Of a stretch of 38,033 nt of DNA, positions 1 through 38,033 are shown piece by piece; the first letter of the stretch is position 1; every line of letters begins with the position of its first letter. The position numbers and the translations under genes are program-made. A model generated the notes under the pieces. It did no database searches. It was given only the letters and a program-made list of their open reading frames with translations, and was not told the DNA's origin. This stretch comes from Alphaproteobacteria bacterium (GTDB taxonomy: Bacteria > Pseudomonadota > Alphaproteobacteria > Micavibrionales > Micavibrionaceae), in contig JAOUOR010000012.1 in assembly GCA_029880245.1 (NCBI GenBank), positions 1 to 38,033 of the forward strand. Direction: 5' to 3'.

Positions 1-2
1 TG

Positions 3-1424
3 GGCATGGTTCTTTTTGATCCGCCGGAATCAGATTTCTCATACGGAGTTGCCGTCTTGCCAGTCGGATCACCGGATCGCCTCGTAAAAACGGTTGAGCA
101 AAAAATGCTGGACGCCGCACAAAGCATTGTCGAGGAGTTTGGTCAGGAAAAATTAGCCAAGGGCGTCTATAGCGAAGTCAATGAAAATAAAATACAAATT
201 TTTTCTTTTCTTCAAGATCCTGAAATCCGGCCCATAAGTACCAAAAAATTCACAAACCTCTGGAGGGAACGAACTGGGCAACTTTCAGGACTTGAATCCC
301 TTATATTTAAAGAAAACCTTGGCGGACCCGGTGGCGGTGCGGCTCTAACAATCGAGCTAAGTCATAACAATACAGATATTCTGGACAAAGCTGCTATTGA
401 CCTTGCAGAAAAACTGGCCGAATACCCGGCGACACGTGACATCAATGACGGCTCCGCACAAGGAAAAAGACAATTTGATTTCACAGTCAGTGATCTAGGC
501 TATACACTCGGCCTAAGCCCTGCTGATATAGGACGGCAAGTGCGCGGCGCTTTCTATGGCAGCGAAGCCTTAAAGCAGCAAAACGGCCGCAATGAAGTTC
601 GTGTTCTCGTTTTACTGCCAAAACACGAACGGGATTCAGAATATTTCTTCCAGAATATGATGATTAAAACCCCCAATGGGGCCGATGTCATGTTACGTGA
701 TGTTGTGAATTATACTGAAGGCCGTGCCTTTACAACCATTAACCGCCGCAACCGCCAGCGTACCTTGATTGTAGAATCTGATGTCTACCCTCGTTCTGAA
801 ACTTCGGTTTTACTACAAACCTTGAAAGATGACGTCCTGCCGGAAATTATCACAAAATATCCGGGTCTGACCTATTCTTATGAGGGCCAGCAAGCCGATA
901 TGCGTGATAGTTTGAACAGCCTTAAAACAGGTATGATTCTCATTGTATTTGTCATGTATGGCATCTTGGCAATAATGTTCGGTAGCTACGTCCAACCCCT
1001 AATGATTATGGTTGCCATCCCTTTTAGCATTATCGGCGCTGTTATGGGACACATGATTATGGGCATCAATATCAGCATTGTCAGCATGTTCGGCATTATC
1101 GCACTAGCAGGAGTAGTGATAAACGGTTCTCTTATCCTGATTGATATGATTAATAATCGCCGCAAAAACGGTCTTTCGGCCCATGACGCGGTGATCGATG
1201 GTGCTGCGCAGCGCTTCCGCCCTATTGTCCTGACAACTGCCACGACTTTTATAGGGCTTGGACCAATGATTTTGGAAACCTCGCGTCAAGCGCAGTTTCT
1301 GATTCCTATGGCAGTATCTCTGGGCTTTGGCGTACTATTCGCATCATTCCTGACCCTGATATTAATTCCAGCACTCTATCTGATTGTCGAGGACATTAAA
1401 TCCAGCCTATCCCGTATTTTCTAA
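3..1424 (+). CDS. RND-family efflux permease, C-terminal part (cut by window edge)
   Basis: The reading frame is open at the first base, so the gene starts upstream and only about 474 residues are visible. The family (AcrB/HAE1-type resistance-nodulation-division pumps) exports drugs or lipophilic compounds across the inner membrane using proton motive force, with a periplasmic adaptor and an outer-membrane channel. Visible are a periplasmic porter/docking region with a GGPGGGAAL stretch, then from about residue 308 the second membrane half. That half includes the loop with AGVVINGSLILID and the following FRPIVLTTATTFIG, both typical of RND pumps. The protein ends soon after the last membrane helix, with no long cytoplasmic tail. 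It is convergent with tamB, and a long palindrome fills the gap. The substrate cannot be inferred. The adaptor gene, if linked, would lie upstream of the window. Confidence 0.9.
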   Translation, partial: GMVLFDPPESDFSYGVAVLPVGSPDRLVKTVEQKMLDAAQSIVEEFGQEKLAKGVYSEVNENKIQIFSFLQDPEIRPISTKKFTNLWRERTGQLSGLESLIFKENLGGPGGGAALTIELSHNNTDILDKAAIDLAEKLAEYPATRDINDGSAQGKRQFDFTVSDLGYTLGLSPADIGRQVRGAFYGSEALKQQNGRNEVRVLVLLPKHERDSEYFFQNMMIKTPNGADVMLRDVVNYTEGRAFTTINRRNRQRTLIVESDVYPRSETSVLLQTLKDDVLPEIITKYPGLTYSYEGQQADMRDSLNSLKTGMILIVFVMYGILAIMFGSYVQPLMIMVAIPFSIIGAVMGHMIMGINISIVSMFGIIALAGVVINGSLILIDMINNRRKNGLSAHDAVIDGAAQRFRPIVLTTATTFIGLGPMILETSRQAQFLIPMAVSLGFGVLFASFLTLILIPALYLIVEDIKSSLSRIF

Positions 1425-1494
1425 GGAAAGTAAGCTAAATCTAAAACCAAAGAGTGTTTTGAGGATCAGATTTAATATTCACCTTGAAAGAATT

Positions 1495-1642
1495 TTAGGG
1501 CGTATGACACTGCGTTTATCGCGCAGCGAAAATGATGGTTTTCGAGAACCGGAACGGAACATACATACAAGGTATTTGAGTACCGGAAGCGCAGAAAACC
1601 ATCATTTGCAGCAAGCAGCAAGCGATAGTGTCATATGCCCTA
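1495..1642. repeat. Long imperfect palindrome (element D) between convergent genes
   Basis: The outer arms 1495-1511 and 1626-1642 are inverted copies with one mismatch in 17 (TTAGGGCGTATGACACT against its complement). A second inverted block pairs 1529-1542 (AAAATGATGGTTTT) with 1594-1607. A smaller CCGG...CCGG stem sits in the centre. The right arm contains the tamB stop codon. As RNA this would fold into one long hairpin on either strand and could act as a bidirectional terminator for the RND and tamB transcripts. It shares TTAG...CTAA termini and overall build with the elements at 6839, 17927 and 26544. Confidence 0.75.
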
Positions 1643-4468
1643 ATAATCCCAGTTCCAAAACACACCCGCCCCGCCTTGCGCATCCTGTCCAATTTCACTT
1701 TCAATTGAGATATGAGGCGTAAGCTCGACTTCCAGATTAGCGCCGCCTGCATTCTCTCCCGTCCCTGTTTCAAATTCAAGATAAACCTTGTCCGTCAGAT
1801 ACTTGCCTGCACCGACAGTAGTCTCTCCCTCCTCATCCGTATCAACACGAACATCATCCAGACCGGTTAACCCCTTAACCAGCCCCATAGGATTTAAACC
1901 TGATGCTCCACCACCGCTACCGGAAAAACGTTGCAGCGTTTGCGCCAGCTCAACGGCTTGAAACGGTGTAATTTTTTCCATAGATTTACCGAACAGGATG
2001 CGAGATATAATCTCATCTTCCGACAAATCCGGCACAGAAGAAAAGCTTATGGAAGGCTTTTGAATATACCCTTTAATTCCAATTTTTGCGGTAATATCCT
2101 CGGCTTCAGTCGCACTTAAAACATCAATTTGCGGCGAAGGAGGAGACTCGCCTTTAAAGAAAATTTTTGCATGTTCAATTTCAAAACGTCTGCCAAATTC
2201 CTTATATTTCCCGCGCAAAGACTCAAATTCTCCCTCTATAACCGGCTTGTACACAGTGCCACCAATATCCAAAGCACCGCCAAACTCGGCATCCAGACCC
2301 CAGCCACTGACAAAAATCTGCTGCGGCGCTTTGACCGAGATATCAAGTGCTATATTTTCTCCAAAGGGTTCTATTTTTTTCTTCTTATCCGAAGACTTCA
2401 CAATGTTTAAGCTTGGAATAGTCTGTGAAAAACGATGCGGGATCGTCACTGTGATTTTTTGGGTTGTAATCTCACCTTTCACAAGTGAATTTTTAAAATC
2501 ACCTTGCCAGTCAACATCAAGATCCACACTCCCATCAATCATCTTGTCTTGCAAAGCATGGAGATTTCTTGAAGACACATCAATATCAAAGCTGTTTTTC
2601 GCAAGATCATAAAAACCGGAAGCCTTAAGTGATCCATCCTCCCCGTCCGTAGCACTCAAAGATGTCAACGTAGCTCGCCCGTCAGATATTCCAGCCTTTA
2701 AATCTATATCTTTAAGCTGAAATCCTAAGCCTTTATGGTGATATGTGCCCTTATTCATCATGACATCAAGAACAATATCAGGTTTCTCCAAAACCCCCTT
2801 GATCTGTCCGGATGCATGCAAAGTCCCCGAGACTTCCTGATCAGGTGGCAAGACAAGCGCGGCTAAGGACATGACATCCAAATTAGCTTCTATATTTCCA
2901 CCAATAGCCGTATCAGATTTTAGATCAAACACAAATGGCTTCAAAGATAAATGTGCCGGCATGGATATGTTTCCCGTCAGGGCCTTAATTCCCTGACCAC
3001 TCGCCCCAAAATCGTAACTTAAGGCTTTATCTTTATAGCCGCCCTTGGCTTTGATGGTAACATTCGGATTCCCATCTGCTGGCCTTATACTAAAATCCGA
3101 GTTTAGCACCGGAACATCAGGAGATCCCAAAACACTAAGCTTCCCGTTTAAAAATAAATTTCTGGACACTGTCCCCATATTGCTCGGCAAATCCAGCAAG
3201 GAAAAATTCTTGAAATCCAGTTTTAGATCAAGCTTTTCCATGCCGGCAAAACCGGAAAGACCAACAGCACTTTCCTTAAGCTTAATATGACCGGAAAGTT
3301 TATCAATTACCGTGTTCACTGGATCAGCGTCAAAAGACAAACCAGTCGCAATAAGATGACCCTCTCGCGTTCCCGTCGCTGAGAATGAAACCTTATAGGG
3401 TGTCTGAGCGTGACTAATATCGAGCTCAAACTGTTCTATGGCTGTATCCGCCATACTTGCAGAGCCGCTTGCCGATATAGCCTGCTGGTCCAAAGAGGCT
3501 TGCCCTAGTACAGACGCGCCAAAACCCTTTAAATCAATAGAACTCAGGTCAAAACTCTTGCCTCCACTGACATAAGCCGATTTAAAAACTATGGAATTCT
3601 TACCTATATTAGATTCAATATGGATATCACCGCCTATTTTTTGATCCCTGTTTTCAGCCGTGATCTTGGCAAAAATATCCTCGCCCTTCTTTCCATTCAA
3701 AAGCTTTATGACCGCATCCAGATCAAGTTTCGGAGTTTTTAGGTTATATTGCCCCTTGGAACTCATAATAAAATCATGACCAGTCACATCTATTTTATTC
3801 AAAGAAACCAATGACCCCGCACCATCAACAACCGCATCCAGAGAGAGTTTTTTAACAACAAAGCCACTATCCTCTTTTATCTGGACACTTGCCTTGGCGC
3901 GATCTTTCTTGAAATTTATTTTTGCAGACATAGACGGTGATAAACTTAAGCTTTCCGAGAGTTGTAAGTCTTTAACCGAAATTTTATGCAAGGAAATTTG
4001 CGTAAAATAGAGATCCGGTAATGCAAGCTCAGCAAATGACGGTAACTGCAAAGATCGCTTTTCCTCCGGATTGGGTTTTACAATTTCATGAATTATAATT
4101 TGATCGGCTATAGCAGAAACCATTAACTCCTTGGCTATCATCGGCATTAATTCTGCATGAAGGTAGATATTCCGGCCCTCCACAAACAGCGCATCATTTT
4201 TCCTGATTTTTAAATCCCTGATGACAAGCGTTGTAAAAGGCCGATAACTTAAACCTGTCACTTCAACACTATAGCCACTGCCCTCTAGCGCAGTTTTGAC
4301 TTGCGCATTAACCCAGTCTTGACCGTTTTGCGTATTCAGCCATACCACAGCCCCCCATAATGCCGCCTGTATAAGGACAATAACTAGCAAGGCAGCAGAA
4401 ATTGTTCCCAAAATCACTTTCGAGAACCATCGCTTGGCCTGCCTTACTTCCCGTTTTTTGTTTTCCAT
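1640..4468 (-). CDS. tamB: Translocation and assembly module inner-membrane protein TamB
   Basis: TamB is a large AsmA-like periplasm-spanning protein. It works with the outer-membrane protein TamA in outer-membrane protein and lipid homeostasis. This copy is about 942 residues, shorter than the E. coli protein (about 1260). It has one N-terminal membrane anchor (about residues 18-40, GTISAALLVIVLIQAAL), a long beta-rich body of repeating hydrophobic strands, and the conserved C-terminal TamB/DUF490 region ending FWNWDY. I chose the ATG at 4468, four bases after the tamA stop. An in-frame ATG at 4516 would overlap tamA by 44 bases and add a non-conserved leader. The order tamA-tamB with coupled translation is typical. 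The stop codon lies inside the arm of the palindrome at 1495-1642. Confidence 0.9.
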   Translation of the reverse strand: MENKKREVRQAKRWFSKVILGTISAALLVIVLIQAALWGAVVWLNTQNGQDWVNAQVKTALEGSGYSVEVTGLSYRPFTTLVIRDLKIRKNDALFVEGRNIYLHAELMPMIAKELMVSAIADQIIIHEIVKPNPEEKRSLQLPSFAELALPDLYFTQISLHKISVKDLQLSESLSLSPSMSAKINFKKDRAKASVQIKEDSGFVVKKLSLDAVVDGAGSLVSLNKIDVTGHDFIMSSKGQYNLKTPKLDLDAVIKLLNGKKGEDIFAKITAENRDQKIGGDIHIESNIGKNSIVFKSAYVSGGKSFDLSSIDLKGFGASVLGQASLDQQAISASGSASMADTAIEQFELDISHAQTPYKVSFSATGTREGHLIATGLSFDADPVNTVIDKLSGHIKLKESAVGLSGFAGMEKLDLKLDFKNFSLLDLPSNMGTVSRNLFLNGKLSVLGSPDVPVLNSDFSIRPADGNPNVTIKAKGGYKDKALSYDFGASGQGIKALTGNISMPAHLSLKPFVFDLKSDTAIGGNIEANLDVMSLAALVLPPDQEVSGTLHASGQIKGVLEKPDIVLDVMMNKGTYHHKGLGFQLKDIDLKAGISDGRATLTSLSATDGEDGSLKASGFYDLAKNSFDIDVSSRNLHALQDKMIDGSVDLDVDWQGDFKNSLVKGEITTQKITVTIPHRFSQTIPSLNIVKSSDKKKKIEPFGENIALDISVKAPQQIFVSGWGLDAEFGGALDIGGTVYKPVIEGEFESLRGKYKEFGRRFEIEHAKIFFKGESPPSPQIDVLSATEAEDITAKIGIKGYIQKPSISFSSVPDLSEDEIISRILFGKSMEKITPFQAVELAQTLQRFSGSGGGASGLNPMGLVKGLTGLDDVRVDTDEEGETTVGAGKYLTDKVYLEFETGTGENAGGANLEVELTPHISIESEIGQDAQGGAGVFWNWDY

Positions 4469-4472
4469 GAAA

Positions 4473-6242
4473 CTAAAATGCCTGTCCGATAGAGATATAA
4501 ATCTGGAAATTTTCATCCAGATTATCTTTTTTATTCAAAGGCACTCCGACATCAAATCGCAGCGGCCCGAAATCGGTGTAATAACGCAATCCCACCCCTG
4601 CGCCAACAGATAGATCGTTAAACCTGGGCATGGTATTTTCATCCACATCACCAGCATCAACAAATGCCACAGCCCCAATTTTATTCGTTATCTTAAACCG
4701 CCCCTCACCGGAAAGCTCGACCAATGAGCGCCCGCCGATAGGATCATTATTCTCTTGCGGACCAATTTCCTGAAATCCAAAGCCGCGCACAGAACCGCCG
4801 CCCCCTGCAAAGAAACGCTTGGTAGCCGGAATATCATCACTTTGCTCACCGGTTATTGCGCCCAAAGCCATGCGCGCCGCCAATGTCACCTTCTTATGCA
4901 CCGCATAATAGGTCTGACCTCTGAAAATCGAGCGGATAAAAGGGGCGCTTTCCCCTAATGCGTCGATAAAAGGTTCGGTCCGAAGACTCAAAAGCCACCC
5001 TTTTTTTGGATCAAGAGTATCATCACGACTATCATAGAGCAAAGATGCAAGCGGTGATAACAAGCCGAAAGTTTCCTCCCTGCCATCTTCTTCCTTAATT
5101 CGAGTCAGCTCTATATCCGCCCCGACAGTCGCAGATAGTCGTTTATTAAGCGTCCGCTTGATTTGAAACCCTCCTCCGGTTCCAAGCTGCTCATAAGCAT
5201 CCGTATCTTCCCGCGTGGTAAAGATATTTAGCGCCAGATTTTGATCCTTCCTTAGAAAAAACGGTGTAGCCAACTTCAAATCAAGGCGCTGTTCAAGAAC
5301 GGAAAGGCCTAAATCAGCATTTAATTTCTCTGCCCCGCCTAGAAAATTCCTGTGCTCCCAGCCTAAAGCCACCCCAACGCCTTCATCCGTATAATAGCTT
5401 ACACCTGCCCTTACGCTACGCTGCGCTTTGGGGTGCAGCACTATTTCAACTGGAATTGCCCCTCCTTCTTCGGCATCGTCCGGAAAAACAACATCAGCTC
5501 TGGAAAAAAGGCCTGAGGCTAAAATCTTACTGCGCAAATCATCAATTTTCTGATGACGGAAACACTCGCCTTCTTTCCAAGGTACAAGCTTTTTTAAATA
5601 GCTCTCTTTAACAAGACCACTTTCATGATCATCAAATGAAAATTCTACCGGACCAAAAGAGGCAGGCTTTCCTTGCTCGATATGAAACTCCACATCCGCA
5701 TTGCGTAAATCATTATCCGCTATAACCTTGTGCTGCACATCCAGCTGATAGGCACAACTATCCTTTTGCAACAGATCATAAAGCTTTGACTGCGCCGTTA
5801 AAACATCCTGCGCCACTAGTGCTTTTTCAGCCCTCAGATCAAGGTTTTCCAGATACTCGCTATATTTTTCCGGAAGCGTTTTTATAGATTTTATGAGTGT
5901 CTTTTCACCGGATTCAACGCGGTAAATACCTTTTCCTTTGCCGTCCTGATAAGTCACAATAGCATGATAATAACCTTTTGCCTGCAGCCCGCGCCTGAGA
6001 TCATCAATCGCAAGCCGCTCTGAATAAGCAATAATTTCCTGCTTTTCCTGCTCGTCTTTGACATCAATATCTTGTGATAAACGATCCTTAATTATGCTTT
6101 CAATATAGGTTTTTGTCTCTTCATCCTGATCCAGACCTTTCACAACATAAATTTTTTTCTTCTCGAACCAGCCAAAAGGTCCCGCATGCGCAGACAAAAC
6201 ATGCAAGTTAAAAATAATCAGAACTACTATGAGTTTTTTCAT
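4473..6242 (-). CDS. tamA: Outer-membrane Omp85-family protein TamA
   Basis: This is an Omp85/BamA-superfamily beta-barrel protein of the translocation and assembly module. It has a signal peptide (MKKLIVVLIIFNLHVLSAHA, cleaved before GPFG) and N-terminal POTRA-type domains to about residue 260. A C-terminal barrel follows, containing the surface-antigen signature (FFAGGGGSVRGFGFQEIGP) and GPLRFDVGVPL. The last residue is Phe (IYISIGQAF), the usual terminal signal for barrel insertion. I used the ATG at 6242 because the signal peptide starts there. A TTG eight codons upstream would add MSKIWYGW ahead of it. At about 589 residues it matches the family size. It is followed four bases later by tamB, so the two are surely one operon. 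Confidence 0.92.
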   Translation of the reverse strand: MKKLIVVLIIFNLHVLSAHAGPFGWFEKKKIYVVKGLDQDEETKTYIESIIKDRLSQDIDVKDEQEKQEIIAYSERLAIDDLRRGLQAKGYYHAIVTYQDGKGKGIYRVESGEKTLIKSIKTLPEKYSEYLENLDLRAEKALVAQDVLTAQSKLYDLLQKDSCAYQLDVQHKVIADNDLRNADVEFHIEQGKPASFGPVEFSFDDHESGLVKESYLKKLVPWKEGECFRHQKIDDLRSKILASGLFSRADVVFPDDAEEGGAIPVEIVLHPKAQRSVRAGVSYYTDEGVGVALGWEHRNFLGGAEKLNADLGLSVLEQRLDLKLATPFFLRKDQNLALNIFTTREDTDAYEQLGTGGGFQIKRTLNKRLSATVGADIELTRIKEEDGREETFGLLSPLASLLYDSRDDTLDPKKGWLLSLRTEPFIDALGESAPFIRSIFRGQTYYAVHKKVTLAARMALGAITGEQSDDIPATKRFFAGGGGSVRGFGFQEIGPQENNDPIGGRSLVELSGEGRFKITNKIGAVAFVDAGDVDENTMPRFNDLSVGAGVGLRYYTDFGPLRFDVGVPLNKKDNLDENFQIYISIGQAF

Positions 6243-6322
6243 CCAGCCATACCAAATTTTACTCAAACGCGCACAAAGTAATACTTACGCGCCCAAAAGT
6301 CACGTTTTTAAAAAGAGTTCAC

Positions 6323-6766
6323 CTAGATGACAAAATTTAAAACAGGTTCTTCCTGTGAAATCAGACCTTTTTCCTGTGCACGGTTTTTAAGATGAGCAAA
6401 ACTTATATAAGAAGTTTTTTCAATCAACCCGTCATAAATCTTTGTAGCCGCTTCATGCTCTACGTCCTCAAGACCCAAAAATGTATATTTTCCGTTATCC
6501 GGCTTATCCAACATAGCCTCAACAACGTGGCGCACAGTCAAATTATCGGGATCATCAACGTAATAACCACCATTAGCCCCTTTAATTGATTGCACTACAT
6601 TGGCTTTGGCTAGCTTTTGCAACACCGGCTCAAGCGTGCGGTCATTCATATTCTCACATTGCTCGACAATGGTCTTACTGGAAACAGGCTCTATCTCATT
6701 GCCGTAACAAACAATAAAAAGAACAGTGTTCAAAGCCAATCGCAATTTATTAGGAAATAGCTGCAT
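6323..6766 (-). CDS. Rrf2-family transcriptional regulator (probable sulfur-assimilation regulator)
   Basis: This is an Rrf2/IscR/CymR-type winged-helix regulator of 147 residues. The start MQLFPNKLRLALNTV fits the family N-terminus, so I use the ATG at 6766 rather than a GTG five codons upstream. A helix-turn-helix covers about residues 26-60, followed by the wing motif GANGGYYVDDPDNLTVRHVV. The three-cysteine cluster of IscR and NsrR is absent; only two scattered Cys are present. It is therefore probably not an iron-sulfur sensor. Divergent placement directly upstream of cysG-H-J-I suggests a CymR-like role in controlling sulfate reduction and cysteine supply (inference). The signal it senses is unknown. 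Confidence 0.85.
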   Translation of the reverse strand: MQLFPNKLRLALNTVLFIVCYGNEIEPVSSKTIVEQCENMNDRTLEPVLQKLAKANVVQSIKGANGGYYVDDPDNLTVRHVVEAMLDKPDNGKYTFLGLEDVEHEAATKIYDGLIEKTSYISFAHLKNRAQEKGLISQEEPVLNFVI

Positions 6767-6770
6767 GAGT

Positions 6771-6780
6771 ATAATATACA
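6771..6780 (-). promoter_or_regulatory. Shared motif upstream of rrf2, also found upstream of cysD
   Basis: The ten bases ATAATATACA (TGTATATTAT on the minus strand) lie four bases before the regulator's ATG and are repeated exactly at 30573-30582, upstream of cysD. They could be an Rrf2 operator linking the two halves of the sulfate pathway. Alternatively they could be the -10 element of the regulator's own promoter: TTGTAA sits 16 bases upstream of TATATT. Confidence 0.35.
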
Positions 6781-6811
6781 CTAATAAATTGTATTTACAA
6801 TATATATTTGT

Positions 6812-6840
6812 TTGTTTTATGATATATGCTCAACTAATAT
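6812..6840 (+). promoter_or_regulatory. Candidate sigma-70 promoter of the cysGHJI operon
   Basis: TTGTTT at 6812-6817 and TAATAT at 6835-6840 are separated by 17 bases, the ideal spacing. Transcription would start near 6847, so the whole palindrome at 6839-6942 would sit in the 5' untranslated leader, just before the cysG ribosome binding site (AAAGGA at 6944-6949). Confidence 0.5.
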
Positions 6841-6942
6841 AGTTGTTTGGCTTTATTTTGTGACAAGGCGCAAGCGACGACGTGTAGTTAACCTACATAA
6901 GGAGCGAAGCAACGCTGTCACAAAATAAATGCAAACAACTAT
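6839..6942. repeat. Long palindrome (element A) in the cysG leader
   Basis: Arms 6839-6865 and 6917-6942 are inverted copies that match over about 27 bases with only two differences. The core, 6862-6919, is nearly the same as the core of the element at 17949-18005: both open with GACAAGGCGC, then AGCGACGA, and close with GCAACGCTGTC. Termini are ATAG...CTAT. Next to the cysG Shine-Dalgarno, the hairpin could influence translation or mRNA stability. Confidence 0.8.
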
Positions 6943-6954
6943 AAAAGGATAACT

Positions 6955-8397
6955 ATGGCTTTTACGCCTTTATTTATCAATGCGGAGAAACACGGCACTA
7001 TCCTTGTCATAGGTGGCGGCGAGATTGCGGCTGCAAAAACCGAGGCTTTAGCCAGTGTCGGCGCAAAAGTCGAAATTGTTGCGGAAAAACAAAGTCAGGC
7101 CATCCTTAATCTATGCAAAAAACATGGTTTTACTTTTCATGAAGCCTCTTATGACCATAGCTTCCTTAGAGACAAAAAGATTGTTGTCGCAGCCACGAAT
7201 GATAATGATCTGAATGCTGCTATTGCTGCTGAATGCAATAAACGCAATATCTGGGTCAATGTCGTTGATAATCCTGCGCTATGTGATTTCATCTTCCCCG
7301 CCCTTGTGCGGCGCGGACCACTGCAAATTGCGATCTCATCTTCCGGAATCGCACCAGTACTCGCGCGCATGATAAAACAGCGCATTGAAATGAGTGTGCC
7401 GGAAAGTTTCGAAAAGCTCATAACATATATGAAAGAGCGCAAAACCAAACTACGCGAGTCCCATAAGAACCTGCAACCCCGCCGATTATTGGGCGAAGAT
7501 ATTATTAATGGTGCTATTGCCGAAGAAGTCCTTGAAGGCAACACAGCCAAAGCCGATGAATTACTGGATAAGGCAATTAAATCCCTGCCTGATACCAAGA
7601 AAGGAGCTCTTTATCTAATCGGCGCAGGACCCGGCCATCCGGAACTAATCACACTCAAGGCCATTCGTCTTATCTCTCAAGCCGATATTATCCTTTATGA
7701 CCGCTTGATCCCCCAAAGTCTTTTAACTCAATATGCTCGTAAAGATGCGGCCAAAATAGCAGTCGGCAAAACCCGCAATCATCATCTTAAAGAACAACAA
7801 GATATTGATGAACTGATTGAAGAGCATTTAGGCAAAAACAATATCGTTGTGCGCCTCAAAGGCGGAGATCCGGGAATATTTGCTCATGGCGCAGAAGAAA
7901 TAGACATTGCCCGCAAAATGAATTGCCCCTATCAGATCATCCCGGGAGTAAGCGCCGCCAATGGCTGCGCGGCCTATGCCGGTATCCCGCTTACCGAGCG
8001 CGGAAAAACTTTATCAGTGCGCTTCCTGACCCTTTACACTCAAACCCTGCATGATGAGGATTTCTGGCAAAGCCTTAAACACGCGAAGAAAGAAACCTTT
8101 GTCTTTTACATGAGCACCCCGCATTACGGATTTCTGTGCCAAAAACTACAGGAAATAGGCTTTGCACCCCAAACGCCTTTAGTCGTCATAGAGCAAGGCA
8201 CCACACCGTTCCATAAGCAATACACTTCAACCATAGGCACATTTGCGACTGATCACGACAACTCAAAATTCGCCTCGCCTTGCACCATGATCGTGGGCGA
8301 TGTTGCACGACTTGCTGAACAAAACCAGTGGAAACAGGAGCAACCAGAAACAAAAGATTATTTCCCCTATCTGGAACAGGAGAAAAAATATGCCTGA
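6955..8397 (+). CDS. cysG: Siroheme synthase CysG (trifunctional)
   Basis: Siroheme synthase makes the prosthetic group of sulfite reductase from uroporphyrinogen III by two methylations, an NAD-dependent oxidation and iron insertion. The N-terminal half (about 1-210) is the dehydrogenase/ferrochelatase part, with a nucleotide-binding VIGGGEIAAAKTEAL, the catalytic Asp in VNVVDNP (Asp105) and the SSSG loop. The C-terminal half (about 217-460) is the SAM-dependent methyltransferase, with LIGAGPGHPELITLKA, YDRLI and VRLKGGDPGIFAHGAEE. Length 480 compares with 457 in E. coli. A good ribosome site (AAGGA) precedes the ATG. It is the first gene of the operon and its stop overlaps the cysH start by eight bases. 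Confidence 0.93.
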   Translation: MAFTPLFINAEKHGTILVIGGGEIAAAKTEALASVGAKVEIVAEKQSQAILNLCKKHGFTFHEASYDHSFLRDKKIVVAATNDNDLNAAIAAECNKRNIWVNVVDNPALCDFIFPALVRRGPLQIAISSSGIAPVLARMIKQRIEMSVPESFEKLITYMKERKTKLRESHKNLQPRRLLGEDIINGAIAEEVLEGNTAKADELLDKAIKSLPDTKKGALYLIGAGPGHPELITLKAIRLISQADIILYDRLIPQSLLTQYARKDAAKIAVGKTRNHHLKEQQDIDELIEEHLGKNNIVVRLKGGDPGIFAHGAEEIDIARKMNCPYQIIPGVSAANGCAAYAGIPLTERGKTLSVRFLTLYTQTLHDEDFWQSLKHAKKETFVFYMSTPHYGFLCQKLQEIGFAPQTPLVVIEQGTTPFHKQYTSTIGTFATDHDNSKFASPCTMIVGDVARLAEQNQWKQEQPETKDYFPYLEQEKKYA

Positions 8398-9112
8398 CAC
8401 TTTAATAGAAAAATTCTCCGATATGAGCTGGCAAGAGCGTTTAAAATCCCTGAGCGACGATCAGGATGATATAGCGTTTTCTTCTTCCTTTAGTTTTGAA
8501 GATCAAGTCATCACGCATTTAATCGCAAGTAATAATCTTCCTATCCGTGTCTTTACCCTTGATACAGGCCGCCATTTCGAAGAAACCCATAATGTCATTC
8601 AAGCAACAAACAAAAAATATCCCAATCTTAAAATAGAAACCTATTACCCCGACACAGACAAAGTTCAGGATCTGGTCAAACGTAACGGGATTAACGGCTT
8701 TTATGAGTCACTGGATAAGCGCAAGGATTGCTGTTATGTCCGCAAAGTAGAGCCATTAAACCGCGCCCTGAAAAACACAAAAATCTGGATCAGTGGTCTG
8801 CGCCGCGAGCATTCCGAAAATCGCGGAAACTTACCAATCGCAGAATATGACGCCGCGCATAAACTGATAAAATTTTATCCTCTAATTGATATTGATCTGG
8901 AGACAATAAAAACCTATATAAAAACACATAACATCCCCTATAACGAACTTCATGATAAGGGATTTCCATCCATAGGCTGTGCGCCCTGTACGCGCGCCGT
9001 GAAACAAGGCGAACACCCAAGATCCGGTCGCTGGTGGTGGGAACATGATGACGCACAGGAATGCGGCCTTCATATGGTTGATGGAAAACTTGTAAAAGAG
9101 CAAAAGGCGTAA
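8390..9112 (+). CDS. cysH: Adenylylsulfate (APS) reductase, iron-sulfur type CysH
   Basis: This enzyme reduces APS to sulfite and AMP with electrons from thioredoxin. The 240-residue protein has the cluster-binding cysteines CC at 114-115 and GCAPC at 197-200, which mark the [4Fe-4S] assimilatory APS reductases and are missing from E. coli-type PAPS reductases. The catalytic Cys is in ECGLH (Cys225). The conserved nucleotide-binding segment FTLDTGRHFEETH and the arginine-rich SGLRREHSENR are present. I chose the ATG at 8390, eight bases inside cysG, because AGGAG lies upstream at proper spacing and the family begins there. Confidence 0.93.
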   Translation: MPDTLIEKFSDMSWQERLKSLSDDQDDIAFSSSFSFEDQVITHLIASNNLPIRVFTLDTGRHFEETHNVIQATNKKYPNLKIETYYPDTDKVQDLVKRNGINGFYESLDKRKDCCYVRKVEPLNRALKNTKIWISGLRREHSENRGNLPIAEYDAAHKLIKFYPLIDIDLETIKTYIKTHNIPYNELHDKGFPSIGCAPCTRAVKQGEHPRSGRWWWEHDDAQECGLHMVDGKLVKEQKA

Positions 9113-9121
9113 AACAACACG

Positions 9122-10585
9122 ATGCTAAGTAAAGACCAAAAAGCCCTACTGGATCAACTCCTATCCTCTACAACCCCAGAGCAAAAAGTCTGGCTCGCCG
9201 GTTTCATGCAAGGCCAAATTGGTCTGGATACAGATGCACAAGCACAAGGCACAGCAGACAAACCGCCCGTTATGATCTACTACGCCACAGAAACAGGAAA
9301 TTCCAAAGCTCTTTCCCTAAGCCTTATGAAATCCGTCAAGGCCGCAGGTTTTAAGGTCAAAAACTCAGCCGTAAACCGCATTAAGCTAGAAGACATAGAC
9401 CCTAAAACTATAGCCATATTCCTATGCAGCACCCACGGAGAAGGCGATCCGCCGGAAACCTCCATTCCATTTTTTGATCGCCTCAAAGCCGCCGCCGATA
9501 ACAGCCTCAAAGATCTTTCTTATGCTGTTTTAGGGCTTGGAGACAGCAGTTATGAAATTTTCTGTGGCGCGGCTACTAATCTGGATACCCAGCTCAAACG
9601 ACTTGGCGGTGAAGCATTTCAGGAAAAAGAATTATTTGATGTAGACTATGCAATCTACACCCCTAAATGGATTGAAAGCACCGTTAACAACTTAAATAAA
9701 CTTGCCGGACATGCAGGCACAGCCCCCCAAATTGTGGTGGTGACAGAAGAACAAACCCTTCACACAGGCAAAGGCTATACGCGCCTTGAACCGGTAAAAG
9801 GCATCATCAAAGATACGCTGATCCTCAATGACATAGATTCCCAAAAACAGACCTACCATATCGAAGTGACGTATGATGATGACATCCATTATTCTTGCGG
9901 TGATGCGATTGGCATTATATTACCCGATGAAAATGAAACACCGCGCCTATATTCTATTGCATCATCGCCCTCCTACCATGAAGACGAAATTCACATGACA
10001 GTTGCCTTGGCCACTTACACCAAGGAAGACGGCACTATCGGCTATGGCTTAGCTTCAAAATATCTGGCAGACCTCAAGGAAGGTGATAAAATCTCGTTCT
10101 ATATCAGCCAAAACCAGCTCTTTAACCTGGCACCCGACGATCAGGACATCATTATGGTTGGCCCGGGCACAGGTATTGCACCGTTCCGCTCTTTTATATT
10201 CGAGCGCGCCGAACGTGGCTCGGAAGGCCGAAACTGGCTATTCTTCGGAGACCAGCACGCCCATTGCGATTTCCTTTATCAGGCCGAATGGCAGGAACAT
10301 CTGGCAACCGAAGTCTTACACAAAATTGATTTGGCCTTTTCCCGCGATCAGGATGAAAAAATCTATGTTCAAGACCGCATCCGAGAACAAGCCGACGACG
10401 TTGTTGAATGGCTGGATAATGGCGCGGTATTTTATGTCTGCGGTGCCAAGGACCCGATGAGCAAGGATGTTCATAAAACACTGGTTGATATTATCTCTGA
10501 CAAAAAATCAATCGATAGAGACGCCGCAGAAGATTACCTTTCTGATATGGAAGAACAAGGCCGCTATCTGCGTGATGTGTATTAA
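9122..10585 (+). CDS. cysJ: Compact sulfite reductase flavoprotein subunit (CysJ-type)
   Basis: This subunit passes electrons from NADPH through FAD and FMN to the CysI hemoprotein. The order is: flavodoxin domain at about 49-190 (MIYYATETGNSK, STHGEGDPPE, LGLGDSSYEIFC); FAD-binding domain from about 215 with RLYSIASS at 275-282; NADPH-binding domain with VGPGTGIAPFRSFIF from 346; and a C-terminus YLRDVY with the FAD-stacking terminal Tyr. At 487 residues it is about 110 shorter than E. coli CysJ. The missing part is the helical connecting domain, since GDAIGIILPDENE (260-272) runs straight into PRLYSIASS. The frame is clean, so this is not an assembly break at protein level. It sits between cysH and cysI, which supports the assignment. 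Confidence 0.9.
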   Translation: MLSKDQKALLDQLLSSTTPEQKVWLAGFMQGQIGLDTDAQAQGTADKPPVMIYYATETGNSKALSLSLMKSVKAAGFKVKNSAVNRIKLEDIDPKTIAIFLCSTHGEGDPPETSIPFFDRLKAAADNSLKDLSYAVLGLGDSSYEIFCGAATNLDTQLKRLGGEAFQEKELFDVDYAIYTPKWIESTVNNLNKLAGHAGTAPQIVVVTEEQTLHTGKGYTRLEPVKGIIKDTLILNDIDSQKQTYHIEVTYDDDIHYSCGDAIGIILPDENETPRLYSIASSPSYHEDEIHMTVALATYTKEDGTIGYGLASKYLADLKEGDKISFYISQNQLFNLAPDDQDIIMVGPGTGIAPFRSFIFERAERGSEGRNWLFFGDQHAHCDFLYQAEWQEHLATEVLHKIDLAFSRDQDEKIYVQDRIREQADDVVEWLDNGAVFYVCGAKDPMSKDVHKTLVDIISDKKSIDRDAAEDYLSDMEEQGRYLRDVY

Positions 10586-10601
10586 TTAAGGAATTGAAGC
10601 T

Positions 10602-12290
10602 ATGAGCCAAGATGAATTGAATAAGCCTGAAAACCTCTCTCCTGTTGAGAAGATGAAAACCGGGAGCCGAGGCCTGCGCGCAAATCTTGCCGAGGAAATG
10701 AGTAATTCCCTGACCGGAAATATTAATGAAACTGAAACCCAGATGATAAAATTTCACGGTTCCTATGCGCAAGACGACCGCAGCCGCCGCGAAGAGCGCG
10801 AGCGCAAAAAACTTGAATGGGCCTATTCCTTTATGATCCGCCTGCGCATACCGGGCGGAGATATCACCGCCAAACAATGGCTGGGTTTGCAAAAAAGCTG
10901 TGATACACATGCCAATGGCACCATCAAGATCACCACGCGCCAGACTGTACAGTTTCACGGCGTAGTCAAAGCTCACATGAAGCCAACCATGAAGGATTTC
11001 GATGCGCTGGGACTGGACTCTATTGCGGCATGCGGTGATGTAAACCGGAACGTGATGTCCGGCGGCAATCCGCTTCTCGCCCCCTATCACGCCGAAGTCC
11101 ACGCCTATGCCGATAAAATCAGCGAAGCCCTTCTTCCTAAAACAGGAGCATTTAAGGAAATCTGGCTGGATGGGGAAAAGCTCCCGCAAGATCAACCCGC
11201 CGAAGAGGACCCTCTTTACCAAGACCGCTATTTGCCGCGTAAATTCAAGATCGGGATAGTCATCCCGCCCCATAATGAAAATGACGTTTTCTCGCAAGAT
11301 ATCGGCCTGATCGCCATTGGTGATGGAAAAACCTTCGAAGGCTTTAACGTAGCCATTGGCGGCGGGTTCGGCGCAACACACGGAAATTCGAAAACCTATC
11401 CGCGCCTTGGAACAATTATCGGCTTCGTGCCCAAAGACAAAGCCATAGAAGCATGCTGGCAGATTGCCGCCGTACAGCGCGATTACGGCAATAGAGAAGA
11501 CCGCAGACAGGCAAGATTAAAATACACGCTTGACCGACTTGGCGTCGAATTCTTCAAAGGCGAAGTCGAAAAACGCCTTGGCTTTAAATTCGAAGAGGCC
11601 CGCCCCTACAGCTTCACCCATCGCGGCGATGCTTTTGGCTGGCTGCAAGATCATAAAAACAAATGGCATTACACCATGTTTGTCGAAACCGGCCTTGTCA
11701 AAGACCTTGAAGATTACAAAGTAAAAACCGCGCTTAAAGAAATAGCCGAACTGGATTGCTGCGGTTTCCGTTTTACCGGAAACCAGAATGTTATGCTGAT
11801 TGATATTGATAAAAAAAATAAGACCAAAATCGAAAAGATTTTGTCCAAAAACGGTATTTCAACCGATAAACAAAGCAAAACCCGTCAGGAAGCCATCGCC
11901 TGCGTGGCCCTGCCAACCTGTTCGCTTGCTCTGGCAGAAGGCCAGCGTTACCTGCCGGAATTTGTCTCCAAAGTCGAGGCTCTGCAAGATAAACACGGCC
12001 TGTCGGACAAACCCATTACAACCCGCATCACAGGCTGCCCGAATGGTTGTGGCCGCCCCTATGTTGCGGAAATTGGCCTGATCGGCAAAGCGCCGGGCAA
12101 ATACGTTTTGCGCCTTGGCGGTGATTATGTCGGAAAACGCATGAACAGTGTCTACCGCGAAGAAGCCGACGAAGCAGAAATACTGGAAATTCTGGATGAC
12201 CTCTTTGCCAAATACGCCAGTAATGCTAAAGATGGTGAAAGCTTCGGGGATTTTGCGAATGAGTTACTCTTCACTCAATACGCTATTTAA
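10602..12290 (+). CDS. cysI: Sulfite reductase hemoprotein beta subunit CysI
   Basis: CysI carries out the six-electron reduction of sulfite to sulfide at a siroheme coupled to a [4Fe-4S] cluster. All four cluster cysteines are present: Cys434 and Cys440 in CVALPTCSLALAEGQR, and Cys479 and Cys483 in TGCPNGCGRPY. Substrate and siroheme regions are visible in TTRQTVQFHG, ACGDVNRNVM and KTYPRLG. Length 562 is close to the 570 of E. coli. The ribosome site AAGGA precedes the ATG. It follows cysJ by 16 bases. Confidence 0.95.
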   Translation: MSQDELNKPENLSPVEKMKTGSRGLRANLAEEMSNSLTGNINETETQMIKFHGSYAQDDRSRREERERKKLEWAYSFMIRLRIPGGDITAKQWLGLQKSCDTHANGTIKITTRQTVQFHGVVKAHMKPTMKDFDALGLDSIAACGDVNRNVMSGGNPLLAPYHAEVHAYADKISEALLPKTGAFKEIWLDGEKLPQDQPAEEDPLYQDRYLPRKFKIGIVIPPHNENDVFSQDIGLIAIGDGKTFEGFNVAIGGGFGATHGNSKTYPRLGTIIGFVPKDKAIEACWQIAAVQRDYGNREDRRQARLKYTLDRLGVEFFKGEVEKRLGFKFEEARPYSFTHRGDAFGWLQDHKNKWHYTMFVETGLVKDLEDYKVKTALKEIAELDCCGFRFTGNQNVMLIDIDKKNKTKIEKILSKNGISTDKQSKTRQEAIACVALPTCSLALAEGQRYLPEFVSKVEALQDKHGLSDKPITTRITGCPNGCGRPYVAEIGLIGKAPGKYVLRLGGDYVGKRMNSVYREEADEAEILEILDDLFAKYASNAKDGESFGDFANELLFTQYAI

Positions 12291-12306
12291 GAAAAGGAAA
12301 AACGAG

Positions 12307-13155
12307 ATGTTAGCAATCATAGGCGGATCAGGCCTCTATGCCTTAGATGAACTGGAAATTATAAAAGAGCACGACATCACCACCCCCTTTGGTAAACCCT
12401 CCGCACCGGTCGTTGAGGGCAAAGCCTTCGGAAGCAATGTATTATTCCTGCCCCGCCACGGACGCCATCACGAATTTCTCCCCTCCGAGGTCAATTTCCG
12501 TGCCAATATCTACGCCCTGAAAAGCCTTGGCGCCCGCACGGTTTTAAGCATTTCCGCAAGCGGCTCGCTGCAGGAAGAAATCGCCCCCGGCGATCTTGCC
12601 TTGGCCTCACAATATTTCGACCACACGCGCGGCAAACGTGAAGCCTCTTTCTTTGGCAAAGGCGTAACCGCGCATATTTCAACCGCCACCCCGACCTGCC
12701 CCGCATTGACACAGGATGTCTTGAAGGCCGCCAATGATATCGGCCTGAAACTCCACAGCGATAAAACCTATGCCTGCGTCGAAGGCCCGCGCCTTGGCAC
12801 AAAGGCCGAGAGCTTTTTCCTGCGCGGGGCGGCTGGCTGCGATGTTGTCGGTATGACCAACGTCCCCGAAGCCTTCCTCGCCCGTGAGGCCCAAATGGGC
12901 TATGTGACCTTGGCGATTGCCACCGATTATGATTGCTGGCGCGAAGACCCCGACGAACACGTCAGCGTCGAAGCCGTCTTTGCCGTTTACTTTGAAAATA
13001 TCGAAAAGATCAAAAAACTGGTCCTAAAGCTCCTTGAAAACGGCATTTCCGAAACACCGGAAAACATCCGCACCGCCCTCAAAGGCGCCGTCATGACCCC
13101 CGATGACCGCCTGAGCGATACGCAAAAAGAATGGCTTAAGGTTTTACGGAGTTAA
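12307..13155 (+). CDS. mtnP: S-methyl-5'-thioadenosine phosphorylase
   Basis: This enzyme phosphorolyses methylthioadenosine to adenine and methylthioribose-1-phosphate, the first step of methionine salvage. The 282-residue protein starts IIGGSGLY and has PRHGRHHEFLPSEVNFRAN, CVEGPRLGTKAES and DVVGMTNVPEAFLAREAQM. ATDYDCW is characteristic of MTA phosphorylase as opposed to general purine nucleoside phosphorylase. I used the ATG at 12307, which has AAAAGG upstream; an earlier in-frame ATG lies deep inside cysI. It is the last gene of the cys operon, 16 bases after cysI, so sulfur assimilation and sulfur salvage appear co-transcribed. A general purine phosphorylase is the main alternative. Confidence 0.88.
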   Translation: MLAIIGGSGLYALDELEIIKEHDITTPFGKPSAPVVEGKAFGSNVLFLPRHGRHHEFLPSEVNFRANIYALKSLGARTVLSISASGSLQEEIAPGDLALASQYFDHTRGKREASFFGKGVTAHISTATPTCPALTQDVLKAANDIGLKLHSDKTYACVEGPRLGTKAESFFLRGAAGCDVVGMTNVPEAFLAREAQMGYVTLAIATDYDCWREDPDEHVSVEAVFAVYFENIEKIKKLVLKLLENGISETPENIRTALKGAVMTPDDRLSDTQKEWLKVLRS

Positions 13156-13156
13156 A

Positions 13157-13206
13157 AAACCTGTCATTTCGAACATTACAAAGTAATGGAGAAATCTAAC
13201 AGGTTA
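13157..13206. repeat. Palindromic GTCATTTC...GAAATC repeat, likely terminator of the cys operon
   Basis: Nested inverted pairs AACCTGT/ACAGGTT, ATTTC/GAAAT and CATTAC/GTAATG form a single hairpin right after mtnP. The element belongs to the GTCATTCCGA...GGAATC family found at least ten times in the window. The right end contributes the stop codon of the minus-strand gene at 13204. Confidence 0.65.
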
Positions 13207-13665
13207 TCTTCTTTCTACGATCTCCACTTTAGGAGAAAGTGATAAGGCTATAAGAGCAAACAAACTAAAAAGCCAAATCCAATAACCATAATTTGCCATA
13301 TCTTTAAATGTTAATGCCATTTTATATATATATTCAGTCATGACCCTATCCGGATTATTCGGATCATAAAATACAGTTATTTTTTTCATCGGGTTATGGT
13401 CTCTGGTTTTATACTCTTCAACTTTTGTTTTTATCAACTCTCCTTCGTTTGTCTTAAACTCAATCAAAAGTTCATATTTTCTTTTCGCTCCAGTATTTTT
13501 ATTAGTCTCAATAACTTGAGCTGTTACTGAAACTGCGGTTCCAATAAAATCACCTTCAAGTTTAGCGGTAAAGTAAAGAATAGGAATAATTACACTGAGC
13601 ACAATTAATACCCAGAGTAAGTACACACGAAGCTGCCTTTTATTATCTTGCTGTTGGCTATTCAT
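13204..13665 (-). CDS. DUF3592-like two-helix membrane protein
   Basis: This 153-residue protein has two predicted membrane helices: about 14-30 (LLWVLIVLSVIIPILYF) and near the C-terminus (YWIWLFSLFALIAL). Between them is an extracytoplasmic beta-rich segment with TVFYDPNNPDRVM. The arrangement, and a YDP.NP motif close to the second helix, match the DUF3592 family, whose function is unknown. The ATG at 13665 is preferred, because upstream codons run into the neighbouring redoxin region in another frame. It is downstream of and co-directional with the redoxin gene (64 bases apart). No function can be assigned. Confidence 0.7.
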   Translation of the reverse strand: MNSQQQDNKRQLRVYLLWVLIVLSVIIPILYFTAKLEGDFIGTAVSVTAQVIETNKNTGAKRKYELLIEFKTNEGELIKTKVEEYKTRDHNPMKKITVFYDPNNPDRVMTEYIYKMALTFKDMANYGYWIWLFSLFALIALSLSPKVEIVERR

Positions 13666-13729
13666 AATTATATTTTTCCATACTTTGCCTAATAATACTT
13701 CCAAATATCCATTTTTGGGATATAAAAAC

Positions 13730-14386
13730 CTACTGCTCTTCCAACCCCTCCAGCGCCTTGAATATCTCCTCCAGCGGGGCGCGGTTTTTGTAGTTCTCAT
13801 CGCGGAACATATAGGCGATCTTGCCGTCACGACCGATCACAAACGTTGCCGGAATCGGAAGCTCGTAGCTTTCCAGCCCGTTAAACTCGGCAAGTGTCTT
13901 ATTGTACTTATTCTTCATCCATTCATTAAAGCCCGCGTGCTGATCCTCCGGAATCCGCCAGATCAGATCATACATCCTTGCGATATTATTCCCGTAATCG
14001 CTTAAAACCTCGAATTTCAAACTATTACGCACAGACGTATCATTCGCGTTTTCCGGCTTTTCCGGCGAGACCGCCACCAAAGCCGCACTATGTTTCTTGA
14101 ACGTCTCCAGATGCTCCTGATAAGCCTGTAACTGCTCGTTACAAATCGGACACCACCCCCCGCGATAAAAGCTCAGCACTACCGGTCCACGCTCCAAAAG
14201 CTTGGATAATTTGCGCGGCTCGTTATAGGCATTGGGCAACACAAAATCCGGCGCGTAATCCCCCACCCCGATTGTCGCCGCATCCTCCTCGCACTCAACG
14301 GCGGGGCAAGCCACAGCCTTCGCGTTCAGGCCAAAAACAAACATAACAACAAACAAGTGTAAAAGCAGATGAGAATAATAGCGCAT
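13730..14386 (-). CDS. Exported AhpC/TSA-family redoxin
   Basis: This is a thioredoxin-fold peroxiredoxin-like protein, probably acting in the periplasm on peroxides or thiols. The signal peptide MRYYSHLLLHLFVVMFVFG is followed by a mature part with an early CPAVEC pair. The domain then has PDFVLPNAYNEPRKLSKLL and the active-site motif FYRGGWCPIC (Cys79 and Cys82). The cis-Pro region ELPIPATFVIGRDG is present. The CxxC arrangement differs from classical 2-Cys peroxiredoxins and resembles the peroxiredoxin-like AhpC/TSA group. The start at 14386 is supported by GAGGGG upstream and by the signal peptide. A longer frame to 14449 would bury that signal. Confidence 0.82.
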   Translation of the reverse strand: MRYYSHLLLHLFVVMFVFGLNAKAVACPAVECEEDAATIGVGDYAPDFVLPNAYNEPRKLSKLLERGPVVLSFYRGGWCPICNEQLQAYQEHLETFKKHSAALVAVSPEKPENANDTSVRNSLKFEVLSDYGNNIARMYDLIWRIPEDQHAGFNEWMKNKYNKTLAEFNGLESYELPIPATFVIGRDGKIAYMFRDENYKNRAPLEEIFKALEGLEEQ

Positions 14387-14494
14387 GGTTGCCCCTCGAT
14401 TTCGAATCATATAACAAAGCCTAACGGAAAACCCCGCCAAGCTTAACAAAAAATTATAGGGGTTTTTATATTATATAGTTATTTAGAATATTGA

Positions 14495-14624
14495 TTGGAC
14501 AAATCAAATCTCGTCATTCCCCGAATTTTACGCCGTAAAATTCTAGGGGAATCCAGATAATTATGGATTGCCTTAGAATTTTTAGAAAAAAATTCAGGCA
14601 ATGACATGCTTGGAGACTGTCCAA
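14495..14624. repeat. Tandem palindromes enclosed by TTGGACA/TGTCCAA
   Basis: The inverted ends TTGGACA (14495) and TGTCCAA (14618) enclose two hairpins. One is of the GTCATTCCCC...GGGGAATCC type with an AATTTTACG/GTAAAATT stem. The other is ATTGCCT...AGGCAAT. The motif ATTCTAGGG recurs at 37649-37657 in a hairpin with a different stem, which suggests one family with variable stems. Confidence 0.6.
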
Positions 14625-14676
14625 TTCTTATCGTAAATGACTATAAATTCGGGTTGCATCAGAATTGAACGGTGAG

Positions 14677-14711
14677 AAATGCGCAAAGACAAAATTTTGC
14701 GCATTTTTTCT
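14677..14711 (+). terminator. Rho-independent terminator-like hairpin
   Basis: An 11-bp perfect stem, AAATGCGCAAA/TTTGCGCATTT, with an 8-base loop is followed by a T-rich run on the plus strand. No plus-strand gene is visible upstream, so it may end an unseen small RNA or serve the ALDH gene on the minus strand with a weaker T tract. Confidence 0.55.
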
Positions 14712-14716
14712 TTTGC

Positions 14717-16225
14717 CTAATCCTTAACATCAAAACTTATCCCCTGCGCGAGCGGCAGCGCATTCCCGTAATTCACGGTCGAGGTCACGCGCCGCATATA
14801 GGCTTTCCAGCTATCAGAGCCGCTTTCGCGGCCACCGCCTGTTTCTTTCTCCCCGCCAAACGCACCGCCAATTTCCGCACCTGATGTTCCGATATTCACA
14901 TTGACTATGCCGCAATCGCTCCCCGTTTCGGATGTAAAGATCTCGGCTTCTTGGATATCCTTTGTGAAAATAGCAGAAGACAAGCCCTGCGGCACGGCAT
15001 TTTGCCGCTTAATCGCATCAACCAGAACCGTATATTTAAAGACATAAAGGATCGGCGCGAAAGTCTCTTCCTGCACGTTCGAGCCGCCCGGCATTTCCAC
15101 AATCGCCGGTTTCACGTAAAATCCACGCGGATATTTATCCGCCAAAACGCGCCCACCGCCGATGATATTCCCACCATCAAGCTGGGCCCTGTTCAGCGCA
15201 TCTTCCATCGCCAGATAAGCCTGCTCGTCAATCAACGGCCCGACCAACGTTTTCCCGTCCAGTGGATTGCCTATGGGTAACCCCTCATAAGCTTTTTTCA
15301 GTCGCTGCACAAATTTATCATGGATACTTTGATGCACAAAAATCCTGCGCGTTGAGGTACATCTCTGCCCGCATGTACCAACAGCCCCGAACAACACAGC
15401 TTGCAGCGCCAAATCGAGATCGGCATGGGATGTAATAATAATCGCATTATTACCGCCAAGCTCCAAAATGCTGCGCCCGAAACGCTGTGCGACCTTGGGA
15501 CCAACAGAACGACCCATCGCCGTACTGCCTGTGGCACTAATAAGCGGATAAACCTTGTCACTGACCATCGCCTCCCCGATATCACGCTCCCCGATCAAGA
15601 CTTGCGAAAGATGTTCCGGCACACCTGCACCAAGCTCCATGCAGGCATTCTCGAAGAGTTTCTGACACGCCAGAGCCGTTAGCGGCGTCTTCTCGGATGG
15701 TTTCCAGACAACACTATTTCCACAGACTAGTGCCAAAGCCGCATTCCATGCCCACACCGCCACAGGAAAGTTAAAGGCACTGATAATCCCCACAGGCCCC
15801 AAAGGCTGCCATATTTCACGCATTTTATGTTCGGGCCGCTCGGAGGTGATCGTCAGCCCGTAAAGCTGGCGACTAAGCCCCACTGCAAAGTCACATATAT
15901 CAATCATTTCCTGCACTTCACCCAAACCCTCTTGCAGGATTTTACCGCATTCCAAAGTAACCAGCGCGCCCAGCGCTTCCTTGTTCTCCCGCAAGATATT
16001 ACCGTAAATCCGCACCAATTCCCCGCGTCTTGGGGCTGGAACGGATCGCCAGTATTTGAAGGCTTCACTGGCATTCAGAGCAACTTGCTGCGCGTCCTCT
16101 ACACTGTTTTTGTGCACACGCGCAAGTTCCGACCCGTCAATGGGCGAGTAAACAGGAAGATCTCCGCCCTGCAGTATCTTCTTGTCCAGACCCAGTGCTT
16201 TGAAAATCTTTTTCGCGCCTCTCAT
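14717..16225 (-). CDS. amaB: ALDH7-family L-aminoadipate-semialdehyde dehydrogenase (AmaB-like)
   Basis: This 502-residue NAD-dependent aldehyde dehydrogenase is of the antiquitin/ALDH7 type, which oxidises 2-aminoadipate semialdehyde (piperideine-6-carboxylate) to 2-aminoadipate in lysine degradation. Visible are GIISAFNFPVAVWAWN, the cofactor segment VVWKPSEKTPLT, the general base Glu255 in ELGGNNA, the catalytic Cys289 in GTCGQRCTS, and the family-typical C-terminal INIGTSGAEIGGAFGGEK-like segment (NVNIGTSGAEIGGAFGGEK). It is divergent from hglS, the enzyme two steps later in the same pathway, which strongly supports the substrate. The aminotransferase converting aminoadipate to oxoadipate is not in the window. 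A different semialdehyde substrate remains possible. Confidence 0.86.
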   Translation of the reverse strand: MRGAKKIFKALGLDKKILQGGDLPVYSPIDGSELARVHKNSVEDAQQVALNASEAFKYWRSVPAPRRGELVRIYGNILRENKEALGALVTLECGKILQEGLGEVQEMIDICDFAVGLSRQLYGLTITSERPEHKMREIWQPLGPVGIISAFNFPVAVWAWNAALALVCGNSVVWKPSEKTPLTALACQKLFENACMELGAGVPEHLSQVLIGERDIGEAMVSDKVYPLISATGSTAMGRSVGPKVAQRFGRSILELGGNNAIIITSHADLDLALQAVLFGAVGTCGQRCTSTRRIFVHQSIHDKFVQRLKKAYEGLPIGNPLDGKTLVGPLIDEQAYLAMEDALNRAQLDGGNIIGGGRVLADKYPRGFYVKPAIVEMPGGSNVQEETFAPILYVFKYTVLVDAIKRQNAVPQGLSSAIFTKDIQEAEIFTSETGSDCGIVNVNIGTSGAEIGGAFGGEKETGGGRESGSDSWKAYMRRVTSTVNYGNALPLAQGISFDVKD

Positions 16226-16244
16226 CTTTCATCTTCCCTGACAG

Positions 16245-16262
16245 TGATAAAATACAGTATCA
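16245..16262. promoter_or_regulatory. Inverted repeat in the ALDH7/hglS divergent promoter region
   Basis: TGATA at 16245-16249 and TATCA at 16258-16262 form a short inverted repeat in the 83-bp gap. It could bind a shared regulator of the lysine genes. It is only five bases per arm, so it may be chance. Confidence 0.25.
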
Positions 16263-16308
16263 TGGAAGAAGAGAATTAAAAGACCTAGCTCATAAAAAAA
16301 GGCAAAAA

Positions 16309-17670
16309 ATGTCAGAGAATTTAATACCGCCACACAAGATCAGAACCCGTTTTTCCCGCGCCATGTCCCTTATGTACCGCGAGGAAGTGCCAGCTTATGG
16401 TACGCTTCTGGATATGGTGCGTGATGTGAATATGTCCGTGCTGGAAAATGATCCGGAACTAAAAAAGAAGCTCTCGGAAAGTGATAATCTGGAGCGCATC
16501 ACCGAAGAACGTCACGGCGCGATTCGAATCGGCAAAGCCGAGGAACTTGCAACCATGTCACGCCTGTTCGGTGTGATGAATATGAAAGCCGTAAGCTATT
16601 ACGACCTCACCCAGGCCGGAGTTCCTGTTCATTCCACATGCTTTCGTCCTATTGACGGGGATGAACTTTCAAAATCTCCTTTCCGCGTTTTCACATCTCT
16701 TTTGCGCACAGAACTTATCACCGATCCGGAATTAAGAAAAAAATGTGAAGCCATACTGGAAATAAGGGATATTTTCGGCGATGAACTGCGTTATCTGATC
16801 GACAAGGCCGAAAAACAAGGCGGTCTGGATGATGAGGACTCAGACACCTTCATCGTTGAGGCCACCCACGTTTTCAAATGGCACGAAGATGCCGTCGTCG
16901 ATAAAGATTTCTACCTCCAGCTCAAAGCCATCGACCCGCGCGCTGCCGATATTGTGTGCTTCAAGGGGCCGCATATCAACCACCTGACCCCGCGCACACT
17001 CGACATTGATGAAGTACAGCGCCAGATGCCCTTGCACGGAATCAACCCGAAAAACGTGATTGAAGGCCCGCCGCAAAGCTGTCCCGTTTTATTGCGCCAG
17101 ACCTCTTTCAAGGCCCTGACCGAGCCGGTAAAATTCCACGGAGTAGAGGGCGAACATACAGCCCGCTTTGGCGAGATCGAACAACGCAGCGCAGCCCTCA
17201 GACCGGAGGGGCGCAGCCTTTATGATGAATTTCTCAATAAAGTGCGCGAGACAATCATCCCCGCCATAGACGGCTCGAACGCCGATGAATATATGCAGGT
17301 TCTGGAAGACACCTTCAAAGCCTTCCCGAGCACTTACGAAGAAATGCGCAAAGAAAATCTGGCCTATTTCCAGTATTTCCTGACCGAAAAAGGCAAAAAT
17401 CATCACGGCACAGTAACACGCAATATCAATAACCTCATCCGTGACGGCCTTGTTGATTATATCCCGATCGTATATGAAGATTTCCTGCCCGTCAGCGCCG
17501 CCGGAATTTTCTCCTCCAACGCTTCGGACCATGAAACCAAGGACCTGTTCAAAAGCTCCTCACAGGAAGAATTTGAAAAGGCTCTGGGCCATGAAGTCTT
17601 AAGTGAATTCGACCTTTATGAAGCAATTGAGAAAAACTCGATTGCCAAGGTTCTGGGGTATTTTAGGTGA
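16309..17670 (+). CDS. hglS: 2-oxoadipate dioxygenase/decarboxylase HglS (DUF1338)
   Basis: HglS (YdcJ, DUF1338) is an Fe(II)-dependent enzyme that converts 2-oxoadipate to D-2-hydroxyglutarate with loss of CO2, in the aminoadipate route of lysine catabolism described in Pseudomonas putida. The 453-residue protein has its expected metal and substrate residues: His69 and Arg73 in RHGAIRIG, His225 in GPHINHLTPR, and a Glu near 289-291 in RFGEIEQR. Length fits the family (about 460). It is divergent from the ALDH7 gene with an 83-bp spacer. Product fate would be oxidation to 2-oxoglutarate by a D-2-hydroxyglutarate dehydrogenase, not seen here. Confidence 0.88.
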   Translation: MSENLIPPHKIRTRFSRAMSLMYREEVPAYGTLLDMVRDVNMSVLENDPELKKKLSESDNLERITEERHGAIRIGKAEELATMSRLFGVMNMKAVSYYDLTQAGVPVHSTCFRPIDGDELSKSPFRVFTSLLRTELITDPELRKKCEAILEIRDIFGDELRYLIDKAEKQGGLDDEDSDTFIVEATHVFKWHEDAVVDKDFYLQLKAIDPRAADIVCFKGPHINHLTPRTLDIDEVQRQMPLHGINPKNVIEGPPQSCPVLLRQTSFKALTEPVKFHGVEGEHTARFGEIEQRSAALRPEGRSLYDEFLNKVRETIIPAIDGSNADEYMQVLEDTFKAFPSTYEEMRKENLAYFQYFLTEKGKNHHGTVTRNINNLIRDGLVDYIPIVYEDFLPVSAAGIFSSNASDHETKDLFKSSSQEEFEKALGHEVLSEFDLYEAIEKNSIAKVLGYFR

Positions 17671-17705
17671 GTAAAAAGAGGCAGTAAAACCGTCCCTTCC
17701 TTTTT

Positions 17706-17783
17706 CTGTCATCCCGAGCGAAGTCGAGGGATCTAGATTCCTCCATGCCCCCGCATCAAGTGCGGGGTTAGTCGGAATGACAG
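17706..17783. repeat. Two adjacent GTCATYCCGA...GGRATC palindromes
   Basis: The 26 bases 17708-17733 occur exactly, in inverted orientation, at 28986-29011. The 49 bases 17735-17783, with a GCCCCCGCA...TGCGGGG-type stem, recur exactly at 37813-37861. Confidence 0.85.
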
Positions 17784-17795
17784 GAAGAAAAATAA

Positions 17796-17860
17796 CGTCA
17801 TTGCACGGCTTGTCCGTGCAATCTACTTGATGGATTACCCGCACAAGGCGGGTAATGACG
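17796..17860. repeat. Double hairpin repeat
   Basis: ATTGCACGG/CCGTGCAAT and ATTACCCGC/GCGGGTAAT are two perfect stems in tandem, bounded by GTCA and TGAC. Built like the GTCATTCC family but with different stems. Confidence 0.7.
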
Positions 17861-17874
17861 TTTAGTGAAAAACA

Positions 17875-17917
17875 ATTCCCTCCCCCCATACGGGGAGAGG
17901 GATTAAGGGGGAGGGAA
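17875..17917. repeat. CTCCCC/GGGGAG repeat
   Basis: The GC-rich inverted repeat around ACGGGGAGAGGGATTAAGG is related, in opposite orientation, to the element at 37406-37444 (CTTAATCCCTCTCCCCATGG). Confidence 0.7.
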
Positions 17918-17926
17918 AATAACAAT

Positions 17927-18027
17927 TAGTCATTTGAGATAGTTCTCGGACAAGGCGCTAGCGACGAAGCGTATAAGAATACGTAAGAAGCGACGCAACG
18001 CTGTCCGGAACTAAAATCAAATGACTA
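17927..18027. repeat. Long palindrome (element B)
   Basis: Arms 17927-17952 and 18002-18026 are inverted copies of about 26 bases (TAGTCATTTGA at the outer end). The core 17949-18005 closely matches that of element A at 6862-6919. The right terminus CTA provides the stop codon of the vWFA gene. The arms differ entirely from those of element A. Confidence 0.8.
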
Positions 18028-20370
18028 GCGCTTAAAGGTTTTCGCCAATCTCACAAGCTGGATAAACTCGGAGCGGTAACCAAAAGGATCATCCCCTTTA
18101 CCGATCTGGGCCATCTTGATCACATCATCCATGCTAAGATCACCGACATTATGATCATGCTTCAGGATTTGCCCAAAGCCCGCCACAGAAGCCGCAAAGA
18201 GCGCTTCGCGTTGCAGATCATTCACGGCCGTCGTCATTTCGTATTTCACATTCGTGAAATCATAGACATCCTCGCCACCGCCTAGCTTAACAAGCGTAGT
18301 GATCAGCTTGCTTTTGGACTCGCTTGGCAGTTTATAGCGCATCTTTAGATATGCATATTCCTGCGTATTGCCTTCGGGGATGCTGGTTTCTGCCGTTGGT
18401 TTTTTGACCCCGTAGCGCAGCGGATCAATACTCACAGCCTCGCTGCCCACCGGAACGAATTCATAGATCGCGGTGACTGTGTGCCCTGCCCCGATATCGC
18501 CGGCATCGACCTTGTCATTATTGAAATCCTCACGCTTCAGCGCTCTGGTCTCATAACCGATCAGGCGATACTCAGCGACTGTATTGGGGTTAAACTCAAT
18601 CTGGAACTTCACATCCTTGGCAATCGGGAAGAGCGAAGACGTTGCTTCCTCGACCAGAACTTTGCGCGCTTCATTGAGATTATCAATATAAGCCGCCACG
18701 CCGTTACCATTTTGCGCCAGAGCCTGCATCAACTGGTCATTCACATTACCTGACCCAAAGCCAAGAACAGAGAGATATACGCCATTATCGCGTTTTTCCT
18801 CGATATATTCTTTCAAGGCTTCGTGATTACTCATCCCGACATTAAAATCGCCATCAGTCGCTAGAATAACGCGGTTTAAGGCTTCCTGATCGAAATTCTG
18901 CTCGGCCAGTTGATAGGCCAAGGCAATCCCGGCCGCACCAGCCGTTGATCCACCTGCATTCAAATTATCAATCGCATTGAAAATCTTGCTGCGCTCACGC
19001 ACTTTTGTCGGCTCCAGAACCGTTCCGGCAGAGCCTGCATAAACCGCAATCGCCACAGTATCATCCGGATGAAGGCTATCAAGCAGCATCTTCATCGAGG
19101 ATTTCACCAGCGGCAATTTATCCGGCGCATTCATAGAACCCGACGTATCGAGCAAAAACACCAGATTACTGCGCGGCTTTTCGCTGATCTCGTAACCTTT
19201 AATGCCAATTTGCATCAGCTTCTTGCCTTCCGCCCACGGGCTGTCCATGATAACAACCGTAGGTTTGAAGGGTTGAGCCTGATCCGTCGCATGAGGATAC
19301 GCATAATCGAAGTAATTCACCATTTCCTCGATGCGAACCGCATGACGATCCGGCAAACGTCCCATATTAAGCTGCTTACGGACAAAGCTGTAACTCGCCG
19401 TATCAACATCACTGGAGAATGTCGAGACAGGCTCTTCGGCCACCGTCTTGAACGGGTTAGGTTTTGTTTCCTCGAATTTATCGCGGTTTTGATCCTGATA
19501 AATCGGCGGCACGACATCAGGCTGAGGGGCAATCACTATATTCGAAGTCGGCGCATTAAAGAGCGGCGCAGAGCGCCCCGCCACTGCATCCGCCTCGGCA
19601 GGCTTATTCCCACGTGCTTCACCTTCAACACGTTCTTCTTGCAGTGTACGCCACATAACTAGCGGATCTTCCTCTTGTAGTCGTTTATCTTGTAGTCTTT
19701 TATCCGCCTTAGACAATGCCAAACGCTCTGTCGGCGCTTCCATCGGCACAGGTATTGCACTTTCACCGTTTTGGATAGCACGCTCCAATTCCGCTTCATT
19801 CTTTTGCTTAACCGCCGCAACATAAGCTGGCATCGCTTCATCCGTTCCAGGTGGATGCGATACTTGCGTATCGGATTTACCGTCCGTATCAGAAGAAAAG
19901 AAATCGACAATTGCTTCTGCCACTTTGCTTGATCTGGATGTAGAAACATTTGCTGCAATAGATCCGAAATTATTCGTGCTGCTGCTAGGTTGTCGTTGAG
20001 GAACCGCGTCTCCTTTCTCAATATAAGTACCGCTAGTTACTTTGCTCCCTGCACCCTGTGGCAATTTTGTAATATCATAGGTTTTCTCCGACACCATCGT
20101 GCCCACCACAAGAACCGCTGCCAGCGTCGCCAGGGCCGTTCCTGTCAAAAATTTGTTACGTTGTTTCATCTGTGTTCTCCTCTCATAAACATTGGATTTG
20201 CCTATAAGACGAGCGAATAACGAATTTCCTTGGGATTTTTTTTGATTTTTTTCATGGCTTGACGCTTTAAACTCTGCCACAGCCAGATTAACCGCTCTTT
20301 TCCGCGCATTATCATCCACGGGCGGAGCAATATCTTCTGACAGGATTTTTTTCAAACTATTCTCATCCAT
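18025..20370 (-). CDS. Membrane-anchored von Willebrand factor A protein (YfbK-like) with anti-sigma-like N-terminus
   Basis: This 781-residue protein has a charged cytoplasmic N-terminus (1-73) and one membrane helix (about 74-92, FLTGTALATLAAVLVVGTMV). A long low-complexity Pro/Glu-rich linker runs to about 300. The N-terminal vWA-associated region at about 300-395 comes next. The vWFA domain at about 402-575 has a full metal-ion site (DTSGSM 408-413, Thr475, ATDGD 503-507), and a C-terminal DUF3520-like domain follows. This is the YfbK architecture. Its start overlaps the ECF sigma gene by eight bases and AGGAG lies within that gene, so the two are co-translated. The N-terminus is therefore a candidate anti-sigma segment (inference); it has no zinc-type HxxxCxxC motif. 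Confidence 0.85.
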   Translation of the reverse strand: MDENSLKKILSEDIAPPVDDNARKRAVNLAVAEFKASSHEKNQKKSQGNSLFARLIGKSNVYERRTQMKQRNKFLTGTALATLAAVLVVGTMVSEKTYDITKLPQGAGSKVTSGTYIEKGDAVPQRQPSSSTNNFGSIAANVSTSRSSKVAEAIVDFFSSDTDGKSDTQVSHPPGTDEAMPAYVAAVKQKNEAELERAIQNGESAIPVPMEAPTERLALSKADKRLQDKRLQEEDPLVMWRTLQEERVEGEARGNKPAEADAVAGRSAPLFNAPTSNIVIAPQPDVVPPIYQDQNRDKFEETKPNPFKTVAEEPVSTFSSDVDTASYSFVRKQLNMGRLPDRHAVRIEEMVNYFDYAYPHATDQAQPFKPTVVIMDSPWAEGKKLMQIGIKGYEISEKPRSNLVFLLDTSGSMNAPDKLPLVKSSMKMLLDSLHPDDTVAIAVYAGSAGTVLEPTKVRERSKIFNAIDNLNAGGSTAGAAGIALAYQLAEQNFDQEALNRVILATDGDFNVGMSNHEALKEYIEEKRDNGVYLSVLGFGSGNVNDQLMQALAQNGNGVAAYIDNLNEARKVLVEEATSSLFPIAKDVKFQIEFNPNTVAEYRLIGYETRALKREDFNNDKVDAGDIGAGHTVTAIYEFVPVGSEAVSIDPLRYGVKKPTAETSIPEGNTQEYAYLKMRYKLPSESKSKLITTLVKLGGGEDVYDFTNVKYEMTTAVNDLQREALFAASVAGFGQILKHDHNVGDLSMDDVIKMAQIGKGDDPFGYRSEFIQLVRLAKTFKR

Positions 20371-20902
20371 GTTTCCGCTCCTTTCCGAATACAGCTTCCA
20401 GCTTTTTGCGTGCTTCGTGGATTCGCCATGAAATCGTACTTTCCTTTACCCCGCATAATTTGGCAGCCTCTTTATGTGATAACCCTTGCGCCATCACCAG
20501 CAAAAGCGATTCTTTCTCTGCTTCGGGCAATTTATGCACCTCTGCCCAGACTTGGGATGCGTAAAGACTATCCTCCGCATTATCCCGTACCTGAATAGTT
20601 TCAAGCATCTGCTCCCCACCATGATCATGGCGCCCTTGCGCCTTCACCCAGTCCTTGGCAGTGTTAATGACAAGACGGTAAAGCCAACTCGTAAAAGCCG
20701 AATCACCTTTATAACTGGAAATCCCTCGGGCAAGCTTGATACACGCCTCTTGCGTGATATCCTCCGCATCCCTTTGATTGCCGCACCATTTAAATGCCAT
20801 TTTGAACATTGCCTCATAATACATATTCACCAATGCCTCGAAAGCATCAGAGTTCCCGCTTTGCGCGGCTTTTACTAAATTTTGCGTTTCTGCCTCGGGC
20901 AT
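20363..20902 (-). CDS. ECF-subfamily RNA polymerase sigma factor
   Basis: This 179-residue sigma-70 factor of the extracytoplasmic-function group has region 2 at about 20-88, with AEDITQEACIKLARG and TSWLYRLVINTAKDW. Region 4 lies at about 117-170, with LPEAEKESLLLVMAQGLSHK and the helix-turn-helix KEAAKLCGVKESTISWRIHEARKKL. Regions 1.1 and 3 are absent, as usual. AAAGGGA precedes the ATG. It is coupled to the downstream membrane vWFA gene, suggesting an envelope-stress or surface-signal system. The regulon is unknown. An AAC...GTC pattern upstream could be its own promoter, but this is weak. Confidence 0.9.
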   Translation of the reverse strand: MPEAETQNLVKAAQSGNSDAFEALVNMYYEAMFKMAFKWCGNQRDAEDITQEACIKLARGISSYKGDSAFTSWLYRLVINTAKDWVKAQGRHDHGGEQMLETIQVRDNAEDSLYASQVWAEVHKLPEAEKESLLLVMAQGLSHKEAAKLCGVKESTISWRIHEARKKLEAVFGKERKHG

Positions 20903-21041
20903 AAATTCCCTTTGTCCAAATATAAAACAGGACCTAGTTTACAAAAGTTAGACGCTTCGAACAGACAAAATCTTGGAATTTTTTTTATTTTTTTATTTTC
21001 ACCCTGATAATTACAAAAAAACTCTGCTAGAAGTTTTTAAG

Positions 21042-22274
21042 ATGAACACACTTTCAGCCGCACATGAAGACACAAAACTTGCCCCTTGGTTCCTGATCGG
21101 CAGCATGGCCCTGATGATCCTGTTTTCACTGGAATTTCCCAGAATTCTGGGGTGGTTTCCCTTTCTAATAGGCATTGGAACACTGATATATTGCCGATTT
21201 TGGATTCAAGAAAAACTGATAATTCCCAAAACTCTTGGCCTTACCTTACTTGGTATTATTATTTTAGCGTCTACAAGCCTCATCTGGTCGGAGTTTTCTT
21301 CTGAGTTACCAGTCAGAATCTTGAAAATTGCAGGACTTTTTATCGGTGGACTTGTTTTGTATACGAGCCTGCCAAACATAAAAATCGGCAATCACCCCGC
21401 CCTATTACTCTTGCCGCTCGCCGCCGGAGCCACCATGTTCCTGTGCTCGCTTGAACTAATCTTTGATTTACAGCTCTACCACCTGAGCCATGGTACAACA
21501 AGAAATCCTAATATAAGTACCGCCGTATTAAATAGAGGCATTGTTTTTCAGGTACTGCTCTTTTTTCCCATGCTCACAATCATAAAAAAATCAGCATTAG
21601 AGGAAAATCACAAGAAACAGGCAACCGTGTTTTACTGTGCTTTAATGTTGATTATGTTAGCACTAACCCAGAGCCAGTCCGCGCAACTTGCCTTTGTAAT
21701 CGGTACCCTCACCTATTTCGTTTTTCCCTATAAGTATAAACCCGCCTATAAGATCACAGCCATTTTGATTGCAATCGCGATTGTTACAACGCCTTTTATT
21801 GTTAAGCTAATGTTTAACGCCATAGTCGTTGATGTGAATTCCGTGCCCTGGATCAAAGAAGGCTACGCCGCAGAGCGCCTTGAAATCTGGAACTTTGTCA
21901 CAAGCTATGCCCTAAAAAGCCCTGTATTTGGACACGGCATTCTGGTCACACGTTTTATAGAGGATTTTGACACCAAACAAATCTTCTTTAAAGCAGCAAC
22001 CGTTTTACATCCTCATAATTTCTCCGTTCAAATCTGGATCGAATTCGGCGCCATCGGAGCCTTGCTGGCCTCGGCTCTGTTTGCTTTCTATCTCAATACA
22101 ATAAGTAAGGAAAAACCGGAAGATAGCCGCCTTACATTAGCCGTATTCATATCCGCCCTCACCGTTATGGCTGTTGGTTACGGGATGTGGCAAAGCTGGT
22201 GGATTGGAATGCTATTTTTTATAGCATCTCTAATAGCGTTAATAAAACGACTTCCTTCGAATTCGACACCATAA
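21042..22274 (+). CDS. O-antigen ligase/polymerase-like membrane protein
   Basis: This 410-residue polytopic membrane protein has about ten hydrophobic helices. A longer loop before the conserved HPHN (from residue 323) and the region WIEFGAIGALLASALFAFYL are typical of the Wzy/WaaL (O-antigen ligase, PF04932-like) superfamily. Such proteins join or polymerise undecaprenyl-linked glycans on the periplasmic face of the inner membrane. I used the ATG at 21042; an upstream TTG in frame lies in AT-rich promoter sequence. No other polysaccharide gene is adjacent, but ugd is 8 kb away. Ligase and polymerase cannot be told apart by sequence alone. Confidence 0.8.
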   Translation: MNTLSAAHEDTKLAPWFLIGSMALMILFSLEFPRILGWFPFLIGIGTLIYCRFWIQEKLIIPKTLGLTLLGIIILASTSLIWSEFSSELPVRILKIAGLFIGGLVLYTSLPNIKIGNHPALLLLPLAAGATMFLCSLELIFDLQLYHLSHGTTRNPNISTAVLNRGIVFQVLLFFPMLTIIKKSALEENHKKQATVFYCALMLIMLALTQSQSAQLAFVIGTLTYFVFPYKYKPAYKITAILIAIAIVTTPFIVKLMFNAIVVDVNSVPWIKEGYAAERLEIWNFVTSYALKSPVFGHGILVTRFIEDFDTKQIFFKAATVLHPHNFSVQIWIEFGAIGALLASALFAFYLNTISKEKPEDSRLTLAVFISALTVMAVGYGMWQSWWIGMLFFIASLIALIKRLPSNSTP

Positions 22275-22504
22275 AAGCATGACTATGTAAATTATAATGC
22301 ATTATTATACATAAATTTTGTATTCCATAATAATGGCAATAGTATTTACAAAACAAATACTTAATTCACTATTTGAACTATTCAGGATTTTTCTAAAAAA
22401 AATTTGCAATTCACAAAAAATAGGCGTAGGTTTCATAGGTATGCGGTCATTACAGAGCAAATAATTGCCATTTGGGCCGGATACGGGGAGATAGGATAAT
22501 ATAA
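22275..22504. other. AT-rich upstream region of the 22606 gene
   Basis: I see no gene in this part of the 331-base gap. It is strongly AT-rich to about 22440 and then contains GGGGAGATA at 22485-22493. That word matters for the leader described separately. Confidence 0.5.
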
Positions 22505-22608
22505 GTGCTGTGTGTCTTTAATCCTTCTTCCATTTACATAATGTTAACCTTTTATAGGATATTCTCCCCTTTTTAGCTCACATGTTATCCGGGGGGAGAT
22601 ACAAAGTG
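22485..22608 (+). promoter_or_regulatory. Putative translational switch: alternative pairings around the ribosome site of the 22606 gene
   Basis: The word GGGGAGATA appears twice, at 22485-22493 and at 22593-22601 (inside the Shine-Dalgarno of the 22606 gene). Between them lies a single complement, TATTCTCCCC at 22560-22569. That strand can pair with only one copy at a time: pairing with the second hides the ribosome site, pairing with the first frees it. The complement also lies within a small reading frame (22505-22576), so translation of that frame would open the site. The pattern is seen in the sequence; the switching is inference. Confidence 0.4.
22505..22576 (+). CDS. Possible 23-residue leader peptide
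   Basis: A GTG start preceded by AGGA (22493-22496) at 8-base spacing opens a frame of 23 codons ending in TAG. The peptide would be hydrophobic and aromatic (MLCVFNPSSIYIMLTFYRIF plus three residues). Its last codons overlap the strand that can mask the downstream ribosome site. Small frames occur by chance, so this rests mainly on its position and ribosome site. Confidence 0.3.
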   Translation: MLCVFNPSSIYIMLTFYRIFSPF

Positions 22609-23853
22609 AAACAAGTGGGATTAACGGCAGCGTTACAAAATCGCGGACAATTTGCAGATGGCTTTCCAAAAATCAAGTCTTTCGAGGATATGAGTTATGG
22701 TGCTCAGGTCCAGCGAGCCCTAGATACCGCCAGAGAACACGTCAGAAAGGTTTTCGGTGATGCTTCCGTAGGTTTTGAAAACAAACATGAACTTAATGGG
22801 AACCAAAACCATTATACCGGGGATAATGAATGGGATGAACCCTACGGTATTGATGACGCACCCGACCTTAAGATTACAACAAAACAAAAAGAAAAAGATG
22901 ACCAAACCACCAATGATTATGTGTTAGCAGATCTTGACATTGGCAGCAGCCTACGGGACCCTAATAGTTACGACCCAACCAAAGGCGTTATTGCTACTAA
23001 AATTGGTCGCGCCGCGCTTAATAATACCGCAATAGACAGCTTGAACGCCGTCAAAGAGAAAAAAGACAGGGAAGCCTACGCCTTCCTTGTATCAAACCAG
23101 CGTTTAAAAGATCAAATTCGTGAGCAGACCAAATATCTGCTGGAAAGGCTTAAAGAAGCCAGAGCATTCCTCGCCAGTATGAGCGAAGCAGATCTGGATA
23201 CGAAAAATACAAATGCCGAAAGTATCGACAAGAGGAAAGAACTTAGACGCCGTCTTGAAGAAATGGGCCTGGATATTAATGATTATATTGGTGAAAACGG
23301 GACACTTGATAGTAAAAGAATTGATCAGGACATGATTGCCGCTGCAGCAACTCAAATGGGTCTGGATAATGTTTCTACCAGAATATTGCAGAACAAAACC
23401 AAGCCTGAAATTAATGCTAATGAATTACTGGGTACACCTATACCAACACAGACCTTTAACGCAGCATCTACCACGACAAACGGAAATGACGGTGCGGAAA
23501 TTGCTGATCAAGCCCCTGAAGATGTCGCTAAATCAATGCTGGCTTCTCTTGGCTTCTCCTCCGGATCAAATATCGATTCCATGAAAAATGACGACTTTAC
23601 TTTTGAACCTGAAAGTGAGGGAGATTTTGCATTAGATGAACGTAACTATGAAAGCATAAGTGTTGCCGAAGCCGTAGAAACTTCTGATGATCCTCAGGAA
23701 AATTCGTTTTTACCCTCTGGCGCGTGGCAAACAATGGAACTTGCAAGCGCGTTCCAGCCAGTAGCTACATTTGTTCAAGAAAATCAGCCAGTTCTCGACG
23801 CAGAAAAAAGTTACGGATATACTGGTTATGTCGATTCTATGAAAATGGCATAA
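22606..23853 (+). CDS. Hypothetical Asp/Asn-rich soluble protein
   Basis: I do not recognise this family. The protein is about 415 residues, acidic and rich in Asn, Asp and Lys, with no signal peptide or membrane helix. It has a helical central part (about residues 140-225, with KEKKDREAYAFLVSNQ and many charged residues, probably coiled coil). A disordered acidic C-terminus contains MLASLGFSSGSNIDSMKNDD. I place the start at GTG 22606 (MKQVGLTAALQNRG) because GGGGGGAG lies at good spacing; an ATG at 22582 is the alternative. It is convergent with the next gene. The leader suggests regulated translation. Confidence 0.7.
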   Translation: MKQVGLTAALQNRGQFADGFPKIKSFEDMSYGAQVQRALDTAREHVRKVFGDASVGFENKHELNGNQNHYTGDNEWDEPYGIDDAPDLKITTKQKEKDDQTTNDYVLADLDIGSSLRDPNSYDPTKGVIATKIGRAALNNTAIDSLNAVKEKKDREAYAFLVSNQRLKDQIREQTKYLLERLKEARAFLASMSEADLDTKNTNAESIDKRKELRRRLEEMGLDINDYIGENGTLDSKRIDQDMIAAAATQMGLDNVSTRILQNKTKPEINANELLGTPIPTQTFNAASTTTNGNDGAEIADQAPEDVAKSMLASLGFSSGSNIDSMKNDDFTFEPESEGDFALDERNYESISVAEAVETSDDPQENSFLPSGAWQTMELASAFQPVATFVQENQPVLDAEKSYGYTGYVDSMKMA

Positions 23854-23888
23854 AATCTTTCCGCTGATAGCACAAATTAGATGGTTTT

Positions 23889-24737
23889 CTATTCCAGATT
23901 AAGAGCCTCTGGATTTTTGACAGTAGAATCACCAGAACCATTCCGAGCCTTCTCCTGAGATATTTTATTGCCCTGTTCAATAAGTTCTATCAACTCTTCA
24001 TTGTTTATAGAAACGAGATTGTGCCACCATATCTCTCTTACACTTTCAATAGCTTCCTTGAGATCACCAATGTTTCCATAAAGCTCCCCTCTAACAAAAA
24101 CTAAAATGCCTTCTTCTTGTTGCTTTGATGTTAAACTTTTCTTGTCCCCCTCCGAAGGAACTACCCGAAAAATACCACCAATAAAAGGTGCTGTATCTTT
24201 ATAGTGCTCTTTATTAAAGTCGATCTCGCCTTGAACAGCCTCTGCAACCTTATATATTCTGTTTCTATCTCCTATAACGCCTAAATGAATAAAGGTCTGA
24301 GCTTTCTTTTGAGCTAACAATCTAACGTAATCTTTCAATGTTTCTATATTAAAAGCAACAGGCTGCTCCTCCCCATGCGATTTTGCTTCAGGAGGTTTTC
24401 TATTTGATAATTCCCAATACTTTTTAGGAATCCCACCAGTATGAACAAATTCTCTGTTAATCCCATAACTTTCTTTACCATTTTTATTTACCGTTTTTCC
24501 ATAAATTTTCTGCGATTTCGGATTCCTTTTTATTTCATCAACTACTATTTTCATTGTATCCCAAGTAGATTTAGAAATATTCAGGCGATTTGTATTTATT
24601 TGAACTGCTTGCGTTTGCCCTTCTTGACCTTGATTTGAAACAGGTTCTTGAGCAAGCACATCCCCTGCAAAAGTCGTCGCTGCCAAAGCCGCTGCCAAAA
24701 CTGGTCCTAGTGTTTTATTGCTTTTTTCAGAAGACAT
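23889..24737 (-). CDS. Hypothetical exported protein
   Basis: I do not recognise this family. The 282-residue protein has a signal peptide (MSSEKSNKTLGPVLAAALAA then TTFAGDVLA, cleavage before QEP). A Gln-rich stretch follows, then a soluble alpha/beta-like domain with IHLGVIGDRNRIYKVAEAVQ and GGIFRVVPSEGDKK. It contains no cysteine in the mature part. I chose the ATG at 24737 because AAGGTG lies six bases upstream; an in-frame ATG at 24761 lacks a ribosome site. It is a single gene, convergent with the 22606 gene. Location would be periplasmic or secreted. Confidence 0.7.
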   Translation of the reverse strand: MSSEKSNKTLGPVLAAALAATTFAGDVLAQEPVSNQGQEGQTQAVQINTNRLNISKSTWDTMKIVVDEIKRNPKSQKIYGKTVNKNGKESYGINREFVHTGGIPKKYWELSNRKPPEAKSHGEEQPVAFNIETLKDYVRLLAQKKAQTFIHLGVIGDRNRIYKVAEAVQGEIDFNKEHYKDTAPFIGGIFRVVPSEGDKKSLTSKQQEEGILVFVRGELYGNIGDLKEAIESVREIWWHNLVSINNEELIELIEQGNKISQEKARNGSGDSTVKNPEALNLE

Positions 24738-24854
24738 CTTAATCACCTTATTTGTTGTCATTTAAATAGTTGTAATTCATACCCATTATTCAGGGTTATA
24801 ATCAATTACATATGAATATGCAAATTTTTTATTGCCATAAGTAAGGAAAATATC

Positions 24855-24879
24855 AAAAAAAGCCGGAATATGCTTTTTT
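24855..24879 (-). terminator. Rho-independent terminator of the 24882 gene
   Basis: Read on the minus strand just after the stop codon: AAAAAAGC, an 8-base loop, then GCTTTTTTT. The A/T-rich stem with a run of T is a typical terminator. Confidence 0.65.
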
Positions 24880-24881
24880 AC

Positions 24882-25571
24882 TTACTTGTTATAGCACCCC
24901 AGAGATATCATCCCCGCCGTTTCCACAGCCGCGTCATAATCACCCTTCGCCAGATCATAGATCTTATTGATCAACATCTCATCTGCGTTTTCAAATCTCT
25001 CATAGGGCGTTCCTTCGAAATTAACTTCTTTTCGCTCATACGCCGCAATCAGGCTTTCTTTCTCGCGTCTGTTTTTTACGCCATTGACCACATCCAGTGC
25101 AAATTCCGTAACCCCGACACATGTCTCGTGCAAATCGACCTCTTCTTTGGCGTCTTTGGAATCCTTTATCTTTTCCGCCCCTTTAATGCAGTCAATATAC
25201 TCTTCCATATTCTTCACAGTGGCCTCTATCGGACCATGCTTATCCAGCTTTTTATAAACATCGGCAAAAAGCGGCTCGAACATCTTGGCCTGAGCGGAAA
25301 TTTGCTCAAGTTTTGTTTTCTGATAATACATTCCCTTGGCCACGGTAAAGAATGCTGCGCGCTTTCCGCATCCCCTTGGGGTCATAGGAAAAGCCGCCGC
25401 CACGATATCAACTTCTTCAAATCCGGTAGAAGGCACAAACCCGCCTTGACGAGATGACGACAATATTTCATCCGCACTCTGGGCCGCCAATTGCTTGCTA
25501 TCGGCGAATAATATCCCGACCGCTACGGCAAAAAGTACAAGTGCAAAAAAAGAAATGACATAAACGCGCAT
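24882..25571 (-). CDS. Hypothetical membrane-anchored or exported four-cysteine protein
   Basis: I do not recognise this family. The 229-residue protein has an N-terminal hydrophobic segment (MRVYVISFFALVLFAVAVGI), either an uncleaved anchor or a signal peptide. The mature part is mostly helical and charged, with four cysteines (in RGCGKR, DCIKG, ETCVG and LGCYNK), an even number compatible with two disulfides. It is co-directional with cysQ 87 bases upstream and followed by a clear terminator, so it may be the last gene of the sulfate-activation transcript. No catalytic motif is visible. Confidence 0.7.
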   Translation of the reverse strand: MRVYVISFFALVLFAVAVGILFADSKQLAAQSADEILSSSRQGGFVPSTGFEEVDIVAAAFPMTPRGCGKRAAFFTVAKGMYYQKTKLEQISAQAKMFEPLFADVYKKLDKHGPIEATVKNMEEYIDCIKGAEKIKDSKDAKEEVDLHETCVGVTEFALDVVNGVKNRREKESLIAAYERKEVNFEGTPYERFENADEMLINKIYDLAKGDYDAAVETAGMISLGCYNK

Positions 25572-25658
25572 ATCTGTATTTATTCTTCGCTCATTAAAAA
25601 CAATAGGAATATATTACACGTCTTCTCTAAAAAATAACAGCTTTTGAACATTTTTTCT

Positions 25659-26507
25659 TTAAAAAATGTCCTTTTCCCAAAATAGCTCTTTCGAAGACGC
25701 TACAAATTCCGGATTTAGATAGTTTTCTCTCAAACCTTGTCCATATTGTAAAATATTTTGATCCAAATCACGAATAATGCCGCCCGCAGCTCTCAAAATA
25801 GCATCCCCTGCCGCCGTATCCCACTCGCATGTTTTCCCAAGTCTTGGATATAAATCAGCCTTTCCCGCCGCAATATTACAGATTTTCAGTGAGCTGGACA
25901 TATGCAGGACTTTTGCAATTTTGAAATTTCCCAGAAAAATTTCCATCTTTTCATTATCGGCAAAATGCTTGCTGGAAAATACCACCAAACCTTCTTTAGG
26001 CATGGGGCGCACCCTGATAGGCTTTTCTTTTTCCGAATCTTCGAAAAAACGAAATGCCTTCCCCTCTCCATCCGTTTCTGTGAAACCAAAATATATCTCG
26101 CCTTTTTCCGGCGCATAGACCACGCCAAGCACAGGCAGATCATGATGAACAAGCGCGATATTAACCGTATAATTCTCGCCGCCGCTTATAAACTCCCGTG
26201 TCCCGTCCAAAGCATCAACCAGCCAGAAATACTCGCTGCCACTCTTATCAACCATCCCGTTTTCAGCCACTTTTTCTTCACCGATAAAGGGAATATCCGG
26301 CAAAATCTTTTTCAATGAGTCTTCTATAAGCTTTTCGGCCTGCTCATCTGCCTGCGTTACAGGCGAGCCATCAGATTTGGAAACAATTTCCATCTTTTGA
26401 AGGCCATCAGCATATTCAAGGATAAGCTCCCCTGCATCCACAGCCACGCGCCTTACCATATTACAAAGCGCTGCGCGATGTGAGAGAAGTTTAGAACCAG
26501 AATTCAT
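25659..26507 (-). CDS. cysQ: 3'(2'),5'-bisphosphate nucleotidase CysQ
   Basis: CysQ hydrolyses PAP (and PAPS) to AMP (and APS), removing the inhibitory by-product of sulfate activation and sulfation. It belongs to the inositol-monophosphatase-like Mg-dependent phosphatases. The 282-residue protein has the metal-binding motifs PVTQADEQAEKLI, GEEK (75-79) and WLVDALDGTREF (95-106), and the C-terminal CEWDTAAGDAILRAAGG. Family members usually have DPLDGT; here the Pro is Ala. GGAG lies ahead of the ATG. It sits 136 bases downstream of cysNC on the same strand, with a long palindrome between, which fits its role. An inositol-phosphatase activity is the alternative. Confidence 0.88.
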   Translation of the reverse strand: MNSGSKLLSHRAALCNMVRRVAVDAGELILEYADGLQKMEIVSKSDGSPVTQADEQAEKLIEDSLKKILPDIPFIGEEKVAENGMVDKSGSEYFWLVDALDGTREFISGGENYTVNIALVHHDLPVLGVVYAPEKGEIYFGFTETDGEGKAFRFFEDSEKEKPIRVRPMPKEGLVVFSSKHFADNEKMEIFLGNFKIAKVLHMSSSLKICNIAAGKADLYPRLGKTCEWDTAAGDAILRAAGGIIRDLDQNILQYGQGLRENYLNPEFVASSKELFWEKDIF

Positions 26508-26543
26508 ATAGATCTACTCCGTTTTCAAATAGCACCCTATATT

Positions 26544-26646
26544 AGAGCAAAGAGCATTTCGTTTGAACCAGAAACGAAGAGCGAAGCGCAGAAAAACTAC
26601 GTAAGCGATGAGTGACGCCGTTCAAACGGAAAGATCAAAGCTCTTA
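26544..26646. repeat. Long imperfect palindrome (element C) between cysNC and cysQ
   Basis: Inner arms CGTTTGAAC (26560-26568) and GTTCAAACG (26620-26628) are exact complements. Outward, TTAGAGC and GCTCTTAG match less perfectly. The core contains CTACGTAAGCGATGAGTGACG, related to the TACGTAAG...GCGACGC part of element B. The right arm includes the stop codon of cysNC. It probably acts as an intercistronic hairpin. Confidence 0.65.
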
Positions 26647-28626
26647 GAGGACATAATCTAGAATCTGCTCTTTAGCTTGAGAATCATCTGACAAATCACC
26701 CGGCGCTATTTGTGCTTCAATATACTCTACAAGCTGCTTAACACAAAAATCAATGTCGTTATTTTGTGTATCAATCATTAATTCCGGATTAGCCGGCGTT
26801 TCATAAGGCGCATCGATCCCTGTAAAGTCCTTGATTTTACCATCCCGGGCCTTTTTATAAACACCCTTCTTATCACGGCTTTCGCATGCATCCAGATCAG
26901 CAGAAAGATAAATCTCATGGTACAACCCCTCGACCCGATCCCTGATCCTTCGGCGATCCGCACGATATGGTGAAATCACAGAAACGATCACGACATTACC
27001 GGCCTCGGCCATCATTTGTGCCACATATCCAGTCCGGCGTATATTCTCGGCGCGATCCTCCGGCGTAAAACCAAGATCTTTATTAATACCCACACGCAAA
27101 TTATCACCATCAACCACACTCACATTGATGCCTTTTTCAAACAGGATTTTTTCCGCCGCCATAGCCAAAGTTGTTTTCCCCGCAGAAGACAGACCCGTTA
27201 GCCAGAATATTCCGCTCCTATGGCCGTTTTTCTTCGCGCGCAATTCCTGCGTAATAATATGATCTACCGCCTCGACATTTTGCGCCTTTGGCGCATTTCT
27301 TCTCTGATCGGCATAGCCTTCCATGCTAATCACGCCGCCTCCCGCAATATCGTAATTCTCGTACAAAACAAAGCGGCCAGTCTGCGGATTATCACTATAT
27401 GGATCAATCGGCAGCATATCACGCGCACGCAATGTAACCTCGGCCACCGCATTACGCACCACCTCGCCTGACTTCGAATCATCGGATAAATCCTGCGTAT
27501 CAATCACCTTATCAATAGATTGAACTGAAACCATCGCCTCGTGCTTCGCATAGCGAATCTTATAAGAATTCCCGACCTTAAGCGGCTTATGAGCAAGCCA
27601 GAACAAGCTCGCCCGAAATACATTAGAGAGCATTGGCGGGTTTTCAACATGCGAGCCAATATGCCCACGCTCTACAAATAAACGCTGATCCAGTGTAATC
27701 CCTATAGACTCGCCTGGCTTGGCCTCTATTTTATCGGGATTTTCAGGCCAGACTTCAATGGATTGGACTGTAGCTTGCTCATCCCCCGGTGCAAATTGCA
27801 AAACATCGCCTTTGCGTAAAACACCCGTCTCAACGCGGCCAACGATAATGCGGCGCTCTTCATAGCGATAAACATCCTGCACAGGAAAACGAAGCGGCAA
27901 AGATATTGGTGCAGGTGCAATCTCGAAACTATCCAGAACCTTAATCAGAGAATGCCCCTCATACCAATCCATATTCTCCCCGCGCTCGGAAATCATATCC
28001 CCTTCCCGCGCCGAAATCGGAACGATAAAACGCGGCACAATATTAAGCGAGCCCAGATACTCCTTCACCTCGCGCACCACCTTGTCATAAGCCTCCGGCT
28101 CATAACCCAGCATATCCATCTTGTTAATCACCACAGCAATCTGCTGCAAACCAAGAAGATGCAAAAGATAAGCGTGCCGCCGCGTTTGCTCCTGCACCCC
28201 TTCCGTACCATCGACCACCAGAATAGCCGCATCTGCTGCCGCCGCACCGGAGATCATATTCTTGAGAAACTCACGGTGACCAGGCGCATCAATAATCACA
28301 TAATCGCGCTCATCTGTAGAAAACCATATTTGCGTCGAGTCAATCGTGATGGCCTGATCGCGCTCAGCCTGAAAGGAATCCAGAACAAATGACCACTCCA
28401 GAGCATCCGTCCCGCGCCGATCACAAATAGCCCTTAGCTCTTCATACTTCCCTTCCGGCAAAGAATCCGTGTCATATAAAAGACGGCCGATCAAAGTCGA
28501 CTTCCCGTGATCCACGTGCCCGACAATCACCACTTTGAGCGGATGCCTCGCATTTTGTTTTTTCCGTCCCTTTGGTGGGTTCGAAGAAATCACCTCTATG
28601 TTTTTCTTCTGGTTAGTTTTTGTCAT
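26644..28626 (-). CDS. cysNC: Bifunctional sulfate adenylyltransferase subunit 1 / APS kinase CysNC
   Basis: The CysN part is the GTPase subunit of ATP sulfurylase, which with CysD makes APS; the CysC part phosphorylates APS to PAPS. The 660-residue fusion has GTPase motifs [12 protein letters not shown] (36-47), DAPGH (113-117) and NKMD (168-171), then elongation-factor-like beta domains. The kinase begins about 475 with P-loop GLSSAGKTT (478-486) and [16 protein letters not shown]. Its ATG lies inside the 3' end of the upstream GIY-YIG gene with AAGGA close by. The kinase domain is not needed by the APS-type CysH here, so PAPS is presumably used for sulfation (inference). Confidence 0.94.
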
Positions 28627-28969
28627 TTTCCTTTAACTCCATTGTCATTCCGAACGTCTCGCCAGAGACGGAGGAATCCGACCCGTTCTCCTGTTCAAAA
28701 AGGTCAAGCCACTGTGGGTTCATACGCTCCACAAGACGGTCCTTTTTCTCGCGTCTCCATTTTTTGACTTCCTTTTCACGAGCAATAGCTTCGTTCACAT
28801 CCATAAATTCTTCGCAATAGACAAGTTTATTCACATTATATTTTTTGGAAAAGCCCTCATATAAACCATACTTGTGCTCATAAATTCGTTTTTCAAGATC
28901 ACCTGTTATACCTATATAAAGCACCGCATTCGTATAATTTGTAATCATATAAACATGGTACGATTTCAT
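28613..28969 (-). CDS. GIY-YIG family endonuclease, solitary
   Basis: This is a small single-domain GIY-YIG nuclease of the UPF0213/YhbQ type. VYMI (6-9) and LYIGIT (17-22) form the motif. Arg28 in LEKRIYEH and the Glu in [11 protein letters not shown] (61-71) supply the expected catalytic residues, and the family ending [12 protein letters not shown] is present. Residues from about 96 onward ([15 protein letters not shown]) are read through a GTCATTCCGA...GGAATCC palindrome, so the C-terminal tail is repeat-derived. Two more palindromes lie just upstream of its start. It splits the cysD-cysNC operon, a place where no nuclease is expected. The stop overlaps the cysNC start by 14 bases. The biological substrate of such proteins is not established. 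Confidence 0.85.
28636..28674. repeat. GTCATTCCGA...GGAATCC palindrome inside the GIY-YIG 3' end
   Basis: CGTCTC/GAGACG forms the inner stem and GTCATTCCG...GGAATCCGA the outer signature. It is translated as the tail of the GIY-YIG protein and ends ten bases before the cysNC start codon. Confidence 0.75.
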
Positions 28970-28985
28970 ATTTTCTTTCTCTTTA

Positions 28986-29062
28986 GATCCCTCGACTTCG
29001 CTCGGGATGACAAAAACCCGATAATGTCATTCCGACCAAGCGCAGCGCGTGGAGGAATCTTT
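28986..29062. repeat. Two palindromes upstream of the GIY-YIG gene
   Basis: The first, GATCCCTCGACTTCGCTCGG and onward, is the exact reverse complement of 17708-17733. The second is a GTCATTCCGA...GGAATCTT copy with a GCGCAGCGC centre. They lie between the GIY-YIG start and the end of the secreted-protein gene. Confidence 0.8.
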
Positions 29063-29071
29063 TATTTTCCA

Positions 29072-29626
29072 CTACAACCCGCTATCAAGAGCTTTTTGAA
29101 AACGATCACAAGTTTCCTTCTTGGCGCCGCAAAACATAGTTATACTCTTTAGCCTCTTTCCGTTTTGTTCTATTATTTCCTTACACAAGATTGAAGGATG
29201 AGCTTCAAAATTGTCCTTTGTCAAAACCCATGTCAAACCATTGAGATAGTCTTCATAATATTCGTAACGTTCATCTTCTTCGGTAAAAGAAAGCTCAAGA
29301 TCCCCTCGAATATCTCTGAAAGCTAAAAATATGCTGCCAAATTCTCTCTCACATAGCTCAAACGGCCCATCAGGAACCTCAGCAGTTTCCGCCCTATTAT
29401 GCCCGGGTATTTGTTGATAAATACCCTCGCTATTTTCCATAGTTTGCGGATCAACCGGATATGGGTTTGGATTTTGCTGCGGATCTGCGAATGGATTCGG
29501 GTTTTGTTGTGGATACGGGTTAGGATATGCATTCGGATAATATGGAGGCGGCTGTTCATTTTGAGCTTGAGCCATGCCCGAAACAAATAATACAACACCG
29601 AAAAAAACCAATAAAACCAATCGCAT
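29072..29626 (-). CDS. Hypothetical secreted Pro/Asn/Tyr-rich protein
   Basis: I do not recognise this family. The 184-residue protein has a signal peptide (MRLVLLVFFGVVLFVSGMAQ then AQ). A low-complexity region follows with repeated NPYP and QQNPNP units (about residues 27-60). A C-terminal acidic helical domain has four cysteines (ELCERE, ILCKEI, MFCGAK, ETCDRF), enough for two disulfides. I used the ATG at 29626, which shares its A with the TGA of cysD (TGATG), so translation is coupled to cysD. Such coupling of a secreted protein to a cytosolic sulfurylase gene is unusual. No function can be given. Confidence 0.75.
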   Translation of the reverse strand: MRLVLLVFFGVVLFVSGMAQAQNEQPPPYYPNAYPNPYPQQNPNPFADPQQNPNPYPVDPQTMENSEGIYQQIPGHNRAETAEVPDGPFELCEREFGSIFLAFRDIRGDLELSFTEEDERYEYYEDYLNGLTWVLTKDNFEAHPSILCKEIIEQNGKRLKSITMFCGAKKETCDRFQKALDSGL

Positions 29627-30453
29627 CACATATATCCCGCCGCTCTTAATCTCTCGAAGCTATCCTCGGTTTCGCTATCCATCGCACGGCCCGCACGCTC
29701 GGATGTATTTGTGGTCTCAAGCTCCTCGATAATTTCCTCAATAGAAGACGCCGAGCTTTCAACCGGAAATGTTAGATTTTTTTCACCCAGCGAGCGATAA
29801 CGCATCATCTTGCCTGTTTCCTCATCCTTGCGCGCCAGATAAAGCGGACAAAACGGAATGCCCTCACGTTGATGATAACGCCAGATGTCAATTTCCGTCC
29901 AGTGCAAAATCGGATGGATACGCAAATGCGCGCCCTTGGCCTCGTCATGCGGGAATTCGGTTTTATACTGATCCCAGAACTCCGGCGGCTGATCTTTGAA
30001 ATCCCATTCTCCGTCAATCGTACGCGGAGAAAACACGCGCTCTTTCGCGCGAAGCCCCTGCTCGTCCCGACGAATACCACCAGTAATACCCTTAAAACCG
30101 TATTCCTTCATTAAGGTTTTTAGACCTTCCGTCTTACGCATCGCCGAACGCGTTTTCGGCGGCAAAGTCTGGTCCATTTCTTCTTCGGGGGGACATTGCC
30201 AGTTCACACAATCCAGATTCCATTCCTTAATCAAACGATCACGAAAAGCATAGACCTCATCCATCTCCATACCGGTATCGAGCAAACACACCGGAAATGG
30301 CACGCGCCCCATAAAAGCCTTACGCACCATCCAGAGCATTGCCGTAGAATCCTTACCGATCGACCACATCATCCCCATCGGATTAAGACGGTTATAGGCC
30401 TCTCGAAGGATATAAATGCTTTTTGACTCAAGCTCGTCCAGATATTTATACAT
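29626..30453 (-). CDS. cysD: Sulfate adenylyltransferase subunit 2 CysD
   Basis: CysD is the catalytic N-type ATP pyrophosphatase subunit of ATP sulfurylase; with CysN it forms APS from ATP and sulfate. The 275-residue protein has the PP-loop WSIGKDSTAMLW (30-41) and LLDTGMEMDEVYAFRD. Further on are GGIRRDEQGLRAKERVFSPR, HPILHWTEIDIWRYHQREGI, and the C-terminal region TSERAGRAMDSE. In CysD the segment RSLGC is usual; here it is RSLGEKN. It heads the minus-strand operon cysD / secreted protein / GIY-YIG / cysNC. An AT-rich 143-base gap after ugd holds its probable promoter and the candidate operator. Confidence 0.93.
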   Translation of the reverse strand: MYKYLDELESKSIYILREAYNRLNPMGMMWSIGKDSTAMLWMVRKAFMGRVPFPVCLLDTGMEMDEVYAFRDRLIKEWNLDCVNWQCPPEEEMDQTLPPKTRSAMRKTEGLKTLMKEYGFKGITGGIRRDEQGLRAKERVFSPRTIDGEWDFKDQPPEFWDQYKTEFPHDEAKGAHLRIHPILHWTEIDIWRYHQREGIPFCPLYLARKDEETGKMMRYRSLGEKNLTFPVESSASSIEEIIEELETTNTSERAGRAMDSETEDSFERLRAAGYM

Positions 30454-30572
30454 ATCCCAATCCCTGAATATACATTTTAATTTTGTTGTTTTTTATTTGG
30501 CTTTCTATTAGAAATACACAATAAACACGCATATTTGCAAGTTCTTTTTTCAAAACCCGCTCACAAATATCC

Positions 30573-30595
30573 ATAATATACATTTTTAAAATGTA
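30573..30595. promoter_or_regulatory. Candidate operator upstream of cysD
   Basis: ATAATATACA (30573-30582) is identical to the site before the Rrf2 gene. It overlaps a perfect 17-base palindrome, TACATTTTTAAAATGTA (30579-30595). A partial copy, AATATACATTTTAA, lies at 30467-30480 nearer to cysD. Together they could place cysD under the Rrf2 regulator. In AT-rich DNA chance similarity is possible, and the palindrome also lies right at the end of ugd. Confidence 0.35.
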
Positions 30596-30596
30596 A

Positions 30597-31940
30597 TTAT
30601 TGTGCGGCGATAGCACGCACCCTTTCGTCTTCCGGCAAGATATCCTCGCGCCCGATAGAAAAATAGCGGAAACCATCCATATCAGTCATTTTATAGATAT
30701 TGCGCAAATCAACGATTGTATTACCCTTCATCAAATCACGCATACGCCCCAGATCAAGCGCACGGAATTGGTTCCACTCTGTGATGATGACAACCGCATC
30801 AACCCCGCTCAGCGCCTCATATGAATCCTTGCACCACTTCACCCCATCTATCAACGCTTTCGCCGATTCCATTGCCTCTGGATCATAGGCCGTTATCTCC
30901 ACACCCGCCTGTTGCAGCACGGGAATAATCGTAAGAGCCGGAGAATCCCGCATATCATCTGTATTCGGCTTAAATGAAACACCCAGCACAGCAACTTTCT
31001 TACCGCGCACATCCCCGCCCAATGCCGCAATAACCTTATCAGCCATGCGCGCCTTACGGTCTTCATTAGCGGCAATGACGGTTTCGACGATCCTCTGGGA
31101 CGCGCCATATTTTTGACCTGCCCGCACAAGCGCCTGCGTATCCTTTGGAAAACATGAGCCGCCATAACCAGGCCCTGCATGTAAAAATTTCGAACCAATA
31201 CGCCCGTCCATTCCAATGCCTTTAGCCACTTGCTGAACATCCGCACCAACCTTTTCACAAAGATCCGCAATCTCGTTGATAAAGGTGATCTTGGTCGCGA
31301 GAAACGCGTTGGCTGCATATTTTATAACCTCTGCAGTTTCACGCTTCGTAAACAGGATCGGTGTCTCGTTCAGATAAAGCGGGCGATAAATTTCCCGCAT
31401 CACTTTTTGCGCGCGCTCCGAGGAGGTCCCCACAACCACACGATCAGGGCGCATAAAATCATCAATCGCAGCGCCTTCACGCAAAAACTCTGGATTTGAC
31501 GCCACATCAAAATCAGCATCCGGATTGGTTTCACGGATAATCTGCTCAACTTCGCGCCCCGTTCCAACAGGTACAGTCGATTTATTAACAATCACCGTAT
31601 AACCATCAAGATTCTCGGCCACCTCTCTCGCAGCCTCATGCACAAAAGATAAATCCGCATCACGGCAATAACGGCGCGACGGCGTTCCTACGGCAATAAA
31701 TACAGCCTGGGAATTTCTAACAGCTTCTGCCGTATCCAGCGTAAAAGAAATCCTGCCCTCCTCAATCTGCCGCTTCAAAAGTGCCTCAAGGCCCGGCTCA
31801 AAAATTGGAATTTCTCCCTGTCGCAGCTTCTCTATTTTCTGTTCGTCTTTATCAACACAAATCACTGTGTGCCCGAACTCGGCAAAGCACGTTCCCGAAA
31901 CAAGCCCGACATATCCGGTCCCGATCATTCCTATATGCAC
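30597..31940 (-). CDS. ugd: UDP-glucose 6-dehydrogenase
   Basis: This enzyme oxidises UDP-glucose to UDP-glucuronate in two NAD-dependent steps, feeding polysaccharide synthesis. The start at GTG 31940 (MHIGMIGTGYVGLVSGTCFA) is chosen because AGGAG lies seven bases upstream and the protein begins at the dinucleotide fold; a longer frame from a TTG at 31979 adds a basic non-conserved leader. Visible are the Rossmann GTGYVGLV, NKSTVPVGTG, NPEFLREGAAIDDF, the catalytic Cys in GPGYGGSCFPKD (about Cys263) and LGVSFKPNTDDMRDSPAL. Length of about 447 is normal. It may share an ancestor-type surface-sugar role with the O-antigen-ligase-like protein 8 kb away. Confidence 0.93.
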   Translation of the reverse strand: MHIGMIGTGYVGLVSGTCFAEFGHTVICVDKDEQKIEKLRQGEIPIFEPGLEALLKRQIEEGRISFTLDTAEAVRNSQAVFIAVGTPSRRYCRDADLSFVHEAAREVAENLDGYTVIVNKSTVPVGTGREVEQIIRETNPDADFDVASNPEFLREGAAIDDFMRPDRVVVGTSSERAQKVMREIYRPLYLNETPILFTKRETAEVIKYAANAFLATKITFINEIADLCEKVGADVQQVAKGIGMDGRIGSKFLHAGPGYGGSCFPKDTQALVRAGQKYGASQRIVETVIAANEDRKARMADKVIAALGGDVRGKKVAVLGVSFKPNTDDMRDSPALTIIPVLQQAGVEITAYDPEAMESAKALIDGVKWCKDSYEALSGVDAVVIITEWNQFRALDLGRMRDLMKGNTIVDLRNIYKMTDMDGFRYFSIGREDILPEDERVRAIAAQ

Positions 31941-32167
31941 AATATTACTCCTGCTCTTTCTAACCGTTCTCTTGCGCAAGATAATAGATTGAGCAGAATT
32001 TTAAAAGCATAGAAATCCTCAATTACATTTAAAAACAGTTTTGCAGAAAAAAGATAACCGATTTTAAGCCTTGATTAAGAAAAACCGTTGTCAAATGGCA
32101 GTAATAATGAATACAATCCTCATAATTCAAAGCAGCATACTATATTAATAGATATTGAGAGAGAAAA

Positions 32168-32971
32168 ATGGCGAAAACTAAGTCAAAAGAAGAGCAAGAA
32201 AAACAAGCAAAGAAAGAAGGTGGCCAGGACACAAAGCCTGCTATGCCTTTGTTTTATAAAAAACCCGAGCCTCTTGATGCCAAAAAACATAAAGACTTGG
32301 CACTTATCAAAAATTTTAGCCTTGAATTTGCAAAACCTGTCAATGCTGTTCCAATTAATCTCATTGAAATGCCGCAAGCCGCCCATTTCTATCCAATCAC
32401 GTTTACACCCGATGACTCAGCCACACCCGTGGTCATTCTTGGCATGAGAGACAAAGAAAACCTTTTTATGACGGATGAGAACTTATGGCTTAAAAATACT
32501 TATGTTCCGGCTTACATCCGCAGATACCCCTTCATTTTCTCCGAAATGCCAGACAGCGAGCAACTAACCCTGTGCTTTGACAATACAACCGATGTGATTG
32601 AAGAAAACGGAGAGCAAAGATTTTTTACCGAAGACGGCAAACCGGCTAAACTGGCCGAAGACGCTTTGAACTTCTGCAAGTCCTATCATGCCGCAGCCCA
32701 GCAAACCATACCCTTTTCACAAGCTCTTATAGAGCATGGCCTGTTGATAGACCGTGAGGCGCAAGTCAGTGTTGCAGATGGTCGCAAAATCAATTATTCG
32801 GGCTTCCGCATTATCGATCAGAAAAAATTCAACGAGCTGGACGATAAAGTGATCATCGAATTTAGAAAAAAAGGCTGGCTACCCTTCATTTATGCCCATT
32901 TTTTCTCGGAATTTCAGTGGAACAAGCTCACAAGCCTGCTCAATGAAAAACTGCAAAAAGAAGCAAAATAG
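32168..32971 (+). CDS. SapC-family protein
   Basis: This 267-residue soluble protein matches the SapC family (PF07277-like), named after Campylobacter S-layer-associated SapC but widespread in proteobacteria with poorly known function. Family-typical segments are FYPITFTPDDSATPVVILGM, LWLKNTYVPAYIRRYPFIF, TLCFD, and a C-terminal GWLPFIYAHFFSEFQWNKL. The N-terminus is Lys/Glu-rich (MAKTKSKEEQEKQAKKEGG), and there is no signal peptide. GAGAG lies just ahead of the ATG. It is divergent from ugd across a 227-base gap in which I see no gene. The SapC label is confident; any S-layer role is not. Confidence 0.8.
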   Translation: MAKTKSKEEQEKQAKKEGGQDTKPAMPLFYKKPEPLDAKKHKDLALIKNFSLEFAKPVNAVPINLIEMPQAAHFYPITFTPDDSATPVVILGMRDKENLFMTDENLWLKNTYVPAYIRRYPFIFSEMPDSEQLTLCFDNTTDVIEENGEQRFFTEDGKPAKLAEDALNFCKSYHAAAQQTIPFSQALIEHGLLIDREAQVSVADGRKINYSGFRIIDQKKFNELDDKVIIEFRKKGWLPFIYAHFFSEFQWNKLTSLLNEKLQKEAK

Positions 32972-33005
32972 ACTCTTAGCCGGAATATAATTCTCACGAG
33001 AATAT

Positions 33006-33120
33006 TTATCCACAGGCAAATGCCAAAAAACTGTTCATAAACAATGAATTGTGGATATATCTTGGCAAACGCTCTTTCTCCCTTGTTACCATGAATCAGG
33101 ACTGATACCTAGATGGTATC
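33006..33120. promoter_or_regulatory. DnaA-box pair and operator-like inverted repeat before the 33158 gene
   Basis: TTATCCACA at 33006-33014 is a perfect consensus DnaA box. TGTGGATAT at 33050-33058 is an inverted 8/9 match. GATACC-5-GGTATC at 33104-33120 is a short operator-like inverted repeat. A further perfect palindrome, ATTCTCACGAGAAT, lies at 32990-33003. All sit in the 186-base gap before a helix-turn-helix gene. Confidence 0.5.
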
Positions 33121-33157
33121 TGTGTTGCAGTAATGATTTAATATAAAGGTAAAGAGA

Positions 33158-33823
33158 ATGGCAAAAGTTGGCGCACAAAGAGCAGCTGTTTTGACGGGAA
33201 GGTCAAAATCGACCATACAGCGCGCAATGAATAGTGGAAAGATTTCATATGAACACGACCAGAATGGCCGTCGTGTTGTCGATGTTTCCGAGCTGGAACG
33301 CGCTTTTGGCATCAAGAGACAAGTCGAGGCTTCCGTCACTGTCAAAGAAAGAAAAAACCCGACAGCAACTCAGGAACAGCAAAGTATCAGTGTTGAGGCC
33401 CTAGTTGAGAAAGAGCGTATGGCTATGCAAGTCAAGATGCTGGAACAACAACTCTCAACAGCAAACGAACACATAGAAGATCTTAAAATTCAGCGTGATA
33501 AATGGCAAAAACAGGCCTTCCAGATGCTTATCACCACCCAATATTCTCAAAAGCAAGCTGAAGAATTGCGCACAGAGATTAAAATGCGGGAAGAACGCGC
33601 TCGTAAAAAACGTCTACAGCAAGCTGCCGTGAAACCAAATGCTGCTCCCGCTAAAATTGAGTATAAAGAACAAACACCTTCAAATAAGGCCGTAGAGCAG
33701 CTTGAAGAACAGGTTAAAAGCTTCGTCCCGAAAATGAAAACATGGATGCCGCTACGCAAGATGAGCAATCCGTATTCCGATTCTGGAAGCGCGTTAAGGG
33801 ATAAAACTCTCTCCTTGCACTGA
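33158..33823 (+). CDS. Helix-turn-helix DNA-binding protein with coiled coil (plasmid KfrA/MerR-like)
   Basis: The 221-residue protein opens with a small MerR/excisionase-like helix-turn-helix (about 5-52, AVLTGRSKSTIQRAMNSGKI then GRRVVDVSELERAFG). A coiled-coil region (about 78-155) and a basic, unstructured C-terminus follow. This layout resembles plasmid-borne helix-turn-helix/coiled-coil proteins found near replication or partition genes. I see no partner rep or par gene here. It is preceded by a DnaA-box pair and an inverted repeat that may be its own operator, and is followed by a strong terminator, so it is a single-gene unit. Function unknown; DNA binding is likely. Confidence 0.7.
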   Translation: MAKVGAQRAAVLTGRSKSTIQRAMNSGKISYEHDQNGRRVVDVSELERAFGIKRQVEASVTVKERKNPTATQEQQSISVEALVEKERMAMQVKMLEQQLSTANEHIEDLKIQRDKWQKQAFQMLITTQYSQKQAEELRTEIKMREERARKKRLQQAAVKPNAAPAKIEYKEQTPSNKAVEQLEEQVKSFVPKMKTWMPLRKMSNPYSDSGSALRDKTLSLH

Positions 33824-33840
33824 GATGCAATAAGAAGAAG

Positions 33841-33866
33841 CCGGAGCTTTTTGCTCCGGTTTTATT
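33841..33866 (+). terminator. Rho-independent terminator after the helix-turn-helix gene
   Basis: Perfect stem CCGGAGC/GCTCCGG with a five-T loop, followed by TTTTATT; 17 bases after the stop codon. Confidence 0.9.
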
Positions 33867-33926
33867 ATGATTGGATTTTTATACACATTTAATGTTAGAA
33901 TACGGAAAACTTAGGCGAGGATTTTA

Positions 33927-34691
33927 ATGAACTTGTTAATGCGTATTTTAGTATTAGCCACATTAGCTTTTATATTTCCACTGAACATTTATGCTCAGGA
34001 TCAATCACCGGCAGAGATCGCTCCGGAAAAAAAGGTCTTCGAAGATGCAACGGATGAGCAACTTCGTGAGGCACAAGCCTATTATAAGTTTTGTTCTGAT
34101 AATGAAAGCTATAATCGTATCAAGGATTGCAAATGCTCCGCTGCCGAGTATCTGGACGTTCGCGTTACAATGGGCGATACGATGAAAGAATCAGAAATAT
34201 TAGAGATTATTAAAAATCGATGCTTAAAAGATGAAAAGAGATATGGGCAACTTCCCGCTGATACAAATCACGATGACGATGAAATCTCGAAGCTCACAGA
34301 CAAGGAACTGGAAGAAGTAGAAAGCGTTCTCCAGGAATGTAAGGGAAGTTATTACATGCGCACCTTCCTTGATTGTGAATGTATCGCTGCAAAGTTTCTT
34401 GATGAAAGAAAAAGATTGGGACCAATTTCACATGTCAATAATATTATGGCACGGCTGCGTAATGACAAAGAGTGCAAGAACTCTGTTGATGCGGCAGGTA
34501 AAGCATATATGACCTGCATGGATGATGCTATGGTACCAAGCATTACAAATGCCCCCAGAAAGGACTTTTGTGAATGTGTCGCAGAAGAATGGGTTAAACA
34601 ATTTGAAGCCTATCAAGGTGATTTGACTTCACGTGCCCGCAATAGCTGGTCAAGTACGGCAATGATACGATGTTCAGCTAAATTCCAATAA
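33927..34691 (+). CDS. Secreted protein made of three four-cysteine repeats
   Basis: I do not recognise this family. A signal peptide (MNLLMRILVLATLAFIFPLN then IYA, cleavage before QDQ) is followed by three units with nearly constant cysteine spacing. The positions are Cys 56/68/70/99, 138/150/152/183 and 197/215/217/249. Each unit has the pattern C, then CxC followed by an Ala/Glu-rich helix (CKCSAAEYLDVR, CECIAAKFLDER, CECVAEEWVKQF), then a fourth C about 30 residues on. The 12 cysteines suggest six disulfides, or a metal site using CxC. Between units 1 and 2 is an acidic linker. It is convergent with the acyl-CoA dehydrogenase with only two bases between stop codons. Confidence 0.8.
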   Translation: MNLLMRILVLATLAFIFPLNIYAQDQSPAEIAPEKKVFEDATDEQLREAQAYYKFCSDNESYNRIKDCKCSAAEYLDVRVTMGDTMKESEILEIIKNRCLKDEKRYGQLPADTNHDDDEISKLTDKELEEVESVLQECKGSYYMRTFLDCECIAAKFLDERKRLGPISHVNNIMARLRNDKECKNSVDAAGKAYMTCMDDAMVPSITNAPRKDFCECVAEEWVKQFEAYQGDLTSRARNSWSSTAMIRCSAKFQ

Positions 34692-34693
34692 GC

Positions 34694-36328
34694 TCAGGAC
34701 TTTATTGTCCTCAGTAAAGCCAGAATAATCGGTAATTCCTGTTCTCCGTAAAAGTCGGAATTTTCCTCTATATCTTTTTTGTGGGCTTCACCCAGATCAC
34801 AACCCGATATTTTTTCTTTTGCCCGAAGCAACATATACCCGCAAGCTGATCCGGAAAAACCCCTTAGAAAAGGTGTAGCGTAATAGGAAACTGCATCCAT
34901 ACCCTCATTTTCGGCAATACTCAAAATAGAATTTGTTGCACCTTTCAAGGTCTCAATATGCTCTTTATCCAAGACTTCTGCCATTTCCTCGATATACGCA
35001 AATGCCGCAGCGCCTTTATCCCGTAAAATTTTGCGGAACATAAAATCAAGAGCCTGTATTCCGTTTGTACCCTCATAGATCGGCAAGATCCGAGCATCAC
35101 GGTAATATTGCGCCGCGCCGGTTTCCTCAATAAACCCCATCCCGCCAAAGACCTGAATGCCAGTTGACGTAACCTCGCACGCCATGTCCGTACACCATGC
35201 CTTAACCAGAGGTGTCAAAAGATCAACGCGTTCTTGCGCCTCTTTATCTCCGGTATTGGCTTTATCCAGTGCCAGAGCCGCACTATAGGTCAAGGCCCGT
35301 CCTGCCATAATTTTCGAGCGCATGGAAACCAGCATCCGCCGGACATCTTGGTGCTCGGCAATCACTACCGCTTCTCCGCTTGCCAATGATTTTCCCTGCA
35401 CACGCTCCTGCGCATAAGCCTTTGCCGCCTGATAGGCTCTTTCAGCAATCGCTACGCCCTGCAGGCCCACACAAAGACGCGCATTATTCATCATAGTGAA
35501 CATATATTTCAGGCCCTCATGTTCCTGCCCGACCAGAAAGCCTGTTGCACCGTCAAAATCCATCGTGCACGTCGGAGAGGCATGAATCCCGAGCTTATGT
35601 TCTAACCCAATACAAGACAGAGAATTACGACTCCCATCTTCCAGAATTTTCGGCACTATGAATAAGGAAATCCCCTTCACCCCGTCCGGCGCGCCTGCAA
35701 CCCGCGCCAGTACAAGATGGATGATATTGTCTGTAAAATCATGCTCCCCATAAGTAATAAAGATTTTCTGGCCTGTGATTTTATAACTCCCGTCACCTTG
35801 CCTCTCCGCCTTTGTCCTCAAAACCCCAAGATCCGAGCCCGCCTGTGCCTCGGTCAGATTCATTGTGCCTGTCCATTCCCCGGATATAAGTTTGGGCAAA
35901 TAATATTCCTTCTGCTCTTTTGTGCCATGATGCAAAATGGCCTCAACCGCGCCCTGATTAAGCAATGGACAAAGGCCAAAAGACATATTTGCCCCCTGCC
36001 ACATTTCCTGAACCGGAAAAGCCAACGCCCACGGCAAACCCTGCCCGCCATATTCGGGATCAAAAGGCACAGAATTCCAGCCACCTTCACAATACGCCTG
36101 ATAAGCATCCTTAAAACCAGTTGCTGTCTTTACGCTGCCATCTTTACCCAAAACAGCGCCCTCTTTGTCACCAACCGCATTTAAAGGCGCCAGCACATCA
36201 GAAGCCAGCTTTGCTGCCTCTTCCATAATTGCACGAGTCATATCCGGATCAATTTCCGGATGTTCAAACCCCAAAACACCATGAAGCAGAAAATGCATAT
36301 CATCAACGGGCGGCTTATAGGCAGTCAT
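34694..36328 (-). CDS. Acyl-CoA dehydrogenase
   Basis: This is an FAD-dependent acyl-CoA dehydrogenase that introduces a 2,3-double bond into an acyl-CoA and passes electrons to ETF. The 544-residue protein has FAD/substrate motifs NLTEAQAGSDLG (157-168), KIFITYGEHD, GIHASPTCTMDFDGA, and the mobilising helix QVFGGMGFIEE. The putative catalytic Glu419 is in PIYEGTNGIQALDF. It belongs to the large-subunit group near 590 residues that includes DmdC and FadE-like enzymes, but is about 45 shorter near the C-terminus. The chain length of the substrate cannot be read from sequence. It is a single gene, divergent from the transglycosylase gene. Confidence 0.88.
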   Translation of the reverse strand: MTAYKPPVDDMHFLLHGVLGFEHPEIDPDMTRAIMEEAAKLASDVLAPLNAVGDKEGAVLGKDGSVKTATGFKDAYQAYCEGGWNSVPFDPEYGGQGLPWALAFPVQEMWQGANMSFGLCPLLNQGAVEAILHHGTKEQKEYYLPKLISGEWTGTMNLTEAQAGSDLGVLRTKAERQGDGSYKITGQKIFITYGEHDFTDNIIHLVLARVAGAPDGVKGISLFIVPKILEDGSRNSLSCIGLEHKLGIHASPTCTMDFDGATGFLVGQEHEGLKYMFTMMNNARLCVGLQGVAIAERAYQAAKAYAQERVQGKSLASGEAVVIAEHQDVRRMLVSMRSKIMAGRALTYSAALALDKANTGDKEAQERVDLLTPLVKAWCTDMACEVTSTGIQVFGGMGFIEETGAAQYYRDARILPIYEGTNGIQALDFMFRKILRDKGAAAFAYIEEMAEVLDKEHIETLKGATNSILSIAENEGMDAVSYYATPFLRGFSGSACGYMLLRAKEKISGCDLGEAHKKDIEENSDFYGEQELPIILALLRTIKS

Positions 36329-36434
36329 CTAGGCGGATCTCCTTGTTTTACCGTTTTGCGCTCATCTGGCACAAGGGTTGCAATTCATAATTAGAGTTTT
36401 TGAGTAAATAAAGTTAACACTGGAATAGTATATC

Positions 36435-37325
36435 ATGGATTATAGCATAAATGCATTAGAAATCAAAGCGTTAGGTAAAAATAACCAGCTAAATTCAAAC
36501 CCTGTCATAGCGGCTATTCAAACAGCCAGCACAAAATCCGGGGTCGATTTTTCCTATCTGGTTAAACAGGCAAAAGTCGAGAGTAATTTTGATAATAATG
36601 CCAAAGCCAAAACCAGCTCCGCTACTGGATTATACCAGTTTCTGGATAAAACATGGATGTCTATGATTGACCGTCACGGAGAAACTTACGGCCTTGAAAC
36701 AGAGGGCCTGAGCAAAAAGGAAATTTTAGAAATGCGAAAAGACCCTCAAGCTGCGTCTTTCATGGCTGCCGCTTTTGCCTCGGAAAACGAACAATTTCTT
36801 AATAGACATTGGGGCGGCGATATTGGCGATACAGAACTATATCTGGCACATTTTCTTGGCGCCAGTGGCGCTGCAACGTTCCTGAATGCCAGCGATGAAA
36901 ACCCGCTCCAGCCTGCTGCTGATATCTTCCCCAAAGCGGCTCTGGCCAACAGGAATGTTTTTTATAATAAAGAAACAGGCGAACCAAGAACCTTGCATGA
37001 AGTCTATAGCTTCTTTGCAAAAAAATTCGAAGGAAAAACGCCTCTGCCACGCAATGATAATATTGCCATAACCCAAAATAGCGGCATGAATTACAGCCCA
37101 TCCAAACGTCTATCAGGCAACCTTGTGATGCAGCGCGCTGATGCCATGCGGCAAAAAGCGTTGCTCAATATGGTGCAAACCCTTGATCATGGGCAAATCC
37201 GGCAAAATATTCTGGGCGGTGCTCACAAAACCAAATCGTCCCAGCCCTTTTACTCCCTTTTAGCCAAACCAGTTGACCTGATTATGCTAACGCAAAATAT
37301 TGATAAGGATATTGACGGGGCCTAG
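36435..37325 (+). CDS. Lytic transglycosylase-like (SLT-fold) protein without signal peptide
   Basis: This 296-residue protein has an N-terminal goose-lysozyme/SLT-type domain (about 24-140). The catalytic Glu49 is in KQAKVESNFD, followed by SATGLYQFLDKTW, LYLAHFLGASGAA and the C-terminal ANRNVFYN of the fold. The remaining 130 residues are poorly conserved and probably disordered. It would cleave peptidoglycan glycan strands. No signal peptide or membrane helix is visible, so export would need a non-classical route, as for transglycosylases of flagellar or secretion systems; alternatively the true start is further upstream. No flagellar gene is nearby in the window. Confidence 0.78.
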   Translation: MDYSINALEIKALGKNNQLNSNPVIAAIQTASTKSGVDFSYLVKQAKVESNFDNNAKAKTSSATGLYQFLDKTWMSMIDRHGETYGLETEGLSKKEILEMRKDPQAASFMAAAFASENEQFLNRHWGGDIGDTELYLAHFLGASGAATFLNASDENPLQPAADIFPKAALANRNVFYNKETGEPRTLHEVYSFFAKKFEGKTPLPRNDNIAITQNSGMNYSPSKRLSGNLVMQRADAMRQKALLNMVQTLDHGQIRQNILGGAHKTKSSQPFYSLLAKPVDLIMLTQNIDKDIDGA

Positions 37326-38033
37326 ATATTCCATTGCACATGTCATTTCGGGCAAGATCAATAAATCTGATGTTAAAACCACAGATACACTCGGATGAAC
37401 GAAAATCCCCCTCTCCCTTAATCCCTCTCCCCATGGGGAGAGGGAAAAACACGGAAGTGTCAGGGTGAGGGGCAATTAAAAACCCCTTCGTGTCCTTTGT
37501 GTCCTTCGTGGAAAAAAACTGTACCCCTCTCCTTGCATCCTGACGAAAGTCAGGATCCCTTAACACCCTACTTAGATCCTGATTGGCATCAGGGTGTGTA
37601 TACGGGCCCATCTGCCACCGTCATCGCCTGAATCTGCGTTCAGCAGATTCTAGGGCGATCTATAAAATTACTGGATTCCCTTAGAATCCACTTAGCATGG
37701 ATTCAGGGAATGACAATAAAAGTATATTCGCGCTCATTTGTGTCCATTCGCGGTAAGAAAAGCTCGTCATTTCGAGCGAAGTCGAGAAATCTTATATCCT
37801 ATCAGCCAATACAGATTCCTCCATGCCCCCGCATCAAGTGCGGGGTTAGTCGGAATGACAGAGATAAAAGCTCTTTAGTGAAACTTAGTGATCTTCGTGT
37901 CTTCGTGGTAAAAAAAACTGGATTCCCTTAGAATCCACTTAGCGTGGATTCAGGGAATGACGATAAAAGTATATTCGCGTTCAACTGTCATCCCTGCGTA
38001 AGCAGGGATCTCCTTCCCTTATCCACCAGATCC
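37326..38033. repeat. Dense cluster of short palindromic and dispersed repeats
   Basis: No gene is visible; short frames here are read through repeats. The contents, left to right, are: a degenerate GTCATTTCG element; a CTCCCC/GGGGAG element; CTTCGTG-type A/T-flanked repeats (37487, 37892); perfect hairpin ATCCTGAC-GAAA-GTCAGGAT; ATCGCC...GGGCGAT; and a 63-base unit at 37670-37732 repeated with two changes at 37917-37979. Then come GTCATTTCGAGCGAAGTCGA at 37766, the 49-base unit shared with 17735-17783, and GTCATCCCTGCG...CAGGGATC at the right edge. Confidence 0.85.

Follow-up and report, generated by a model that had tools for sequence, protein, structure and literature searches.

Is translation of the gene at 22606 controlled by RNA structure in the stretch that precedes it and, if so, by which helices and together with which other elements? 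The question was raised by a first-pass annotation of the window (the whole stretch of DNA analysed, 38,033 nt, which is the entire contig C72 and part of the 2.15-Mb genome G000). According to that annotation, the word GGGGAGATA occurs twice upstream of the gene, the second time within its ribosome-binding site, and a single complement lying between the two copies could pair with either of them. Ribosomes on a 23-codon leader frame, or a shift between two equally strong helices, would then expose the start of the gene. The sequence, the genomic surroundings and the homologous loci of related genomes were used to determine which parts of this arrangement are conserved.

The repeated word and its complement

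The word GGGGAGATA was found at exactly two positions of the window, 22485-22493 and 22593-22601, against an expectation of 0.17 copies; none of 100 shuffles contained two, and the whole genome holds 11. The complement, TATTCTCCCC, lies at 22560-22569 and pairs with GGGGAGATA either over seven contiguous bases or through nine pairs and one bulged U. A 9-mer repeated at a distance of at least 30 nt, with a 7-nt complement in between, appeared in 0.085% of the dinucleotide shuffles of 22429-22608. The repeated word and its intervening complement are real, and their combination is rare among shuffles. The claim that the two helices are equal in strength stood for the isolated duplexes (-14.4 and -15.7 kcal/mol), but not for the leader folded as a whole, in which the downstream helix won completely (8.6 expected pairs versus 0.0 for the upstream helix). 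Overall, the stretch 22470-22625 did not fold with unusual stability (z = -0.62).

The gene at 22606 and its homologues

22606-23853, plus strand: the putatively regulated gene, which has a GTG start and encodes a 415-aa coiled-coil protein of no known family

The earlier statement that this gene has no recognisable family was borne out, since the protein had no accepted match in Pfam or NCBIfam. Its predicted structure (mean pLDDT 47.6) showed a confident fold only in a central helical stretch. Upstream of the leader lies an O-antigen-ligase-like gene (20973-22274, PF04932), and further upstream there are two divergent genes, one for an ECF-type sigma factor (20363-20902) and, beside it, one for a VWA/YfbK protein (18025-20370). 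Downstream of the 22606 gene come two opposite-strand genes of unknown function, followed by inositol monophosphatase and CysN/APS kinase genes. A homologue in genome G006 was detected by protein and DNA searches; those in G003, G005, G015, G016, G074, G106 and G009 were located by their position after the ligase/sigma gene and by the upstream motif described below. Together with G000, these make up a comparison set of nine loci from one family of Micavibrio-type Alphaproteobacteria. The neighbouring genes are conserved around the homologues in the nine genomes, and the proteins are alike in having a coiled-coil region and, around YxxxDGT, a short motif. They begin with M..VG, or something very close to it, in eight of the nine homologues, the start in G015 being less certain. 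When a protein profile made from eight homologues was run on 142 genomes of the order, it returned the nine known genomes and one weak, probably chance, match. A pattern scan of public genome contigs rendered five known loci and three firmicute matches (taken as chance) with no new member, and no further locus was found among viral contigs and plasmids. As judged from the genomes searched, the 22606 protein is lineage-specific.

Some features of the surroundings were recorded alongside. In eight of the nine genomes, G003 being the exception, the ECF-type sigma gene and its VWA/YfbK-domain partner adjoin the locus, and the same pair is also present in genomes where the coiled-coil gene is missing. 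The coiled-coil gene and the two opposite-strand genes (22606-25571) occur together in all eight genomes in which the sequence continues; the two partners encode here proteins of 290 and 229 aa, both with signal-peptide-like N termini. The three genes thus form a conserved neighbourhood. Elsewhere in the window, mechanical frames at 17599-17925, 28507-29152 and 37282-37611 give peptides of the LDFARDD / DPSTSLGMT kind that resemble one another, as if an intergenic repeat were dispersed in this genome.

Layout of the leader

Comparison of the nine loci led to the following elements being distinguished upstream of the gene:

22403-22428, plus strand: promoter-like motif TTTGCA-N14-RGCGTA (equivalent to TTTGCA-N16-CGTA), with the geometry of an ECF sigma promoter
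22439-22484, plus strand: hairpin P1 (22439-22448 with 22475-22484), with coevolving arms, where the transcript is expected to begin
22483-22493, plus strand: element 2, consensus ACAGGGRGA, here ACGGGGAGATA, directly after P1 and containing the first GGGGAGATA word
22533-22547, plus strand: AT-rich box TTTACATAATNTTAA, exact in six of the nine loci and near-exact in G006
22563-22571, plus strand: 5' arm of hairpin P2, the anti-SD strand TCTCCCCTT, which pairs with the SD
22591-22599, plus strand: 3' arm of P2, the SD sequence GGGGGGAGA, included in the same coevolution tests

The promoter-like motif, element 2 and the SD hairpin follow one another in the same order in all nine homologous loci, and the stretches between the conserved elements are largely unconserved. 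The spacing within TTTGCA-N14-RGCGTA was identical in the nine loci, three of which come from a second genus and one from a third; its conservation and position suggest that it acts as a promoter. From this motif to the start codon the leader measures 177 nt in the window and 177 to 230 nt in the eight genomes other than G015. Element 2, or a one-base variant of it, was present in every locus, starting 50 to 60 nt past the promoter-like motif, so that the upstream G-rich word singled out by the first-pass annotation turned out to be part of a conserved element. No intrinsic terminator was found near the leader. Among the Rfam covariance models none scored above its gathering threshold in the window, and the leaders of G000 and G106 gave only chance-level matches.

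The AT-rich box lies 70 to 79 nt upstream of the start codon, and only a loose equivalent of it was seen in G003 and G015. In 104 genomes of the family TTTACATAATNTTAA occurred 41 times, compared with about two occurrences of the reversed pattern; the loci viewed were mostly intergenic, several of them 25-150 nt upstream of genes. Since the box is frequent elsewhere in the family genomes, it is not specific to this leader. Two candidate identities were rejected: a CtrA-type site (TTTAC-N6-TTAAC), since this general pattern shows no enrichment in the genus (47 occurrences versus 115 for the reversed control), and a sigma-70 promoter (TTTACA-N16-TAGGAT, 9/12 in the window), whose second hexamer lacks conservation among the relatives. 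Were a second promoter to lie at the box, as it may, its transcript would still have to include P2.

Two hairpins with coevolving arms

Coevolution was assessed by comparing the duplex energies of arms taken from the same genome with those of arms taken from different genomes. In seven representative genomes, 190 pairs of windows, each at a set distance from the landmarks, were scanned; the alignments had been viewed before windows were chosen, while the 190-pair scan itself used a regular window set. The sample consists of nine sequences that are unequally independent (three are from one genus, two are close). P1 and P2 emerged as the top two of the 190 pairs, each with a cognate advantage of ~5 kcal/mol (p below 1/4000).

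The arms of P1, chosen by inspection, had a duplex energy of -10.2 kcal/mol when cognate and -5.2 kcal/mol when non-cognate (p <= 0.0014 with nine, seven or six sequences). The sequence of P1 is different in each genome and its position is fixed. The arms evolve too rapidly to be aligned, and RNAalifold run on sequence alignments did not find this hairpin for that reason; the evidence for P1 comes from the coevolution test and from single-sequence folds. It did not figure in the first-pass proposal.

For P2, whose arms were likewise chosen by inspection, the coevolution test gave p = 0.0003, 0.002 and 0.01 with nine, seven and six sequences, respectively. RNAalifold recovered the core of P2 from the plain alignment, with two-sided changes at five of its seven pairs. 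In the nine full-length leaders the SD region had a mean probability of 0.13-0.35 of being unpaired, meaning that it is mostly paired. Taken alone, P2 was matched in stability by at most 11 of 300 shuffles in G000, G006, G003, G016 and G074; in G005 it was no more stable than the shuffles. The SD of the G016 clade is weak (-3.6 kcal/mol), and its masking may matter less there. The proposed sequestration of the 22606 gene's SD by a pyrimidine strand is thus supported by a helix that coevolves across nine genomes.

Element 2 as a candidate ribosome docking site

In six of the nine genomes, element 2 is the best match of the leader to the 16S tail; the match is poor in G005 and G009. In G016, G074, G106 and G003 the gene's own SD is weak and element 2 is strong. 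The genus of G016, G074 and G106 (L049, L050, L082) showed a near-absent SD at the start and a strongly SD-like upstream ACAGGGGGG, the inverse of the window genome. The match to the 16S tail, and its strength in leaders with a weak SD at the gene itself, suggest that element 2 might be a ribosome docking site, as in standby or STAB-SD. The predicted unpaired fraction of element 2 was only 0.30-0.66, no conserved start codon follows it in the nine loci, and SD pairing does not account for the invariant ACA preceding the G-run. A gene for RNase J (PF17770 match above the cut-off) is present in G000 and in 34 of 37 relatives.

Proposed mechanism and alternative explanations

Given that the folds of the leader are preserved across related genomes, translation of the 22606 gene is probably under the control of RNA structure. 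We think it rather likely that the stretch is a structured 5' UTR of ~170 nt, in which P2 holds the SD paired and translation low. The conserved layout and the coevolution of P1 and P2 come from comparison; from these we infer repression, the opening of P2 and docking. Transcription would probably start just past TTTGCA-N16-CGTA, producing an RNA that would carry, in this order, P1, ACAGGGRGA, a variable linker, the AU-rich box and P2 with the SD as its 3' arm. P2 would keep the SD paired, and hence translation low, and could be opened. Unpaired ACAGGGRGA near the 5' end would serve to dock a ribosomal subunit (for standby, or for RNase J protection) or some other factor. A more ambitious reading, which we regard as tentative and on balance doubtful, is that the leader represents a new class of cis-regulatory RNA confined to one Micavibrio-type family, in which P1 and the invariant ACAGGGRGA would sense a protein, a small RNA or the state of the ribosome and would control the opening of P2.

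Two alternatives depend on the upstream helix, formed by element 2 and the anti-SD strand. Element 2 and the SD might compete for the pyrimidine strand in a two-state switch that works without a peptide, the SD being freed by a ligand, a protein or the timing of transcription. In five of the nine genomes element 2 does find its best downstream partner in the anti-SD strand, and in transcripts ending before the SD the helix formed in G000, G003 and G009, and slightly in G015. However, it was absent or near zero in the truncated transcripts of G005, G006, G016, G074 and G106, and any G-rich word tends to pair with the most pyrimidine-rich stretch. No coevolution between element 2 and the strand was detected (p = 0.12-0.13 with nine, seven or six sequences), nor were the two ever paired in the full-length partition functions of the nine leaders. 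Covariation in the homologous leaders was therefore seen in the SD-masking helix but not in the upstream one; the second exclusive helix can form in a few of the genomes, that of the window among them, without coevolving and without being populated at full length, which makes such a switch unlikely. An erm-type attenuator would further need ribosomes stalled on the frame at 22505-22576 to shift the RNA from the SD-masking to the upstream helix, opening the gene. The window genome does contain this frame (GTG start, 23 codons), its end overlaps the anti-SD strand, and both isolated duplexes are similarly strong. Yet frames of at least 23 codons arose in 54% of the shuffles of 22429-22608, a length expected by chance, and no counterpart of the frame exists in the other genomes: single-base indels disrupt it in G006 relative to G000, the ATG, GTG or TTG codons within 45 nt of element 2 in the nine loci open unrelated frames of 1 to 32 codons with different ends, and in G016 there is no ATG, GTG or TTG 5-44 nt past element 2. 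The lack of the small frame in homologues was among the first-pass annotation's grounds for abandoning its proposal, and the leader-peptide part of it falls on this ground. With an unconserved frame of chance length, and an upstream helix that lacks coevolution and has zero weight in full-length folds, the erm-type model is not supported, and we hold it to be very improbable.

Other alternatives would do without the upstream helix. P2 might act as an RNA thermometer, melting with temperature and requiring no other part, and the hairpin that this would involve, masking the SD imperfectly through G-U pairs and mismatches, is found in every genome. Such a device leaves the conserved P1, element 2 and the long leader unexplained, and the stability of P2 varies widely across the genomes, which may also differ in growth temperature; we see it as distinctly unlikely. 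Repression by a CsrA-like protein bound to both GGGGAGATA copies would fit the consensus of element 2, which resembles the CsrA SELEX site, and the presence of one of the two copies over the SD, a CsrA-like arrangement. CsrA itself is contradicted, since its gene was found in none of 58 genomes, that of the window included, by a search that worked on controls, and the CsrA-like explanation is hardly credible as a result. A protein unrelated to CsrA could possibly bind the GGGGAGATA copies.

Comparison with known systems

The leader, with P2 masking the SD, is an undescribed, lineage-specific and comparatively supported structured 5' UTR from a lineage of small-genome bacteria in which RNA regulation appears to be little studied. 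It also illustrates that two exclusive helices visible in a single genome may be only half genuine: here selection acts on one of them, and neither on its counterpart nor on the leader peptide. The conserved layout makes direct tests simple.

As in the erm-type translational attenuators that served as a comparison system (PMC8274638), the SD is sequestered by a hairpin and, in the window genome, the SD word has an upstream copy able to compete for pairing; unlike in these attenuators, neither a leader peptide nor a second helix is conserved. With RNA thermometers the leader shares an SD within the 3' arm of an imperfect hairpin, and it differs from them in its additional conserved 5' hairpin and unpaired element. 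Ribosome standby in structured leaders has been described for tisB, and proposed for zor, in Escherichia coli (PMC11264685). There, as here, the start region is closed by structure and an upstream word resembling a ribosome-binding site does not itself start the gene; tisB and zor, however, are small-toxin genes repressed by a small RNA, whereas the present leader precedes a gene for a 415-aa coiled-coil protein for which no antisense RNA is known. The STAB-SD of cry3A, a 5' mRNA stabilizer described in Gram-positive bacteria (PMC4113751), is an SD-like word that lies close to the 5' end of a long leader and directs no translation. The position of element 2 near the predicted 5' end, with no conserved frame after it, would fit this, and RNase J is encoded here too. 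In contrast to STAB-SD, the word in the present leader is preceded by a coevolving 5' hairpin, the true SD is masked, and the invariant core, ACAGGG, falls short of the best SD.
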